From Novosphingobium beihaiense (lineage in GTDB: Bacteria > Pseudomonadota > Alphaproteobacteria > Sphingomonadales > Sphingomonadaceae): a DNA stretch of 64,000 bases. The translations under genes and the position numbers were made by a program. The notes below the pieces were generated by a model. The model did no database searches, had not been told where the DNA came from, and saw nothing but the letters and a program-made list of their open reading frames with translations. The stretch lies in contig NZ_JALHLG010000005.1 of NCBI RefSeq assembly GCF_022832375.1, positions 558,001-622,000 of the forward strand, read 5' to 3'. Every line of letters begins with the position of its first letter. The stretch's first letter is position 1. Positions 1-64,000 of the stretch are shown here, in pieces.

Positions 1-840
1 GGGCTTGTCGGCAATGCCCGGACCGTCGGCAGGCAGATGGAGCGGCTGGCCCAGGTCCTGCCCCCGGAAGCGGCCCATATTCTCGAAGCGCAGTTGATCC
101 GAATCGTCTCGACCAGTTCGGGCGTAACCGGTGTTGCGCTGGCGATCGCGCTGTTCTTTGCGATCTTCGGTGGCATGCGCGCGGCCAGCGGCATGATCAG
201 CGCCCTCAACATCATCAACGATGAACACGAAACGCGCGGAACGATCGCCCTGTACCTGCGTGAGGCCGCGCTGACCCTGGCAGCCGTGCTGATCGCCCTC
301 ACCGGCGTCCTCTCCGGCGGTGTTTTCGCCTGGCTGCAGACGCATGCCAGCTTCTATCTGGGATCTTCGGCGCAAATGCTGTTCACGGCGCTGACGTGGA
401 TCCTTGCTGTCTGTCTGGGCAGTGGCGGCTTCGCACTGATCATGCGCTATGGGCCGGACCGCCGCCCGGCCAAGTGGCGCTGGCTGGCCCCCGGCGCAGT
501 GCTGGCAACGCTGCTGTGGATCGCCATTTCGTTCGGCTTCTCGCTCTATGTTGCCTACCTCAGCGACTACAACGCGACTTACGGCTCCCTGTCCGCCATT
601 GTTGTGTTCCTGATGTGGCTGTTTCTATCGGCCTATGGCGTTCTGGTGGGCGCGCTGCTCAATGCCGAGATAGAGCGGCAGACCCGGAACGATACCACTG
701 TCGGCCCGCCCCGTCCCCCGGGCGAGCGTGGAGCGGTTCTGGCCGACATTATCGACGACTCCGAACCGTCTCTGGCACAACTGGAAGCCCGCAAGCGCCG
801 CCGCGCGGAAAGGGCCCGCGCCCATACCGGCAAGGCCTGA
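1..840 (+). CDS. YihY/BrkB-family inner-membrane protein (5' end outside window)
   Basis: The reading frame is open from base 1 with no stop before the first ATG at 37, so the gene almost certainly begins upstream and this is a C-terminal part of about 279 residues. The sequence has several long hydrophobic segments, including residues rich in V, A, L and I near the start, a glycine-rich helix and a FLMWLFLS segment, followed by a charged tail rich in Arg, Glu and Ala. Segments such as MWLFLSAYGVLVGALLNAE are typical of the YihY/BrkB family of predicted membrane proteins of uncertain function (once annotated as ribonuclease BN). The family assignment is from recognition; no catalytic role can be given. 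Confidence 0.8.
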   Translation, partial: GLVGNARTVGRQMERLAQVLPPEAAHILEAQLIRIVSTSSGVTGVALAIALFFAIFGGMRAASGMISALNIINDEHETRGTIALYLREAALTLAAVLIALTGVLSGGVFAWLQTHASFYLGSSAQMLFTALTWILAVCLGSGGFALIMRYGPDRRPAKWRWLAPGAVLATLLWIAISFGFSLYVAYLSDYNATYGSLSAIVVFLMWLFLSAYGVLVGALLNAEIERQTRNDTTVGPPRPPGERGAVLADIIDDSEPSLAQLEARKRRRAERARAHTGKA

Positions 841-855
841 CATCAACGCATAACG

Positions 856-1680
856 TCAACGGCGCGAAAGGATCTCCACCGGCTTGCGCCTGGCATCCAG
901 CCTGATCACCAGGTCGGCCCGCGCTGGCATTTCGTTCAGGATATGACGGGTGAGCCGTTCATAATGGGCAATGAACCGTGCGATCTCCGCCTCGCTCATC
1001 ACCGCCCCGCCGCTTCCCTCCGCGGCAGCAAGTTCCTGCTCCTGTTCTAGGCGCCAGCCATGGACTGCCTCGAAACCGGGCGCTTCCAGCAGGACCAGCG
1101 TGTCCAGCCAGGCGAACAGCTCCTGATAAGGGCCTGACAAGGCGTTGTTGGCATATGTGCGCCAGACAGCACCGGTATCCTCGCAGGCTTCAAGGGCATT
1201 GATGGGCTGGCGCAGCGCCGCCTGTTCCTGCGGGCGGGCGCCCACACACCAGCCTTCGAACAGCAGCACATCACAGTCTTGCGGCGCGCGCCGCCAGATG
1301 GCTTCGGGCGCGCGATCATCGCGGGCCTTGTCGAAACGCGGCAGCGCCACAGGTTCGCCTCTGGCCAAGGCCTCGAACACGGACAGACCGAGCGCCACGT
1401 CGTGCGTGCCGGGAACGCCGCGCGTCGCCAGCAGCGGATGAACGCGTTGCGCCAGCGCCTGCCGCTCAGCCCGGGTCAGATAGAGGTCGTCGATCGAAAG
1501 TACGGCGGCGCGCCATCCGGCGTCGGTGCAGGCCTCCAGCACGGCCCGCGCCAGCGTCGTCTTGCCCGATCCTTGCGCACCGCACAGCCCGATGATCACG
1601 AGGCGCTCGCGGGGCTGTGCCAGCGCGGCTTCCACTCTCGCCATGACGGCGGCAACCGCCTGCGGATCAGCCGTGCTCAT
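856..1680 (-). CDS. P-loop kinase, D-glycerate 3-kinase-like
   Basis: A 274-residue protein with an N-terminal Walker A motif (GAQGSGKTTL) preceded by hydrophobic IIGL, and a following SIDDLYLT motif as in the phosphoribulokinase/uridine kinase/GlyK superfamily. The best family match is D-glycerate 3-kinase, which would phosphorylate glycerate in the cytosol; pantothenate-kinase-like or other small-molecule kinases remain possible. I start at the ATG at 1680 because GGAGCGGGA lies just before it; a longer frame to 1827 overlaps the upstream gene and adds sequence unlike the family. It sits 10 bp behind the MEKHLA gene, so the two are probably co-transcribed. Confidence 0.75.
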   Translation of the reverse strand: MSTADPQAVAAVMARVEAALAQPRERLVIIGLCGAQGSGKTTLARAVLEACTDAGWRAAVLSIDDLYLTRAERQALAQRVHPLLATRGVPGTHDVALGLSVFEALARGEPVALPRFDKARDDRAPEAIWRRAPQDCDVLLFEGWCVGARPQEQAALRQPINALEACEDTGAVWRTYANNALSGPYQELFAWLDTLVLLEAPGFEAVHGWRLEQEQELAAAEGSGGAVMSEAEIARFIAHYERLTRHILNEMPARADLVIRLDARRKPVEILSRR

Positions 1681-1690
1681 TCCCGCTCCG

Positions 1691-2152
1691 TCATGGTGTA
1701 AAGCACGCCGCCTGCCCGTGGCGCAGCCCTTCCGCATCCAGAAGGTTCCACACCACGGCAGGGCCGATACGAAACCGGCGTCCGCGGGCGCTGATGCGGA
1801 TGCCGGCATAGTCATCGATAAAGCCATTGGCCGTTACCCGGTCGAGCAAGGCCTGCCGCTCCTCGCGCAGGGGGGCTTCGGCAGACAGGCGCGAAGGCAT
1901 GCCGGTAAAGGCCTTCACATTCGTTTCGAACGCCGCCAGTGCCGTGGCATTGCCGAAGAAAAACACCGGGTCCGCTTCCGTGCCATGGGCGACGATCGCG
2001 CGCGGAGAGGTCCAGAGTGCGGCCACGATGTCCGTGCTCTCTTCAACCAGCGGCCTGCCCAGCAACCGCGCATAGCTATCGGCTATCAGCTTAATTCGCG
2101 CGGCCCGGTCAGGCTCGCGGTAGAGCCGGGGAACCGGCTGCTTTCCATCCAA
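1691..2152 (-). CDS. MEKHLA domain protein
   Basis: A 153-residue protein with the PAS-like MEKHLA domain: a central VFFFGNATALAAFE segment resembles the PAS-type signature 'N.aal..fe', followed by MPSRLSAE and ITARGR-like residues. MEKHLA is a small-molecule sensory-like fold found in plant HD-ZIPIII proteins and as free-standing bacterial proteins; its ligand here is unknown. The frame has no ATG at the start; I use TTG at 2152, with GGGAG about 8 bases upstream. The nearby ATG at 2148 is out of frame. It is the first gene of a two-gene unit with the kinase downstream. Confidence 0.75.
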   Translation of the reverse strand: MDGKQPVPRLYREPDRAARIKLIADSYARLLGRPLVEESTDIVAALWTSPRAIVAHGTEADPVFFFGNATALAAFETNVKAFTGMPSRLSAEAPLREERQALLDRVTANGFIDDYAGIRISARGRRFRIGPAVVWNLLDAEGLRHGQAACFTP

Positions 2153-2308
2153 CTCAACACTCCCGCCTCTGCGTTCCGGCTCCTCCTAGCAAGCAGGCGC
2201 TGGCGATGCGAGCGTGAGCGGATATGGGCATGGACTTGCGGGTACCGGCAATCGCGCTTGCCCGTGCCTGTTCCTCAGCCCCCCGCGTCCGGCAGGCATT
2301 TCCGCGCC

Positions 2309-2343
2309 GGGCTGATCCCGGTTATCGTGCCAGCGATCAGCCC
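2309..2343. repeat. Inverted repeat between divergent genes
   Basis: Perfect 9-bp arms GGGCTGATC (2309-2317) and GATCAGCCC (2335-2343) around a 17-base centre, in the 290-bp gap between the MEKHLA gene (leftward) and the SDR gene (rightward). It may be an operator for the divergent promoters or just a structured RNA element; nothing in the sequence decides. Confidence 0.4.
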
Positions 2344-2442
2344 GAGCGGCAGTTGAAGCAGGGCCCCCTCCCCGCGTAGCTATCGCACACGGTTTTGGGG
2401 CTGGACGCTGCGCATCGGGCCCGAGAGAGGAAGGACGACAAG

Positions 2443-3279
2443 ATGAGTGATGTTCTCGGCTACAAGGGCAAGCGCGTAATCGTCAGCGGCTGCTTTTCGG
2501 GCATGGGTGAAGCGACCGCCAAGTTGCTGGTCGAACTCGGCGCCGAAGTGCATGGCTTCGACTTCAAGGAAAGCAGCGTGCCGATGGCCTCCTTCACGCA
2601 GATCGACCTGCGCGATCCGGCCACCATCGAAGCGGCCGTGGCCGGTGTCGGCGGCAAGGTGGATGCCCTGTTCAACTGCGCGGGCCTGCCCGGCGGTGGC
2701 GGTTTCCCCGCGATGGACGTGATGAAAGTGAACTTCCTCGGCACCCGCCACCTGACCGAACAGGTCGTTCCGCTGATGGACGGCAAGGGCGCGATCGTTT
2801 CTATCGCCTCGACCGGCGGTCTGGGCTGGAGCCGCCGCATCCCGGTCCATATGCAGCTGCTGATGACGCAGGGCTTCCAGGCCGGGCTCGACTGGTGCGA
2901 TGCGAACATGGATCAGGTTTCCGAAGGCTATGCCTTCTCCAAGGAAGCCGTGATCGTCTGGACCCAGTTCATGGGCGCCCAGCTCATCAAGAAGGGCATC
3001 CGCATCAATTGCTCGCTGCCCTCGCCCACCCAGACGCCGATGATGAAGACGTTCCACGAGACTTCGGGCAAGGATGTGGTCGATGCCGCCGCCGAGCCGC
3101 TCGGCCGCTACACCACGCCGGAAGAACAGGCCGGTCCGCTGGTGCTGATCAACTCGGACCTTGCCAGCGTCGTCAACGGCATTGTGATGCCGGTGGACGG
3201 CGGCTTCATGGGCGGTCTTGCCACCGGCCAGGTGGACATCTCCAAGATGATGAGCGCAGGCAAGAAGCAGGACGCCTGA
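2443..3279 (+). CDS. SDR-family NAD(P)-dependent oxidoreductase
   Basis: A 278-residue classical short-chain dehydrogenase. The cofactor motif is present in the form SGCFSGMG (about residues 14-21), followed by an acidic GFDF at the end of the second strand that favours NAD(H), an NCAG motif, a serine in SIASTGG and the catalytic Tyr/Lys in GYAFSKEA. A longer-than-usual loop between the Ser and the Tyr (about 40 residues, containing HMQLLMTQGFQ) resembles the hydroxysteroid/carveol dehydrogenase subgroup, so an alcohol or steroid-like substrate is plausible but unproven. The start at 2443 follows a GAGAGAGGAAGG ribosome-binding site. A strong terminator follows. Confidence 0.85.
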   Translation: MSDVLGYKGKRVIVSGCFSGMGEATAKLLVELGAEVHGFDFKESSVPMASFTQIDLRDPATIEAAVAGVGGKVDALFNCAGLPGGGGFPAMDVMKVNFLGTRHLTEQVVPLMDGKGAIVSIASTGGLGWSRRIPVHMQLLMTQGFQAGLDWCDANMDQVSEGYAFSKEAVIVWTQFMGAQLIKKGIRINCSLPSPTQTPMMKTFHETSGKDVVDAAAEPLGRYTTPEEQAGPLVLINSDLASVVNGIVMPVDGGFMGGLATGQVDISKMMSAGKKQDA

Positions 3280-3307
3280 GGGCGCACGGCCCGGTTGGGA
3301 AAATGAC

Positions 3308-3333
3308 AGGGCGGGCTCGGAAGGGCCCGCCCT
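3308..3333 (+). terminator. Rho-independent terminator after SDR gene
   Basis: Arms GGGCGGGC (3309-3316) and GCCCGCCC (3325-3332) form a hairpin with an 8-base loop, extended by an A-T pair and followed by TTCTTGC, 30 bp after the SDR stop codon. Confidence 0.75.
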
Positions 3334-3379
3334 TCTTGCATCCGGGGATTGGGCCAGAGTGGAGGCAAAGCACTGTTGC

Positions 3380-3422
3380 ATCACAATGTGATTTCAATGT
3401 ACGGGATGCACATCAAAATGTG
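3380..3422. promoter_or_regulatory. Two ATGTG-type dyads in the ribB leader
   Basis: ATCAC-AAT-GTGAT (3380-3392) and CACAT-CAAA-ATGTG (3409-3422) are two inverted repeats sharing an ATGTGA half-site, both within 50 bp upstream of the ribBA-like start codon at 3431; a third half-site (CAATGTGAT) lies just inside the gene at about 3445-3453. This looks like a protein-binding operator region. No FMN riboswitch can fit in the short gap. Confidence 0.5.
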
Positions 3423-3430
3423 AAAGTGAT

Positions 3431-4750
<1,320 letters not shown>

Positions 4751-4751
4751 C

Positions 4752-5174
4752 ATGGCCCGCTTCCTCATTGTCGAGGCCCGCTTTTACGATCACCTCAACG
4801 ATATGCTCGTTTCCGGGGCGAAGGCCGCACTCAAGGCGGAGGGGCACAAGGCCGATGTGATCACCGTGCCCGGCGCGCTGGAAATTCCCGGCGCCATCTC
4901 GCTGGCCGATGCCAGCGGAGACTATGACGGCTACGTCGCCATCGGCGTCGTCATCCGGGGCGAGACCTATCACTTCGAGATCGTTGCGGGCGAAAGTGCC
5001 CGCGGGGTCATGGCACTGACCATGGACGGCATTGCCATCGGCAACGGCATCCTTACCGTGGAGAACGAGGCGCAGGCTCTGGTCCGCGCCGATCCGGCAC
5101 AGAAGGACAAGGGCGGCGAGGCGGCGAAGGCCGCGATCGCCCTGCTCGAATTGAGGGAGAAATTCGGTGGCTGA
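4752..5174 (+). CDS. ribH: 6,7-dimethyl-8-ribityllumazine synthase
   Basis: A 140-residue lumazine synthase, which condenses 5-amino-6-ribitylaminouracil with dihydroxybutanone phosphate in the penultimate step of riboflavin synthesis. Recognisable elements are [11 protein letters not shown], the [12 protein letters not shown] segment containing the catalytic-region His, and [13 protein letters not shown]. The ATG at 4752 follows the ribB stop by one base (GGAGAAAACTGACATG, with GGAG as the ribosome-binding site). The end overlaps the next gene by 8 bp. Its uracil substrate is also a precursor for the F420 genes at 18.7-24 kb. Confidence 0.93.
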
Positions 5175-6120
5175 CATATCTGGCGATCATCCGGCCCTGG
5201 CAGGCATTCCGCTGGTACTCGGCGGCAACGTCTTCGGCTGGACGATCGGCAGGGATACCAGCTTCGCGGTGCTCGATGCGTTCTACGAGGCGGGCGGGCG
5301 CATGATCGACACGGCCGAGGGCTATTCCAACTGGGTTCCCGGCAACAAGGGCGGCGAGTCCGAGGCGATCATCGGCGAATGGATGGAAAGCCGGGGTGTG
5401 CGTGAGGACATGCGGATCGGCACCAAGACCGGCCAGGGCGGCGCTCCCGGTGCACTGGATCCTGCTAAAGTCAGGCAAGCGCTGGAAGGCTCGCTGGAAC
5501 GCCTGCGCACCGACTATGTCGATCTGTACTATGCCCACCGCGACGATGGCACCACGCCGCTGGAGGAAGTCGCCGGTGTCTATGGCGAGATCTTCCGGGC
5601 AGGAAAGGCCCGCGAACTGGGAGCATCGAACTACAGCGCCGCCCGCCTTGCCGAAGTGCTGGCGACGGCGGACAGGCTGGGTGCCCGCCCCTTCTCGGTC
5701 CTGCAGCCGCTCTACAATCTGGTGGAGCGCAAAGAATACGAAGGCCCGCTTCAGGACGCATGCCTGAGCCACGGAATCGCGGTTCTGCCTTACTACGGCC
5801 TGGCAGCGGGCTTTCTGACCGGAAAGTACAACAGCGCCGCGGACTGGGCCGGATCAAGCCGAGCCTTTTCGCTCGATGAAACGGCCGCCCATGGGGGCTG
5901 GAGCGTTCTGGCTGCCTTGCGGGAAATTGCCGGTGAACTGGGAACGGCCCCGGCGCAGGCCGCGCTGGCATGGCTTCGGGCCCGGCCGGGCATCGCCGCC
6001 CCTATCGCCAGCGCCACCACGCCAGAACAAGTCACCACTCTTATCGAGGCCACGCACCTGAACCTTGCGCCCGCGCAAATCGATCGGCTTGACCGGGCTC
6101 AGCACCAGGGGGCCGCATAG
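5167..6120 (+). CDS. Aldo/keto reductase
   Basis: A 317-residue NADPH-dependent aldo/keto reductase of the TIM-barrel family. The catalytic residues are visible: Asp and Tyr in [11 protein letters not shown] (about 41-51), Lys in IGTKTG and His in LYYAHRDD. The C-terminal [12 protein letters not shown] segment matches the cofactor-binding region. The start is GTG at 5167, overlapping the last 8 bases of ribH, with AGGGAGAAATTC inside ribH as ribosome-binding site, so translation is coupled. The substrate is unknown; position behind ribH does not by itself imply a role in riboflavin synthesis. Confidence 0.88.
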
Positions 6121-6731
6121 CCCCCGGCCTTCCGTTGACCAAATGCGGATACTGATTGCCGCAGGGAACAACGGCCCCGTGCGCTTCAATTTGTTCCAGG
6201 CCCGAACAGACCGTATCAATCGATTTCAAATCAACAGGCCAGCACTGACTGAAAATAACAGATGCCGATTTCGTTCGGATATGGATATTACAAGCCGTTT
6301 ATATGGATTAAACAAGAATAGCACTCGGCCGAAGTATTGCCCTCAATACAGAAAGCGTATGGGGCAGAGTCTCCCCACCGAGGATGGACAAAGCCGGTAA
6401 GCTTACGGCTGCCACTTCAATTGCCGAAGAGCTTGAAACCACCCCTGTCACCGGGGCCGCTGTTCTCCGGCGCCGAGACCGGCGCTGCCATACAGACCTT
6501 GTGCGAGCGGCATGAACCGCCTCGCATTCTCTCCGATGCGGAGTAAACTTGGCAAGACGGCTCTTCTTGTGACTGACAATACTTAAAGCGTGGCAGTCAA
6601 TAGCAGTCGAGATGAAAACCAGATCACTGCATCTGAATACGGCTTCGGCCGGTCTGCCGATAAACGTTGGGGACAAGCTGCACGTTTCGAAATCGAACCA
6701 CGATGCAGCCAGGCAGTGGTGATTCTAGTCG
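6121..6731. other. 610-bp non-coding gap
   Basis: This stretch is visibly more AT-rich than its neighbours (for example 6230-6320). I see no convincing coding frame, tRNA or terminator. A 43-codon frame starting at ATG 6384 (MDKAGKLTAATSIAEELE...) has no support beyond being open. It may hold the promoter of the winged-helix gene and remnants of lost genes. Confidence 0.5.
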
Positions 6732-7295
6732 ATGAACAGTGCTGGTCAGTTGATGCGTAACAGAGCAAAAGCCATCCGCCTCATCGGCGTTGCAAACGAA
6801 CTTCTCGCTGTCGCCCGCGAACTGGAAATCGGAGAGAGTGCTGCAGTCTCCTCCTACCTCTTTACCGGAGAGGAGCGCGGAGCGGCCAACGGCTCCGCCA
6901 CCGCGCAGGACCACCCGATCTGGGTGGAACTGGCCCGCCAGACATATGGCGACCGGCGGCGGCGCACCAAGATTTTTGATTCGGACAGCCTGTTCGGGGA
7001 ACCGGCCTGGGACATCCTGCTGGATCTGTTTATCGCCGCCAAGGAACGCCGCCGCGTCTCCGTCACCAGCGCCTGCATCGGCTCGGCGGTTCCCTCCACC
7101 ACGGCGCTGCGGTGGATCACGATCCTGGAAAGAGACGGATTTCTGGCCCGCGAAGCCGATCCCGGCGATGCCCGCCGGGTCTACGTCAAACTGAGCGCGC
7201 GGGGATATTCCGCCATGCTCGAATACTTCGCCTCCGCGTCCCGTTCCGTCGTGCTGCTCGATGATGCCACCGTGCAAGCCGTAGCCGCGCGATAG
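6732..7295 (+). CDS. Winged-helix (MarR-like) transcriptional regulator
   Basis: A 187-residue cytosolic protein whose C-terminal half (about residues 95-165) reads as a winged helix: VTSACIGSAVPSTTALRWI is a recognition-helix pattern and LAREADPGDARRVYVKLSARG is the beta-wing with the D..D.R pattern of MarR regulators. The N-terminal half carries an IRLIGVANELLAVARELE helix that may mediate dimerisation. Neither ATG (6732 or 6753) has a clear ribosome-binding site, so the start is uncertain. It stands alone, facing a bidirectional terminator; target genes cannot be inferred. Confidence 0.75.
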   Translation: MNSAGQLMRNRAKAIRLIGVANELLAVARELEIGESAAVSSYLFTGEERGAANGSATAQDHPIWVELARQTYGDRRRRTKIFDSDSLFGEPAWDILLDLFIAAKERRRVSVTSACIGSAVPSTTALRWITILERDGFLAREADPGDARRVYVKLSARGYSAMLEYFASASRSVVLLDDATVQAVAAR

Positions 7296-7362
7296 GTTCG
7301 CGCACGACCCGGTCTTCTCTCCGCAGGGGAGATTGTGTTTGGGACGAAGCCCGGAGACGAAC

Positions 7363-7401
7363 GGGCGGCCGGCACTCCACCCCCCCTTGTGCCGGCCGCC
7401 C
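7363..7401. terminator. Bidirectional terminator between wHTH gene and cysQ
   Basis: Perfect 12-bp arms GGGCGGCCGGCA (7363-7374) and TGCCGGCCGCCC (7390-7401) separated by a 15-base pyrimidine-rich loop, midway between convergent stop codons at 7295 and 7423. Confidence 0.65.
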
Positions 7402-7422
7402 GCAATCGTCGATGCCCTTCGC

Positions 7423-8160
7423 TCAGAGAAAGGCCTTCACCTTTTCGAGCACCACATCCGCATGCTCTTTGCGGCAGATCAGCAGGTCGGGCATGTACAC
7501 GTCCTGCTGGTTGTAGACGAGCGGGCTGCCGTCGATGCGCGAGGCATGAAGCCCCCAGCCCAGCGCGACCGCAGCCGGCGCCATGCTGTCCCACTCGTAC
7601 TGACCGCCAGAGTGCAGATAGATATCCGCCTCGCCGCGCAGGATCGCCATGGCCTTGGCACCGGCCGAGCCCATCGGGACGAGTTCGCCGCCGATCGCCT
7701 CGCAAACACCAGTGGCTTCCTTGGCCGGGCGCGTGCGGCTGACGACCATGCGCAGCTTCTCGGGCGCTGCCGGGACTTCTCCCGGCTGGTCCGAACGCAG
7801 CACCACATCAAGCCCCGGCAGCGCGACAGCACCGAGCGCCGGAACGCCGTTCACCGCCATGCCGACATGGACGGCCCAGTCGGTGCGCTCCTCGCCATAT
7901 TCGCGGGTGCCATCGACCGGATCGACGATCCACACCCGCTCTTTGGCGAGACGTTCCGCATTGTCCTTCTCCTCTTCGGAGAGAAGACCATCCTCGGCGC
8001 GCTGCTGGCGCAGCGCGTGAACGAGGAACTGGTTCGCGGTCTGGTCTCCGGCCTTACCGAGGGATTTGCCCTCGAACATGCCCGATGCCCGCACCTGCAG
8101 CAGGATCTTGCCCGCCTGTTCGGCCAGATGGGCCGCGAGATCGCCGTCTGTCATGCTCAT
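7423..8160 (-). CDS. cysQ: 3'(2'),5'-bisphosphate nucleotidase
   Basis: A 245-residue inositol-monophosphatase-fold enzyme. Metal-binding motifs are present: SEEE (about 60-63), WIVDPVDGTREY (about 77-88) and the C-terminal EWDSMAPAAV. CysQ dephosphorylates 3'-phosphoadenosine 5'-phosphate (PAP), the by-product of PAPS-using enzymes. The ATG overlaps the cysNC stop by one base (TGATG), the third gene of a cysD-cysNC-cysQ operon, which supports the assignment over a generic inositol phosphatase. Confidence 0.9.
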   Translation of the reverse strand: MSMTDGDLAAHLAEQAGKILLQVRASGMFEGKSLGKAGDQTANQFLVHALRQQRAEDGLLSEEEKDNAERLAKERVWIVDPVDGTREYGEERTDWAVHVGMAVNGVPALGAVALPGLDVVLRSDQPGEVPAAPEKLRMVVSRTRPAKEATGVCEAIGGELVPMGSAGAKAMAILRGEADIYLHSGGQYEWDSMAPAAVALGWGLHASRIDGSPLVYNQQDVYMPDLLICRKEHADVVLEKVKAFL

Positions 8161-10088
8161 CAGGAATCCCCCAGCAGAGCATCGACGATGAGGTTGGCGG
8201 CCTCTTCGGGCGACACCGCAGTGGTATCGATCCGGATTTCCGGATTGCGCGGCGCTTCATAAGGGCTGTCGATCCCGGTGAAGTTCTTCAGCTCGCCCGA
8301 GCGGGCCTTCTTGTAGAGGCCCTTGACGTCGCGCGCCTCGGCCACCTTCAGCGGCGTGTCGATGAACACCTCGAAGAACTCGCCTTCGGGCAGCATCGAG
8401 CGCACCATCTCGCGGTCCGCCTGGAACGGCGAGATGAAGGCGGTGATCACGATGAGCCCCGCGTCCGCCATCAGCTTCGAGACTTCGCCGACGCGGCGGA
8501 TGTTCTCGATCCGGTCGGACTCGGTGAAGCCCAGATCCTTGTTGAGGCCGTGGCGCACGTTGTCGCCATCGAGCAGGAAGGTGTGCCGGTTCATCCGGTG
8601 CAGCTTCTTCTCGACAAGGTTGGCGATGGTCGACTTGCCCGAGCCCGAAAGCCCCGTGAACCACAGCACGGCAGGCTGCTGGTTCTTGAGCCCCGCATGC
8701 TGCTTGCGACCGATATCGAGCGCCTGCCAGTGCACGTTCTGCGAACGGCGCAGGCTGAAGTTCAGCATGCCCGCCGCCACCGTGGCATTGGTCATCTTGT
8801 CGATCAGGATGAAGCCGCCCAGCGCACGGTTATCGGCATAGGGCTCGAACACGACCTGCTTGTCGGTCGCGATCTCGGCCACGCCGATGGCGTTGAGCTC
8901 CAGCGTCTTGGCGGCGAGGTGCTCCATGGTGTTGACGTTGACTTCGTACTTCGGTTCCTGAACCGTCGCCGAAACCATCTGCGTGCCCAGCTTGAGCCAA
9001 TAGGCGCGGCCGGGAACCATGGCATCGTCCGCCATCCACACCAGCGTGGCTTCGAACTGGTCGGCGGTCTGCGGCGGATTGTCGGCCACTGAAATCACCG
9101 AGCCGCGCGAGCAGTCGATCTCGTCCTCGAAGCAGACGGTGACGGACTGGCCGGCTCCGGCCTCGTCCAGCTCGCCGTCGAAGGTCACGATCTTGCTGAC
9201 CGTGCTGGTCTTGCCCGAGGGCAGCACGCGGATCTTGTCGCCCGGCTTTACTTCGCCCGTGGCGATCAGCCCGGAGAACCCGCGGAAGTCGAGGTTCGGG
9301 CGGTTCACCCATTGCACCGGCATGCGGAACGGCTTTTCGGCATCGGCCGAGCTGAGCACTTCCACCGTTTCCAGATGATCCACCAGCGTCGGCCCCTTGT
9401 ACCAGGGGGTGTTTTCCGAAGGCTTGGTGATGTTGTCGCCCTTGAAGCCGGAGATCGGCATCGCCGTGAAGCTTTCGATCCCGATCGAGCTGGCGAACTC
9501 GGTGTAGTCCGCCACGATCTTGTCGAAGACCTCCTGCTTGTAATCAACAAGGTCCATCTTGTTCACGGCCAGGACGATATTCTTCACGCCCAGCAGGTGG
9601 CAGATGTAGCTGTGACGGCGGGTCTGGACGAGCACGCCCTTGCGCGCGTCAATCAGGATCACCGCGAGGTCGGCGGTCGAGGCGCCCGTCACCATGTTGC
9701 GGGTGTACTGTTCGTGGCCCGGGCAGTCCGCGACGATGAACTTGCGCTTCTCGGTGTTGAAGAAGCGATAGGCCACATCGATGGTGATGCCCTGCTCGCG
9801 CTCGGCAGCGAGGCCGTCGACCAGCAGCGCGAAGTCGATGTCCTGCCCCTGCGTGCCGACCTTCTTCGAATCCGAAGTGAGGGCATCGAGCTGGTCCTCG
9901 AAGATCATCTTCGAATCGTAGAGCAAGCGGCCGATCAGCGTGGACTTGCCGTCATCGACACTGCCGCAGGTGATGAAGCGCAGCATCGTCTTGTGCTCGT
10001 GCTGCTCCAGATAGGCGTCGATGTCCTTTGAGATCAGCTCGTCGACGACGTAGACGGGTTCTTCGGTCTGGGTGGTTGCCTCGGTCAT
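8160..10088 (-). CDS. cysNC: Bifunctional sulfate adenylyltransferase subunit 1/adenylylsulfate kinase
   Basis: A 642-residue fusion. The N-terminal part is the CysN GTPase of ATP sulfurylase, with GSVDDGKST (G1), DCPGHEQY (G3) and NKMD (G4), followed by EF-Tu-like beta-barrel domains. The C-terminal part from about residue 455 is APS kinase (CysC) with its own P-loop GLSGSGKST and [10 protein letters not shown]. Together with CysD it converts sulfate to APS and then PAPS in the cytosol. It overlaps cysD and cysQ by one base on either side, so the three are translationally coupled. Fusion of CysN and CysC is common in alphaproteobacteria. Confidence 0.96.
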
Positions 10089-10990
10089 CAGAAGTACCCC
10101 TGCTGCTTCTTGACTTCCATGCCAGCACCGCCGGCATCCTTGTCGATAGCGCGGCCCTGCCGCTCGGACGTGGTGGTGAGCAGGGTTTCCTGAATCACCT
10201 CGGGGAGGGTCTTGGCGGTACTTTCCACTGCGCCGGTCAGCGGGTAGCAGCCCAGCGTGCGGAAGCGCACCGAGCGCATCACCGGCTTTTCGCCAGGCTT
10301 CAACGGGAAGCGGTCGTCATCGACCATGACCAGCATGCCGTCGCGCTCCACGGTCGGGCGCTCGTCGGCGAAGTAGAGCGGGACGATCGGAATGTCGTTG
10401 AGGTGGATGTACTGCCACACGTCGAGCTCGGTCCAGTTCGAGATCGGGAAGACGCGGATCGATTCGCCCTTGGCCTTGCGGGCATTGTAGAGGTTCCACA
10501 GCTCGGGGCGCTGGTTCTTCGGATCCCACCCGTGCGACTGCGTGCGGAACGAGAAGATGCGCTCCTTGGCGCGGCTCTTCTCTTCGTCACGGCGGGCACC
10601 GCCGAACGCAGCATCGAAGCCATACTTGTCGAGCGCCTGCTTGAGGCCTTCGGTCTTCCACATGTCGGTGTGGAGCGAGCCGTGGTCGAACGGGTTGATG
10701 CCCTTCTCGGCCGCTTCCGGGTTGTGATAGACCAGCAGGTCCATGCCCGAGAGCTCGGCCATCTTGTCGCGCAAGTCGTACATCGCCCGGAATTTCCACG
10801 TGGTATCGACGTGGAGCAGCGGAAACGGCGGCGGCGAAGGATAGAAGGCCTTACGGGCAAGGTGCAGCATGACGGCGCTGTCCTTGCCGACCGAGTAGAG
10901 CATCACCGGCTTTTCAGCTTCGGCGACGACTTCCCGGATGATGTGGATGCTTTCAGCCTCCAGCCTCTCAAGGTGTGTCAGGGTTTTCAT
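10088..10990 (-). CDS. cysD: Sulfate adenylyltransferase subunit 2
   Basis: A 300-residue ATP-pyrophosphatase-fold protein, the catalytic small subunit of ATP sulfurylase that partners CysN. The PP-loop [14 protein letters not shown] lies at about residues 33-46, and [14 protein letters not shown] and the arginine-rich [15 protein letters not shown] are typical of CysD. It heads the cysD-cysNC-cysQ unit. Upstream is a divergent LuxR-type regulator and a 16-bp palindrome. Confidence 0.96.
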
Positions 10991-11062
10991 GAAACATCCC
11001 TTTTTTGTTTAGTCCCGATTTTCGGGTCGCGAATCTCTTTGCAGGGATGACATTTTCAAAAA

Positions 11063-11078
11063 CCTCCCATATGGGAGG
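11063..11078. promoter_or_regulatory. 16-bp perfect palindrome in cysD-luxR intergenic region
   Basis: CCTCCCATATGGGAGG is its own reverse complement and lies 2 bp before the ATG of the LuxR-type gene (11081) and 72 bp upstream of cysD. The right arm contains the only purine-rich Shine-Dalgarno-like sequence for that gene, so a protein bound to the palindrome, or a hairpin in the mRNA, would block translation or transcription. Confidence 0.55.
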
Positions 11079-11080
11079 GT

Positions 11081-12169
11081 ATGGCGCTGACCAGTCGCGA
11101 CGAAACCGATCTTCTGCTTCCGCTCTTTCGCGGACTGTCCGAAGATGCGCGGTTTTCGACCTTTCTGGAAAGGGTTCGCAGCCGCACCGGAGCCGAATAC
11201 GTCGGCCTCGTCCAGCGTTCGGGCACCGGGCCGCATGCGGATGTGCAGGAATTCCATGCCGGGATCGACTTGCGTGCGCATGCGCAGGCCGCCGATCCGC
11301 TCGATACCCATGCGCTCGACCGTTTTCACTATGACGCCTTGCGGCCCGGCCGGGTCTATTCGATTTCCGAATTTTTCGACCACGATCCGGTCTATCGCGC
11401 CGAACGGACACGCCGTATGCAGCGCCTCGGCATCGCCGACGAGCGGGTGGTGCGCATCGCCGATATCGGCGATGTCAGCGCCTGGCTGATACTGGCGCGC
11501 GCCAGGCCCTGCACGGCCGCGGACAGCGCTCTGCTCTCCAGCCTCGCACCCTATGTGGAGGAAGCGCTGCGGGCTCATGTCGAGCTGGAAGGCAACCGCG
11601 TCCGCGCCAGCGTCAGCGTGCAGGGCCTTGCCCGTTCCGCCACGGCCTGGATGGTGATGGACCGCGAGGCGCGGCTGCTCTCGATCGATCCGCGCCTTGA
11701 TAGCTGGATGGCGGAAACGCTCGGTTACAGCCCGCGCATTGGCGAACGCCTGCACAATCTGGGCGTGCAGACCGAACGCGAACTGACGGCTGCAGCGGCT
11801 CATTTCACCGGCGATGATCCCGGCGCCCCCCGCCCGGTGCTGCTCTACGAAGAACCGAGACTGGAAGCGCTGCTCTCCGCCACCACGGACATGCCGCGCC
11901 CATCCATGCTGGTGCTCTGCCGCCTGCCCCATGCCCGCACGGCCGAAAGCGTGGAGCGCCTCGCCCGCCTGTTCGACCTGCCCCGCCGCGAGGCGGAACT
12001 GGCGGTGGCGCTCAACGAAGGCCTCTCGATCGCCGAAGCCGCCGAACGCATGGGGCTGACGCTGGAGACGGCGCGCAACTATTCCAAGCGGCTCTACGCC
12101 AAGCTGGGCGTGCGCGGACAGGCGGAACTGGTGCGTTTGGTGAGCGACAGTGTCGCGGTGATGGCATAG
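11081..12169 (+). CDS. LuxR-family (GerE-type HTH) transcriptional regulator
   Basis: A 362-residue regulator. The C-terminal 65 residues form a LuxR/GerE helix-turn-helix (LPRREAELAVALNEGLSIAE through ETARNYSKRLYAKLGVRGQ), with the usual LFDLPRREAEL entry and conserved Lys/Leu-Gly pattern. The N-terminal 280 residues show no acyl-homoserine-lactone-binding signature I recognise and resemble the PAS/GAF-like sensory regions of long sphingomonad LuxR proteins. It diverges from cysD, but whether it controls sulfate assimilation is only a guess from position. The SD-like GGAGG is just two bases from the ATG, unusually close. Confidence 0.85.
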   Translation: MALTSRDETDLLLPLFRGLSEDARFSTFLERVRSRTGAEYVGLVQRSGTGPHADVQEFHAGIDLRAHAQAADPLDTHALDRFHYDALRPGRVYSISEFFDHDPVYRAERTRRMQRLGIADERVVRIADIGDVSAWLILARARPCTAADSALLSSLAPYVEEALRAHVELEGNRVRASVSVQGLARSATAWMVMDREARLLSIDPRLDSWMAETLGYSPRIGERLHNLGVQTERELTAAAAHFTGDDPGAPRPVLLYEEPRLEALLSATTDMPRPSMLVLCRLPHARTAESVERLARLFDLPRREAELAVALNEGLSIAEAAERMGLTLETARNYSKRLYAKLGVRGQAELVRLVSDSVAVMA

Positions 12170-12308
12170 GGGAGCCATCGAAGAAAACACACCGTCGTCC
12201 CCGCCCTTCGGCTGGCCGGCAAGTCGGCCGCTCAGGATAAACTGCCCTTTGGGCAGGCGGAGACCCCGCTTGTTCTTTCAAGGTGTGTGTTTAACCTGCA
12301 CCAGATCC

Positions 12309-12379
12309 CGTTCATGTCGAGCGAAGTCGAGACACGCTTACACAGCGCCGACGTGTCTCGACTTCGCTCGACATGAACG
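12309..12379. repeat. REP-like inverted repeat, copy A
   Basis: Arms of 28 bp, 12309-12336 and 12352-12379, are perfect inverted copies (core GTCGAGCGAAGTCGAGACAC) with a 15-base centre. A second copy lies at 18595-18664 with a paired base change in both arms. Confidence 0.85.
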
Positions 12380-12429
12380 GCAGCGGCGCTCAAATTTCGC
12401 GCACGCCGCCATAGACCAGGGGAAGCGGG

Positions 12430-12449
12430 ATCCCCGCTTTCGCGGGGAT
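12430..12449. repeat. ATCCCCGC/GCGGGGAT hairpin repeat
   Basis: ATCCCCGCTTTCGCGGGGAT forms an 8-bp hairpin; related units are at 17979-17994 and 18029-18048. The motif followed by GACG is a common sphingomonad intergenic repeat. Confidence 0.75.
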
Positions 12450-12471
12450 GACGAAAATTGGAATGGCGCGA

Positions 12472-13725
12472 TTACGCGTCTTCGCCCAACCGTGCCTCTG
12501 CCGCCGCGATCTCGGAGCGCAGCCACATCGTCTCGCTGAGGTTCTTGCCCCCGCATTCGGCCAGCAGGGCCTGATTGGCATCCCGCTTCACCTCCAGCGC
12601 GAGGCGGCAATCCGGTTCAGCGCCGAGCGCGATGTCCACGAGGTGGATCGCTTCCAGCGGCGCCCCGGCATCAAGTTTGGCCCGGGCCCGTTCAGCCAGA
12701 TTCGCCGCACCGCCGGCCAGTTCGGCAAGGTCGGCATCCACGCTCGAACGGGGCACGCCATAAAGCGCGGTGGTGCCGTCCTCATAGTGCAGCCAGCCCG
12801 CATATTCGCGCCAGATCGACTTGACCGCCCAGCTTGCCTTGCCGTGGAACTCACCGATCTCCAGCCCCTCGGGCCAGGCGAATTCGCGCATCAGGGTGTG
12901 GACGTCCTTGCCCGCGTTCATGCCGTCGAGCGTGTAATCGCGCACGTAGCTGACAGCGGCGTGCAGTTTGTCGAGATCGGTCTTTATACGGTCCTTGCCC
13001 ACGATCGGCTCGCCATGGCCGGTGATCACCATTTCCGCCCCCAGATCGCGGATCGTCTCCAGCGACTTGAGGTAGTTGCGCACCAGACGCGGCTTGTCTC
13101 CACGCAGGGTGTTGAGAAACGGCATCGAGAGCCAGACCGGGCCGAAGACATTGCCCGTGAAGGCGATTTTTTCCTTCGGCATCCATACGGTGAGCGCGTC
13201 GATACTCTCGCCCTCGGGCGTGGAGATGATCTCGAACGTGCGTCCGCCTATGTCCAGCGTCAGCTTGCGATCCACCAGAATGTCCGGCTTCACGTCCGGC
13301 GCCGGCTTGGGCGTGCCCCCACGCTTGAGCGTGGAGCCCCAGAGCTTGCCGCTGCGCGGTCCGAAGAAGGGCTGCAACCGCATCATGTCGGCCAGCGCCT
13401 CGTCGAAGCCCGGGCCGCCGATCACTTGCGTGCCGTCTTCCAGAAACTCGGGCACGGCGCCGTAGTGATCGGCATGGCTCTGCGTCAGGATAATGAAAGC
13501 GAGCGGGCCGGTGCGCGGCGGCGTCAGCAGACGCTTGGTCCGTTCGGCATTGTCCATGAAGCCGGTGTTAATCAGCACGTCACCTTCGGCCGTGGTGACG
13601 AGGTAGGCGTTCGAGATATCGTTGGCCTGAAAGATGAAATCGTTGATCGCGATGGCTTCGGTCTGCTCGTCGCCCGAGCGGACCAGACCGGCCAGTTTCG
13701 GACCGGAATCCCTGGTTTCAGCCAC
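12472..13725 (-). CDS. MBL-fold hydrolase of the alkyl-sulfatase-like group
   Basis: A 417-residue protein with an N-terminal metallo-beta-lactamase domain and a C-terminal region (from about 260, DYTLDGMNAGKDVHTLMREF) resembling the dimerisation domain of SdsA1-type alkyl sulfatases. The metal motif reads QSHADH at about residue 82, so the first His of the canonical HxHxDH is Gln; later ligands such as TGHGEP are present. GenBank-style assignments would be alkyl/aryl sulfatase-like hydrolase, but the substituted ligand makes activity uncertain. It is last in an SDR-ADH-MBL unit, beginning 2 bp after the ADH stop, divergent from an AraC regulator. Confidence 0.8.
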   Translation of the reverse strand: MAETRDSGPKLAGLVRSGDEQTEAIAINDFIFQANDISNAYLVTTAEGDVLINTGFMDNAERTKRLLTPPRTGPLAFIILTQSHADHYGAVPEFLEDGTQVIGGPGFDEALADMMRLQPFFGPRSGKLWGSTLKRGGTPKPAPDVKPDILVDRKLTLDIGGRTFEIISTPEGESIDALTVWMPKEKIAFTGNVFGPVWLSMPFLNTLRGDKPRLVRNYLKSLETIRDLGAEMVITGHGEPIVGKDRIKTDLDKLHAAVSYVRDYTLDGMNAGKDVHTLMREFAWPEGLEIGEFHGKASWAVKSIWREYAGWLHYEDGTTALYGVPRSSVDADLAELAGGAANLAERARAKLDAGAPLEAIHLVDIALGAEPDCRLALEVKRDANQALLAECGGKNLSETMWLRSEIAAAEARLGEDA

Positions 13726-13727
13726 GG

Positions 13728-14732
13728 TCAGCCCTCCATTTCGATCATGACTTTGTTGGATTGCGGTGTCGCCGCGATCTCAAGGCCTTTCATCACCTCG
13801 CCGAAGGGCAGCTTGTGGCTGATCATACCCGCGATAGTATCCTTCAGACGCGGCATGGCAGCGATCACTTCTGGCATTTCGGTGGGATAGCCCATGGCCG
13901 TGGTGATTGTCATTTCGCTGGTCAGCATCCGGCCCACCGGGAACTCGATCGGCCTCAGGTGCGCGGCGGTGATCACCATGCGCGAATGGAACTTGGCCAT
14001 CGCCACCACGTCGGACAGGATGTTGGGCGCACCTGCCGCATCGATAAAGGCATCGGTGCCCACGCCCACGCGGCCATAGCTCGGCACTTCGCCGTGCAAC
14101 CGCGCGAGTTCGGCCCGCACATCGACCTTGGTGGGATCGAGCGCGGCCTGTGCGCCCAGCGCAAGGGCGCGTTCCAGACGCTCCTCGGCCAGATCGAAGA
14201 CGACCACGTCCTTGATTCCCCGGTCGATCAGCCAGAGCACCATGCCGAGGCCGATCGGACCGCAGCCGAACACCACGACCTTGTCGCCCGGCTTTACTTC
14301 GGCGCGGTTGATGCCGTGCATGGCGACCGCCAGCGGCTCGCACATCGCGGCCACGTCATAGGGGATGCCTTCGGGGATCGGCAGGATGGATTCGCCAAGC
14401 TGCGCGCCGCGCACCAGCAGTTCCTGCGTGAAAGCGCCTTCCGGCCCGCCCGAACCGATATTGCCCGGCGTCATCATCGGATTGACGATCACTGGATCGC
14501 CCACCGCGATGCCCGAGACCCCGGCGCCCACTTCCATGACCTCGCCCGCGCCTTCATGGCCGAGCGCGGTCACGTTCCCCGGCGGAATGCCGCCGATCTT
14601 GATATAGGAGAGATCGGACCCGCAGATGCCGACCGACTTCATCTTCACGACAACGTCGTCCGGCCCGGCCTGCGGCCGTTCGTAAGCATCCAGACGCACA
14701 TCACCGGCGCCATGGATCGTGAGCAGTTCCAT
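13728..14732 (-). CDS. Zinc-dependent alcohol dehydrogenase (MDR family)
   Basis: A 334-residue medium-chain dehydrogenase. The catalytic zinc region is present (GICGSD at about 35-40 and GHEGAGEV at about 58-65), as is the Rossmann motif GCGPIGLG near residue 155. The four-cysteine structural-zinc loop of classical ADHs is absent; that stretch reads VNPMMTPGNIGSGG. It would oxidise an alcohol or polyol to a carbonyl with NAD(P), substrate unknown. It lies between the SDR (39 bp upstream) and the MBL gene (2 bp downstream), so these three enzymes probably form one catabolic operon. Confidence 0.87.
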   Translation of the reverse strand: MELLTIHGAGDVRLDAYERPQAGPDDVVVKMKSVGICGSDLSYIKIGGIPPGNVTALGHEGAGEVMEVGAGVSGIAVGDPVIVNPMMTPGNIGSGGPEGAFTQELLVRGAQLGESILPIPEGIPYDVAAMCEPLAVAMHGINRAEVKPGDKVVVFGCGPIGLGMVLWLIDRGIKDVVVFDLAEERLERALALGAQAALDPTKVDVRAELARLHGEVPSYGRVGVGTDAFIDAAGAPNILSDVVAMAKFHSRMVITAAHLRPIEFPVGRMLTSEMTITTAMGYPTEMPEVIAAMPRLKDTIAGMISHKLPFGEVMKGLEIAATPQSNKVMIEMEG

Positions 14733-14770
14733 TTGCCTCTCTCCTCTATCTTCGCCCGGTCCTGTTCCGA

Positions 14771-15565
14771 TCAGGGACGGACCATGTAGCCGCCGTCGAT
14801 CGTGATGGTCTCACCGGTCATGAACGAGCTGGCATCCGAGCAGAGATAGGCACCGATGCCCTCGAAGTCAGCAGGCGCGCCGCAGCGCTTCATCGGGATC
14901 GTCGGTGCGAAGTGGCCGGCCACGGCCTCGGCGCGCGCGCCCTCGCCCATCATCGGCGTGATGATGAGGCCCGGCGCCACCACGTTGGCGCGAATGCCCA
15001 GCGGCGCGAGTTCCATGGCAAGGCAGCGGATCGTGCCCGCCACCGCGCACTTGGACGCGGCATATTCCATCTTGCCCGGCAGGCCTTGGAACAGCGAAAG
15101 CGAACCGCAGGCGACAAGGCTGCCGCCGCTGGTATCGCCGCCCTCGACCCGTTCCTTCATCAGCCGCGCACCTTCGCGCAGCGTAAAGAACGCCCCGTGC
15201 AGCGCGGTCTTCTGGAAATCGTACCAATGCTCCGTCGGCATGTCGAAGACCGAGTTGTAACGCGGCGAAGCGCCCGAATTGGCGAAGACGCAATCGACGC
15301 GGCCGAAGTCTTCCATGACTTTGGCATAGCCTTCGTTGATGTTCGCTTCTTCGGAAACATCGACCTGATAGGCAATCACTTTGCCCGCACCCGCCGCTTC
15401 CAGCTCGGCCTTGGCCTTGGCGCTCTTTTCCGCGTTGCGCGCCCAGATCGCGACATCGCCGCCCATCCTGGCCACGCCCATGGCAAAGCCGAAGCCGATG
15501 CCGCCATTGCCGCCGGTCACTACGGTTACCTTGCCCGTGCAGTCGAAAAGGCCCTTGGCCATCAT
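14771..15565 (-). CDS. SDR-family oxidoreductase
   Basis: A 264-residue classical SDR with TGGNGGIG near residue 17, NSGA, a serine in ACGSLSL and catalytic YAASK, ending in the usual ITIDGGYMV motif. The tandem ATGATG at 15565/15562 follows TTGAGGAGAAGC, a good ribosome-binding site; the frame continues upstream to 15631 without support. It is the first gene of the leftward SDR-ADH-MBL unit and faces a divergent AraC-family gene 182 bp away that is the likely regulator. Substrate not identifiable. Confidence 0.87.
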   Translation of the reverse strand: MMAKGLFDCTGKVTVVTGGNGGIGFGFAMGVARMGGDVAIWARNAEKSAKAKAELEAAGAGKVIAYQVDVSEEANINEGYAKVMEDFGRVDCVFANSGASPRYNSVFDMPTEHWYDFQKTALHGAFFTLREGARLMKERVEGGDTSGGSLVACGSLSLFQGLPGKMEYAASKCAVAGTIRCLAMELAPLGIRANVVAPGLIITPMMGEGARAEAVAGHFAPTIPMKRCGAPADFEGIGAYLCSDASSFMTGETITIDGGYMVRP

Positions 15566-15747
15566 GCTTCTCCTCAATCCCGGTTCATACGCCTCGCAAG
15601 GCGCGGTTCTGGTGTGATGGTTTCGAACCACGCGGCTTGTGTGGCAAGTCTGCGGGGTGTAGAAATCAGGCCTGAATTACGTATAAGGGACATAATTAGG
15701 GCCGGACTTCAGACGGGCCGCCCCGGCCTTGTGGAGAGGGAAGCACG

Positions 15748-16647
15748 ATGCCTTACAGCGATGTCCAGCGGCCCTCGATGGTGGTCGATGCCGCGCTTTC
15801 GGGGGAAGGCGTGCTGGGCCGGATCGTGCGCTTCGACATTCCCGAGCCGACCGATACGCGCCACCCCGTCGATGCCGGTTATCACGTCAATATGTGCCTT
15901 ACCCCGCGCCCGCTGCAGTCGCGCGGGGGATACCGCCGTCGCTGGGGGCCGCACCGCATGGAGCGCCTGGGCGACATCTTCGCGATTCCGCCGGGCGAGG
16001 AGCTGTTCATCAAGGGCGGCAGCGGGCGGCAGGCCTCGCTGATCTGCACGATCGACGCGGCGCTGGTGGAGGAACTGGCGGGCCAGCCGCTCGACTGGGA
16101 CGACCGCCATCTGGCGGCCGCGCTCGACATCGGCAGCGCGCAGATGCGCGCGCTGCTGTTCCGCATCACGGCCGAAGTGCGCCATCCTGGCCATGCCTCG
16201 CAGCGGATGCTGGAATTGCTCGGCGGCGAACTGGCCATCGAACTGGCACGGTACAGTCTGGAAGTGACCGAGCGCCCAGCGACCGGCGGCCTCGCCGGAT
16301 GGCGGCTGCGGCTGATCGACGAGCGGCTGGCCGACGATCTGCGCGCGCCCTCGCTCAAGGAACTGGCGGAGCTTTGCGGGCTTTCCGTGCGCCAGCTTAC
16401 GCGAGGCTTTCGCGTCAGCCGGGCCTGTTCGATCGGCGACTATATCGAGCAGCGCCGGATGGAAGCCGCCAAGCGCCTGCTGATGGAAGGCGAAAGCGTG
16501 AAGACCATTGCATTCACGATGGGCTTCGCCTCCCCCTCCAGCTTCACATTCGCCTTCCGCCGCGCGGTGGGGGCGAGCCCCAGCACCTTCCGTCAGCGGC
16601 AGGGACGGGTTCTGGCCGAGCCTCTGGGGCTCGATGCCGGGAATTGA
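15748..16647 (+). CDS. AraC-family transcriptional regulator
   Basis: A 299-residue regulator with two C-terminal helix-turn-helices (about residues 205-290): LKELAELCGLSVRQLTRGFR and VKTIAFTMGFASPSSFTFAFRRAVG, the latter matching the AraC signature. The N-terminal part has a cupin-like pattern (YHVNMCLTPRP, GDIFAIPPGEEL). GTGGAGAGGG precedes the ATG. It diverges from the SDR-ADH-MBL unit and precedes the sulfotransferase gene by 138 bp, so it could govern both flanking units. Confidence 0.88.
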   Translation: MPYSDVQRPSMVVDAALSGEGVLGRIVRFDIPEPTDTRHPVDAGYHVNMCLTPRPLQSRGGYRRRWGPHRMERLGDIFAIPPGEELFIKGGSGRQASLICTIDAALVEELAGQPLDWDDRHLAAALDIGSAQMRALLFRITAEVRHPGHASQRMLELLGGELAIELARYSLEVTERPATGGLAGWRLRLIDERLADDLRAPSLKELAELCGLSVRQLTRGFRVSRACSIGDYIEQRRMEAAKRLLMEGESVKTIAFTMGFASPSSFTFAFRRAVGASPSTFRQRQGRVLAEPLGLDAGN

Positions 16648-16785
16648 CCCGAATTCGATATAACGTCCCGATATGGCAGGTCATGCGCATTGCCAATGCG
16701 CCTGCCCGCCGGGTTATCTCGCGCCAGAACCGCCGGGCATGACAGGGCCCGGAAAGCAAACCCACCGGGAAGAGGAATTCAAGCC

Positions 16786-17952
16786 ATGGCCGAATTGCTG
16801 GTCGCAGACGCCCTCATCGAACAGGCGATGAAGGAAACCGGCATCGATACCTTCGACAATGACAGCTACCGCGAAGGGCTCGACGTTTTTATCAAGTCTT
16901 TCAATGAAGGCATTGAAAAAGGCTGGATGAGTGAGACCGGCATTGGCCGTGCCACCAACGACACCCTGCACTATCTGCGCGGCCGCCTGAAAGTCTCGCA
17001 GTACTTGCGCGAGAACCCGCAGCTGCTGGACCGTCCGGTCGAAAAGCCGGTGTTCGTGATGGGCGTGCCGCGCACCGGCACCACGCTGATGTCGAACCTG
17101 CTGGCCGCCGATCCCGCGCGCCGCTCGCCGCTGACCTGGGAAATCGACGATCCGGTGCCGCCGGTCGCTTCGACGGACATGCTGATCAACGATCCGCGCG
17201 CGCAGGGCCGTCTGGCGCAGGAAAAGGCGATGCTCGAAGCCAATCCGGAGATGGGCAAGTACTATCGCGGGTCGGCCATCTATCCCAACGAATGCGTGTT
17301 CTTCATGGCGCACGACTTCAAGACGCTGATGATCGAATCCAAGGGCAAGCTGCCGCTCTACAAGGACTTCATCTTCTCGTGCGACATGACCAGCGCTTAT
17401 GAATACCACAAGAAGTTCCTGCAGGTGCTGCAACAGCACGCAGGCGGCGTGTGGAACGTGAAGAAGCCCAGCCACTCGCTGTGGCTGGAGACGATCTTCA
17501 AGGTCTATCCCGATGCCCGCGTGATCTGGACCCACCGCGACCCGTTCACCGCGACGGGCTCGCTGTGCTCGGTCATCTCGCTCAGCCACATGGCGCATAT
17601 GGGCAAGATCGATGCCGAGTGGCTGAAGGAAGACTATCCCTGGCAGGCCGCCGAGCACGCCAACCGCATCATGGATTTCCGCGACAAGTTCGGCGAAGAC
17701 AAGATCATCGACGTTCACTACGCCGATCTGGTCGAAGACCCGGTGGGCGAGACGAAGAAGCTCTACGCCAAGCTGGGCGACGAATGGTCCGCAGAGGCCG
17801 AAGCAGGCATCCAGAAGTGGGTGGATGACAACCCGCAGAACAAGTTCGGCAAGCACGAGTACAAGCTGGACCAGTACGGCCTCACCATGGCGGAACTGGA
17901 GCCGCTGTTCGAGCGCTACCTGTCGCGCTACGACGTCGCGCGCGAGGGCTGA
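16786..17952 (+). CDS. PAPS-dependent sulfotransferase-family protein
   Basis: A 388-residue cytosolic protein of the bacterial Sulfotransfer_3-like family. The 5'-phosphosulfate-binding loop reads VMGVPRTGTTLMSNLL (about residues 87-102), and the 3'-phosphate region is VNVKKPSHS followed by VIWTHRDPF. These motifs indicate transfer of sulfate from PAPS to a hydroxyl or similar acceptor. The ATG at 16786 follows GGGAAGAGGAA. PAPS would come from the cysDNC operon 6 kb away, and PAP clean-up from cysQ. The acceptor is unknown; the flanking SDR, ADH and VOC genes suggest a lipid or steroid-like compound, which is inference. Confidence 0.85.
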   Translation: MAELLVADALIEQAMKETGIDTFDNDSYREGLDVFIKSFNEGIEKGWMSETGIGRATNDTLHYLRGRLKVSQYLRENPQLLDRPVEKPVFVMGVPRTGTTLMSNLLAADPARRSPLTWEIDDPVPPVASTDMLINDPRAQGRLAQEKAMLEANPEMGKYYRGSAIYPNECVFFMAHDFKTLMIESKGKLPLYKDFIFSCDMTSAYEYHKKFLQVLQQHAGGVWNVKKPSHSLWLETIFKVYPDARVIWTHRDPFTATGSLCSVISLSHMAHMGKIDAEWLKEDYPWQAAEHANRIMDFRDKFGEDKIIDVHYADLVEDPVGETKKLYAKLGDEWSAEAEAGIQKWVDDNPQNKFGKHEYKLDQYGLTMAELEPLFERYLSRYDVAREG

Positions 17953-17978
17953 GACTGCGCTCATACTCTATTCGTCGC

Positions 17979-18048
17979 CCCCGCGAAAGCGGGGGCCCCG
18001 CTTCTCCCCCACGTCGAAGGAAAGCGGGATCCCCGCCTTCGCGGGGAT
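17979..18048. repeat. Pair of CCCCGC-type hairpin repeats
   Basis: CCCCGCGAAAGCGGGG (17979-17994) and ATCCCCGCCTTCGCGGGGAT (18029-18048) occur in the gap after the sulfotransferase gene, followed by GACGG as in the copy at 12430-12449. They may double as a terminator. Confidence 0.7.
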
Positions 18049-18103
18049 GACGGAAAAGATGGTACACGGGTGGTGGTGATGGACCGCCCAAGGGAGAAAA
18101 ACC

Positions 18104-18580
18104 ATGCTTGAAGGCCAACACTACCAGAACGCCTACGTCTGCGACGATCTGGAAGCCGCGATCGATCTGTTCCGGGGGCGCGGGCTCGCCAAGGAGCCCA
18201 TCATCATCCCCGTCGATCAGACAGTGATTACCCCCGAAGGCCCCAAGCGCCAGAAGGGCCGCATCTGCTTCATCTGGATCGGCGATCTGCAATACGAACT
18301 GATCGAGAACGAGATCGACGAAGTGGGCATCTACGCCAATTGCCTGTCGAACGGCGGCCCGCTGCGCTTCCACCACATCTGCTTCCGCATCGACGACTGG
18401 GATGATTTCCGCGCCCGGGTGGACAGTCAGGAATTTCCCATCGCAATGGAACGCGACCTGACCGGCGAAGATCCGAACGGACTGAAATTTCTGTATCTCG
18501 ATGCCCGCAAGGTCTTTGGGCACTACATCGAATATACCTGGATGCCCGAAGCCATGTGGCAACAGATCCGGGCGATGTAA
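18104..18580 (+). CDS. VOC-superfamily (glyoxalase-like) protein
   Basis: A 158-residue single-copy vicinal-oxygen-chelate protein. It has the beta-alpha-beta-beta-beta pattern beginning HYQNAYVCDDLEAAIDLFR, a FHHICFRIDD segment that provides the metal-type histidine in the second half, and GHYIEYTW near the C-terminus with the second-half glutamate. Function could be dioxygenase, isomerase or binding protein; the sequence does not say which. AGGGAGAAAA precedes the ATG. It is 151 bp behind the sulfotransferase gene with repeats between, so co-transcription is possible. Confidence 0.8.
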   Translation: MLEGQHYQNAYVCDDLEAAIDLFRGRGLAKEPIIIPVDQTVITPEGPKRQKGRICFIWIGDLQYELIENEIDEVGIYANCLSNGGPLRFHHICFRIDDWDDFRARVDSQEFPIAMERDLTGEDPNGLKFLYLDARKVFGHYIEYTWMPEAMWQQIRAM

Positions 18581-18594
18581 GCCCTGCCCTTTCC

Positions 18595-18664
18595 CGTTCG
18601 TGTCGAGCGAAGTCGAGACACGCTAGCTCAGGTTGGCGTGTCTCGACTTCGCTCGACACGAACG
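18595..18664. repeat. REP-like inverted repeat, copy B
   Basis: Perfect 28-bp arms at 18595-18622 and 18637-18664 (core GTCGAGCGAAGTCGAGACAC) between the convergent VOC and fbiC genes. Compared with the copy at 12309-12379, the A in the left arm (CATGTCG) is G (CGTGTCG) and the partner in the right arm has changed with it. Confidence 0.85.
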
Positions 18665-18680
18665 GAGAGGCCTGCCTTCT

Positions 18681-21020
18681 TCAAGCCATTTCACTGATGG
18701 CCGTAACATCCTTGTAAAGCGTGGTCCGCTGCCGCAGTGAACGGCCCACGCTTTCGGCCGCCACGCGCAGGTCTTCCACCGTGGCCATCTGCCCGTGCGA
18801 GGCACCGGCGGCGCGGCTGATGCTTTCGTCCATCAGCACGCCGCCCAGATCGTTGCACCCGGCCCGAAGCACTGCCGCGGCGCCGTCCATACCCAGCTTC
18901 ACCCACGAACACTGGATCGAATCGATCGCCCCGTGCAGCGCCAGACGCGCCACCGCGTGCATCATTACCGTCTCGCGCCAGGTCGGCCCCTTGCGGCATT
19001 GGCCGCGCCGGTAAAACGGCGCTTCCATGTGCACGAGCGGCAATGGCACGAACTCCGTGATACCGCCGGTATCGAGCTGCAGATTGCGCAGGGCCAGCAA
19101 GTGCCGCGCCCAATGCTCGACACCTTCGAGATGGCCGAACATCACCGTCGAAGTCGTCGGCAAGCCCACCCGGTGCGCCGCTCCCACGACATCGAGCCAT
19201 TCCTGCGTCGTCAGCTTGTCAGGGCAGATCTGCGCACGCACATCGTCGCACAGGATTTCCGCCGCGGTGCCGGGCAACGAGCCCAGCCCCGCATCGCGCA
19301 GCATGGCCAGATAGCCGGACACGGGCATATCCAGCGTGCGCGCGCCCTGACTGACTTCGAGCGGAGAGAAGGCATGGACATGCAAGTCCGGGCAGGCATC
19401 CTTCACCGCGCGCAGGATCGAAAGGTAGGTCTCGCCCGTATAGCTTGGATGGATGCCGCCCTGGAGGCAGACCTCGGTCGCGCCGCGTTCCACTGCCTCG
19501 CGGGCACGCCCGGCAATCTCACCAAGGTCCAGGTTGTACGGCTTGTCGCGGAAGCCCGCCTTGCTGCTGGTCTTGGAGAAGGCGCAGAACGAACAGGCGT
19601 GCGTGCAGATGTTGGTGTAATTGATATTGCGGTTGACGACGTACGTCACGCTGTCACCGCTCACTTCCGCCCGCAACGCGTCCGCCGCCTCTACCACCGC
19701 CTGCGCCGCTGCGCCGCGCGTGGCGAAAAGCGAGACGATCTCCGCTTCGTTCAGCCCTGCACCACCGGCAGCGCGATCGAGGATGCGGTGGATTTTCCGG
19801 GCCACAGGTCCGTCGAAACGCCGCCCTAGCGGCACTTGCACCGTGCCAGGTGCCTTATCGGCAACGCCGGGGCTCCAGCGGCTGTCCCGCGCCAGCCCCT
19901 CGGCATCGGCCTGCCTCAGCACCGCCGGGCGGATCGCCGGATCGAGCCATGTGCTGTCCGGCCCGCCGATGAAGCGCGGATAGACGGTCAGCCGCTCCAC
20001 CAGCGGCAGACCGGCACGGGCGCAGACAGCCTCCATCCGTTCGATCTCGGGCCATGGCGCCTCGGGGTTCACGTGATCGAGCGTGACCGGCGAGATACCG
20101 CCCCAATCGTCGATCCCGGCGCCGATCAGTTCGGCCAGCCGCTCGTCATTGAGATTGGGCGGCGCCTGCACCGACACCGTGCCGGGCATGAGAATGCGGG
20201 CGGCGGCGATGGTGCGCAGGAAATCGGCCTCGCTGGCTTCGGCTGCGCCGGACATCTTCGTGCCGGGTTTGGGGCAGAAGTTCTGGACGATCACTTCCTG
20301 CAAGTGCCCGTGGCGTTGGTGCAGATCCCGCAGCGCAATCAGCGCTTCCATGCGTTCCCCGGGCGTTTCGCCAATGCCGATCAGCACGCCGCTGGTGGTA
20401 GGCACCCGCGACCGGCCCGCTGCCTCCAGCGAGGCCAGACGCACCGCCGGAACCTTGTCGGGCGAACCGTGGTGGCAATATCCCTTATCCAGCAGCCTTT
20501 CAGAGGTGCTTTCGAGCATGAGGCCCACCGATGCCGCGACCGGGCGCAGCATCCGGTAATCCTCCTCTTCGAGCAAGCCCGCGTTCACATGCGGCAGCAG
20601 GCCGGTCTCTTTCAGCACCCGTTCGGCGCAGTGGCGCACATAGTCTATGGTCCGCGCGAAACCGCGCACCGCCAGCCATTCTCGCGCAGCGCCATAGCGG
20701 CGCTCAGGCGCATCGCCGAGGGTGAACAAGGCTTCCTTGCATCCCGCCGCCGCACCGGCGCGGGCGATCTCCAGCACTTCGTCTTCGGACAGATAAGGCG
20801 CTTCCAGCTGCGAAGGCGTCGTCGCGAAAGTGCAGTAGTGGCACACATCGGCGCACAGCCGCGTGAGGGGAATGAAGACCTTGCGCGAATAGGTCATCCG
20901 CGCGGGCGTGCCCGCCCCCTGCCGCTGGTCCCGGCAGGCGCAGGCTTCGGCAAGCAGGTCTTCAAGCGGTGTGGAAAGGAGTCGGTTTATCAATGCGCTG
21001 TCGTCGCGAGCCATGGTCAT
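18681..21020 (-). CDS. fbiC: Bifunctional FO synthase (fused CofG-CofH)
   Basis: A 779-residue protein with two radical-SAM domains. The first carries CADVCHYC (about residues 56-63, CofG-type) and the second CTHACSFC (about 473-480, CofH-type). FO synthase joins tyrosine to 5-amino-6-ribitylaminouracil to build the deazaflavin chromophore of coenzyme F420. The single-chain fusion is the actinobacterial FbiC arrangement. The ATG at 21020 overlaps the cofD stop (ATGA); the frame extends upstream to 21086 inside cofD but that is unlikely to be translated. It is third in a coupled cofE-cofD-fbiC unit. Confidence 0.93.
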   Translation of the reverse strand: MTMARDDSALINRLLSTPLEDLLAEACACRDQRQGAGTPARMTYSRKVFIPLTRLCADVCHYCTFATTPSQLEAPYLSEDEVLEIARAGAAAGCKEALFTLGDAPERRYGAAREWLAVRGFARTIDYVRHCAERVLKETGLLPHVNAGLLEEEDYRMLRPVAASVGLMLESTSERLLDKGYCHHGSPDKVPAVRLASLEAAGRSRVPTTSGVLIGIGETPGERMEALIALRDLHQRHGHLQEVIVQNFCPKPGTKMSGAAEASEADFLRTIAAARILMPGTVSVQAPPNLNDERLAELIGAGIDDWGGISPVTLDHVNPEAPWPEIERMEAVCARAGLPLVERLTVYPRFIGGPDSTWLDPAIRPAVLRQADAEGLARDSRWSPGVADKAPGTVQVPLGRRFDGPVARKIHRILDRAAGGAGLNEAEIVSLFATRGAAAQAVVEAADALRAEVSGDSVTYVVNRNINYTNICTHACSFCAFSKTSSKAGFRDKPYNLDLGEIAGRAREAVERGATEVCLQGGIHPSYTGETYLSILRAVKDACPDLHVHAFSPLEVSQGARTLDMPVSGYLAMLRDAGLGSLPGTAAEILCDDVRAQICPDKLTTQEWLDVVGAAHRVGLPTTSTVMFGHLEGVEHWARHLLALRNLQLDTGGITEFVPLPLVHMEAPFYRRGQCRKGPTWRETVMMHAVARLALHGAIDSIQCSWVKLGMDGAAAVLRAGCNDLGGVLMDESISRAAGASHGQMATVEDLRVAAESVGRSLRQRTTLYKDVTAISEMA

Positions 21021-21970
21021 CCTGTTTCGATACGGGCTGCGGACAGTGCTACGCGCGCAAGCCGCTCCCGATCTCCGGCATCGCACATGACTGTTCCCGT
21101 AACCGTGACTGAAAGGCCGGTGCCGCGCAAGTCTCCGGCATCGGCGGCATCGGCCTCATCGATGATCAGATGATCGAGAAGATCGCCGTAGTGATCGGCG
21201 ATCGCCCGGTTGGAGACCGGCTGCCCCAGTTCCCCCAGCAGCTTGGCGAGAGGCCCTTTCAACGCCGTGCCGCCCACCAGTGGAGAGACGGCGATCAGCG
21301 GCACCTTGCGTGCTTCCAGTGCGGCCCGCACACCTTCCACCGCCAGGATCGGATCGACGCTGAGATAAGGATTCGACGGGCATACGACGATAGCGCCCAG
21401 ATCGTCGCGTGCCAGAGCCCGCGCGAATTCGGCGGAAGGTTTGGCCCCGGCTTTACCAGCAAACCGAATGCCCGTTGCCACCGGGCGGCACTGCTCCGCC
21501 ACGAAGTAACGCTGGAAATCCAGCCAGCCTTCGGCAGTGCCGACCTGGGTGCGCAACGGCGCGTCGCTCATGGGAACTATCGCATGCGCGATACCGAGTT
21601 CGCGGGTCAGCCGTGCCGTGACGGCAGACAGGCTCTCTCCCTCCCGCATCCGCCAGGACCGGGCAATGTGCATGCCCATGTCGCGATCGCCCAGATTGAA
21701 CCAATCGGCCTCGCCCAGCGCCTTGAGCATAGCCATCGCCTGCCATGTCTCGTCCTTCACGCCCCAGCCCCGCTGGGTGTCGTTCAGGCCCGCCAGCGCA
21801 TACGTGACGGAATCGATATCCGGGCAAATGGTAAGCCCCAGATGCTCGAAATCGTCGCCGGTATTGACCACGATGGTCAGGTCCTCCGGCGGCAGCACGG
21901 CAGCCAGCCCCGCCGCCAGCTTCGCCCCGCCGACGCCGCCCGACAGGGCCAGCACGTGTTTTGCACTCAT
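21017..21970 (-). CDS. cofD: 2-phospho-L-lactate transferase-type enzyme (F420 biosynthesis)
   Basis: A 317-residue CofD/FbiA protein that transfers the phospholactyl-type moiety from its GDP-activated form onto FO to give F420-0 or an analogue. Family elements are the N-terminal LALSGGVGGAKLAAGL, NTGDDFEHLGLTICPDIDS and the NLGDRD segment, then CPSNPYLSVDPIL. The start at 21970 overlaps the cofE stop as ATGA and its own stop overlaps the fbiC ATG, so all three genes are translationally coupled. The actual activated substrate (lactyl, phosphoenolpyruvyl or glyceryl type) cannot be read from sequence. Confidence 0.93.
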   Translation of the reverse strand: MSAKHVLALSGGVGGAKLAAGLAAVLPPEDLTIVVNTGDDFEHLGLTICPDIDSVTYALAGLNDTQRGWGVKDETWQAMAMLKALGEADWFNLGDRDMGMHIARSWRMREGESLSAVTARLTRELGIAHAIVPMSDAPLRTQVGTAEGWLDFQRYFVAEQCRPVATGIRFAGKAGAKPSAEFARALARDDLGAIVVCPSNPYLSVDPILAVEGVRAALEARKVPLIAVSPLVGGTALKGPLAKLLGELGQPVSNRAIADHYGDLLDHLIIDEADAADAGDLRGTGLSVTVTGTVMCDAGDRERLARVALSAARIETG

Positions 21971-22749
21971 CGAAACATATCCTGTTCTACCGGGCGCAGA
22001 CCGCTCGCCGCGCCCGGCCCGTCTTCGGTGTGAACCCACCGGCCTGCGCCCTGCACCACGGCCACGGGCGTGCCCTCATCGCCCTCGCCCATCGCCAGCG
22101 TGGCCATGGCGGCAATCGAATCCGCGACGGCGATGAGCGTGGCCTGCAACGTCCGCCCGTAGAGGTCGACACCCTTGCCCCGCCGGTCTTCCAGCACCGT
22201 CAGCCCGGCACAGCCGATGGCCGTGCCTACGGTCCCGATCCGCCAGGCCCGCCCCATGGAATCGGCGATCACCACGCCGATCCGCGCGCCGCTCAGGACT
22301 TGCAGGTCCGCCCGGATCGCGCGGGCCGATGCGTCGGGATCAGTCGGCCAGAGCAGGACCGTCCCGCTTTCGCCGCCCTCGATATTCGAGGCATCGATAC
22401 CGGCATTGGCCAGCACATGCCCGGTGCGATGGCGGGCAATGATCGCGGCGGGAGAGGCCCGCAGCACCTCGCTGCTCTCGTTGAGAATGGCCTGTGCCAT
22501 GACGGGCTCGCGCCCGGTCTTTTCCGCCAGGTCTTGCGCCGCCTGATCCGGCGTGAGGCTGGCCAGAGCCAGCATGCGCCCTTCCGCCTTGGAGACGATC
22601 TTCTGCGCGATCACGCAGATATCGCCGTCGCGTAAGGCGCTGCCTTCGCTTTCCAGCGCGGTGCAAATCGCTTGCGCAACCGGCATTCCAGAGGCGAACA
22701 TGGGCAATCCGGCAAGCGGGCGCACCGTGATCGCGGGGGGGCGGGGCAT
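21967..22749 (-). CDS. cofE: Coenzyme F420-0:L-glutamate ligase
   Basis: A 260-residue GTP-dependent ligase adding the gamma-linked glutamate tail to F420-0. CofE-type motifs include VIAQKIVSKAEGR (about 44-56), a VIADSMGRAWRIGTVGTAIG segment and LYGRTLQATLIAVAD. The protein ends soon after the ligase fold; unlike actinobacterial FbiB it has no C-terminal nitroreductase-like domain. It is first in the leftward cofE-cofD-fbiC unit and shares a 113-bp divergent promoter region with the F420:NADP oxidoreductase gene. Confidence 0.93.
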   Translation of the reverse strand: MPRPPAITVRPLAGLPMFASGMPVAQAICTALESEGSALRDGDICVIAQKIVSKAEGRMLALASLTPDQAAQDLAEKTGREPVMAQAILNESSEVLRASPAAIIARHRTGHVLANAGIDASNIEGGESGTVLLWPTDPDASARAIRADLQVLSGARIGVVIADSMGRAWRIGTVGTAIGCAGLTVLEDRRGKGVDLYGRTLQATLIAVADSIAAMATLAMGEGDEGTPVAVVQGAGRWVHTEDGPGAASGLRPVEQDMFR

Positions 22750-22862
22750 TCGGTCTGTCTCCTGATGGGGACTCCGTCATGGCGCCCCTCGCCTAAGACA
22801 CTGGCCCCGGCGCGGGCTGGCGGCAACCGTAACGAACAAGAATTCGCAGGAGAGATAAGCAC

Positions 22863-23513
22863 ATGGCATCCATCGCGGTCATCGGCGGCACCGGCGCCCT
22901 CGGCAAGGGCATTGCCCGCCGCCTCGTCAAGGCCGGGCATGACGTGACCATCGGCTCACGCTCGGCGGAAAAGGCGCAGGCCACGGCAGAGGAACTGGGC
23001 GCGGCGGGCTTTGCTGCCAACGCCGATGCGGCAAGCGGCAAGGACGTGGTGATCGTGACCGTGCCCCATGCCTCGCAAGGCGATACGCTGGCGCTGATCC
23101 AGGACAAGGTGGGGGATGCCGTAGTCGTCGATACCACCGTGCCGCTGGTGCCGCCCAAGGTCATGCGCGTGCAGCTTCCCGCCGAGGGCAGCGCCGCGAT
23201 GCAGGCCCGCGCCCACCTGGGGCCCGATGTGAAGCTGGTGACGGCGTTTCATAACGTCTCGGCCCATCATCTCGACAGCGATCACGCTATCGACTGCGAC
23301 GTGCTGGTGTTCAGCGACGATGTGGACGCGCGCAAAACGGTGATCGGCCTTTGCCCCGGCATGGGCCTGCGCGGGCTTTCCGGGGGTTCGCTGGGCAATT
23401 CGGCGGCGGCCGAGGCGCTGACCTCGATCCTCATCTACATGAACAAGACCTACAAGGCCGATGGCGCGGGCATCCGCTTCACCAGCCTGACGGACGCGCC
23501 GCCGATCCCATGA
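22863..23513 (+). CDS. npdG: F420H2:NADP+ oxidoreductase
   Basis: A 216-residue Rossmann protein of the F420-dependent NADP reductase family. The N-terminal IAVIGGTGALGKG binds the nucleotide, the following SRSAEKA segment after the second strand fits NADP(H) phosphate binding, and TAFHNVSAHHL plus the Asn-rich LGNSAAAE match the F420 side of the family. It would reduce F420 with NADPH in the cytosol. The ATG follows GGAGAGATAAGC, and the stop overlaps the cofC start (ATGA). Confidence 0.9.
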   Translation: MASIAVIGGTGALGKGIARRLVKAGHDVTIGSRSAEKAQATAEELGAAGFAANADAASGKDVVIVTVPHASQGDTLALIQDKVGDAVVVDTTVPLVPPKVMRVQLPAEGSAAMQARAHLGPDVKLVTAFHNVSAHHLDSDHAIDCDVLVFSDDVDARKTVIGLCPGMGLRGLSGGSLGNSAAAEALTSILIYMNKTYKADGAGIRFTSLTDAPPIP

Positions 23514-24121
23514 GCGGGCCGCCAACCGTTTGGGCACTGATCCCGATCAAGGCCAGCGGCGAGGGCAAGACACGTCTTGCCGATGCGCTGTCCGTGGCGG
23601 AACGCGATGCCCTCGTCGATGCCATGGCGCGCCATGTCGCCGGCGCGGCGGCCGGTGCGGAGCGAGTCTCGCGGATCGTTCTGGCGGGCCCGTCACGGCA
23701 TGGGCTGGATGCGGATATCCTGCGGATCGACGATCCCGGCGAAGGGCTCAATGCCGCGCTGGGCAGCGCCCTCGCCCGCATCGCGCGCATGGAGGCATGC
23801 CCGGACCGCCTTATCGTCGTCGCGGCGGATCTGCCCCGGATTACACCACTCGATCTGAACCTGCTGGCGGAAGCTCCCGCGCATACCGCCGTCATCGCAC
23901 CGGACCGGCACGGCACGGGCACCAACGCGCTCTCGCTGCCCTTGCCCGAGGCGGCAGGTTTTCACTTCTGCTACGGCACCGACAGCGCCGCCCGCCATCG
24001 CGAGGAGGCCGAAAGGCTGGGGCTCACCGTGGAGACGATCCTCAGCGAGGGGCTGGAGAAAGATATAGACGAGCCTTCCGATCTGGTTGATGCTCGGGAT
24101 GTGTATACGATCGAACACTAG
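23510..24121 (+). CDS. cofC: Guanylyltransferase of F420 biosynthesis (CofC/FbiD type)
   Basis: A 203-residue nucleotidyltransferase that activates a phosphorylated three-carbon acid with GTP for CofD. It starts ALIPIKASGEGKTRLADAL, the modified nucleotidyltransferase entry seen in CofC, and has VVAADLPRITPLD and IAPDRHGTGTNALSL, both characteristic. The start ATG (23510) overlaps the npdG stop. With cofE, cofD and fbiC this completes the known core pathway. Whether 2-phospholactate, PEP or 3-phosphoglycerate is the substrate is unresolved. Confidence 0.9.
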   Translation: MSGPPTVWALIPIKASGEGKTRLADALSVAERDALVDAMARHVAGAAAGAERVSRIVLAGPSRHGLDADILRIDDPGEGLNAALGSALARIARMEACPDRLIVVAADLPRITPLDLNLLAEAPAHTAVIAPDRHGTGTNALSLPLPEAAGFHFCYGTDSAARHREEAERLGLTVETILSEGLEKDIDEPSDLVDARDVYTIEH

Positions 24122-24174
24122 GCAGCCCATGCTGCCGCGATGCCGAACACGGCACGAAACGGTGGAGAGGACAT

Positions 24175-25032
24175 TTGGAGACCAGCGGCATCGACCTGAC
24201 AGGCCAGGCGGCGTTCGTTACCGGCGGCGGCGGCGGAATAGGCCGCGCCATCGCCTTGTGCATGGCAGACATGGGCGCGGATGTGGCGATTATCGAAGCC
24301 ATTCCGGAACGCTGCGAACAAGTGGCCGCCATGATCGAGGCACGCGGGCGCAAAGCGCTTTGCATCCCGGGCAATGTGATGGACGTGGAGGCGCTGCAGA
24401 ATGCCGTGGCCGCTGCCGCAGACACATTCGGGCGGCTCGACGTGCTCGTGAACAACGCAGGCGGGGTGACACGGCGCGATTTCCTCGATCTGACCGAAAA
24501 GAACTGGCGCCGCCACATCGATATCAACCTGATCAGCAACCTTGCCGCCACGCAGGCCGCCGTGCCGGTGATGATCGCGGGCGGGCGTGGTGGCTCGATC
24601 ATTAATGTCACCAGTATCGAAGGCTCACGCGCGGCGCCGGGCTATGCCGTCTATGCCGCGTGCAAGGCGGGGATCAACAATCTCACCCGCACGCTGGCGC
24701 TGGAATTCGCCGAACACGGTATCCGCGTGAACACCATCGCCCCTGACATCGTTCGCACGCCCGGAACCAGCGGCCAGTTCAGCGGCCCCGTGGATGAAAG
24801 CCAGTGGCATCAACCCGGCCCTGCGCAAATGGAGAGCATCCGCAAGCGCATTCCTGCCGGACGCTGGGGGCAGGACGAGGAATGCGGCAAAGTTGCCGTT
24901 TTCCTCGCCTCGCCGATGGCCAGCTATATCACCGGCGCCACTATCCCTGTCGATGGCGGCTCCTGGGCCTCAGGAGGCTGGGTCCGCAATCGCGACGGCG
25001 CCTGGATCCTTCCCCCCGAAGTGACCGGCTGA
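24175..25032 (+). CDS. SDR-family oxidoreductase next to F420 genes
   Basis: A 285-residue classical SDR: TGGGGGIGRA near residue 17, NNAGG, VTSIEGS with the serine and catalytic YAACK (about 160), then VNTIAPDIVRTPG and the DGGSWASGG tail. The frame begins with TTG at 24175 behind GGTGGAGAGG; no in-frame ATG fits the family start. It lies 53 bp after cofC and 33 bp before the luciferase-like oxidoreductase gene, so it probably belongs to the same transcription unit and acts with an F420-dependent step. Substrate unknown. Confidence 0.85.
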   Translation: METSGIDLTGQAAFVTGGGGGIGRAIALCMADMGADVAIIEAIPERCEQVAAMIEARGRKALCIPGNVMDVEALQNAVAAAADTFGRLDVLVNNAGGVTRRDFLDLTEKNWRRHIDINLISNLAATQAAVPVMIAGGRGGSIINVTSIEGSRAAPGYAVYAACKAGINNLTRTLALEFAEHGIRVNTIAPDIVRTPGTSGQFSGPVDESQWHQPGPAQMESIRKRIPAGRWGQDEECGKVAVFLASPMASYITGATIPVDGGSWASGGWVRNRDGAWILPPEVTG

Positions 25033-25065
25033 ACACCCATTCCCGATCAAGCACGAGCAAAGCCC

Positions 25066-25986
25066 ATGACTTTCACTCTCAGTACCAGCCTGCCTTTCGA
25101 TCATGTCCAGCAGGGCGAGGAATTCGTCTCGATGCAGGCGCTTCACGAGATTGCCCGCGCGGTCGAGGATGCGGGATTCTATGCCGGCGCCGTGACCGAT
25201 CATCCCGTGCCCTCGGCGCGCTGGCTCGACAGTGGCGGGCACTATGCGCAGGACCCGTTCGTGATGCTCTCAATGCTGGGCGCGGTGACGACGAAGCTGC
25301 GGCTGCAGACCAACATTATCGTCCTGCCCTACCGCAACCCGTTCATCACTGCGCGGTCGGTCTCCTCGCTCGATCATTTCACCGGCGGGCGCGTGATCCT
25401 GGGCATGGGGGCCGGCTACATGAAGGCCGAATACAAGGCACTCGGCGTCGATTTCGACACCCGCAACGACCTGATGGACGAATATATCAAGGCCATGAAA
25501 CTCGCCTGGACGGGCGAGGACTTCACTTTCGAAGGCACCGGCTACACCGCACTGGGCAACCGGGTGTTGCCCACGCCCGCGCAAAAGCCGCATCCGCCCC
25601 TTCTGGTCGGCGGCAATTCCAAGCGCGCGCTGCGCCGCACGGTGGAACTGGGCGATGCCTGGCATCCCTTCTTCGTGCCCAAGACCATCACAGACACCGC
25701 CCGCACTGCCAGCATGGAAAATGACGACGATGTGAAAGGCGCGATCGCCTACATGCAGGACCATTGCGCCAAGGTTGGCCGCGAGGTGCCGCCCAAAGTG
25801 ATCGCCTCCTCCACCTATTCGGTAAAGGCCGGGTGGAACGCACAGGAAGCGCTCGATCACTTCGCGCATCTCAAGTCCATCGGCATCGATGCCTCGGGTG
25901 CGACGGTCTATGCCGAAACGCGCGGCGAATACTGCGACATGGCGCGCCAGTTCGGTGAAGAGGTGATTGCCAAAATCGATTTCTGA
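25066..25986 (+). CDS. Luciferase-like (LLM) F420-dependent oxidoreductase, TIGR03619-like
   Basis: A 306-residue TIM-barrel enzyme of the bacterial luciferase superfamily. Typical parts are AGAVTDHPVPS near the N-terminus, TNIIVLPYRNPFITARSVSSLDHFTGGRV (seen as consecutive motifs at about residues 83-110) and the GMGAGYMKAEYKALG segment. The pattern matches the F420-dependent TIGR03619-type branch more than flavin monooxygenases, and the adjacent F420 operon supports this. It would catalyse hydride transfer with F420/F420H2 on an unknown substrate. Confidence 0.82.
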   Translation: MTFTLSTSLPFDHVQQGEEFVSMQALHEIARAVEDAGFYAGAVTDHPVPSARWLDSGGHYAQDPFVMLSMLGAVTTKLRLQTNIIVLPYRNPFITARSVSSLDHFTGGRVILGMGAGYMKAEYKALGVDFDTRNDLMDEYIKAMKLAWTGEDFTFEGTGYTALGNRVLPTPAQKPHPPLLVGGNSKRALRRTVELGDAWHPFFVPKTITDTARTASMENDDDVKGAIAYMQDHCAKVGREVPPKVIASSTYSVKAGWNAQEALDHFAHLKSIGIDASGATVYAETRGEYCDMARQFGEEVIAKIDF

Positions 25987-26036
25987 TCCCGTGCCCGCAA
26001 GCTGGGAGGGCACAAGCCTTGGGAGGGGCTGACTGC

Positions 26037-27281
26037 ATGAGCGAACCGATGACCGCGCGCGAGGAATGGCGCAGATACTGGGCCACCGTGCTTGCCGCGA
26101 TGATCGGCATGTCGTTCTACACCGTGATCACCTATTCGCTGGGCACGTTCATCGGCCCGCTGGAAAAGGAATTCGGGTGGAGCCGCACCGCCCTTTCCTC
26201 TGGTCTTGCCATCTTCGCCGGTATCTCGATGCTGGGCGGGCCCTTCGTCGGTATGGCGCTGGACCGGTTCGGAACGCGCAAGCTGGCGATCGTGGGCATG
26301 ATACTGGCCAGCACGGCGCTCGCCTCGTTCAGCCTGCTCAATGGTTCGATCGGGCAGTGGATCGCACTCTATGTGATCTACGGCGTTGTCGCGCTGGCCA
26401 TCAAATCCACGATCTGGAGCGCGGGCATTTCCAGCGTCTTCACCCGCGCGCGCAGCCTGGCGCTGGCCTTCGTGCTGAGCGGATCGGCCATCGGCCAGAC
26501 ATTCGCGCCGGTCATCGCCAACAAGCTGATCGTCGCGGTGGGATGGCGCGAAGCCTATATCTGGCTGGGCTTTGGCTGGGGGGGACTGGCGCTGGCGCTG
26601 CTGGTGCCGTTCTATTTCGACGCGCACGCCCGCAAGGCAAAGCAGGTGCGTGCCAGCACGGCGCCGGTTGCTCTGCCCGGCCTCACAATCCGCGAGGCCA
26701 CGCGGGACAGCCGGGTGATCCGGATCGCCGTTGCAAACCTGCTGATGTCCATTGTCGGGTCGGGCGTTTCAGTCCACCTCGTGCGCGTGGTGGCCGAAAA
26801 CGGCATGACGATGGACAGCGCCGTGGACATTGCCGCGACCGCGGGCATTGCCGGACTGGTTGGCAAGCTCGGCTGCGGCTGGCTGCTGGACCGGGTGCAG
26901 GGCAGCGTTATTCCCTTCACGGGCTTTGCCGTTGGCGCGTTTGGCCATTTCCTTCTGATCGGCCTGTTTGCAGGCGCGGCCCCTTTAATGCTGGGTGCCA
27001 TGTGCGTGGGCTTTGCTTCGGGCGCTGGGCTGCAGATCTCGACCTACCTTGTCTCGCGCTATGCCGGGCTCAGGAACTTCGGTGCGATCTTCGGCACGAT
27101 CAGTTCGACGATGATGGCCGGAACCGCCATCGGCCCCCTGCTCGCCGGATCGGTGCACGATCTCACGGGAAGCTACGATGCCCTGCTGATGATGGCCTCT
27201 CCGGTCATGCTGTTATGTGCCATGCTCTTCATCGGACTGGGCCCCTATCCCGAATTCCCGCAGCCCGCCCTGGCGGAATAG
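26037..27281 (+). CDS. MFS transporter
   Basis: A 414-residue polytopic inner-membrane protein with about 12 hydrophobic segments, the MFS inter-helix motif GMALDRFGTRKLA (about residues 75-87) and its second-half counterpart GCGWLLDRV. The ATG at 26037 follows a GGGAGGGG sequence at the proper distance; ATG further upstream at 26019 is less likely. It closes the SDR-LLM-MFS stretch after the F420 genes, so it may import or export the substrate or product of those enzymes. Confidence 0.87.
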   Translation: MSEPMTAREEWRRYWATVLAAMIGMSFYTVITYSLGTFIGPLEKEFGWSRTALSSGLAIFAGISMLGGPFVGMALDRFGTRKLAIVGMILASTALASFSLLNGSIGQWIALYVIYGVVALAIKSTIWSAGISSVFTRARSLALAFVLSGSAIGQTFAPVIANKLIVAVGWREAYIWLGFGWGGLALALLVPFYFDAHARKAKQVRASTAPVALPGLTIREATRDSRVIRIAVANLLMSIVGSGVSVHLVRVVAENGMTMDSAVDIAATAGIAGLVGKLGCGWLLDRVQGSVIPFTGFAVGAFGHFLLIGLFAGAAPLMLGAMCVGFASGAGLQISTYLVSRYAGLRNFGAIFGTISSTMMAGTAIGPLLAGSVHDLTGSYDALLMMASPVMLLCAMLFIGLGPYPEFPQPALAE

Positions 27282-27289
27282 CGCGAAAG

Positions 27290-27862
27290 TCAGGCGTTTC
27301 CGTCCCGGTCTGCTGCCTTCAAGCGAAGCAGGCTGCCGACATCGGGCCGGAAACGCCTGAGGCGGAAAGTCACCAGCAGCGATTCGACATTCGCCGCCAC
27401 GCCCAACACCACCAGCGCGAGGAAGAACAGGCGCGAGTATCCCAGAAAATAGAGCGAGACGATAAACGCCCCGGAACAGAGCGCCCCTGCCTTCGACAGA
27501 TAGAGATGATAGGCCGGAAGCACGCGAAACTTCACCAGACAGGCGATGGCCGCCGCGCCGTAGCTTGCCAGGAACAGGCCAAGCCAGGGCCATTCGGACC
27601 GCAGCGGACCGGCTTCGAAAAGCCAAAGCCCGGCAATCGCGGCCAGCACCGTGGCGGCATCGGCAATGGTGTCGAGCTTCGCCCCGGTCTCCGAGGCCTG
27701 GTTGCACCACCGCGCGATCGGCCCGTCGACAAGATCGCTGGCCAGACTGAGGATAATCAGGATGAAAAAGGCATCGCGGTGGCCGGCAAGCGCCACCCCG
27801 GCGGCCACGGGCGCGGCGGCGATCCGGTAGATCGTGAACAGATCCGCGAACTTGGGCTTCAT
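27290..27862 (-). CDS. CDP-alcohol phosphatidyltransferase family membrane protein
   Basis: A 190-residue integral membrane enzyme with the complete CDP-alcohol phosphotransferase signature DLVDGPIARWCNQASETG followed by KLDTIAD (about residues 43-67), in which the Asp residues bind the metal and CDP-alcohol. Several hydrophobic helices follow. The alcohol acceptor (glycerol phosphate, inositol phosphate or other) is not evident. It lies convergent with the MFS gene, ending 8 bp away, and is next to thiE on the same strand. Confidence 0.82.
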   Translation of the reverse strand: MKPKFADLFTIYRIAAAPVAAGVALAGHRDAFFILIILSLASDLVDGPIARWCNQASETGAKLDTIADAATVLAAIAGLWLFEAGPLRSEWPWLGLFLASYGAAAIACLVKFRVLPAYHLYLSKAGALCSGAFIVSLYFLGYSRLFFLALVVLGVAANVESLLVTFRLRRFRPDVGSLLRLKAADRDGNA

Positions 27863-27886
27863 CGCCCTGCCCCTCTCCCCGCCGTT

Positions 27887-28543
27887 CTATGCCATCGCGG
27901 CTGTCATGGCCTCATGAAAGGCTTTCACGGCCGCGGCTTCATCTCCGTTCCACACGGCCCCGCTCACGGCCAGGAAATCCGCGCCCGCCGCGACCAGCGG
28001 GCCGCAGTTTTCTGGAGTAATACCGCCGATGGCGACGCAGGGAATCTCGAACAGCGCCTGCCACCATTCCAGCACGTCCAATCCCGCCGTGTGCTTCACT
28101 TGCTTGGTCTGGGTCGGGAAGAACGCGCCAAAGGCTACATAGTCCGCCCCGGCTTCGCCTGCTTCCATCGCCAGATGGCGGCTGTCATGGCAGGTCACGC
28201 CGATCTGCGCATCGCGTCCCAAGGCCTTGCGTGCTTCTTCCACGGTTCCGTCTTCCTGCCCCAGGTGGACGCCATCGGCGCCGATGCGCTTGGCCAGGCT
28301 GATCGAATCGTTGACGATAAACGCCACCTCGCGCGCGGCGCAAATGGCCTGCAAGGGCTGGGCGAGCCGCGCCGCCTCGTGCTGGTCCACATCCTTCACG
28401 CGGAACTGGAACGCCGCAACCGGCGCGGCATCGAGCGCGCGGGCAAGCCGTTCCGGAAAATCCCCGCCCACTTCCAGCGGCGAGATCAGATAGAGCTGCG
28501 CCGGTTCGCGTTCGATTTCGGGCTGTTCGGTGTCGTTGGTCAT
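27887..28543 (-). CDS. thiE: Thiamine-phosphate synthase
   Basis: A 218-residue TIM-barrel enzyme that joins the pyrimidine pyrophosphate and thiazole phosphate into thiamine monophosphate. Family motifs: QFRVKDVD (about 48), IVNDSISLAKRIGADGVHLGQEDG-type stretch (seen as VNDSISLAKRIG then DGVHLGQED, about 76-100), GVTCHDS, YVAFGAFFPTQTK and IGGITPEN. There is no TPP riboswitch in the short region upstream, and no other thi genes nearby. Confidence 0.92.
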   Translation of the reverse strand: MTNDTEQPEIEREPAQLYLISPLEVGGDFPERLARALDAAPVAAFQFRVKDVDQHEAARLAQPLQAICAAREVAFIVNDSISLAKRIGADGVHLGQEDGTVEEARKALGRDAQIGVTCHDSRHLAMEAGEAGADYVAFGAFFPTQTKQVKHTAGLDVLEWWQALFEIPCVAIGGITPENCGPLVAAGADFLAVSGAVWNGDEAAAVKAFHEAMTAAMA

Positions 28544-28619
28544 GCCCGCGCTCTAGCCGCGCGGCGCGCCGCCGCCAAGCATTCCGGAAGCGTTCAGGCG
28601 GGTTATGTTTGCTGGCGGC

Positions 28620-29186
28620 ATGAAAATGCCAATCCCAATTGCCCCGATTGCCGTTGCCGCATCGCTTGGCCTCGCCGGTTGTGCGATTATCCCCTCTCCC
28701 GGGCCCGGTGCAGCACCGCCGCCTGCTCCCCGGCCGCAGAGCGATGGATCAGGCCCCAGGCACGCCCCGGAGCCACCTGCGGAACCTGCACCAGCCCCCG
28801 AACCGGCTCCCGACCCCGCACCCGCGCCTGTTCCGGCCCCGCAACCCACCGCGCCGCCTCTAATGAGCGCGCCGCTCGCTTATGCCGCGCTGGGCCAGAC
28901 CGTTCAGGTGGACGGGCCGCAAGTCACACCGCTCAAAGTGCTGGAAGACAGCCGCTGCCCCGCCAATGCCCGCTGCGTCTGGGCCGGGCAGGTGCGGCTG
29001 CGCATCCGTGTCAGGACCGGATCAGGGCACCGCGACATGGAAATCATCTCGGGCAAACCTGTCCATATCGCCGATGGCACGCTCGAACTCGCCCAAGTCC
29101 GCCCTGACAAGCTCACGAACCGGAATGACGGCGCCATCAAACCCGGTGATTACCGTTTCGGGTTCCGCTTCATGGGCGGTCTGTAG
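28620..29186 (+). CDS. Proline-rich lipoprotein
   Basis: A 188-residue predicted lipoprotein. A short hydrophobic signal (PIAVAASLGLAGCA) ends in a LAGC lipobox near residue 22, followed by about 50 residues made mostly of Pro and Ala (EPAPAPEPAPDPAPAPVPAP) that could span periplasm or cell wall. The C-terminal domain holds two cysteines in DSRCPANARCVWAG, a motif known from small conserved bacterial proteins, likely disulfide-bonded. The function is unknown. The 3' end overlaps the convergent metA gene by 17 bp. The ATG at 28620 is chosen over 28605 because the signal peptide then has a short basic start. Confidence 0.75.
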   Translation: MKMPIPIAPIAVAASLGLAGCAIIPSPGPGAAPPPAPRPQSDGSGPRHAPEPPAEPAPAPEPAPDPAPAPVPAPQPTAPPLMSAPLAYAALGQTVQVDGPQVTPLKVLEDSRCPANARCVWAGQVRLRIRVRTGSGHRDMEIISGKPVHIADGTLELAQVRPDKLTNRNDGAIKPGDYRFGFRFMGGL

Positions 29187-30099
29187 GCGCGAGGCTGCGG
29201 CCAATCTCGGCGACGTCGAACGACGTCGTCTGATAGATCTCGTTGATCCAGTTGCCGAACAGCAAGTGGGCATGGCTGCGCCAGCGGTTCTCGGGTTCCT
29301 GCGCCGGATCGTCGCCCGGGAAATAGTCCACGGGAAGCTGCTTGCCGCCGTCGCGCCGGTATTCCTCAGCCAGAGTGCCTGCGTCGTATTCCAGATGGTT
29401 GAACATGTGCAGCGCGCGGTGCTCGGGATCATCGACGAGGCACGGTCCGGTCTCGCGGCATGCCGCCAGTACGGTGATCGCATCGACAGCCGCCAGCGCA
29501 TCCGGGCAGGCCTGCGCCCAGCGCGAAACAGGCACGCTGAAACTGTCTGAAAAACCCCGCAGATAAGGCGAATAGGGCTCCATATTGCGATGCCGGAAAA
29601 CGCCGAAGGCCTTTTCCTTCAAGTGCAGTTTGGGCACGTCGTAAAAGTATTGCAGCGCGGCCTGCGCCGCCCAGCAGATCGTAAACGTGCGGTGGACGTG
29701 CGTTTGGGTCCAGTCCAGGATCGAGCAGAGCTCATCCCAATAGCGCACATCCTCGAACGGCAACCGCTCTACCGGGGCGCCGGTAACGATGAAACCGTCG
29801 AAACGCTCGTTGCGGACATCGCTCCAGGGCCGGTAAAATGCTTCCATGTGATCCGACGACGTATTGCGGGCCACGTGATCGCTGATCCGCACGAGCGTCA
29901 ACTCGATCTGGATCGGTGTGGCCCCCAACAGGCGCGCGATCTGGGCCTCCGTGCGGATCTTGTCCGGCATCAGGTTGAGCAGGCCGATCCGCAAGGGCCG
30001 GATATCCTGCCGCACCGCATCGGTTTCACGCATGACGGACAGGCCCTCGGTTTCGAGAATCTCGCGCGCGGGCAGGTCGTCGGGGATGGTAATCGGCAC
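29170..30099 (-). CDS. metA: Homoserine O-acyltransferase (MetA type)
   Basis: A 309-residue class-I-glutamine-amidotransferase-like enzyme that acylates homoserine in methionine synthesis. The acyl-enzyme cysteine is in FTICWAAQAAL, and the His/Glu pair in HMFNHLEYD. The N-terminus PITIPDDLPA aligns with MetA family starts, so I start at the GTG at 30099, not the GTG at 30168 that would lie inside the upstream riboswitch-like RNA. GAGG lies in a hairpin arm just upstream. The 3' end overlaps the lipoprotein gene. The acyl donor (acetyl or succinyl CoA) is not certain. Confidence 0.92.
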   Translation of the reverse strand: MPITIPDDLPAREILETEGLSVMRETDAVRQDIRPLRIGLLNLMPDKIRTEAQIARLLGATPIQIELTLVRISDHVARNTSSDHMEAFYRPWSDVRNERFDGFIVTGAPVERLPFEDVRYWDELCSILDWTQTHVHRTFTICWAAQAALQYFYDVPKLHLKEKAFGVFRHRNMEPYSPYLRGFSDSFSVPVSRWAQACPDALAAVDAITVLAACRETGPCLVDDPEHRALHMFNHLEYDAGTLAEEYRRDGGKQLPVDYFPGDDPAQEPENRWRSHAHLLFGNWINEIYQTTSFDVAEIGRSLAPTDRP

Positions 30100-30104
30100 A
30101 GTGC

Positions 30105-30129
30105 GTCGTTCCTCATTTGCAGGAACGAC
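30105..30129 (-). promoter_or_regulatory. Shine-Dalgarno-sequestering hairpin before metA
   Basis: On the mRNA strand GTCGTTCCT, a 7-base loop and AGGAACGAC form a perfect 9-bp stem ending 5 bases before the GTG at 30099. The 3' arm contains AGGA, the only plausible ribosome-binding site, so the stem could switch translation. Confidence 0.6.
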
Positions 30130-30164
30130 ATGATGTGGCGGTGTCCGTTTGGTTGCCGGCGCGG

Positions 30165-30243
30165 CCACATCCCCCGTTTAGAGGCGCCACCTTGCCCGGT
30201 TCGGCAGGTTGGCGTTGGGCGTCGCCCCAACTCTTGATGCTGG
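30165..30243 (-). ncRNA. Probable SAM riboswitch aptamer (SAM-I/IV-like) upstream of metA
   Basis: Reading the minus strand, CCAGCATC (30243-30236) pairs with GATGTGG (30171-30165) as a terminal stem with one bulged G. Inside are CAAGAG after the stem, a small hairpin, then CCAACCT...AAGGTGG, matching the S-box-type P3 core (GCAACC...AAGGTGC), and CTCTAAAC near the closing stem. These features and the position before metA suggest a SAM-I/SAM-IV superfamily aptamer, possibly the reduced I/IV variant. No covariance search was run. It would repress metA when SAM is plentiful, probably through the downstream hairpin. Confidence 0.62.
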
Positions 30244-30474
30244 CTTTTATGTAGGGCGGTCCATGCCGCAGTGCAACAGGCTGTTTCCTACAGCCCGCGT
30301 TTCCGTCACACTCCGCGCCGGGCGCTTCGCCTGCTGCTCTTTCCCATCGTCTATCCGCGATTTTCGCACCCCAAACTTTGGGTACGACCTATCCATTTGA
30401 ATACTCTTGATAACCGGAAAACTTCCACGGCCCCGAAGTGGACAAACTTCGAGAAGTCCGGCTGCTGCGAAAAA
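30244..30474. other. Promoter region of metA leader
   Basis: About 230 bp without a gene between the riboswitch-like RNA and the fba terminator. It presumably holds the metA promoter reading leftward; no clear -35/-10 pair stands out. Confidence 0.4.
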
Positions 30475-30504
30475 AAAGGCGGCACCCGCACGGGCACCGC
30501 CTTT
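30475..30504 (-). terminator. Rho-independent terminator of fba
   Basis: On the minus strand AAAGGCGGTGCCCGTGCGGG then TGCCGCCTTT form a GC-rich hairpin (outer 8-bp stem AAAGGCGG/CCGCCTTT) followed by a run of T, 30 bp after the aldolase stop. Confidence 0.85.
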
Positions 30505-30533
30505 CCTGTTTTCAAGCGACTTTCCGCTGCGGA

Positions 30534-31445
30534 TCAGACCGCCGCGGCCGCCTCGATCTTCTGGGTGGAGCCCTTGTAGATCTCACCGATCGCATCGGCG
30601 AGCGAAGCGTTGAATTCGGCATCGCTCATCTGCGAGCGCAGATCTTCGAGCAGCGCACGGCTGAAGCTGGCGATGATGCCCTTGTTCTTCGACAGCTCGA
30701 CGCAAGCCTCTGGACGCTTGTAACCGCCCGACAGCGCCACGACGCGCAGCACCTTCGGGTGCTCAACCAGCGGATCGAACGTGCCCGGCACCACAGGCAG
30801 CGAAAGCTTGAGCATCACACGCTGGCCTTCGGGCAAGGCGTCGAGGTTCTTGAGGATTTCGGCAAGGAGGATCTTGTCGCACTCGGCCCGCGTTTCGCTC
30901 TTGATGTTCACTTCGGGCTCGATGATCGGCATCATGCCGTGGCCGAGGACCTGCTGCCCCACTTCGAACTGCTGCTTGACGACAGCGGCGATGCCTTCGG
31001 CATTGGCGGAATGGATCACCGAACGTTCCTTGGTGCCGAACACGCCCAGCGCCTTCGACCGTTCCAGCAATGCGTCCAGCGTCGGCATCGGCTTCATGAG
31101 CTGCACGCCGTTGGCTTCGTCTTCCAGGCCCTTGTCGATCTTGATGAACGGCACCACGCCCTTGGCGATCAGGGCTGAAGGCGTGGGAACGCCATCGACC
31201 TGGCCGTCCATGGTCCGCTCGAACAGGATCGCGCCGATGACCTTGTCCCCCGTAAAAGCCGGTGAGGAAATAATGCGTGAGCGCATTTCATGGATCAGGC
31301 CGAACATTTCTTCTTCGCTCGACCAGGCGCCTTCTTCGATGCCATAGCCTTTCAGTGCCTTGGGCGTCGAACCGCCGCTCTGATCCAGCGCGGCAATAAA
31401 GCCATTACCTTCGGCCATTTTGGCCGCCATATCCGAATACTGCAT
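30534..31445 (-). CDS. fba: Class I fructose-bisphosphate aldolase
   Basis: A 303-residue Schiff-base aldolase of the bacterial class I type that splits fructose 1,6-bisphosphate. It begins with MAEGNGFIAALDQSGGSTPK, which is characteristic of the family, and has FERTMDG, PFIKIDKG, PIIEPEVNIKS and VVALSGGYKR; the Lys in MLKLSLP is the likely Schiff-base residue. The ATG follows a GAGGAGGAGG ribosome-binding site. It lies on the strand of tkt-gap-pgk but has its own terminator and is separated by an acyltransferase gene. Confidence 0.92.
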   Translation of the reverse strand: MQYSDMAAKMAEGNGFIAALDQSGGSTPKALKGYGIEEGAWSSEEEMFGLIHEMRSRIISSPAFTGDKVIGAILFERTMDGQVDGVPTPSALIAKGVVPFIKIDKGLEDEANGVQLMKPMPTLDALLERSKALGVFGTKERSVIHSANAEGIAAVVKQQFEVGQQVLGHGMMPIIEPEVNIKSETRAECDKILLAEILKNLDALPEGQRVMLKLSLPVVPGTFDPLVEHPKVLRVVALSGGYKRPEACVELSKNKGIIASFSRALLEDLRSQMSDAEFNASLADAIGEIYKGSTQKIEAAAAV

Positions 31446-31543
31446 GTGCCTCCTCCTCTAGGCTTAAAAATGTGACAGGGACGTTATCCCCGCCCCCCCT
31501 CTTTCGCAACTGCGGCATAGGCGTTCCCACGCTGCCCGGGCGA

Positions 31544-32656
31544 TCACGCGGCCGTCACCGAAAGCGCCGGTTCGCGCCCTTTCCGCAGCATTGAAGACAG
31601 TTTGCGGCGTACCGGTTCATCGAACCATTTCACCGCAAACCAGGAAACAGTCAGCGCCGTCGCGATGTAGAGCGCCGCGCTTGGCAGGGCCGGAACGCCC
31701 GCTTCGTCCTTCAGCCAGCGAAACGCGTCGATAAGCGCCCAATGCACCGCATAGAGCGCGAACGATACGTCGCCCAGAAACTTCGATACCGGAGCCAGCA
31801 GCACCGGAACCTCGCAGCGCGATCCCAGTACCAGCAGGACCGGCCAGAACAGCAGGATACAAGCCAGATCATACTGCCCCACTTCCGGCGTCTTCACCGG
31901 AATGCTTACCCCCATGCCGAAGCCGACGAACAGCCCCAGCAGATAGGCGATGGCAAGCAGGCACAGCGCTCCCGCCCAGCCTTGCGGGCGCCTGGCCGGT
32001 TGCGGCAAACGTGCGACCAGTGCCCCCAGAGCAAAGGAAAACGCCGTGCGCGCAAGCGCCACGGGCCATTCCCCCCACAGCGCACCGATATTGGCGTTGT
32101 GCCGTTCCGTCACCACCGGCACCAGCACCCACGCGCTGAACAGGCAGATCGCGACAAGCCCCATTCGCGGCAGGCGGAACAGCACCGTCACCATGAACAG
32201 GCTCGCGACCAGTTCGAAGAACAGGGTCCAGGCCGGCAAGTTGACCGGAAACAGCGCTTGCGTGACCGCAGATGGCAGCATCGCCAGGTTGGTCGGCAGG
32301 CTGTAAAAGATCCTGTATGCGGCCTTTTCGCTCCAACCGTCGCCCGTCATCTGCACCAGGGCCACTGCCGTGCACAGCACCATGCCGAGCAGGAACAGCG
32401 GGTAAAGGCGGATCGCCCGCTGGCGCATGAATGCCACAGCGCTGTAGCCCTGCTCTTTCCAGCGCGCATGATAGGCCTGCCAAAGGACAAAGCCGGACAG
32501 CGCGAAGAAGAAATCGACCGCTACATATCCATGCGGGGCCCGGATAAAGTCGAAATGGAACAGCGCCACGGCCAGCGCGGCGATCCCGCGCATGCCGTCC
32601 AGCGTGACATACCGGCCGGGCCGCGGCGGTGCGGCTGCATGAGAAGAGATTGTCAT
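31544..32656 (-). CDS. Acyltransferase-3 family membrane protein
   Basis: A 370-residue integral membrane protein of the OafA/NodX acyltransferase-3 type, which O-acetylates sugars or surface polymers. The N-terminal DGMRGIAALAVALFHFDF contains the family histidine, followed by VDFFFALSGFVLW; about 10 hydrophobic segments follow, ending with FDEPVRRKL, the usual C-terminal motif. The start ATG at 32656 gives a normal cytosolic lead (TISSHAAAPPRPGRY). It lies between pgk (40 bp upstream) and fba, an unusual companion for glycolytic genes; a shared transcript is possible. Confidence 0.87.
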   Translation of the reverse strand: MTISSHAAAPPRPGRYVTLDGMRGIAALAVALFHFDFIRAPHGYVAVDFFFALSGFVLWQAYHARWKEQGYSAVAFMRQRAIRLYPLFLLGMVLCTAVALVQMTGDGWSEKAAYRIFYSLPTNLAMLPSAVTQALFPVNLPAWTLFFELVASLFMVTVLFRLPRMGLVAICLFSAWVLVPVVTERHNANIGALWGEWPVALARTAFSFALGALVARLPQPARRPQGWAGALCLLAIAYLLGLFVGFGMGVSIPVKTPEVGQYDLACILLFWPVLLVLGSRCEVPVLLAPVSKFLGDVSFALYAVHWALIDAFRWLKDEAGVPALPSAALYIATALTVSWFAVKWFDEPVRRKLSSMLRKGREPALSVTAA

Positions 32657-32696
32657 GTCCGCTGCTCCCGCCAGGGCCCGATGATACCAGAACCGC

Positions 32697-33896
32697 TCAG
32701 ACAGTAAGCGCCGCCACGCCAGGAAGTTCCTTGCCTTCCATCCATTCAAGGAACGCACCGCCAGCGGTGGAAATATAGGTGAAGTCCTGCGCCACGCCTG
32801 CATGGTTGAGCGCCGCGACGGTATCGCCGCCGCCCGCTACGGACGTCAACGTGCCTTCGAGTGTCAGCGCCGCCGCCGTTCGGGCCAGCGCCACGGTCGC
32901 CGCATCGAAGGGCGCCATCTCGAACGCGCCGAGCGGACCGTTCCACACCAGCGTGCTGCAGGTCTTGAGCACATCGCCCAGCGCCTCCACCGCCAGAGGA
33001 CCGGCATCGAGGATCATTTCGTCAGCCGCAACCTCATGCACGTTGCAGGTGCGCAGAGACGCCGGATTGGCCGCGAATTCCTTCGACACCACCACATCGT
33101 AAGGCAGGTGGACCGTGCAACCTGTCTTGTCCGCGGTGTCGAGGATCTCGTTGGCCGTGCCGGTCAGGTCGTGCTCGCAAAGCGACTTGCCCACGTCCAC
33201 GCCCTTGGCGGCCAGGAAGGTGTTGGCCATGCCGCCGCCGATGATCAGGTGATCGACCTGGCTGACAAGGTGCTTCAGAACGTCGAGCTTGGACGAAACC
33301 TTGGCCCCGCCGACAACCGCGGCAACCGGCTTCACCGGCGTGCCCAGCGCCTTGTCGAGCGCTTCCAGTTCCGCCTGCATCGAACGGCCCGCATAAGCGG
33401 GAAGGACCTTGGCCAGCCCTTCGGTCGTGGCATGGGCGCGATGCGCTGCGGAAAAGGCGTCGTTGACGTAGAAATCCCCGTTGGCGGCGATCGCCTTCGC
33501 CAGTTCGGGATCGTTCTTTTCCTCACCCTTCCAGAAACGCGTGTTTTCCAGAATGGCCACGTCGCCCGGGCGCAGGATACCTATGGCCTGTTCAACCACC
33601 GGCCCGGTGATCTCGGGCACGAACATCACTTCCTTGCCGATCACTTTCTCCACCGCGCCGACAACCATCGAGAGCGACATCGTCGAGACACGCTCCCCCT
33701 TCGGACGGCCGAAGTGGGCCAGCAGGAGCACTTTAGCACCTTTCGCGCACAAGTCCTTGATCGTGGGCTCAGCGGCGCGGATGCGGGTATCGTCGGTAAC
33801 GGCGCCATCCTGCATCGGCAGGTTCAGGTCGACGCGCACGAGCGCCACCTTGCCCGTCACGTCGCCCAGATCATCAATCGTCTTGAAAGCGCTCAT
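32697..33896 (-). CDS. pgk: Phosphoglycerate kinase
   Basis: A 399-residue glycolytic kinase (1,3-bisphosphoglycerate + ADP to 3-phosphoglycerate + ATP). It shows [11 protein letters not shown] at the N-terminus, [27 protein letters not shown], the [14 protein letters not shown] segment and the nucleotide-binding GGGDTVAAL near the C-terminus. Its ATG overlaps the MOSC gene stop (ATGA), so the two are coupled within a tkt-gap-MOSC-pgk unit. Confidence 0.96.
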
Positions 33897-34372
33897 TTTT
33901 CGATCCTCACGTCATCACCGACGGCAATCGCGCCGTCATCCAGCACCCGCCCCAGCACGCCGCCGCGCCAGTCCGGCGTCAGCGCGGCCATCAGGCCCGG
34001 CTTGATCTCGTCCATGCGGCTGCATGGATCGCATTCCATGGTTATTTCGATGCGGCAGTCAGAGCCGATTGCGATGACTGCGCCCGGCTCTCGCGGCAGA
34101 CGCAGGCCGGAGACGCACAAGTTCGCCCGCCGGGAATACCACGGCGGCGCATCGTCACCGGCAATGTCCAGTTCCTGCAAGGCCGCCGTCCAGCTTTCCG
34201 CCTCGATCAGCGAGACCTGCCGGCGCGGCACTTTCCCTTGACGCACCGCGCCGCGAAAGTCCCCCTGGACTCCCGCGGCGGCAGTGACGGCAACGGACAC
34301 CAGTTCCTCCATGGCCGCACGCGATCTGGATCGCCGCGCAATGCCCCGGAGCGTGCCCGCAGCCGGTGTCAC
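33893..34372 (-). CDS. MOSC-domain protein
   Basis: A 159-residue protein with the beta-rich MOSC (molybdenum cofactor sulfurase C-terminal) fold: [19 protein letters not shown] at the start, the central [22 protein letters not shown] region and a cysteine in [11 protein letters not shown] that matches the family's conserved Cys. MOSC proteins handle sulfur on molybdenum cofactor or act in N-hydroxyl reduction systems; its specific role is unknown. I start at GTG 34372, 2 bp after the gap stop, because the GTxxGIA motif begins there. Its stop overlaps pgk. Confidence 0.75.
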
Positions 34373-34374
34373 TG

Positions 34375-35382
34375 TCAGAGGAACTTCGCCATCGCGCCCG
34401 CAGTGTCGATCATGCGGTTGGAGAAGCCCCACTCGTTGTCGTACCAGGACACGACACGGACGAACTTGCCTTCCATCACCGCCGTTTCGAGGCTGTCGAC
34501 CGTCGAGCTCGCCGGATAGTGATTGAAGTCCGAGGAGACCAGCGGCTCTTCGGTGTAGGCGAGAACGCCCTTCATCGGGCCTTCCGAAGCAGCCTTCAGC
34601 GCGGCGTTGATCTCTTCCTTGGTGGTGTCACGCTTCGGCACGAAGCACAGATCAACAAGGCTGACGTTCGGGGTCGGCACGCGGACCGAAGAACCGTCAA
34701 GCTTACCCTTCAGTTCGGGCAGCACGAGACCGACCGCACGGGCAGCACCGGTGGTGGTCGGGATCATGTTGGCGGCACCGGCACGGGCGCGGCGCAGATC
34801 CTTGTGGATCTGGTCAAGCATGCGCTGGTCGTTGGTGTAGGAGTGGATCGTGGTCATGAAGCCACGCTCGATCCCCACGGTATCGTTCATCACCTTGGCG
34901 ACGGGCGCAAGGCAGTTGGTGGTGCACGACGCGTTCGAGACGACGATATGATCGGCCGTCAGCGTTTCGTCGTTCACGCCGAAGACGACAGTGTTGTCGA
35001 CACCCGTGGCCGGGGCCGAGATCAGCACGCGCTTGGCGCCTGCGTCGAGGTGCGGCTGCGAGGCTTCCTTCGACTGGAAGAAGCCGGTGCATTCCAGCAC
35101 GATGTCGATGCCCAGATCCTTGTGCGGCAGCTTGCCGGGATCGCGTTCGGCAGTGACGGTGATGTCCTTGCCGTTGACGGTCATCTTGCCTTCGCCCGCC
35201 TCGACAGTGCCGGGGAAACGGCCGTGGGTGCTGTCATAAGCGAAGAGGAGTGCGTTCGACTTGGTATCCGCGAGGTCGTTGATCGAAACCAGATCGAGCC
35301 CGCAGTCAGGGCGCTCAAGGATAGCGCGCGCGACAAGCCGCCCGATACGTCCGAAACCGTTGATCGCAACCTTGGTCGCCAT
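34375..35382 (-). CDS. gap: Glyceraldehyde-3-phosphate dehydrogenase
   Basis: A 335-residue enzyme with the NAD-binding [16 protein letters not shown], the active-site [15 protein letters not shown] containing the catalytic Cys, and the [15 protein letters not shown]-terminal motif. Asp in the ISINDLAD region favours NAD. The ATG at 35382 has GAGGAG about 8 bases upstream. It follows tkt by 15 bp and is followed by the MOSC and pgk genes. Confidence 0.95.
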
Positions 35383-35397
35383 GTTCAATACTCCTCC

Positions 35398-37386
35398 TTA
35401 GACGCTGAGTTTATCGAGAATCCTGGGCACGATGGATTCGGTGGTGAAGCCGAACCGTGCGAACAGATCCTTGGCCGGGGCCGACGCGCCAAAGCGGTCC
35501 AGACCGATATTGAGGCCGCCATTGCGGCTGGCAGCCGTATAACGTTCCCAGCCCATGGTTGATCCCGCCTCGATCGAGACGCGCAGGATCGAGGGATCGT
35601 GGGGCAGGACTTCGTGCTTGTAAGCCTCGTCCTGAGCTTCGAACAGTTCCATGCACGGCATCGAGACGACATCCGCACCGATGCCCTGTTCCGCCAGCGC
35701 ATCGCGCACCTTGCAGGCCAGTTCGACTTCGGAACCGGTGGCGATCAGGATCACCTTGCGCTCGCCTTCGGCATGGCGGAGCACATAGGCGCCGCGTGCC
35801 GAGAGCATATCGCCCGACTTGCGCAGCTGCGGCAGGTTCTGGCGGGTCAACGCCAGAACCGACGGCGTTCCAGCGGCTTCCAGAGCCAGGTTCCAGCACT
35901 CGGCCGTTTCCACCACGTCCGCCGGGCGGAACACGTTGAGGTTGGGGATGAGGCGCATGCTCATCACGTGCTCGACAGGCTGGTGCGTCGGGCCGTCCTC
36001 GCCAAGACCGATGGAATCGTGCGTCAGGACGTAGATCGCACGGGTCTGCTGCAGCGCCGACATGCGGATCGCGTTACGGCAGTAGTCCGAGAAGATCAGG
36101 AAAGTGCCGCCGTAAGGAATAACGCCGCCGTGCAGCGCCATGCCGTTCATCGCGGCGGCCATGCCGAATTCGCGGATGCCGTAATAGACATAGCGGCCGG
36201 AATAGTCCTCGGGGGTAAACGGATTCTGGCACTTGGCCTTGGTGTTGTTCGAACCGGTGAGGTCCGCCGAGCCGCCAACCATTTCCGGAATCGCCGGAGC
36301 CAGCACGTTCAGCCAGTTCTCCGAAGCCTTGCGGGTCGCGACAGTCGCATCGCCTGCCACCCATTCGGCCAGCGCCTTGCGCACGGTATCGCCGTCGGGG
36401 AGTTTTCCAGCCATGCGGCGGTTGAACTCGGCCGCGTCCGGATTGGCGGAAAGCCGGGCTTCCCACTCGGCGCGGGTCTTGGCCCCTGCGGCGCCCAGCG
36501 AGCGCCAGTTGGCCAGGATTTCGGCGGGGACTTCGAACGGGGCGGAGGTCCAGCCCAGGTATTCACGGGCCGCGGTAATTTCATCGGCGCCAAGCGGTGC
36601 GCCGTGCACGTTGTGGCTGCCCTGCTTGTTGGGCGCGCCCTTGCCGATCACCGTGCGGCAGGCCACCAGCGAGGGCTTGTCCGAAGCCGCAGCCTCGCCC
36701 AGCGCACGCTCGATATCGGCGAAGTCGTGCCCGTCGCACTCGAACACGTCCCAGCCTGACGCGCGGTAGCGGGCCGGGATATCCTCGGACGTCGAAAGCG
36801 AAGTGTCGCCGTCGATGGTGATCTTGTTGTCGTCCCACAGGACCTTGAGCTTGCCGAGCTTCAGCGTTCCTGCAAGACCGATCGCCTCGTGATTGATCCC
36901 TTCCATCAGACAGCCGTCACCGGCGATCACCCATGTATTGTGATCGACCAGATCATCGCCGAAGGTGCCGTTAAGCTGACGCTCCGCCATGGCCATGCCA
37001 ACCGCCATCGCAAGCCCCTGCCCCAGCGGCCCGGTGGTGCATTCGACGCCCGGGATCAGGAAATTCTCGGGGTGGCCCGCACAGACCGAACCGAGCTGGC
37101 GGAAGTTGCGAATGTCATCCATTGCCGGGCTTTCGTAACCCGTCAGATGGAGCAGCGAGTAGATCAGCATCGAGCCGTGGCCGGCCGACAGCACAAAGCG
37201 GTCACGGTCGGCCCACTTGGGCGCAGCAGGATCGAACTTCAGGAACTTGGCGAAAAGCACCGTCGCGACATCGGCCATGCCCATCGGCATGCCGGGGTGG
37301 CCGCTGTTGGCAGCCTGAACCGCGTCCATCGACAGCGCCCGGATGGCGTTGGCCATCGGCGCAAGGCGGTCGGGTGCAAGGGTCAT
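35398..37386 (-). CDS. tkt: Transketolase
   Basis: A 662-residue thiamine-diphosphate enzyme that moves two-carbon units in the pentose phosphate pathway. It contains SGHPGMPMGMADVA, GPLGQGLAMAVG, the ThDP/metal motif GDGCLMEGINHEA and, in the pyrimidine domain, THDSIGLGEDGPTHQPVEH. It is the first gene of the tkt-gap-MOSC-pgk unit. The start ATG at 37386 lacks a strong ribosome-binding site. Confidence 0.96.
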   Translation of the reverse strand: MTLAPDRLAPMANAIRALSMDAVQAANSGHPGMPMGMADVATVLFAKFLKFDPAAPKWADRDRFVLSAGHGSMLIYSLLHLTGYESPAMDDIRNFRQLGSVCAGHPENFLIPGVECTTGPLGQGLAMAVGMAMAERQLNGTFGDDLVDHNTWVIAGDGCLMEGINHEAIGLAGTLKLGKLKVLWDDNKITIDGDTSLSTSEDIPARYRASGWDVFECDGHDFADIERALGEAAASDKPSLVACRTVIGKGAPNKQGSHNVHGAPLGADEITAAREYLGWTSAPFEVPAEILANWRSLGAAGAKTRAEWEARLSANPDAAEFNRRMAGKLPDGDTVRKALAEWVAGDATVATRKASENWLNVLAPAIPEMVGGSADLTGSNNTKAKCQNPFTPEDYSGRYVYYGIREFGMAAAMNGMALHGGVIPYGGTFLIFSDYCRNAIRMSALQQTRAIYVLTHDSIGLGEDGPTHQPVEHVMSMRLIPNLNVFRPADVVETAECWNLALEAAGTPSVLALTRQNLPQLRKSGDMLSARGAYVLRHAEGERKVILIATGSEVELACKVRDALAEQGIGADVVSMPCMELFEAQDEAYKHEVLPHDPSILRVSIEAGSTMGWERYTAASRNGGLNIGLDRFGASAPAKDLFARFGFTTESIVPRILDKLSV

Positions 37387-37599
37387 GTAATTGGCTCCGG
37401 AGCGGAATTTTGTGGACGATTCGGTAGTTTCGGCACCCCTTTAGGGAGAGGTGCCCTCCCGTCAAGTTCAGCACCCGTTTTCGCCAGCCCCCACTACCAC
37501 CTGCGGTCTATTGTCCGCACTTGCAGGATAGCTCACAAGACTGTGAACAACCCCCGCCAAATACTTGCCTTGCAGCGATAAGACTGTAGCCATGGCAAG

Positions 37600-37773
37600 A
37601 TGGAGGATGCATCGATCGTGCACGCGGTTGAACGGATCGAGGCCGCATTGGCGCGCATCGAAACGGCTTCGCGCGAACAAGCTGAACTGCAGAGCAGGCA
37701 TAGCCAGCTCAAGGCCGCCGTTTCCCGCTCGCTCGAAAACCTGGACAAGCTGATCGAAAGCCAGCCGCGATGA
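37600..37773 (+). CDS. Small coiled-coil protein preceding ZapA
   Basis: A 57-residue frame, too short for many gene finders, starting ATG at 37600 after CAAG and ending in the ATGA overlap with zapA. The sequence (MEDASIVHAVERIEAALARI then ETASREQAELQSRHSQLKAA) is alpha-helical with heptad-spaced Leu/Ile/Ala, so likely a coiled coil. It is coupled to zapA and probably conserved in sphingomonads as a small protein associated with division; this is inferred from position and overlap. Confidence 0.7.
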   Translation: MEDASIVHAVERIEAALARIETASREQAELQSRHSQLKAAVSRSLENLDKLIESQPR

Positions 37774-38078
37774 GCAATGTCATGCTCTCGATCGGCGGGC
37801 GCAGCTTTGCCGTTGCCTGCGCCGATGGCGAGGAGGCCCATGTCAGCCACCTGGGCAAGTTGATAGACGAGAAGGTGTCCGCCGCCGGTGCTTCCGGCCA
37901 GACCGAAGCCCGGATGCTCCTCTACGCTTCACTTCTGCTCGCGGACGAAGTGCACGACCTTAAAAGCGCTGCAGGAACAGCCCCCGCCTCCGATCACATG
38001 GCCGAACGGCTTACCAGCATAGCCGCGCGCATCGAAAATCTTGCAGACCTTCTTGAGGGCAGCGCCCCGAACGCCTAA
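37770..38078 (+). CDS. zapA: Cell division protein ZapA
   Basis: A 102-residue protein that binds and bundles FtsZ at the division site. The N-terminal VMLSIGGRSFAVACADGEE is the ZapA beta-hairpin with the conserved GGRxF pattern, followed by a helix with HLGKLIDEKV and a C-terminal coiled coil. The ATG overlaps the stop of the small upstream ORF. A 6S RNA and the 5-FTHF cyclo-ligase gene follow, the classical proteobacterial order. Confidence 0.9.
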   Translation: MSNVMLSIGGRSFAVACADGEEAHVSHLGKLIDEKVSAAGASGQTEARMLLYASLLLADEVHDLKSAAGTAPASDHMAERLTSIAARIENLADLLEGSAPNA

Positions 38079-38081
38079 ATA

Positions 38082-38218
38082 GCGCGGGACGGGATCTGCC
38101 CGGCACGAGCCGTTCGAACATCCCTGAGGCTATAAGCAATCCAAGGGGGCTGTCCCTGCCCAGGTCCTGGCCTGACGCACATGGTCCCCACCTGACGTGA
38201 AGGCGTCAGAGGATTTCT
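38082..38218 (+). ncRNA. ssrS: 6S RNA
   Basis: The gap between zapA and the 5-FTHF cyclo-ligase gene is the usual place for 6S RNA in proteobacteria. The sequence from GCGCGGGACGGGATCTGCCC through GTTCGAACATCCCTGAGGC, AGGTCCTGGCCTGACGCACA and CACCTGACGTGAAGGCGTCA shows alphaproteobacterial 6S-like segments. 6S RNA mimics an open promoter and binds sigma70 RNA polymerase. Ends are approximate; a covariance model was not run. Confidence 0.75.
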
Positions 38219-38231
38219 AGGAAAACGACCC

Positions 38232-38837
38232 ATGGTGGACCCGTCACCCCCCACTTCCCCCGCTGATGAAAAAGCAGCCCTGCGCAAGGCCTTCCGCCAG
38301 GCGCGCGCGGACCATGCCGCCAGCCTGCCGCAGAACCTTCGTGCGCTGGTGCTTAACCGCCCGCCAGCGCCAATTGCCGGGATGATGCCGGAGGGAGCGG
38401 TGGTCGGCCTCTATTATCCCACAGGCGCCGAAGCGCCGGCGACGGGATGGGCACACTGGCTTGCCGAGAATGGCAGGCAGATCGCCCTGCCCTGGTTTGC
38501 AGCGCGCGATGCGGCCATGGAGTTCCGCAGTTGGAGCAATCCCTGGGACGACGGCCTGCTGGTTCCCGGCCCCTGGCGCGCGCTGCAGCCTCCGGATGAC
38601 AGCGACGCGATCGTTCCCGACATCGTCATCGTGCCCCTTCTGGCCTTTACCGCGGCCGGGCACAGGCTGGGCCAGGGCGGCGGCCATTACGACCGCTGGC
38701 TGGCAGCGCACCCCGGCGTGCGGGCCATCGGGCTTGCATGGGACTGCCAGATCGCCGAGGAACTGCCATTCGAACCCCACGATCAGCCACTGGCTGCCGT
38801 GGTGACGCCGACTCGAATCTACGAAGGACAGCCGTAA
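38232..38837 (+). CDS. fau: 5-formyltetrahydrofolate cyclo-ligase
   Basis: A 201-residue enzyme converting 5-formyl-THF to 5,10-methenyl-THF with ATP. The N-terminal EKAALRKAFRQAR helix with its basic residues, VVGLYYPTGAE, VPLLAFTAAGHRLGQGGGHYDRWL (the GxGxGxYDR motif near residue 155) and the C-terminal LPFEPHDQPL are all family signatures. It follows 6S RNA directly, and is thought to be co-transcribed with it in many proteobacteria. Confidence 0.92.
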   Translation: MVDPSPPTSPADEKAALRKAFRQARADHAASLPQNLRALVLNRPPAPIAGMMPEGAVVGLYYPTGAEAPATGWAHWLAENGRQIALPWFAARDAAMEFRSWSNPWDDGLLVPGPWRALQPPDDSDAIVPDIVIVPLLAFTAAGHRLGQGGGHYDRWLAAHPGVRAIGLAWDCQIAEELPFEPHDQPLAAVVTPTRIYEGQP

Positions 38838-38839
38838 CA

Positions 38840-39055
38840 ATGCGCGAAACCCCGACATGGCGGATACCCGCGGGCGTTCTTCTGCTGGTCTTCGCGCTGG
38901 GCCTCTACGGAATTGCTGTTGCCAGCTTTGTGCCGCCGCTGATCGGTGAATGGAATGCGCTGGCGCAGACGCCTGTCTACGTCGTGCTCGGCGTGATCTG
39001 GCTCCTGCCCTTGCGGCGCTTCCTGATCTGGATGGAAACGGGGCGTTGGGGCTGA
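38840..39055 (+). CDS. DUF2842 small membrane protein
   Basis: A 71-residue protein with two transmembrane segments (IPAGVLLLVFALGLYGIAVAS and VYVVLGVIWLLPL), a short loop and a RRFLIWMETGRWG tail. It matches the DUF2842 family of small alphaproteobacterial inner-membrane proteins of unknown function. The ATG at 38840 is 2 bp after the 5-FTHF ligase stop, with AAGGACAG upstream. It is followed by a good terminator. Confidence 0.82.
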   Translation: MRETPTWRIPAGVLLLVFALGLYGIAVASFVPPLIGEWNALAQTPVYVVLGVIWLLPLRRFLIWMETGRWG

Positions 39056-39086
39056 GCCTTTCCGGCGAACATTCATGGAAATAGAA

Positions 39087-39108
39087 AAGGCCGGGTTTCC
39101 CCGGCCTT
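39087..39108 (+). terminator. Rho-independent terminator after DUF2842 gene
   Basis: AAGGCCGG and CCGGCCTT arms with a 6-base loop, followed by TGTTTTCTT. It separates the zapA-fau operon from the tRNA-Asp genes. Confidence 0.85.
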
Positions 39109-39143
39109 GTTTTCTTGCTGCGTGGAATCCACTTCGTGAGAAG

Positions 39144-39220
39144 TGGCGCGAGTGACGGGACTCGAACCCGCGACCTTCGGCGTGACAGGCCGACACTCTA
39201 ACCAACTGAGCTACACCCGC
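39144..39220 (-). tRNA. tRNA-Asp(GTC), copy 1
   Basis: A 77-nt cloverleaf with encoded CCA. The minus strand begins GCGGGTGTAGCTCAGTTGG, has anticodon GTC in CTGTCAC, T-arm GGTTCGAACC and ends in CACTCGCGCCA. This is the 3'-most of three identical copies on the transcribed strand. Confidence 0.97.
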
Positions 39221-39289
39221 ACAGCTATATCTATCGCCAGGAAAACCTGACTTTCCGCTTTCTTCCGATCTCCCGGAAGAAATCCCAAG

Positions 39290-39366
39290 TGGCGCGAGTG
39301 ACGGGACTCGAACCCGCGACCTTCGGCGTGACAGGCCGACACTCTAACCAACTGAGCTACACCCGC
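39290..39366 (-). tRNA. tRNA-Asp(GTC), copy 2
   Basis: Identical in sequence to the neighbouring copies, 146 bp from each, with the intervening 69-bp spacer also repeated. Confidence 0.97.
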
Positions 39367-39435
39367 ACAGCTATATCTATCGCCAGGAAAACCTGACTTT
39401 CCGCTTTCTTCCGATCTCCCGGAAGAAATCCCAAG

Positions 39436-39512
39436 TGGCGCGAGTGACGGGACTCGAACCCGCGACCTTCGGCGTGACAGGCCGACACTCTAACCAACTG
39501 AGCTACACCCGC
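39436..39512 (-). tRNA. tRNA-Asp(GTC), copy 3
   Basis: First in transcription order. The 146-bp period makes this a tandem duplication of the gene plus spacer. Confidence 0.97.
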
Positions 39513-39625
39513 GTACTTTGCGGTGCGTCCGCTTGGGAGCCGCGCCACTAAGCCAGCTATCGGGGCCTGTCAACTGCCTTGCCCGGCCCTGCGCAGACTT
39601 TTTTGGCGGCGCGGAATTTTCGGCA

Positions 39626-40939
39626 TCACCCGGCGAGAATTAAGGCCGGTGCCTCGATCAGTTTCTTGAGGTCCTGGGCGAAGCTGGCCGCGTCCCAGCC
39701 ATCGACCACGCGGTGATCGCAGCTCATGGAAATATTCATGGTCTTGCGCTTCTCGATCCGTTCCATGCCACTGGCATCCTTCACGAACATCGGGCGTTCG
39801 ACGATGCGGTTGGGCCCGATGATCGCAACTTCCGGGCGGTTGATCACCGGCGTGGTCGCCACACCGCCCATAGGCCCCAGAGACGTCACTGTAAGCGTGG
39901 AGCCGGAAAGCTCGGCCGGTTTCGCCGAACCGTCGCGCGCGGCATTGGCAAGGCGGGAAATCTCCGTGGCAAGCTGCCACAAGTTGCGGCTCTGCGCGTC
40001 GCGGATCACGGGGACCATCAGCCCGGCCGGCGTTTGCGCGGCCATGCCCAGATGCACCGAGCCATAACGCGTCACCACGCCCGCCTCGTCATCGTAATGG
40101 GCATTGAGCATCGGATATTTCGGGATCAGCTTGCAGATCGCCGAAATCAGGAACGGCAGCATCGTCAGCTTGGGCCGATCGCCGCGCCCTTCGTTGAGCT
40201 GCGCGCGCAGGTCTTCCAGCGCCGTGACGTCATATTCCTCGACATAGGCGAAATGCGGGATGTTGCGCTTGGAGGCCGCCATGTTCTCCGCGATCCGGCG
40301 GCGCAGGCCGATGACGCGAACCTGCTCGTCCTGCCCCTTGTGCCCGGCAGGCTGGAAACCGCCTGCCGAATTGTAGGCGAGAAAGGCATCGAGATCGGCG
40401 TGACGGATGCGGCCGTCCTCGGCCGGGCGCACCTCGCCGAGATCGATGCCAAGCCCGGCAGCCCGCTTGCGCACGGCCGGGCTCGCCATGACTTTGGCAT
40501 GCCCGGCCGGGGCGCGCGGCGCCGGAGCTACCGCAGCCGGAGTGGCTGGCGCAGGGGACGGGACAGGTGTGGGTTCCGGTGCAGGCTTCGCAATGGCGAC
40601 CGGCTCTTCCGCTTTCGCTGGTGCTTCGGCCACGACGGGCTGCGGCTCCGGCGCGGCAACGGCGGCCTTTTCGCTGCCATCCACCTGATTGCCCTCGCCT
40701 TCCACCTCCAGCACGACCAGCGGCGAGCCGATGGCAATCACATCGCCGGTTTCCCCGGCGACCTCGATCACTTTGCCCGCCACCGGGCTTTCCATTTCCA
40801 CAGTGGCCTTGTCGGTCATCATGTCGGCCAGACGGCCGTCTTCCTCGATCACATCGCCGACCTTGACGTGCCAGGCGACGATCTCGGCCTCGGCTATGCC
40901 TTCGCCAATATCGGGAAGGCGGAATGTAAAGCGGCCCAT
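39626..40939 (-). CDS. bkdB: Branched-chain 2-oxoacid dehydrogenase E2 (dihydrolipoyl acyltransferase)
   Basis: A 437-residue E2 with a lipoyl domain (DIGEGIAEAE, lipoyl-lysine in MTDKATVEM at about residues 42-48), a long Ala/Pro linker, a peripheral-subunit-binding domain (ASPAVRKRAAGLGIDLGEV) and the catalytic domain ending with HRVVDGWDAA that carries His and Asp. It transfers branched acyl groups to CoA in Val/Leu/Ile breakdown. It is third in the E1alpha-E1beta-E2 operon; E3 is not in the window. It could also act on pyruvate, though order and sequence favour branched-chain acids. Confidence 0.92.
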   Translation of the reverse strand: MGRFTFRLPDIGEGIAEAEIVAWHVKVGDVIEEDGRLADMMTDKATVEMESPVAGKVIEVAGETGDVIAIGSPLVVLEVEGEGNQVDGSEKAAVAAPEPQPVVAEAPAKAEEPVAIAKPAPEPTPVPSPAPATPAAVAPAPRAPAGHAKVMASPAVRKRAAGLGIDLGEVRPAEDGRIRHADLDAFLAYNSAGGFQPAGHKGQDEQVRVIGLRRRIAENMAASKRNIPHFAYVEEYDVTALEDLRAQLNEGRGDRPKLTMLPFLISAICKLIPKYPMLNAHYDDEAGVVTRYGSVHLGMAAQTPAGLMVPVIRDAQSRNLWQLATEISRLANAARDGSAKPAELSGSTLTVTSLGPMGGVATTPVINRPEVAIIGPNRIVERPMFVKDASGMERIEKRKTMNISMSCDHRVVDGWDAASFAQDLKKLIEAPALILAG

Positions 40940-40951
40940 CAGATCAATCCT

Positions 40952-42010
40952 TCACGAATCTGCGTTCATCAGCCGGTCCACCGCCTCGCCAATGCGGACG
41001 GGACCGGGGAAGTAAGCCCACTCAAGGCTGTGCGGATAGGGGGTGTCGAACCCGGTCACGCGCTCGATGGGGGCTTCGAGGTGGTAGAAGCAGCGCTCCT
41101 GCACGAGGCTCGCAAGCTCCGCGCCAAAGCCCGAGGTGCGGGTCGCCTCATGTATCACCAGGCATTTCCCGGTCTTTTCCACGGACTTTTCCACAGCCTC
41201 CATGTCGAGCGGCACCAAGGTGCGCAAGTCGATGATCTCGGCATCGACGCCCTTGGCCTCCAGCACCGCTTCGGCAACATGGACCATGGTGCCGTAGACC
41301 AGCACGGTCATGGCGGACCCTTCCCGCACCGTGCGGGCCTTGCCGAGCGGAATCGAATAGTAGCCTTCGGGCACCTGGCCGCCGGGATGGGCTTTCCAGG
41401 TCTTCGACGGGCTGTCGTAATTGCCGTCGAACGGGCCGTTGTAGATGCGCTTGGGCTCGAAGAAGATGACGGGATCGTTGTCCTCGATCGCCGCGATCAG
41501 CAGGCCCTTGGCATCGTGCGGGGTCGAGGGGATGACCGTTTTCAGCCCCGCGACATGGGTAAACAGCGCTTCCGGGCTCTGGCTGTGCGTCTGCCCGCCG
41601 AAAATGCCGCCGCCAAAGGGAGAGCGGATTGTGATCGGTGCGATGAACTCGCCCGCCGAGCGGTACCGCAGGCGCGCTGCCTCCGAAATAAGCTGATCGA
41701 GCCCCGGATAGATATAGTCGGCGAACTGGATCTCCGGCACGGGACGCAGGCCATAGGCGGCCATCCCGACCGCGGCACCGATAATCCCGCATTCGTTGAT
41801 CGGCGAATCGAACACGCGGTTCTTGCCGTATTTCCCCTGCAGACCGGCCGTCGCGCGGAAGACGCCGCCGAAATAGCCGACGTCTTCGCCCATGATCACG
41901 ATATCCGGATCGTGCGCCATCATGATATCCAGCGCGTCGTTGATCGCCTCGATCATGTTGAGCGGCCGCGTGGGCGCATCGTGGAGGCTGACGGGTTCTT
42001 CTTCCAGCAT
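40952..42010 (-). CDS. bkdA2: 2-oxoisovalerate dehydrogenase E1 beta subunit
   Basis: A 352-residue E1beta with MIEAINDALD, GEDVGYFGGVFRAT, the CGIIGAAVGMA segment and GGIFGGQTHSQSPE. With E1alpha it decarboxylates branched-chain 2-oxoacids using thiamine diphosphate. The start ATG (42010) lies 5 bp after the E1alpha stop; a longer frame to 42553 runs inside E1alpha and is rejected. The stop precedes bkdB by 12 bp. Confidence 0.93.
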   Translation of the reverse strand: MLEEEPVSLHDAPTRPLNMIEAINDALDIMMAHDPDIVIMGEDVGYFGGVFRATAGLQGKYGKNRVFDSPINECGIIGAAVGMAAYGLRPVPEIQFADYIYPGLDQLISEAARLRYRSAGEFIAPITIRSPFGGGIFGGQTHSQSPEALFTHVAGLKTVIPSTPHDAKGLLIAAIEDNDPVIFFEPKRIYNGPFDGNYDSPSKTWKAHPGGQVPEGYYSIPLGKARTVREGSAMTVLVYGTMVHVAEAVLEAKGVDAEIIDLRTLVPLDMEAVEKSVEKTGKCLVIHEATRTSGFGAELASLVQERCFYHLEAPIERVTGFDTPYPHSLEWAYFPGPVRIGEAVDRLMNADS

Positions 42011-42015
42011 ATGCC

Positions 42016-43314
42016 CTACTCCTTCCACTCGGGCCATTTGGTCCGGCGCTCGCGGATGGCCTGATCGGCCTGTTCGCGAAGGTGCCAGGGCAGATCCTCG
42101 AAAACGTCCTCGAACATCGTGTGAAACGGATGGTGCAACCCGTGGCCGAGGATGCCGTTCTTTTCGGCTTCCTTGGTGGCGGCGCGAACGTCTTCGGCCA
42201 GCGCGCGGTCCATTTCGGCGTGTTGCGCGTCCGACCATTCGCCCAGCGCGATCAAATGGTTCTTCAGCCGCATGACCGGATCGCCGAGCGGCCACTCCTC
42301 CGCCTCCCGGGCGGAGCGGTAAGCGCTGGGATCGTCCGAGGTGGAGTGCCCCTCCGCCCGGTAAGTGAAGTGCTCGATGAGCGTCGGCCCCTTGTTGGCC
42401 CGCGCCCGGTTGGCAGCCCATTCCATCGCGGCATAGACCGCCAGTGCATCGTTCCCGTCGACACGCAGCCCGGCAATGCCGTAGCCTGCTGCCCTCGCCG
42501 CAAAAGTCGTGCGCTCGGCACCCGCGAAGCCGGAGAAGCTGGAAATGGCCCACTGGTTGTTGACCACATTGAGCACCACCGGCGCGTTATAAACGGCCGC
42601 GAACGTCATCGCCGCGTGAAAATCGCCTTCCGCGCTCGATCCCTCGCCGATGAAGCTGGTGGCAATCCGGGTGTCGCCCTTGATCGCACTGGCCATGGCC
42701 CAGCCCACCGCCTGCGGGAACTGCGTGGCAAGGTTGCCCGAAATGGTGAAGAAGCCGTAGTCCTTCGCCGAATACATGATCGGCAATTGGCGGCCCTTCA
42801 GCTTGTCCGCGCGGTTCGAATAGATCTGGTTGATCATCTCCACCAGCGGATAGCCGCGCGAGATCAGGATGCCCTGCTGGCGGTAGCTGGGGAACACCAT
42901 ATCGTCCTCGGCCAGCGCAAAGGCACAGGCGACCGAGATCGCCTCCTCGCCGGTGGACTTCATGTAGAAGCTGGTCTTGCCCTGACGCTGGCCGCGATAC
43001 ATGCGATCGTCGAAAGCCCGGGTCAGCGCCATCATGCGCAGGATACGGCGCAGGGTCTCGGGATCGAGATTGGGATTCCAGGGCCCGACGGCCTGGCTCC
43101 CGTCATCGAGAACGCGAATCAGCCCGGTGGTAAGCGGCCCGGTTTCCCGCGCCTCGCATGCCTCGTCGGGGCGCGCGGCCGTTCCGGCTTCGGGTATCTC
43201 CAGATGCGAATAATCGACAGTGTCGCCGGGGCGGTAGCGCGGTTCGGGAACATAGAACTCAAGCGGCGGCAAATTGCCCCGCAGCTTGCCTGATCGTGCC
43301 GGACCTTCGGTCAT
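42016..43314 (-). CDS. bkdA1: 2-oxoisovalerate dehydrogenase E1 alpha subunit
   Basis: A 432-residue E1alpha of the branched-chain complex, longer at the N-terminus than PDH alpha subunits. It contains RAFDDRMYRGQRQGKTSFYM, the ThDP motif GEGSSAEGDFHAAMTFAAV with VVNNQWAIS, and the Ser-containing phosphorylation-type loop YRAEGHSTSDDPSAYR. ATGs lie at 43320 and 43314; the second has GGGAGAGG at 7 bases and is preferred. A strong sigma70-type promoter is visible about 65 bp upstream. Confidence 0.94.
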   Translation of the reverse strand: MTEGPARSGKLRGNLPPLEFYVPEPRYRPGDTVDYSHLEIPEAGTAARPDEACEARETGPLTTGLIRVLDDGSQAVGPWNPNLDPETLRRILRMMALTRAFDDRMYRGQRQGKTSFYMKSTGEEAISVACAFALAEDDMVFPSYRQQGILISRGYPLVEMINQIYSNRADKLKGRQLPIMYSAKDYGFFTISGNLATQFPQAVGWAMASAIKGDTRIATSFIGEGSSAEGDFHAAMTFAAVYNAPVVLNVVNNQWAISSFSGFAGAERTTFAARAAGYGIAGLRVDGNDALAVYAAMEWAANRARANKGPTLIEHFTYRAEGHSTSDDPSAYRSAREAEEWPLGDPVMRLKNHLIALGEWSDAQHAEMDRALAEDVRAATKEAEKNGILGHGLHHPFHTMFEDVFEDLPWHLREQADQAIRERRTKWPEWKE

Positions 43315-43379
43315 TTTCATCCTCTCCCGTCATAGCCGGGCCGCCAGAATTCTGTGCATCAAAATTCTACGGTTGAGTT

Positions 43380-43407
43380 ATATTATTACCCACTCCAGCA
43401 ATGTCAA
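43380..43407 (-). promoter_or_regulatory. Sigma70-like promoter for the bkd operon
   Basis: On the minus strand TTGACA (43407-43402), a 16-bp spacer and TAATAT (43385-43380) form a near-consensus promoter 60 bp upstream of bkdA1. The surrounding AT-rich bases are unlike the GC-rich region. Confidence 0.7.
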
Positions 43408-43454
43408 TCATCCGGATTCCAAACGATCAGAAGCCCTCCCTTCTCTATAAACAC

Positions 43455-44228
43455 CTAGCGCCCGGCAAAGTTCGCCGTGCGTCGTTCGAACACCGCGGCG
43501 ACGCCTTCGGCATAGTCCGCCGTCCCTTTCAGCTTGGTCTGTTCGGTATGTTCGTGCCGCATCGTTTCGGCAGCCTTGCCGCCCACTTCGGACGCCAGAG
43601 TCTTCCGAATCGCCAGCAGGGCGAGCGGCGCATTGCAGGCGATCTCTTCGGCCATCACCAGAGCTTCGGCGGAAAGCTCCTCTGCCGCCACCAGCCTGTC
43701 GGCCAAGCCCCACTTCTCGGCCTCCTCGGCCTTGATGCGGTTGCCGGAGAGCATCATCCACGATGCCTTCTGTTCGCCCACGGCGCGCGGGAGCGTATAG
43801 GTAATCGCAAAGCCCGGATGGAAACCCAGCTTCACGAAATTGGCCGAGAAGCGCGCCGCCGGAGAGGCAATGCGGAAATCGGCGGCCAGCGCCAGCCCCA
43901 GCCCGGCCCCGATCGCCGCCCCCTGCACGGCCGCGATCATCACCTTCTTGCGGTTCATGATCCGGCCCGCGTTTTCATAGAACAGCGCGATTTCGCTCAT
44001 GCCATCGGCGCCTTGCACGGCATCGGCGCCCGCCAGATCCGCGCCGCCGCAGAACACCTTGCCCTCGGCCGTCAGCAGAATGCAGCGGATGCCGTCATCC
44101 GTATCCATCTCGTAGATCGCGTCGGCAATGGCACAGAGCATGCCCGAAGAGGCGAAATTGTGCGGCGGCGCCGAAAAGTGAATCTCGCCCACATGGCCAT
44201 GCTTTCGGGTTGTGACTTCGAACGGCAC
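43455..44228 (-). CDS. Enoyl-CoA hydratase/isomerase family protein
   Basis: A 257-residue crotonase-fold protein. The oxyanion-hole segments are FCGGADLAGA (about residue 60) and AVQGAAIGAGLGLALAADFRIA (seen as two adjacent motifs at about 100-120), and FVKLGFHPGFA marks the catalytic region. It lacks a classic Glu pair I can place with certainty, so hydratase versus isomerase or lyase is open. The frame runs to a TTG at 44252, but GTG 44228 has GGAGAG 8 bases upstream and matches the family start. It lies behind the bkd promoter, oriented the same way, and could serve branched-chain acyl-CoA breakdown. Confidence 0.85.
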   Translation of the reverse strand: MPFEVTTRKHGHVGEIHFSAPPHNFASSGMLCAIADAIYEMDTDDGIRCILLTAEGKVFCGGADLAGADAVQGADGMSEIALFYENAGRIMNRKKVMIAAVQGAAIGAGLGLALAADFRIASPAARFSANFVKLGFHPGFAITYTLPRAVGEQKASWMMLSGNRIKAEEAEKWGLADRLVAAEELSAEALVMAEEIACNAPLALLAIRKTLASEVGGKAAETMRHEHTEQTKLKGTADYAEGVAAVFERRTANFAGR

Positions 44229-44313
44229 GTCGCGTCTCTCCTGCTTTCCCAATGCAGCAGGGGCTGAAGCGGCGGCCGAACCTTGTCAACCCGGCGCGGC
44301 GCCGGGCCGGAGC

Positions 44314-45249
44314 CTATACGGCGACCGGCGCGGAAATATGCGCGTGGGGTTCGTAATCGCGCACTTCGAAATCCTCGATCCGGTAACCGAAGATCGAATC
44401 CGGCTTGCGGCCGATCTTCAGAACCGGGCGCCCGCGCGGCACCCGCGACAACTGTTCGTGCACCAGGTGCTCATGGTTGAGATAGACATGCGCATCGCCC
44501 GCGCTCCAGACGAGTTCGCCCGGCTCCAGATCGCACTGCTGTGCCAGCATCCGCAGCAGCATCGCGGCCGAGAAGGCATTGAACGCAAATCCCAGTCCGA
44601 GATCGCAGGACCGCTGCCACAACATGCCCGACAGGCGGCCACCGGCCACATGGTACTGATAGGTCATATGACACGGCGGCAAGGCCATGCCCTCCAGTTC
44701 CGCGACATTCCACCCGGTGAATAGCAGACGGCGCGACGTGGGATTGTTCCGGATGTCATGCACCAGTTGCGCGATCTGATTGACCGGCTTTCCTTTGCGG
44801 AACAGGCCTTCGCCTGCCGGCTCGTAGGTATCCCAGTTCACCCACTGCTTGCCGTAGACAGGCCCGAGATCGCCCCAGGCATGGGCAAAGGCGTCATCTT
44901 CCAGAATACGCGCCTCGAACGCATCGCGATCGATGTCCTCGCCCGTTTCCCGGCGAAACCGGTCGAGCGGCCAGTCCGTCCAGATATGCACTTTCTGCCG
45001 GACGAGTTCGCGGATGTTGGTATCGCCCGTCAGGAACCACAGCATCTCGCGCGCGGCCGTCTTCCAGGCCACGCGCTTGGTGGTAAGCAGCGGCACCGCA
45101 TCGCCCGACAGATCGAAACGCATGCTCGGCCCGAACAGCGATCGGGTGCCCACTCCGGTGCGGTCGCGCCGCTCATCCCCATTTTCCCATACCTCCCGAA
45201 GCAGATCGAGATACTGATGTTCAAAATGCGGCGCGGATACGGACGGCAT
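44314..45249 (-). CDS. thyA: Thymidylate synthase
   Basis: A 311-residue folate-dependent enzyme converting dUMP to dTMP. Key parts are EHQYLDLLREVWENG, RTGVGTRSLFG, the catalytic cysteine in ALPPCHMTYQ, RSCDLGLGFAFN and the nucleotide-binding GDAHVYLNHEH. It is longer than the E. coli enzyme because of an insertion around the EARILEDDAFA region. ATG 45249 is preferred; the frame to 45375 has no support. Downstream is the enoyl-CoA hydratase gene on the same strand. Confidence 0.96.
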   Translation of the reverse strand: MPSVSAPHFEHQYLDLLREVWENGDERRDRTGVGTRSLFGPSMRFDLSGDAVPLLTTKRVAWKTAAREMLWFLTGDTNIRELVRQKVHIWTDWPLDRFRRETGEDIDRDAFEARILEDDAFAHAWGDLGPVYGKQWVNWDTYEPAGEGLFRKGKPVNQIAQLVHDIRNNPTSRRLLFTGWNVAELEGMALPPCHMTYQYHVAGGRLSGMLWQRSCDLGLGFAFNAFSAAMLLRMLAQQCDLEPGELVWSAGDAHVYLNHEHLVHEQLSRVPRGRPVLKIGRKPDSIFGYRIEDFEVRDYEPHAHISAPVAV

Positions 45250-45384
45250 GAGCTTCCCCTGTGAGAGCCCCTGCCCTACCTGCCGCACGCCCGGAGCGAA
45301 AGATGAACGCCTCGCCCGGCGCCCTGCCCCATGCCGACTTTTCCACATCGGCACGCTGCGTTGCAGGAAATGCACATTAGGCTC

Positions 45385-45413
45385 TTGCCACCTTCTGAAT
45401 CGCTCTCTATAGG
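45385..45413 (+). promoter_or_regulatory. tRNA-Pro promoter
   Basis: TTGCCA (45385-45390), a 17-bp spacer and TATAGG (45408-45413) lie about 40 bp before the tRNA-Pro gene. Confidence 0.65.
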
Positions 45414-45454
45414 CGCGCTCCTGCCTCGGGCCGCTTCAACGCGGCACGATCGGT

Positions 45455-45531
45455 CGGGGAGTAGCTCAGCCTGGTAGAGCACTGTCTTCGGGAGGCAGGG
45501 GCCGGAGGTTCGAATCCTCTCTCCCCGACCA
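45455..45531 (+). tRNA. tRNA-Pro(CGG)
   Basis: A 77-nt cloverleaf: acceptor CGGGGAG pairs with CTCCCCG, discriminator A, encoded CCA. The anticodon loop is TTCGGGA, anticodon CGG. Its 3' 51 bases (45481-45531) are duplicated at 53393-53443, the far end of an integrated island. Confidence 0.97.
45481..45531. repeat. attL: 3' end of tRNA-Pro, 51-bp direct repeat
   Basis: Identical over 51 bp to 53393-53443, from ACTGTCTTCGGG through CTCCCCGACCA. Sequence differs on both outer sides, so the limits are exact. It regenerates an intact tRNA at the left junction. Confidence 0.93.
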
Positions 45532-45640
45532 ATTATTTTCCTTGAAAATCAGGTTGTTAGCGCACCGTTCCATACAGAGCGGGCCTACGGCTTTCGCGTT
45601 TTCGGCGCTCCGATCACAACTCGATCACACGGAGCAGAAA

Positions 45641-46663
45641 ATGGCGACCATTACCAAGCGGAAGAACGGCTGGTGCGTCCAAGTGCGGCGCAGGGGATAC
45701 GCGGCACGGAACAACACGTTCCCGACAAAGACAGAGGCCCGTGCGTGGGGCCGGGAGCAGGAAGCCCTGATCGACAAGGGCCAGCTTCCCATCACCGAAG
45801 TCCAGCTCAAGGTGACAAGGCTCGCACAACTCATCGAACAGTATCGCTCAACCGTTACCCCTTCAAAGCGCAGCGCGGAGACGGAACGCCTGCGGCTGGG
45901 CCGGATGATGGGCGACATGATCATGGACCGTCTGCTGATTGACCTGAAGCCGGGAGACTTCGCTGCCTACAGGGATAGACGGCTGGCAGTCGTGAAGCCG
46001 GGAACGGTAAGACGGGAACTCTACCTGTTCGCCAATGCCATTGACGTTGCGACGAAGGAGTGGGGTTATCCCTTCCGCAGCAACCCGGTTCGCCTTATCA
46101 GCCTCCCCATTGCCAATGACGCGAGGGACCGGCGCTTGGAGGGCGATGAAGCGGAAACCCTGCGCAAGGCGCTATCGGCCAGCCGCAATCCTTTCATCCT
46201 TCCCATCGTGGAACTTGCCATCGAGACGGGCTTGCGCAGGCGCGAGGTTCTGGAACTGACGTGGAGCAACGTCGACGCGACACGCCGGATCGCGTTCATA
46301 CCCCAGACGAAGACAGGCCAGCCACGCACCATTCCCCTCACTGATTGCGCCCTCACCATCATCACGACTCTGACCCGAAGTGACGATGATCGCCTGTTCC
46401 CGATCACGCTCAACGCCTTCAAGCAGGCATGGAAGCGGGTCCAGAAGCGTTCGGGCCTTGAGGACCTGCGCTTTCACGATCTGCGCCACGAAGCCCTATC
46501 CCGCTTTTGCGAGCTCGGCTTGTCAGTGCCGGAACTATCGGTGATTTCGGGGCACAAAGACCCTCGTATGCTGTTCCGATATGCTCACCTGAGGGCCGAT
46601 GATCTGGCACGGAAGCTGGCCGGGCGAGAATGGGGCGCAGAAGTCCGTCAGCAAGGAGCTTGA
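45641..46663 (+). CDS. Tyrosine recombinase (island integrase)
   Basis: A 340-residue phage-type integrase. N-terminal SAM-like and arm-binding parts (TKRKNGWCVQVRRRG, then KRSAETERLRLGRMM) precede the catalytic domain. Visible catalytic positions are Arg in ETGLRRREVLEL, His-x-x-Arg in HDLRHEALSRF, His in SGHKDPRML and Tyr in FRYAHL. It lies just inside the tRNA-Pro att repeat, as in most tRNA-integrated islands. ATG 45641 has GGAGCAG upstream; the frame continues to a TTG at 45542 in the att-proximal region. Confidence 0.94.
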   Translation: MATITKRKNGWCVQVRRRGYAARNNTFPTKTEARAWGREQEALIDKGQLPITEVQLKVTRLAQLIEQYRSTVTPSKRSAETERLRLGRMMGDMIMDRLLIDLKPGDFAAYRDRRLAVVKPGTVRRELYLFANAIDVATKEWGYPFRSNPVRLISLPIANDARDRRLEGDEAETLRKALSASRNPFILPIVELAIETGLRRREVLELTWSNVDATRRIAFIPQTKTGQPRTIPLTDCALTIITTLTRSDDDRLFPITLNAFKQAWKRVQKRSGLEDLRFHDLRHEALSRFCELGLSVPELSVISGHKDPRMLFRYAHLRADDLARKLAGREWGAEVRQQGA

Positions 46664-46666
46664 GCT

Positions 46667-46873
46667 ATGAGCCCACATGATGACCCGAAGCCCTCATGGG
46701 AACTTCGCAGCGAGTTGGAAGGCATCCAGCGGGCGATAGAGGCGGACTTGTGCGGAGACATTGGAGAACTTCGCGTCAGAGTCGGCCAGCTACGCGCAGC
46801 GGTCGGGAGCCTTGTTATCCCGGTCTATCTCAGCGCCTTTGCCCTGAGCGCCATTGCCTATCGCCTCTGGTAG
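46667..46873 (+). CDS. Small predicted membrane protein of the island
   Basis: A 68-residue protein with a charged helical N-terminus (WELRSELEGIQRAIEADL then ELRVRVGQLRAAV) that may form a coiled coil, followed by one transmembrane segment (LVIPVYLSAFALSAIAYRLW) at the C-terminus. It begins 4 bp after the integrase stop with AAGGAGCTTGAGCT upstream. I do not recognise the family. Confidence 0.65.
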   Translation: MSPHDDPKPSWELRSELEGIQRAIEADLCGDIGELRVRVGQLRAAVGSLVIPVYLSAFALSAIAYRLW

Positions 46874-46970
46874 TCACGACTCTGGAAATACGGGGGGAGG
46901 CCCCTTCCCCTTCCCCCAACTTCTTGTCTATCTCCCCAGCGACCAAGAAAATTCCTGCGCTGGATGACTG

Positions 46971-48506
46971 ATGCCGACACTTCAATGGTGGACCCGCGAC
47001 GATGATGTGAAGGCGGCGGATGCGGTGCCCTATCGGCTGCTGGAAGAAGTGCCCGAGCTGGGTGCGGGCGATCCCGATGCGGGCAACATGCTCATTCAGG
47101 GGGACAACCTTGAGGCGCTGAAGGCCCTGCTGCCGTACTACGCGGGGCAGGTGAAATGCGTCTACATCGACCCGCCGTACAACACCAAGTCGGCCTTCGA
47201 GCATTACGACGACAATCTGGAACATTCGCAGTGGCTCGCCATGATCTATCCGCGCCTCGTGCTGCTGCGCGAGCTACTGGCGGAAGAAGGCAGTATCTGG
47301 GTGTCCATCGACGACAACGAAGGACACTACCTCAAGGTCATCATGGACGAGGTGTTCGGGAGGTCGAATTTCCTTTCTTCGATGATATGGAGGAAGAACT
47401 ACTCTCCGAAGTCGACAGCAAGACATTTCTCTGAAGACCATGACTATCTACTGGTCTACGCTAAGAATTCCGAAAAGTGGCGCCCAAATCTAATGCCGCG
47501 AACGGAAAAGCAGAACACGGCGTACAAAAACCCAGACGGTGATCCGAGAGGGCCATGGAAAACGAGCGATCTTTCGGCCCGCAACTTTTACAGTAAAGGG
47601 ATATACTCGATCACCAGCCCGAGTGGTCGGTTTATAGAGCGGCCACCGGGCGGAAACTACTGGCGCGTTGCTGAAAACAAGTTTTGGGAGTTGGATCGCG
47701 ACAACCGCATTTGGTGGGGCCGGGATGGCAGCGCCATTCCACAAATCAAGCGGTTCCTGTCAGAGGTTAAGCAAGGAATAGTCCCGCAAACCTACTGGTC
47801 TTACGAAGAAGTAGGCCACACGCAGGATGCTAAGAAGGAGGTCCTCGCCCTTTCCCGTTCAGATGTGTTCATCACCCCAAAGCCGGAAGCATTGCTGCGT
47901 CGTACGCTGCATATTGCGAGCAATCCCGGCGATCTGGTTCTCGACAGCTTCCTCGGCTCCGGCACCACGGCAGCGGTCGCGCACAAGATGGGCCGTCGCT
48001 ACATCGGCATCGAAATGGGCGACCATGCTGCAACGCACTGCCAGCCGCGCCTCTCCAAAGTCGTGGAAGGCGAACAGGGCGGCATTTCCGAAGCAGTCGC
48101 CTGGAAAGGCGGTGGCGGCTTCCGCTTCTTCCGCCTCGGCCCAAGCGTCTTCGATGACCAAGGGCAAATCCGGCCCAACATCGAGTTCGACACGCTGGCG
48201 GCGCACGTCTGGTTCTCCGAGAAGGAAAAGCCATGGGAGCAGCCCAGCCGCAAGGGAACCGTTCTGGGCATCAAAGACGGCAAGGCTCTGGCCCTGCTCT
48301 ACAATGGCATCCTCAAGGATCGTTCGGTCGATGGCGGCAACGTCCTGACCCGCGCCACACTGAAGGTCATTCGGCAAGACCTGCCCGAAGGCTTCGACGG
48401 GCCGCTTATGATCTATGGCGAACGCTGCATCCTTTCCGACGCCACCCTGGAACGCGAGAAGATCACCTTCAAGCAGACCCCCTATGACGTGAAGGCCCGC
48501 GCCTGA
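46971..48506 (+). CDS. mod: Type III restriction-modification methyltransferase (Mod)
   Basis: A 511-residue beta-class adenine DNA methyltransferase. DPPY (YIDPPYNT, about residue 65) comes before the SAM motif FLGSGTT (about 325), the order for beta-class enzymes, and the target-recognition region lies between at roughly 140-300. The N-terminus MLIQGDNLEALKALL is typical of Mod. It recognises the DNA and is required for Res activity. The res gene starts in the TGATG overlap of the stop. Target-recognition codons look more AT-rich than the flanking parts. Confidence 0.93.
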   Translation: MPTLQWWTRDDDVKAADAVPYRLLEEVPELGAGDPDAGNMLIQGDNLEALKALLPYYAGQVKCVYIDPPYNTKSAFEHYDDNLEHSQWLAMIYPRLVLLRELLAEEGSIWVSIDDNEGHYLKVIMDEVFGRSNFLSSMIWRKNYSPKSTARHFSEDHDYLLVYAKNSEKWRPNLMPRTEKQNTAYKNPDGDPRGPWKTSDLSARNFYSKGIYSITSPSGRFIERPPGGNYWRVAENKFWELDRDNRIWWGRDGSAIPQIKRFLSEVKQGIVPQTYWSYEEVGHTQDAKKEVLALSRSDVFITPKPEALLRRTLHIASNPGDLVLDSFLGSGTTAAVAHKMGRRYIGIEMGDHAATHCQPRLSKVVEGEQGGISEAVAWKGGGGFRFFRLGPSVFDDQGQIRPNIEFDTLAAHVWFSEKEKPWEQPSRKGTVLGIKDGKALALLYNGILKDRSVDGGNVLTRATLKVIRQDLPEGFDGPLMIYGERCILSDATLEREKITFKQTPYDVKARA

Positions 48507-51154
48507 TGGAACTCAAGACCTACCAGAAGGCCGCGCTTGGCACGCTGCGCGATTACCTTGCCGAAGCCCGCGTTACCGGCCCTGTGGAAGCCTACAGGAC
48601 CGTGACAAGCCAGCCTGAGATACAGCAGCGTCTAGGGGCCTATCTCACGCCCTATCGGCCCTTAAAGGAACTGACGGACGCCCCCTACGTCTGCCTGCGT
48701 CTGCCTACCGGCGGCGGGAAGACCATCCTTGCCGCGCACAGCATCGACGCTGCGCGGGAGGCATGGATCGAAAAGGACTATCCGCTGGTCCTTTGGCTGG
48801 TCCCCACCACCACGATCCGCAAGCAGACCGTGGAGGCCCTGAAGAACCCGCGTCATCCCTATCGGAAAGTGCTGGACAATGCCTTTGGCGGCAAAGTGCG
48901 CGTGGTCGACATTGGCGATTTCGCCCAGCTCACCCCCCATGACCTGACCGCCAACTGCTGCGTCATAGTTGGCACCATCCAGACCCTGCGTGTGTCGAAC
49001 ACCGAAGGGCGCAAGGTCTATGCCCATAACGAGGCACTGGAACCCCACTTCGCAGCAATCCCGAAGAAGGCCCCCGGCCTTGAGAAGATCGAGGACGATA
49101 AGAAGGGCGCGGGAACCATCCGCTACTCCTTCGCCAATTTGCTCCACCTCCACCGCCCCTTGATGATCGTCGACGAAGCGCATCAGGCGGTCACGGGCCT
49201 CTCGCAGGAAATGCAACGGCGAGTGAACCCCACGGCCATCATCGAGTTCACCGCGACTCCTCGGCTCCAATCCAACCTGCTCCACTCCGTCACCGCGCAG
49301 GAGCTGAAGAACGAAGACATGATCAAGCTGCCGGTCATGCTGGCCGAGCATCCAACATGGCAACAGGCGGTCGACGGGGCGATCCTGAAGCGTCAGGAGC
49401 TACAGGACATTGCGGAGACGGACGCACGGTACATCCGTCCCATCGTCCTGTTTCAAGCTCAGAACAAGAACCAGACCGCCAACGTCGATACCCTGAAGCA
49501 GTACCTGCTGGACGAAGGCATAACCGAAAACCGCATCGCCATCGCAACCGGCGATCAGCGCGAACTGGATGACGTGAACCTGTTCGACCCTGCCTGCGAG
49601 GTCGACTTCGTAATCACGGTGGAGGCCCTGAAGGAAGGCTGGGACTGCTCCTTCGCCTACGTCTTTTGTTCCCTCGCCAACATCGAAAACGCGACCGATG
49701 CCGAACAGCTTTTGGGACGCGTTCTACGGATGCCGTACGCGAAAGCGCGGAAAGACCCTCGGCTCAACAAGGCCTACGCGCACCTAGCTTCCCCGAGCTT
49801 CTCTGCTGCGGCGATGGCCCTGCGCGACAAGATGGTGGCGATGGGCTTCGACGAAACCGAAGCCACTCAGAACATCCAGCCGCAGCAGGGCGACCTCGAC
49901 ACTGGTCTGTTCGGCCCTCAGGCTCGCCCCAAACCCTCCATCACCGTCAACGTAGACCTGAGCGAAGAAGACGAGGCGTTGTTGCGCGACGTGGCTCCTG
50001 AAAAGGTCCAAGTCTCGACAACTGATCAGGGCAAGGTCATTCGCGTCGTTGGCTTCCTGACCCCCGATGAGAAGGCCAAAGTTCGTGCCGCCATCCCCGG
50101 TGCGGTGGCGAACAAGGTCAAGGAAGCTCTGGACACTTACGAGGCCGAGAACGCGGCCCGTATGTCTCCTGCGGCAAAAGGGCTCACCTTCACCGTGCCC
50201 GCTCTCATGGTCCACGTTCAAGGCGAGCTTGAGTTGGCCGAAACGGACCTGCTGATGGAGCATTGCAACTGGTCGCTGCTTAGCCATTCAGCCCAGCTTG
50301 ACGGTTCGGCTTTCGACGTGAAGCAAACAGCCAATACCTTCGAGATCGACCTAGACGGGCGAAAGGTCACAGTGTCCAGCCGTGATCCCGAAACCCAGAT
50401 CAGTTTCGACGTAGACGTGGAAGGATGGACCGAAACCGGATTGGTCCTGTTTCTCGCCAAACAGGTTCGAGAGGCTGACCTGAGCCCCACGGAACTGATC
50501 GAGTGGCTGACCAAGGCCGTGTCGCATCTGACGGGAGCGCGGGACCTGCCTCTTCCGGGTCTGATGCAGTGCAAGTACGTCCTTGCCCGCAAGCTCAAGG
50601 AGCGTGTGGCCGAAATCAGGAAGAAGGAACGGGGCGACCTCTATCAGGCCAGTCTTTTCGGAAGCGAGGCGCAGCCTGAGATCAGCTTCGAGAACGGCTT
50701 CACCTTCAAGGACGGCATGTTCGGAGGCGTGAAGCTCTACCACGGCGGCTACGAGTTCCAGAAGCATTTCTTCGGCCCGGACCATATTCCCGCCTTCGAC
50801 GGCAAACCGGGAGGCGACGAGGAACAGTGCGCGAAGGAACTCGACAACCTGCCTGCGGACATCCTCAAGCATTGGGTCAGGAACGTCTCACAACATCAGG
50901 ACGCCCTGTGGCTCCCGCTGGCCGAAAACCGCTTCTACCCTGACTTCGTGGCCGAGCTGACCGATGGGCGGCTCTTGCTGATCGAGTACAAGGGCGGGCA
51001 CATCGTCACCTCGGACGACACGAAGAACAAGGTGGCCGTGGGCAGACTCTGGGAGCAGACCATGAACGGCAAGGGTCTGTTCCTGCTGGTCGAGAAACTG
51101 GTCGACGGTAAGCCTCCGAGGGAGCAGATACTGGCGAAGATCAAGGGAAGCTGA
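48506..51154 (+). CDS. res: Type III restriction endonuclease/helicase subunit (Res)
   Basis: An 882-residue SF2 helicase-nuclease. Helicase motifs: Walker A LPTGGGKTILAA (about 66-77), DEAHQAV, ATPRLQ and a C-terminal helicase domain with AEQLLGRVLRMPYA. The nuclease end has FYPDFVAELTDGRLLLIEYKGG, seen as PD followed by EYKG, a PD-(D/E)XK pattern. With Mod it tracks DNA and cleaves unmethylated target pairs. All expected parts are intact, so the system looks functional. It starts in a 1-bp overlap with mod and is followed by a terminator. Confidence 0.94.
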   Translation: MELKTYQKAALGTLRDYLAEARVTGPVEAYRTVTSQPEIQQRLGAYLTPYRPLKELTDAPYVCLRLPTGGGKTILAAHSIDAAREAWIEKDYPLVLWLVPTTTIRKQTVEALKNPRHPYRKVLDNAFGGKVRVVDIGDFAQLTPHDLTANCCVIVGTIQTLRVSNTEGRKVYAHNEALEPHFAAIPKKAPGLEKIEDDKKGAGTIRYSFANLLHLHRPLMIVDEAHQAVTGLSQEMQRRVNPTAIIEFTATPRLQSNLLHSVTAQELKNEDMIKLPVMLAEHPTWQQAVDGAILKRQELQDIAETDARYIRPIVLFQAQNKNQTANVDTLKQYLLDEGITENRIAIATGDQRELDDVNLFDPACEVDFVITVEALKEGWDCSFAYVFCSLANIENATDAEQLLGRVLRMPYAKARKDPRLNKAYAHLASPSFSAAAMALRDKMVAMGFDETEATQNIQPQQGDLDTGLFGPQARPKPSITVNVDLSEEDEALLRDVAPEKVQVSTTDQGKVIRVVGFLTPDEKAKVRAAIPGAVANKVKEALDTYEAENAARMSPAAKGLTFTVPALMVHVQGELELAETDLLMEHCNWSLLSHSAQLDGSAFDVKQTANTFEIDLDGRKVTVSSRDPETQISFDVDVEGWTETGLVLFLAKQVREADLSPTELIEWLTKAVSHLTGARDLPLPGLMQCKYVLARKLKERVAEIRKKERGDLYQASLFGSEAQPEISFENGFTFKDGMFGGVKLYHGGYEFQKHFFGPDHIPAFDGKPGGDEEQCAKELDNLPADILKHWVRNVSQHQDALWLPLAENRFYPDFVAELTDGRLLLIEYKGGHIVTSDDTKNKVAVGRLWEQTMNGKGLFLLVEKLVDGKPPREQILAKIKGS

Positions 51155-51202
51155 ACTTCCGGGCAAGCTCCCGCCTCTCAGACCTTGGACAACAACAACC
51201 AG

Positions 51203-51225
51203 AGCTGGCCTTTACCGGCTTTTTT
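51203..51225 (+). terminator. Terminator after res
   Basis: AGCTGG and CCGGCT arms (one G-T pair) with a 6-base loop, followed by six T residues. It isolates the downstream helicase-like gene transcriptionally from the RM pair. Confidence 0.6.
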
Positions 51226-51452
51226 GAAGACCCCTTCCTGTTTCCGGCTCAGGGTAGTCGAAGGCAGGGAAAGGGGACCCTATTTCGTCGACCAGAGCAG
51301 GACCTTCTCCTTCCCCTCAGGTGAACGAAGGGGGATGCAGAAAAGTGGACCCGTTCCTATTAAGAGATAGGCAATCAACAACTTTTAGACGGCTCAAGGC
51401 AGCGCAAGCCTTCCCTGTATCTCTTCAGACATTGACCCATAAGGCACTGACA

Positions 51453-53201
51453 ATGATCACTCTCGCAGGCATTGCCTACGATGACCTCTCCGCATATCTG
51501 ACTGAGAAAGGGTCTGCTCCCCACGGCGAACAAGAAGCTGCCCTGAGAGGCTTCATGAGGGTCTTGGAGCGTGGTCTGCAAGGCGATCTGGAACGGTGCT
51601 ACTACGTCCTTCCTCTCGACCCTGGCATGGGGAAGACCCGAGCCTGCATCAGCTTCGTGAAGGCATGGCGTCAGGCGGGCTATCAGCCTGCGTCCAGCAT
51701 CCTGATCGGCCTATCGACGCTTGCCGAACTGGAAAAGATGATCAATGAAATGGGGCTTCTCTCCCATGAGTTCGGGGTCTTCACGAGCAAGGACGAAATG
51801 AACGTCCTTGGCCTCCCTGAGGACCGGCACGGTGAAGCAAGGGTCCTCTTCACGACACAGCAGATGATCAGAAGCAGGACCAAAGGCCGTTCCTTCGCAG
51901 ATGCTGCCGAGTTCCATTACCAAGGCTCACCCCGCGCCCTGCGACTGTGGGACGAGAGTATCTTGCCCGCTGCCCATGTTGTCATGGATAGGGACACACT
52001 CAGTGGAATGGTCCGATCCTTTCGTAAGCGCCTGCCAGCGTTCGCAAACGCATTGGACACCTTCGCGGCCTCGATGGTCGCGCAGAACGATGGGGACGTG
52101 ATCACTGTGCCTGACAGCTTGACCCTTGGCCCATCGTCATTGCAGCGAGCCAAGGCATCGGTCGAGACGAAGGGAGAGAAGACCCTACTCGAAAATCTGC
52201 AACAGATGATCGGTTGTCAGATGGTCCTGCGAGATCAGCCTCACGCAGGCACAGTCTTGGTCGGCTCTACACCTGTCTTGCCCGATGACTTCGCCCCTGT
52301 TGTCGTTGTCGACGCATCTGCAAGGGTCAGGACCGCATATCAGCTCTGGGCCGAACATCGTCGTAACGTCGCGATACTGCCCGGAGCGGGGCACAGCTTC
52401 CACAACATGACAATTCACCACTGGCACAGGAGCAGTGGCAAGCAAGCCCTTTTCAGTGATCTTGATCGTCGGGAAATTGCAGAAGGTATCGCAGAGGCTT
52501 GGCGACGTGATCCCAAAGGTAAGTGGCTAGTCGTTTCCTACAAGGACACCCTTGATCCCCTGAAGCTGGCCGTAAAGCATGCTATCGGCGATGAGGGGGC
52601 TCAGTTGGAATGGCTCCACTGGGGTCTACACACAAGCACCAACGCCTTCAGGGATACCGATAACATCGTGATTGTGGGTCAGTGGACCTATCCACCTGCC
52701 ACCTACGAGGCGATAGCGATGGCTGCGTCTGGCTTGGGTCCTGTGGAGGCGAGCAGCCTCAACGTGCGGGACGTGGAGACAGGCGAACACGCCCATAACC
52801 TCCTTCAGGCCCTCTGCCGAGCGTCAGTTCGCAAGTCCATCCGTGGAGGTACAGCCCGATGCAACGCCTTCCTGATTACGTCCCTGTCAGACACAGAGAC
52901 ATTTCTCGAAACACTGTTCCCCGGCCATAGCTACGCGAAGTGGAGAGAGGGCAGCATAGCGTCGGAAGCCGTAGGCAAGGCGATGGAGCTTGTAGACGCC
53001 CACTTCGCCACCACTGGACCATCACCCATGAAGAAGAAGGACCTGAGGGACGCTGTAGGCATCAAGGATGCGTCTCACTTCACTCGCCGTGTCCTACAAC
53101 AGCCTGCGTTCTTACACTTCCTTGCCTCACGTCAGCTTGAGAGCAGCGGGCAGGCCATCAAGCCAGTTGAATGCGCTTTCGATCCCATCGACGACGACTG
53201 A
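51453..53201 (+). CDS. Divergent SF2-helicase-like protein with C-terminal winged-helix-like end
   Basis: A 582-residue protein I do not recognise as a named family. Walker A is DPGMGKT (residues 56-62); motif II reads WDES (166-169) instead of DExH; VVVVDASAR (283-291), KWLVVSYKD (about 357-365), the HWGLHTSTNAFRDTDNIVIVG stretch (as motifs near 389-409) and QALCRASVRKSIRGG (452-466) fit SF2 motifs III to VI. The last 60 residues (KKDLRDAVGIKDASHFTRRV) look like a helix-turn-helix. Start ATG 51453 is chosen for MITLAG...; 44 extra codons upstream lack support. Alternatives are a satellite replication helicase or a defence ATPase. It has its own transcription unit, behind a terminator. Confidence 0.72.
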   Translation: MITLAGIAYDDLSAYLTEKGSAPHGEQEAALRGFMRVLERGLQGDLERCYYVLPLDPGMGKTRACISFVKAWRQAGYQPASSILIGLSTLAELEKMINEMGLLSHEFGVFTSKDEMNVLGLPEDRHGEARVLFTTQQMIRSRTKGRSFADAAEFHYQGSPRALRLWDESILPAAHVVMDRDTLSGMVRSFRKRLPAFANALDTFAASMVAQNDGDVITVPDSLTLGPSSLQRAKASVETKGEKTLLENLQQMIGCQMVLRDQPHAGTVLVGSTPVLPDDFAPVVVVDASARVRTAYQLWAEHRRNVAILPGAGHSFHNMTIHHWHRSSGKQALFSDLDRREIAEGIAEAWRRDPKGKWLVVSYKDTLDPLKLAVKHAIGDEGAQLEWLHWGLHTSTNAFRDTDNIVIVGQWTYPPATYEAIAMAASGLGPVEASSLNVRDVETGEHAHNLLQALCRASVRKSIRGGTARCNAFLITSLSDTETFLETLFPGHSYAKWREGSIASEAVGKAMELVDAHFATTGPSPMKKKDLRDAVGIKDASHFTRRVLQQPAFLHFLASRQLESSGQAIKPVECAFDPIDDD

Positions 53202-53392
53202 TCGCTGGCTTATTCGAGGGTCTGGACCGGTCATCTTTAACAAGACGACGGGCAATCCCGATCACAATCGTGTCACACTGAGCTCTGTGATTGCACCATC
53301 AACCCGTATCCGCTATGATCGTTATGAGCGACAAAACGCACGCATTTTCAAGGCTTTAAGGGCCATCAGGAGACACGAAACCTACGGGTAAA
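53202..53392. other. Island right-end non-coding region
   Basis: About 190 bp without a gene between the helicase-like gene and the att repeat. It contains GATCACAATCGTGTCACACTGAGC and other AT-rich repeats that may be recombinase arm-type binding sites, as GATCACA is also seen before the integrase gene at 45616-45628. Confidence 0.4.
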
Positions 53393-53443
53393 ACTGTCTT
53401 CGGGAGGCAGGGGCCGGAGGTTCGAATCCTCTCTCCCCGACCA
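53393..53443. repeat. attR: 51-bp direct repeat of tRNA-Pro 3' end
   Basis: Perfect copy of 45481-45531. Lacking the 5' half of the tRNA it is not a functional tRNA gene. Beyond it, TTTTCATCC resumes chromosomal sequence. Confidence 0.93.
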
Positions 53444-53465
53444 TTTTCATCCGCATAATGTATAT

Positions 53466-53493
53466 CAGCCAATCCGGTTTTCCGGATTGGCTG
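53466..53493 (+). terminator. Hairpin after attR (probable former tRNA-Pro terminator)
   Basis: CAGCCAATCCGG, TTTT loop and CCGGATTGGCTG form a perfect 12-bp stem 23 bp beyond the att repeat. Before the island inserted, this hairpin would have followed tRNA-Pro directly. Confidence 0.55.
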
Positions 53494-53780
53494 CGGGTGC
53501 CATTCACTCTTTCAGCGTCAAGGCCCGCGAGACTCACTCCAGCGGACACAACCCGAGTCGGCACGGCATTTTCAGGTCACCGCAGCCAGCGCAAAATATG
53601 AAGCGCGAAAACGGCCTGTTACAGCCATTTGAACTGCACTTCTTCGCCGACCCGTTGCCCGGAAGTCACAGAGTATCGCTGGTACGTAATCTTCCAAGCC
53701 CCTCGTTGACTTAAAACTGAGGTGGTTTCAGTTCGTGATCGCAAGAACTGGAAATCCTGCACTACCTCTTGGGAGAGAAT
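53494..53780. other. Upstream region of the TonB receptor gene
   Basis: No coding frame or recognised RNA. It presumably holds the receptor's promoter (TTGACT at about 53706 is a possible -35). Confidence 0.4.
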
Positions 53781-56201
53781 ATGCGTCTTCTTTCGACTCT
53801 GCTGCTGTGCTCGGCGAGCGTGGCCGGTCTTTCAACACCTGCCTTGGCTCAGGATGCCGGTGCCGAAGCGAGCACCGACACTTCGTATACGGAAAACGTC
53901 ATCATCGTTCAGACGCGCCGCCGCGCGGAAGACGTGCAGGATGTTCCCGCGGTCATCGATACCGTATCGGCCGACGATGTCAGCAAACTCAACATTCGCA
54001 GCTTCCAGGATGTGGCGGCCATCGTTCCGGGCCTGCAGCTGAGCACCGAAGGCAACGGTGTTGGCGGTGGCGCGAAGCTGCGCGGCGTCAACTTCGACAT
54101 CACGGCCAGCGGCAACAACCCCACTGTCGAATTCTACTTCAACGACGCGCCGATCACGGCTGGTGTCATTCTTCAGCAGATGTACGACATCGGCCAGATC
54201 GAAGTACAGCGCGGCCCCCAGGGTACGCTGCGTGGCCGCGCCTCCCCGTCGGGCTCGATCACCGTCACCGCCAAGAAGCCGGACCTCTATGAATACGGCG
54301 GCTTCGCCGACATGACGGCGAACGACATCGGCACGCTGAACTTCAAGGGTGCCGTCAACATTCCCATTATCGAGGGCATTGCCGCCATCCGCGCCGCCGG
54401 TGTGTGGGACGAGAACGAAGGCACCCGCGTCCGCTCGATTTACCCCGTCAAGGATCCCTTCTCCCGGACCAAGAGCGGCCGCATCTCCGCGCTTGTTCAG
54501 CCCACCGACTGGCTGAAGCTGGAAGGCCTCTATCAGCGTCTGGACCGCAACGCCCGCGACTACGATCAGGTGGCCTCGTTCAGCGAAGCGAACCCCGATG
54601 CGCCGGCAAGCCCGCGCTACATCTCCAGCTCCGATCGCCTTTCGAACATGGAGCACGGCCGCGATACACGCCAGATTTACGACATCTACAACTGGCGGTC
54701 GGAAGTTTCCGCGCTGGGGCAGGTGCTCATCTATCAGGGGCAGCACTACACCCAGAAGCTCTCAGGCCAGGAGAATATCGACAAGGGGGACTTCTTCCCT
54801 GGCGATATCACCCGCGGCAACTATTCGAACATTTCCTCGACGTCGCACGAAGTCCGCCTGCAGAACGACGCCCGCCTGTTCGGCATGCTGGACTATGTGG
54901 CCGGCTTCTTCGATTACAAGAACTCGACCCCGACCGAACTGAGCAACCCGACCATTCTGGGGATGCCCAATCCGCTCGATCCGAGCCGGGGCATTCTTGC
55001 ATCGGCCGTTTCGCCACAGCTTAGCGACGTTGTTCTCACAGACATCGAGCGCACCGGCGACTCCCACGAGCAGTCGTTCTTCGGGAACCTGACCGCGCAC
55101 ATCGGCGACAGCACCGAAATCGCAGGCGGTCTGCGCCACATCGACTACAAGGACACCAGCGCCCTGATCGTTGGCGGCCAGCAGATCCGCTTCGACAGGC
55201 AGGACGGCAAAAAGTGGATCTACAGCGCATCGGTGAAGCATAATTTCACACCGGATCTGATGGTCTACGTCAGCACCGGCAGTTCCTGGCGCCCGGGCAT
55301 CAATGCGGTGGGTGACTTCAGCCTTGAGCAGTCTGCTCTGGAGGAAAGCTTCCAGAAACTGTCGGCCGAAACGTCGAAGTCGTATGAAATTGGCATGAAA
55401 AGCACGCTCTTCGGCGGGCGTGCCCACCTGAACCTCACGGCGTACCACCAGAAGTTCAAGAACTATCCCTATCGCGTCCCCGGTCAGGGGGTATACTTCG
55501 TCAACACCACCCAAGACCGCACCACTGGCGTTCGTACTCAGGAAGTGGCCCAGTTCAACTTCGTCGGCGCCGTGCCGGTGGAAGTAAACGGTATCGAAGG
55601 TGACCTGTCGATGGCCGTTACTGACAACTGGGATGTGAGCATCAGCGGCAGCTACTCGATCGGCAAGATCAAGAACGGCACGATCCCGTGCAACGATCTG
55701 AACGGTGACGGAGTACCCGATGCGACGGTTTCCGCTCCCAGCATTGACGAACTTCAGGCAGCCGTCGGCAGCGACAATCTCTCGGCCTGCACGGTGTCGC
55801 AGCGTTCGGGTTTCCAGTCGCCGTTTAGCGCGACGCTGACGTCGGAATACCGTATTCCCGTTTCGGACTCCATCGACGCCTATGTCCGCGGACTGCTGAA
55901 CTTCAACGGCAATTCCCGTGTCGATCCAACAAATATCTACGACGATGTCGGCTCTTATGGGCTGTTCAACCTCTACACCGGCGTCCGCTCGACGGACGGG
56001 GCATGGACAGTCTCGCTCTTTGCAAAGAACCTGTTCGATACCACCAAGACGCTGACCCGAACCGATCCGCTGTTCACGCCGTACCGCAATATCGCCGCCG
56101 GCGGTGCAGCGAGGACGTTCTCCAGCACGTATACCGGCGTGACCACGACCGCGCCGCGCGAGTTCGGTATCAACGTGCGTTACGCTTTCGGTTCGCGCTG
56201 A
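53781..56201 (+). CDS. TonB-dependent outer-membrane receptor
   Basis: An 806-residue receptor. A signal peptide (LLSTLLLCSASVAGLSTPALA) is cleaved about residue 24, followed by a TonB box-like ENVIIVQ, a plug domain (VPAVIDTVSADDV, GLQLSTEGNG, EVQRGPQGTLRGRASPSGSI) and a 22-strand type beta-barrel. It imports an unknown ligand with TonB energy; sphingomonads have many. The C-terminus ends NVRYAFGSR, whose last residues are Gly-Ser-Arg rather than the aromatic residue usual for outer-membrane insertion. ATG 53781 has GGGAGAG upstream. Alone, facing recG. Confidence 0.9.
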   Translation: MRLLSTLLLCSASVAGLSTPALAQDAGAEASTDTSYTENVIIVQTRRRAEDVQDVPAVIDTVSADDVSKLNIRSFQDVAAIVPGLQLSTEGNGVGGGAKLRGVNFDITASGNNPTVEFYFNDAPITAGVILQQMYDIGQIEVQRGPQGTLRGRASPSGSITVTAKKPDLYEYGGFADMTANDIGTLNFKGAVNIPIIEGIAAIRAAGVWDENEGTRVRSIYPVKDPFSRTKSGRISALVQPTDWLKLEGLYQRLDRNARDYDQVASFSEANPDAPASPRYISSSDRLSNMEHGRDTRQIYDIYNWRSEVSALGQVLIYQGQHYTQKLSGQENIDKGDFFPGDITRGNYSNISSTSHEVRLQNDARLFGMLDYVAGFFDYKNSTPTELSNPTILGMPNPLDPSRGILASAVSPQLSDVVLTDIERTGDSHEQSFFGNLTAHIGDSTEIAGGLRHIDYKDTSALIVGGQQIRFDRQDGKKWIYSASVKHNFTPDLMVYVSTGSSWRPGINAVGDFSLEQSALEESFQKLSAETSKSYEIGMKSTLFGGRAHLNLTAYHQKFKNYPYRVPGQGVYFVNTTQDRTTGVRTQEVAQFNFVGAVPVEVNGIEGDLSMAVTDNWDVSISGSYSIGKIKNGTIPCNDLNGDGVPDATVSAPSIDELQAAVGSDNLSACTVSQRSGFQSPFSATLTSEYRIPVSDSIDAYVRGLLNFNGNSRVDPTNIYDDVGSYGLFNLYTGVRSTDGAWTVSLFAKNLFDTTKTLTRTDPLFTPYRNIAAGGAARTFSSTYTGVTTTAPREFGINVRYAFGSR

Positions 56202-56283
56202 TCGCCGCTGACGGCGGCACAGTCAGACTGACGACGGGGCGGGGGATCGAGAGGTTCTCCGCCCTTTCTCTTGGGACGTTGCG

Positions 56284-58341
56284 TTATCCGCCGCGCAGAA
56301 GCTGCACGCCCCAGTCGCGTTCGAACAGGTAAAGCAGCAGCCGCGCCGCTTCTCCGCGCGCTCCGGACAGGCCGCCGTCGCGCTCCATCAACAGCCGGGC
56401 GTCGTCGTGCGCCATGGGCAGCAGCTTCTGGATCTGCTCCAGACTGGCGATGCGGAACGGCGTATCCCCCGATTGCCGGGTACCGAGCAGCTCGCCACCG
56501 CCGCGCAATTCGAGATCCTCTTCCGCCAGCCGGAACCCGTCCTGCGTCTCGCGCATCAGGGCGAGGCGCTGGCGGGCCGTTTCCGACAGCGAAGCGCCGC
56601 GCAGCAGCAGGCAAGTCGATTTCTCGCTGCCCCGCCCGACACGACCGCGAAGCTGGTGGAGCTGGGCAAGGCCGAAGCGCTCGGCCTGCTCGATCACCAT
56701 CAGCGTGGCATTCGGCACGTCCACGCCCACCTCGATCACCGTCGTTGCCACCAGCAGCCTGGCCTCGCCCGCCGCAAAGCGCTCCATCGCTGCATCCTTG
56801 GCTTCGGGCCGGAGCTGGCCGTGGACCAGCACGACCTCATCCCCGAACCTCTCTTTGAGCGCCGCATAGCGAGCCTCGGCCGCGGCGATATCGTCGGTTT
56901 CGCTCTCCCGCACCATCGGGCAGACCCAGTAGGCCTGCTGGCCGGTCTCGAAATGCCGCGCCAGCGCTCCGGCGACATCGTCGAGCCGCTCCACCGAAAC
57001 GACGCGGGTATCGATCGCCTGCCGTCCGGGCGGCAATTCATCGAGCCGCGACACGTCCATCTCGCCGTACTGCGCCAGCGTCAGCGTGCGCGGGATCGGC
57101 GTCGCCGTCATCGCCAGCGTATGCGGCGTGCGGCGTCCCTTGCGTGCGAGCATCAGCCGCTGGCCGACGCCGAACCGGTGCTGCTCGTCGATCACCACCA
57201 GCGCCAGATTGCGGTACTCCACCGTGTCCTGAAAGATCGCGTGCGTGCCCACCACGATCTGGATCGAACCATCGACGAGGCCCATCAGGATCGCCTCGCG
57301 CGCCTTGCCCTTGTCCCGCCCGGTCAGCAGCGCGATCTCGACACCGGTGCCTTCCAGCATCTTGCGCAAGGTCTCGTAATGCTGCCGCGCCAGAATTTCG
57401 GTCGGCGCCAGCAGCGCCGCCTGTGCCCCCGCCTCCACCGCGATGAGCATTGCCGAGAGCGCCACCACCGTCTTGCCCGAGCCGACATCGCCCTGCAGCA
57501 GCCGCAGCATCGGCGCGGGCTGTGCCATGTCGCCCTCGATCTCTGCAATCGAGCGTTTCTGAGCCCCGGTCAGCGCGAAAGGCAGCCGCAGCTTGCCGCG
57601 CAGCGCGCCGTCCCCGGCCAGCGGCGTACCGCGCTGCGCGCGGTTGCTCTGCCGCACCAGCATTAGCGCCAGCGCATTGGCGAGCAGTTCGTCATAGGCC
57701 AGCCGGTCGCGCGCCGGAGCATTCGGCCCCTTGTGCGCCTCGCGCAGGGCCGTGCGCCAGTCGGGCCAGTCCTCGCGCGCCAGCAGGCCGGGCTCGATCC
57801 ATTCGGGCAGCTCCGGCAAGGCCTTGAGCGCCTGCGCCGCCAGCCCGGCCACCCTCCCCTGCGTCAACCCTTCGGACAGCGGATAGACCGCCTCGCGCAA
57901 TTGCCCGAGCGGCGCCGAGGCACTGTCCGACACATGCTCGGGATGCACGATCTGCAGCATCTGCCCATACTGATCGAGCCGCCCCGCCACCCAGCGGCTC
58001 TCTCCCACCGGCAATTGTTTCTTCGCCGTGTAGGAGGCCCGGCCGAAATACGTCAGCGTGCAGACATTGCCCGCGCCGTCCTCCGCCAGCACCCGGAACG
58101 GTCCCCGGCCGGAGGGGGAACGATGTTCGCGCACCGTCAGCGCGACGACGATATTCTCCCCCACCCCGGCTTCGTCGAGGTTCGTCACCGCGCGCCGCTC
58201 CACGAACCGGTCGGGCAAGTGATAGGCCACGTCCTTGATCCGCGCGAGGCCAAGCTTTTCCAACGGGCGCCGCAACTTGGGCCCGACACCTTCGAGAGCG
58301 TCTATTTCGACGAACAGGGAATTGAGCGCTTCAGGCCGCAT
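56284..58341 (-). CDS. recG: ATP-dependent DNA helicase RecG
   Basis: A 685-residue branched-DNA helicase for fork repair. An N-terminal wedge domain with an OB-fold (LVRE..; VRMLAEDGAGNVCTLTYFG region) precedes helicase motifs: LQGDVGSGKTVVAL (Walker A), IDEQHRFGV (DEQH), [26 protein letters not shown] and QLRGRVGRGSEKS. The ATG at 58341 begins MRPEALNSLF, giving the usual length; a longer frame to 58479 overlaps sdhE. It is divergent from sdhE. Confidence 0.96.
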   Translation of the reverse strand: MRPEALNSLFVEIDALEGVGPKLRRPLEKLGLARIKDVAYHLPDRFVERRAVTNLDEAGVGENIVVALTVREHRSPSGRGPFRVLAEDGAGNVCTLTYFGRASYTAKKQLPVGESRWVAGRLDQYGQMLQIVHPEHVSDSASAPLGQLREAVYPLSEGLTQGRVAGLAAQALKALPELPEWIEPGLLAREDWPDWRTALREAHKGPNAPARDRLAYDELLANALALMLVRQSNRAQRGTPLAGDGALRGKLRLPFALTGAQKRSIAEIEGDMAQPAPMLRLLQGDVGSGKTVVALSAMLIAVEAGAQAALLAPTEILARQHYETLRKMLEGTGVEIALLTGRDKGKAREAILMGLVDGSIQIVVGTHAIFQDTVEYRNLALVVIDEQHRFGVGQRLMLARKGRRTPHTLAMTATPIPRTLTLAQYGEMDVSRLDELPPGRQAIDTRVVSVERLDDVAGALARHFETGQQAYWVCPMVRESETDDIAAAEARYAALKERFGDEVVLVHGQLRPEAKDAAMERFAAGEARLLVATTVIEVGVDVPNATLMVIEQAERFGLAQLHQLRGRVGRGSEKSTCLLLRGASLSETARQRLALMRETQDGFRLAEEDLELRGGGELLGTRQSGDTPFRIASLEQIQKLLPMAHDDARLLMERDGGLSGARGEAARLLLYLFERDWGVQLLRGG

Positions 58342-58408
58342 GGAGACGCTCTTAGCGCCATGCGGCGCCACTTGCCATGCCACGCGTGCTGGCTTACCGC
58401 GCGGGGCC

Positions 58409-58690
58409 ATGACCGAGCTTGCACCCAAGAACGCTGAACGCCTTGCCCGCCTGAAGTTCCGCGCCTGGCATCGCGGCACGCGCGAGGCCGACTACATGAT
58501 CGGCTGCTTTTTCGACCGCTTCCACGCCGAATGGTCGGACGCCGATATCGACCTGTTCGAAAAGATGATCGAAGAGGAAGACGTGGACATCATGGCCTGG
58601 GCGCTCGGCACGCAGTCCATCCCCGAGGAATATCGCGGCCCGCTGGTCGAGCGGATGATGAAGCTCGATTACGTCGAGATCCCGCGCTGA
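58409..58690 (+). CDS. sdhE: FAD assembly factor SdhE
   Basis: A 93-residue helical protein that helps attach FAD to succinate dehydrogenase flavoprotein. The conserved RGTRE (RGxxE) motif lies at about residues 22-26, followed by ADYMIGCFFDRF and a MIEEEDVDIMAWALG helix. ATG 58409 lies 67 bp from the recG start on the opposite strand. The recG-sdhE-mfd order is common in alphaproteobacteria, but here mfd is 2.7 kb away. Confidence 0.9.
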   Translation: MTELAPKNAERLARLKFRAWHRGTREADYMIGCFFDRFHAEWSDADIDLFEKMIEEEDVDIMAWALGTQSIPEEYRGPLVERMMKLDYVEIPR

Positions 58691-59287
58691 GGCCGAACCT
58701 CACGAAGTTTGTCCACATAGGCGCAGTTAGATTTTCCAACGTTTTATTTTAAAACATAGGCTTACGCAGCGGAAAACTTCACGCTGCCGCTGCTGATCGC
58801 CAACGATGTCAAAGAACGCGGCCTGCATCGGGACCGCCGGGAGTCTGGCAGGTTTTGGCGGAGTAGGAAAATCTGCCCCTTTTCTTTGTCATTGCTAGGG
58901 CGTGATCATTTTACTTTGAATCGTCATTGCGAGGCCCGCAGGGCCGTGGCAATCCAGAGCGCAGTGGCATCGCCCTGGATTGCTTCGCTTCGCTCGCAAT
59001 GACGAGCGTTTCATTCAAAGATGATCACGCTCTAGTGGCGAAGCCGAGCGGCAATCCCGAGGCAGGCAGACGCCGCCTTAGCGGACTTGCGTTTCATTCC
59101 GGGGAATGGCTGGAATGGGCCGGTTGCGAAATGGCGGGTTTTGGCCGGACTGACCGCAAAGCTTACAATTCGCATACCAACCACATCTTGGCTTCCACGC
59201 GCCAAAAACAAGCTGGAGCTGAGCCTGGCAGCAGACGGGCTTTCTCCATCCCGAAGAGCGTTGCCAGGACCTATGTGGAGAAAAAGC
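58691..59287. other. 597-bp non-coding gap with MITE-like repeat
   Basis: Holds no gene I can support. It contains the inverted-repeat element at 58895-59035 and otherwise shows nothing recognisable. Confidence 0.5.
58895..59035. repeat. MITE-like inverted-repeat element (141 bp)
   Basis: Ends CTAGGGCGTGATCAT and ATGATCACGCTCTAG are inverted copies with one mismatch. Inside are a second inverted pair, TCGTCATTGCGAG (58921-58933) and CTCGCAATGACGA (58993-59005), and a third, CAATCCAG/CTGGATTG. No coding potential; both ends show CTAG. Confidence 0.75.
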
Positions 59288-60190
59288 TCAAAACACGTAT
59301 TCGACAGGCCCGTTGGATGCGGCCTGCATCCGCGCTGCATCCCTGGAGGGAGGGAGACCAAATAATCTGGAATACTCACGGCTGAATTGCGATGCGCTTT
59401 CGTATCCGACCGCATACGCCGCCCGCGTTGTATCCGTGCTCGTGACGAGCAGCCTCCGCGCCGCCTGCAGCCGTAACGTCTTCTGGTATTGCAGCGGACT
59501 CATGGACGTTGCAGCCTTGAAATGGCGATGGAACGAGGGAACGCTCATACCGGCAATCGAAGCCAGCATTTCCGTTCGCAGCGACTGATCAAGATTTTGC
59601 CTGATCCACGCAATGGATCGCCGGATATTTCCAAATCCATTTCCTTGCTGGATGGCTTGCCGCAGCATGTCACCATGGCCGCTCTGCAGCAGACGGTACA
59701 AGACCTCTCTTTCCCGGCCTGCACCGAGTGCACTGATGTCCTCTGGTTGTTCCAGAAGCATCAGCAACCGTTCGATGGCCTCCAGCAAGTCGGCCGTTGC
59801 CGGCGCTGTGCGGAATCCACTATGAACGTTTGCTCTCTTCTGCTCCGGCGCAATATCGCCGACAAGCGCGGCGAGAGCATCATGGTCGAGCTTCAGTGCC
59901 ACCGCGATGTACGGCTTTTCGGCGTCCGCTTCGAGCACAGAGCCCATAGCAGGCAATTCGATCGTCGAGGCAAAACAGCTTGCGGGTTGAAAACGCAAGA
60001 CATGCCCGCCAATCAACACCTCCTTAACGCCCTGCAGGACGACACAAATCATCGGGTCATTCAGCGTTGCCGCCGGAACAGTTCGACGGAACGAGACGGC
60101 AAGAAACAGGTTGGGAACCGCCGTCGCTCCATCCGGACCGGGGGCGTGGCCAAGTACCCGTTCGCGCATACGAATTAGAAGCTCTTCCAT
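59288..60190 (-). CDS. AraC-family regulator divergent from aldo/keto reductase
   Basis: A 300-residue regulator with an N-terminal cupin-type sensor (PMICVVLQGVKEVLIGG, PASCFAST, typical of the AraC_N group) and two C-terminal helix-turn-helices (LRTEMLASIAGMSVPSFHRH and RAAYAVGYESASQFSREYSR). ATG 60190 gives the normal AraC_N start (MEELLIRMRERV); the frame continues to 60457 into the neighbour. It faces the aldo/keto reductase gene across 149 bp and most likely controls it, a pairing seen often for this regulator group. Confidence 0.88.
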   Translation of the reverse strand: MEELLIRMRERVLGHAPGPDGATAVPNLFLAVSFRRTVPAATLNDPMICVVLQGVKEVLIGGHVLRFQPASCFASTIELPAMGSVLEADAEKPYIAVALKLDHDALAALVGDIAPEQKRANVHSGFRTAPATADLLEAIERLLMLLEQPEDISALGAGREREVLYRLLQSGHGDMLRQAIQQGNGFGNIRRSIAWIRQNLDQSLRTEMLASIAGMSVPSFHRHFKAATSMSPLQYQKTLRLQAARRLLVTSTDTTRAAYAVGYESASQFSREYSRLFGLPPSRDAARMQAASNGPVEYVF

Positions 60191-60339
60191 GCCGTAAAAA
60201 TACAGCATCCCCGCCCGCGCTGGAAGGCGCGCGATAGGATCAGGCAAAAGATTGAGAGGTTCCGGAATGCGTGCGGCGGCCTTGCTCGATACCTTTGAAA
60301 GGAACGCACGAACGTTCAATCGATCAGGAGCTGAAGCGA

Positions 60340-61296
60340 ATGTTTGCGAAGCGGATGCTAGGCAAAGGCGGCCCGCAGGTCTCTGCGATCGGTCTGGGCT
60401 GCATGGGCATGTCGGAATTCTATGGCCAGATCGATCGTGGCGCAGCGATCGGCACAATCCACGCAGCGCTCGAAGCGGGCATCACGCTTTTCGATACCGG
60501 TGATTTTTATGGCATGGGCGACAATGAAATGCTGCTGGCCGAAGCGCTGGACGGAAAGCGGGAACAGGCCTTCATTCAGCTCAAATTCGGCGCGCAAAGG
60601 GGGCCGGATGGTACGTTTATCGGTGTCGATGCGCGTCCTCACTCGGTCAAGACGGCTCTGGCCTACTCTCTGCGGCGCCTGAAAACCGATTATGTCGATC
60701 TCTATCAGACGGGGCTGGATCCCCAAGTGCCGGTCGAAGAAACAATCGGGGCGATTGGCGATATGGTCCAGCAGGGCTATGTGCGCCACGTCGGTATCAC
60801 CAATGTCGACGCGGTTACGATCCGCCGGGCGCACAAGGCCCATCCGATCACCGCGCTCCAGTTTGAATACAGCTTGATGTCCCGCGATATGGAGCATGGG
60901 ATACTCCCGGTTTGCCGTGAGTTGGGCATCGGGGTCACGGCCTATGGCGTTTTGGGCAGAGGCTTGCTTACTGGCAGCAAGGGAAGCGGGGACGGCGATT
61001 TTCGCAACATTCTGTTCCCGCGTTTTCAGGGTGAAAACCTCGCGCAAAATGAACGCCTGGCGGCGGCGCTGGCCAAGGCCGCGGATAAACAAGGGATCAC
61101 TGCGGCGCAGGCAGCCATTGCCTGGGTGGCAAGTCAGGGACCGGACATCATTCCGCTTATCGGTGCGCGCACTGTTGAACGGTTGAACGAAGGGCTCGCC
61201 GCGCCGTTGCAGCTACCGAAAGCCGTCCTGGCCGAAATCGAAACGGCCGTCCCGCCGGAAGCGGTCGGCGGGGGGCGCTTTATGGTCCCGCACTGA
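60340..61296 (+). CDS. Aldo/keto reductase with altered catalytic His
   Basis: A 318-residue aldo/keto reductase close to the AKR13-like group (GLGCMGMSEFYG near the N-terminus, FDTGDFYGMGDNE with catalytic Asp and Tyr, Lys in IQLKFGA). At the usual catalytic His (YYQHRVDP in relatives) this protein reads LYQTGLDP, a Thr. NADPH is bound by the C-terminal PLIGARTVERLNE region. ATG 60340 has CAGGAG upstream; the longer frame from 60271 overlaps the divergent promoter region. Confidence 0.87.
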   Translation: MFAKRMLGKGGPQVSAIGLGCMGMSEFYGQIDRGAAIGTIHAALEAGITLFDTGDFYGMGDNEMLLAEALDGKREQAFIQLKFGAQRGPDGTFIGVDARPHSVKTALAYSLRRLKTDYVDLYQTGLDPQVPVEETIGAIGDMVQQGYVRHVGITNVDAVTIRRAHKAHPITALQFEYSLMSRDMEHGILPVCRELGIGVTAYGVLGRGLLTGSKGSGDGDFRNILFPRFQGENLAQNERLAAALAKAADKQGITAAQAAIAWVASQGPDIIPLIGARTVERLNEGLAAPLQLPKAVLAEIETAVPPEAVGGGRFMVPH

Positions 61297-61395
61297 CACA
61301 GGGGCGAAGCCGACGTCTCGGTACAGCGCCCTAGGCGTCGTCCCCCTTCCCGATTGAAATTCCCGCGCGACCCGCTATTTCCGCGCCATCCCATC

Positions 61396-64000
61396 ATGCC
61401 TGACATTCAACGCATTCTCTCGGCCACGACGCCGCTGACGCTGGCCTCGGTGACGCGCGGGAGCCAGCCGCTGGTCATGGCCGACCTCGCCCGCGCCGCG
61501 GCTACCCATGCCAAAGGCGCGCGCGCCGTGTTCATTGCCGACAATGAAGCGGCGATGAGTGCCGTCGCCGAAGCCGCGCGGTTCTTTGCGCCCGAGCTGG
61601 ACGTGGTCGAATTTCCGGCGTGGGACTGTCTGCCCTATGACCGCGCCAGCCCGGCTCTTTCGGTCAGTTCGCGCAGGCTGGCCGCGCTGCACCGGTTGCA
61701 GGCCAGGCGCAGCGGCCCGCAATTGCTGGTCACGACCACCAATGCCCTGTTGCAGCGCGTGCTCACGCCGTTTCGCATCCGGGAATCGGTGCGGCTCATC
61801 AAGCCGGGCATGGAGATCGGCCACGAAAGCCTGATCGCGCTGCTGCGGCGGCAGGGCTATCAGCGCAGCGATACCGCCATCGATGCGGGCGAGTTCGCCG
61901 TGCGCGGGTCGATCTTCGATATCGTGCCGTCCGGCCTTGAAGGCGGGTTGCGGCTCGATTTCTTCGGGGACGAGCTGGAGACGCTGCGCCTGTTCGATAC
62001 CGGCACCCAGCGCTCGACCGGCACGATCGATGAATTCCTGCTGCTGCCCGCCAGCGAATCGCTGCTCGACGAGGATACCGTCAAGCGCTTCCGCAGCCGC
62101 TACCGCGAGATGTTCGGGGCCAATGCCACCGGCGATCCGCTCTATCAGGCGGTCAGCGACGGGCGGCGGCTGGCGGGCATGGAGCACTGGCTGCCGCTGT
62201 TCGAGGACCGGCTGGTCACGCTGTTCGATCACTTGTCCGGTGACGATCTGATCGTCGCCGACAGTTCGGCCACGGGCGCAGTGGCGGAACGGATCGGCGA
62301 CATTGCCGATTATCACAAGGCGCGGCTCGACACCTCGGGTCAGAAGGCGGGGAGCTATCGCCCGCTGGCGGTCGATGCGCTCTATCTGGGCGAAGAGGAA
62401 CTGCGGCAGGCGCTCAGCGGCTTTCCCGTCCATGAAGCCGATCCTTTCGCCAAGCCGGAAAGCAGCAAGGTCATCGATTTCGGCTTTGGCAATGCCCGCG
62501 ATTTCACGCCCGAGCGGGCGCGCGGCGACAATGCCTATGAGGCCGCCGCCAAGCACTTGCAGGCCGTGGGCAAGAGCGGACGCAAGGCGATCCTGGCCGC
62601 TTACTCCACCGGCAGCCGGGCGCGCCTCGTCTCGATTCTGGGCGAGGCACAGGCGCCAGAGCCGCGTCTGGCCGATACCTGGCAGGAAGCGCTGGGGCTC
62701 GCCGTGCAGGGCCGCTCGGCCGCACTGGTGCTGCCGCTGGAAACCGGCTTTTCGAACGATGCTGTGGAAGTCGTCACCGAGCAGGACATCCTGGGTGACC
62801 GGCTCGTGCGCCGCAAGAAGAAGCGTAAGGATTCCGACGCCTTCCTCGCCGAACTTTCGGCGCTGACGCCGGGCGATCTGATCGTCCACATGGATCACGG
62901 CATCGGCCGCTACGAAGGCTTGCAGTCGATCCCGGTGGGCCAGAGCCCGCACGACTGCGTGATGCTGACTTATGCGGGCGGCGACAAGCTCTATATCCCG
63001 GTCGAGAACCTCGACGTGCTCTCGCGCTACGGCAGCGAAAGCGAGGGCGTCGCGCTCGACAAGCTGGGCGGCGAAGGCTGGCAGAAACGCCGCGCCCGGC
63101 TGAAGGAGCGCATCCGCGAGATCGCGGGCGAGCTGATGAAAACCGCCGCCGAACGCGCTCTGCGCAAGGCGCCGGTGCTGCTGCCGGAAGGCTCGGCCTA
63201 CGACCAGTTCGTGGACCGCTTCCCCTGGCAGGAAACCGACGATCAGGACCGCGCCATCGAGGACGTGCTGGGCGACCTCTCCGAAGGCAAGCCAATGGAC
63301 CGTCTCGTCTGCGGCGATGTCGGCTTCGGCAAGACCGAAGTGGCGCTGCGGGCGGCTTTCGTCGCCGCCATGGCCGGGCAGCAAGTGGCGGTGGTGGCGC
63401 CGACCACCCTGCTCGCGCGCCAGCACTATGCGGGCTTTGCCGAGCGCTTCAATGGCTTCCCGCTCAACGTCGGCCGCCTCTCGCGCCTCGTGCCCGAGAA
63501 GGAAGCGCGCACCACCCGCGAGGGGCTGGCGAGCGGCACTGTCGATATCGTCTGCGGCACCCATGCGATCCTGTCGAAAACGGTGCAGTTCAAGCGGCTT
63601 GGACTCGTCATCGTCGATGAGGAACAGCGCTTCGGCGTCACCCACAAGGAAAAGCTCAAGCAGCTTCGCACCGATGTTCACGTGCTGACGCTGACGGCAA
63701 CGCCGATCCCGCGCACCCTGCAGATGGCGATGAGCGGCCTGCGCGAACTCTCTACCATCCAGACCCCGCCGGTCGACCGCCTCGCGGTGCGGACCTATGT
63801 GATGGAATGGGACGAGATGGTGATGCGCGAGGCGCTGCTGCGCGAACACCATCGCGGCGGCCAGAGCTTCATCGTCGTGCCGCGCATTGCCGACATGCCC
63901 GAGATCGAGGACTGGCTGCACAAGCACGTCCCCGAAGTGAAGTTCATCACCGCGCACGGGCAGATGAGCGCCGGCGAAGTGGAAGAGCGCATGAGCGCGT
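61396..64000 (+). CDS. mfd: Transcription-repair coupling factor Mfd (3' end outside window)
   Basis: 868 codons are present, cut by the window edge. N-terminal UvrB-like domains ([25 protein letters not shown] and LETGF...) precede the RNA-polymerase-interacting domain ([33 protein letters not shown]) and the RecG-like motor with Walker [24 protein letters not shown] (DEEQ) and TATPIPRTL. Mfd removes stalled RNA polymerase at lesions and recruits UvrA. The TRG and UvrD-like end lies beyond the window. The start follows a weak upstream sequence. Confidence 0.95.

Follow-up and report, generated by a model that had tools for sequence, protein, structure and literature searches.

The window (the whole 64,000-nucleotide stretch of DNA analysed here) contains an ORF on the + strand at 51453-53201 that was originally predicted to encode an unrecognised helicase-like protein, carried as cargo on an island beside type III restriction-modification (RM) genes. 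The ORF has an ATG start and encodes 582 aa; an alternative longer start, GTG, lies at 51321, and the close relatives at loci L018 and L019 start near the ATG at 51453. The features around it are as follows.

45455-45531, +: tRNA-Pro (CGG) gene, the integration target (ARAGORN)
45481-45534, +: attL, a 54-bp direct repeat forming the 3' part of the tRNA-Pro gene
45610-45635, +: candidate integrase arm-type site, CCGATCACAACTCGATCACACGGAGC, 77% like 53258-53283
45641-46663, +: tyrosine integrase (phrog_1 E 6e-59; PF00589 over cut-off)
46667-46873, +: small 68-aa ORF, hydrophobic at its C-terminal end (no PADLOC or PHROGs family)
46971-48506, +: type III DNA methyltransferase (mod), read as cargo (PADLOC MTase_III E 8.6e-195)
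48506-51154, +: type III restriction subunit (res), read as cargo (PADLOC REase_III E 1.9e-175)
51453-53201, +: predicted SF2 (DinG/XPD-type) helicase gene whose product ends in a winged-helix-like domain; suggested to serve in replication/maintenance of the element
53258-53283, +: candidate integrase arm-type site near attR
53393-53446, +: attR, the second copy of the 54-bp repeat and right element end

The integrated element

The attL and attR copies are identical at 53 of 54 bases and bound an element of 7,966 bp (7.97 kb), in which the helicase gene is the last gene and ends 245 bp before the right end. Two congeneric genomes (L096 and L115) have an empty site with a single repeat copy. 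In L096, window positions 45360-45534 align to 8728-8554 and 53393-53458 to 8607-8545, followed by 53635 onward; the junction in L115 is the same, though further differences follow downstream of it. Since the left and right flanks meet at one repeat copy in these congeners, the 7.97-kb element is a real insertion, and the gene sits on an island as predicted.

The integrase ORF opens at TTG 45542, with a likely ATG start at 45641. PADLOC confirms both mod and res as the adjoining type III RM genes named in the original prediction, and all large ORFs of the element are assigned to functions other than relaxase. A terminator had been proposed between res and the helicase gene, which are 298 bp apart; a scan of 51050-51560 found none on the + strand and one weak terminator-like site on the - strand, within chance expectation. 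Just inside both element ends (45610-45635 and 53258-53283) lie copies, 77% alike, of a 26-bp motif (CCGATCACAA...TCACAC.GAGC) that may be integrase arm-type binding sites. Elsewhere in the window, at 39144-39512, three consecutive tRNA-Asp (GTC) genes lie on the - strand at regular 146-bp intervals.

A family absent from current libraries

The window protein matches no Pfam, NCBIfam, PADLOC or PHROG family above cut-off in searches of these four libraries, in keeping with its description as unrecognised. The best family match, ResIII, has E 0.23 and falls far short of the cut-off; PADLOC-DB 2.0.0 returned no families at E up to 1, and the PDB searched by sequence gave chance matches only. Phage records contained no tblastn match for the window protein, for L058 or for P0001, a helicase-like protein of genome G197. 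Two relatives match phrog_2467, a PHROG of unknown function (E 7e-6 and 0.009); as a query it also matches 10 of 14 control genomes, so it reflects a general SF2 signal and was rejected as a family label.

GTDB and IMG/VR scanned with the single sequence yielded nothing, but an alignment query did find homologues: 41 loci in GTDB, mostly Alphaproteobacteria with a minority in a few Thermodesulfobacteriota, Planctomycetota, Bacteroidota and gammaproteobacterial MAGs, and one contig in IMG/VR. Whole-genome searches, from which the window's own genome was excluded, found divergent homologues in ~1% of the genomes sampled (4 of 299 in the family sample; 3 of 385 in the class sample, one of them marginal; 3 of 398 in the phylum sample, one match not credible), and plasmid records added homologues in Ruegeria and Azospirillum, plus a distant one in Eleftheria. 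We thus have ~48 homologous loci, mainly from Alphaproteobacteria; in a maximum-likelihood tree the window protein clusters with the sphingomonad homologues. Two candidates were set aside: a match in G557 (E 8e-4) yields no credible homologous ORF, and P0001, which adjoins a primase-like ORF, aligned over only ~98 columns (hhalign probability 76%).

Helicase motifs

Conservation was assessed with 38 homologues sharing 25-35% identity with the window protein.

51618-51638, +: motif I (Walker A) DPGMGKT, residues 56-62 (38-homologue alignment)
51948-51959, +: motif II WDES, residues 166-169 (W166 in 37 of 38, D and E in 38 of 38)
52302-52325, +: motif III-like VVVDASAR (D and S in 38 of 38)
52806-52832, +: motif VI QALCRASVR (Q452, R456 and R460 in 37 of 38, with a gap there in the remaining one)
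52965-53165, +: C-terminal winged-helix-like domain, residues 505-571 (predicted structure)

The Walker A motif, the DE-box and the motif VI arginines expected of an SF2 helicase are all conserved in the 38-row alignment, and P57, G58, G60, K61, D167, E168, D287, S289, Y296, G391 and N397 are invariant. The motifs that had been picked out in the ORF from the sequence alone, namely Walker A, WDES, VVVVDASAR (residues 283-291 of the 582-aa protein), a motif V-like segment and QALCRASVRKS (residues 452-462), are conserved in the homologues. Such conservation at 25-35% identity shows, as judged from the alignment, that the SF2 motifs are functional and did not arise by chance.

Predicted structure

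AlphaFold2, run on the 38-row alignment, gave a model of the window protein with pLDDT 92 and pTM 0.84 that has a tandem RecA-like core and hundreds of SF2 structural matches. Foldseek against the PDB placed CasDinG, DinG and XPD first (8v44, a CasDinG, at E 1.8e-13), the top 12 all being DinG/CasDinG. VIA gave Z 23.0 to DinG 6fws_B over 456 residues (rmsd 7.1, 9% identity) and Z 21-22 to CasDinG, and its top 6 were all DinG. By its predicted fold the window protein is a DinG/XPD-type SF2 helicase without Fe-S cysteines: the 38-row alignment contains no conserved four-Cys Fe-S set between motifs I and II of the window protein, and Cys is frequent there only in columns 86 (27/38) and 143 (19/38). 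The prediction of an SF2-helicase-like protein is thus borne out by the fold, and profile searching and structure prediction together assign it to no named family and to a DinG/XPD-type SF2 fold.

A helix-turn-helix-like C-terminal end had also been proposed, and the prediction there is of a winged-helix-like fold; the C-terminal 87 residues folded alone form helices and then a short two-stranded wing (pLDDT 85). Because the structural matches are weak (best Z 6.5, including SelB and MCM/CMG winged helices), we regard the tail as likely, and not more firmly than that, to be winged-helix-like. The protein is a real, unannotated member of an unnamed family; the family itself is new, and its kind, probably a replication-type helicase of small integrative elements, is known.

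Helicase homologues in compact integrated elements

The family is encoded in integrated mobile elements, for which att repeats, integrases and an empty site were observed. A tyrosine integrase lies within ~10 kb of the helicase gene in 24 of the 28 fully flanked loci (those with at least 8 kb on both sides) and is present in 33 of all 49 loci, and a small serine recombinase is found in about half (23/49). The window genome has 11 integrase hits in 4.53 Mb, so by simple arithmetic ~5% of such intervals would hold one by chance. Two integrase families serve the helicase loci, the DUF6538-type and that of the window, and the helicase therefore persists while the integrase changes.

Direct repeats at tRNA genes delimit ten complete elements, 5.8-11.5 kb in size: that of the window and nine others, whose repeats of 46-120 bp lie at tRNA genes for Ser, Arg, Val, Ala, Thr and Leu. 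In six of the ten the helicase gene is 245-687 bp from one element end. The recurrent Pfam families among their 63 ORFs are integrase (11) and resolvase (3), and no relaxase, capsid, terminase or plasmid Rep family occurs among the 25 families listed, out of 37, for these ORFs. Even the closest homologues, L018 and L019, carry different cargo, and the L055 element encodes an integrase and a primase-helicase, with otherwise small ORFs only.

We note that two small families without Pfam matches among the members scanned, of 97-104 aa and 163-173 aa, lie upstream of the helicase in Rhizobiales elements (L039:7277-8106, L047:8216-9012 and L050:7976-8269). The Eleftheria terrae locus, on a betaproteobacterial plasmid (L066:3324-10032), has an integrase, a serine recombinase and the distant helicase homologue (24% identity), in the same recurring order.

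Primase modules

Three relatives connect the helicase with primases. L039 (Mesorhizobium, 910 aa) has RepB_primase (E 2.5e-11) and PriCT_2 (E 4.8e-6) followed by the helicase domain, and L055 (Rhodoplanes, 932 aa) has PriCT_2 (E 1.4e-15) and RepB_primase (E 1.4e-6), likewise ahead of this helicase domain; in L059 (Bosea) the ORF directly upstream of the helicase is a PriCT_2 protein (local HMM). These primase-linked homologues fall in two clades separated by supported branches in the maximum-likelihood tree. The family search found no AEP primase domain in the window protein, in contrast to L039 and L055. At L023 (8557-10584 and 10571-11920, - strand) the helicase-like P0001 directly follows a primase-like ORF (phrog_25314 E 1e-23, phrog_2478 E 7e-11); P0001 is family-like in a short stretch only, and from its sequence this may be a parallel primase-helicase pair.

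The position and company of the gene could also be explained if the helicase assisted excision, integration or transfer, as a recombination or packaging/mobilisation motor, and not replication. It lies 245 bp from attR here and within ~700 bp of an end in 6/10 elements, and it is linked to integrases of two families. However, the integrases at eighteen loci, though of the same kind, lack such a helicase in their vicinity and apparently work without it; simple integrases need no helicase, and the primase fusions favour replication. We consider such a motor quite improbable.

RM genes and other cargo

RM genes were detected near 11 of 49 helicase loci versus 1 of 18 control loci that contain an integrase of the same type but no helicase, an enrichment that is suggestive only, being not significant (one-sided Fisher ~0.1 by hand) and obtained with a biased detector, whose reference RM proteins were drawn partly from the test loci. 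The systems are mostly type I, with type IIG twice and type III in the window only (1/49). RM genes are thus occasional neighbours of the homologues, and it is the integrases of the islands that are common ones. As this linkage is occasional and the types vary, RM is best read as exchangeable cargo.

These counts bear on whether the helicase could serve the type III RM system as an accessory subunit, a reading favoured by its place on the same strand and 298 bp downstream of res. The type III pairing occurs in the window only, other loci having type I, type IIG or no detected RM, and mod and res are already a complete pair, which makes a subunit role highly implausible. That the gene is not simply a third RM subunit had been argued from the terminator; it stands instead on the loci, most of which have no detected RM and the others different RM types.

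A stand-alone anti-phage or anti-plasmid defence helicase beside RM, with a DinG-like motor that would unwind or destroy invading DNA in the manner of helicases from other defence systems, has more in its favour. Its structural neighbours include CasDinG of type IV CRISPR, an Hna monomer entry (9yhn) and DdmD, DinG-like motors do occur in defence systems, RM genes are near 11/49 homologues, and other island cargo looks defensive, such as an AriA/OLD-like ATPase in L024 and a type IIG RM in L057. Yet the window protein has no PADLOC match and its predicted model no nuclease domain, the helicase persists in elements without recognisably defensive genes (L055 and L049, for example), and the primase fusions point to replication. 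We therefore regard a defence function as unlikely.

Several loci have arrangements of their own. In Ruegeria sp. HKCCA6707 two inverted helicase genes of equal length and score flank a type I RM operon (L034:252-2156, - strand, and 9797-11701, + strand), and L005 shows a like arrangement, with RM and helicase between two BRO gene copies that share one protein accession. In Aestuariispira insulae (L032:185-11554) genes for a DEAD/ResIII helicase and a HATPase protein come after the helicase, together with one that, by eye, may be PAPS-reductase-like; this is perhaps a DNA phosphorothioation-type defence cluster.

A proposed role in element replication

We infer that the gene is probably a backbone replication or maintenance gene of a compact tRNA-integrated mobile element, coding for an ATP-driven helicase, with RM as cargo. 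Replication is suggested by the RepB-primase/PriCT-2 modules, fused or adjacent in two separate clades, and backbone status by the way homologues track integrases while the remaining island content varies. Three observations count against replication: the ten elements yielded neither an origin nor iterons or conserved binding repeats, and in the window element and most of the others iteron or origin repeats did not exceed the background of shuffled sequence; the primase module is attached or adjoining in only 3 of ~48 homologues; and the winged-helix call rests on weak structural matches. The original prediction had offered an anti-phage or an element-maintenance factor, of which maintenance is the better supported, given the integrases at 24/28 loci and the primase fusions, and anti-phage activity the less so; its labelling of the helicase as cargo is probably wrong, a backbone gene being more likely.

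In the replication scheme that we propose, the integrase would excise the element as a circle, on which the helicase would open or extend the replication fork, its winged-helix-like tail perhaps guiding it. The element would thereby be copied, and so not lost before re-integration or transfer. Elements without a primase domain, such as that of the window, would use the host primase; resolution of circle multimers would fall to the serine recombinase that about half of the relatives have, and the type III RM genes would be exchangeable defence cargo. A wider picture, which we offer tentatively and think somewhat doubtful as a whole, is of an unnamed family of hitch-hiking integrative elements of 6-11.5 kb, found chiefly in Alphaproteobacteria. 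Their origin helicase for replication would be the DinG/XPD-type SF2 protein, accompanied in some by a RepB primase; they would move by hijacking a phage, gene transfer agent or conjugative element as helper, carrying RM and other defence genes from one tRNA site to another.

The 38-row alignment and the confident structure provide a handle on a family that Pfam, NCBIfam, PADLOC and PHROG do not annotate and that turns up repeatedly in small mobile islands, several of which carry restriction systems. If the replication role is true, DinG/XPD-type SF2 motors would be one more kind of replicative helicase to accompany mobile-element primases, beyond those already seen, and such islands, with their cargo, could be found by using the gene as a marker.

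Comparison with known systems

DinG/XPD (Rad3-like) helicases, including CasDinG, have the closest solved fold over residues 1-501 (VIA Z 21-23, rmsd 6-7), and motifs I, II and VI appear usable in the window protein. CasDinG is not known to have the four-Cys Fe-S cluster, which is lacking here too. The window protein differs from the DinG/XPD group in its identity of ~10%, in lacking a conserved set of Cys between motifs I and II and in its extra, predicted C-terminal winged-helix-like domain; its family has WDE[AS] instead of DEAH as motif II, and its genomic association is with integrases in place of CRISPR or repair loci. The herpesvirus origin-binding protein UL9 (PF02399) is similarly an SF2 motor with a DNA-binding tail; 7 of 38 homologues match it weakly (best E 0.0032) and the window protein does not, so that these matches are a mere hint and no evidence of membership.

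The PICMI satellites of vibrios (PMC10803314) resemble the window element as integrative elements of ~6 kb with an integrase, a replication gene and defence-type cargo, and deletion of their primase lowers element replication or copy number. They encode AlpA, have a DUF3987/DUF5906 primase and are inserted at fis, whereas the window element is in tRNA-Pro, has an SF2 helicase without a DUF3987/DUF5906 domain and has no known helper phage.

A further parallel is to the primase-helicase proteins PrimPol-PV1/All3500, with SF2-like C-termini, described in a primase census (PMC5862659) that also names the pVOG1685/9714 group and predicts uncharacterised SF2-like domains fused to such primases to be mobile-element replication helicases. 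The window protein, unlike these, has no primase domain. It shares with them an SF2-like motor, a winged-helix-like end and residence in integrated elements, and its relatives L039 and L055 combine RepB primase and PriCT_2 with the helicase domain.
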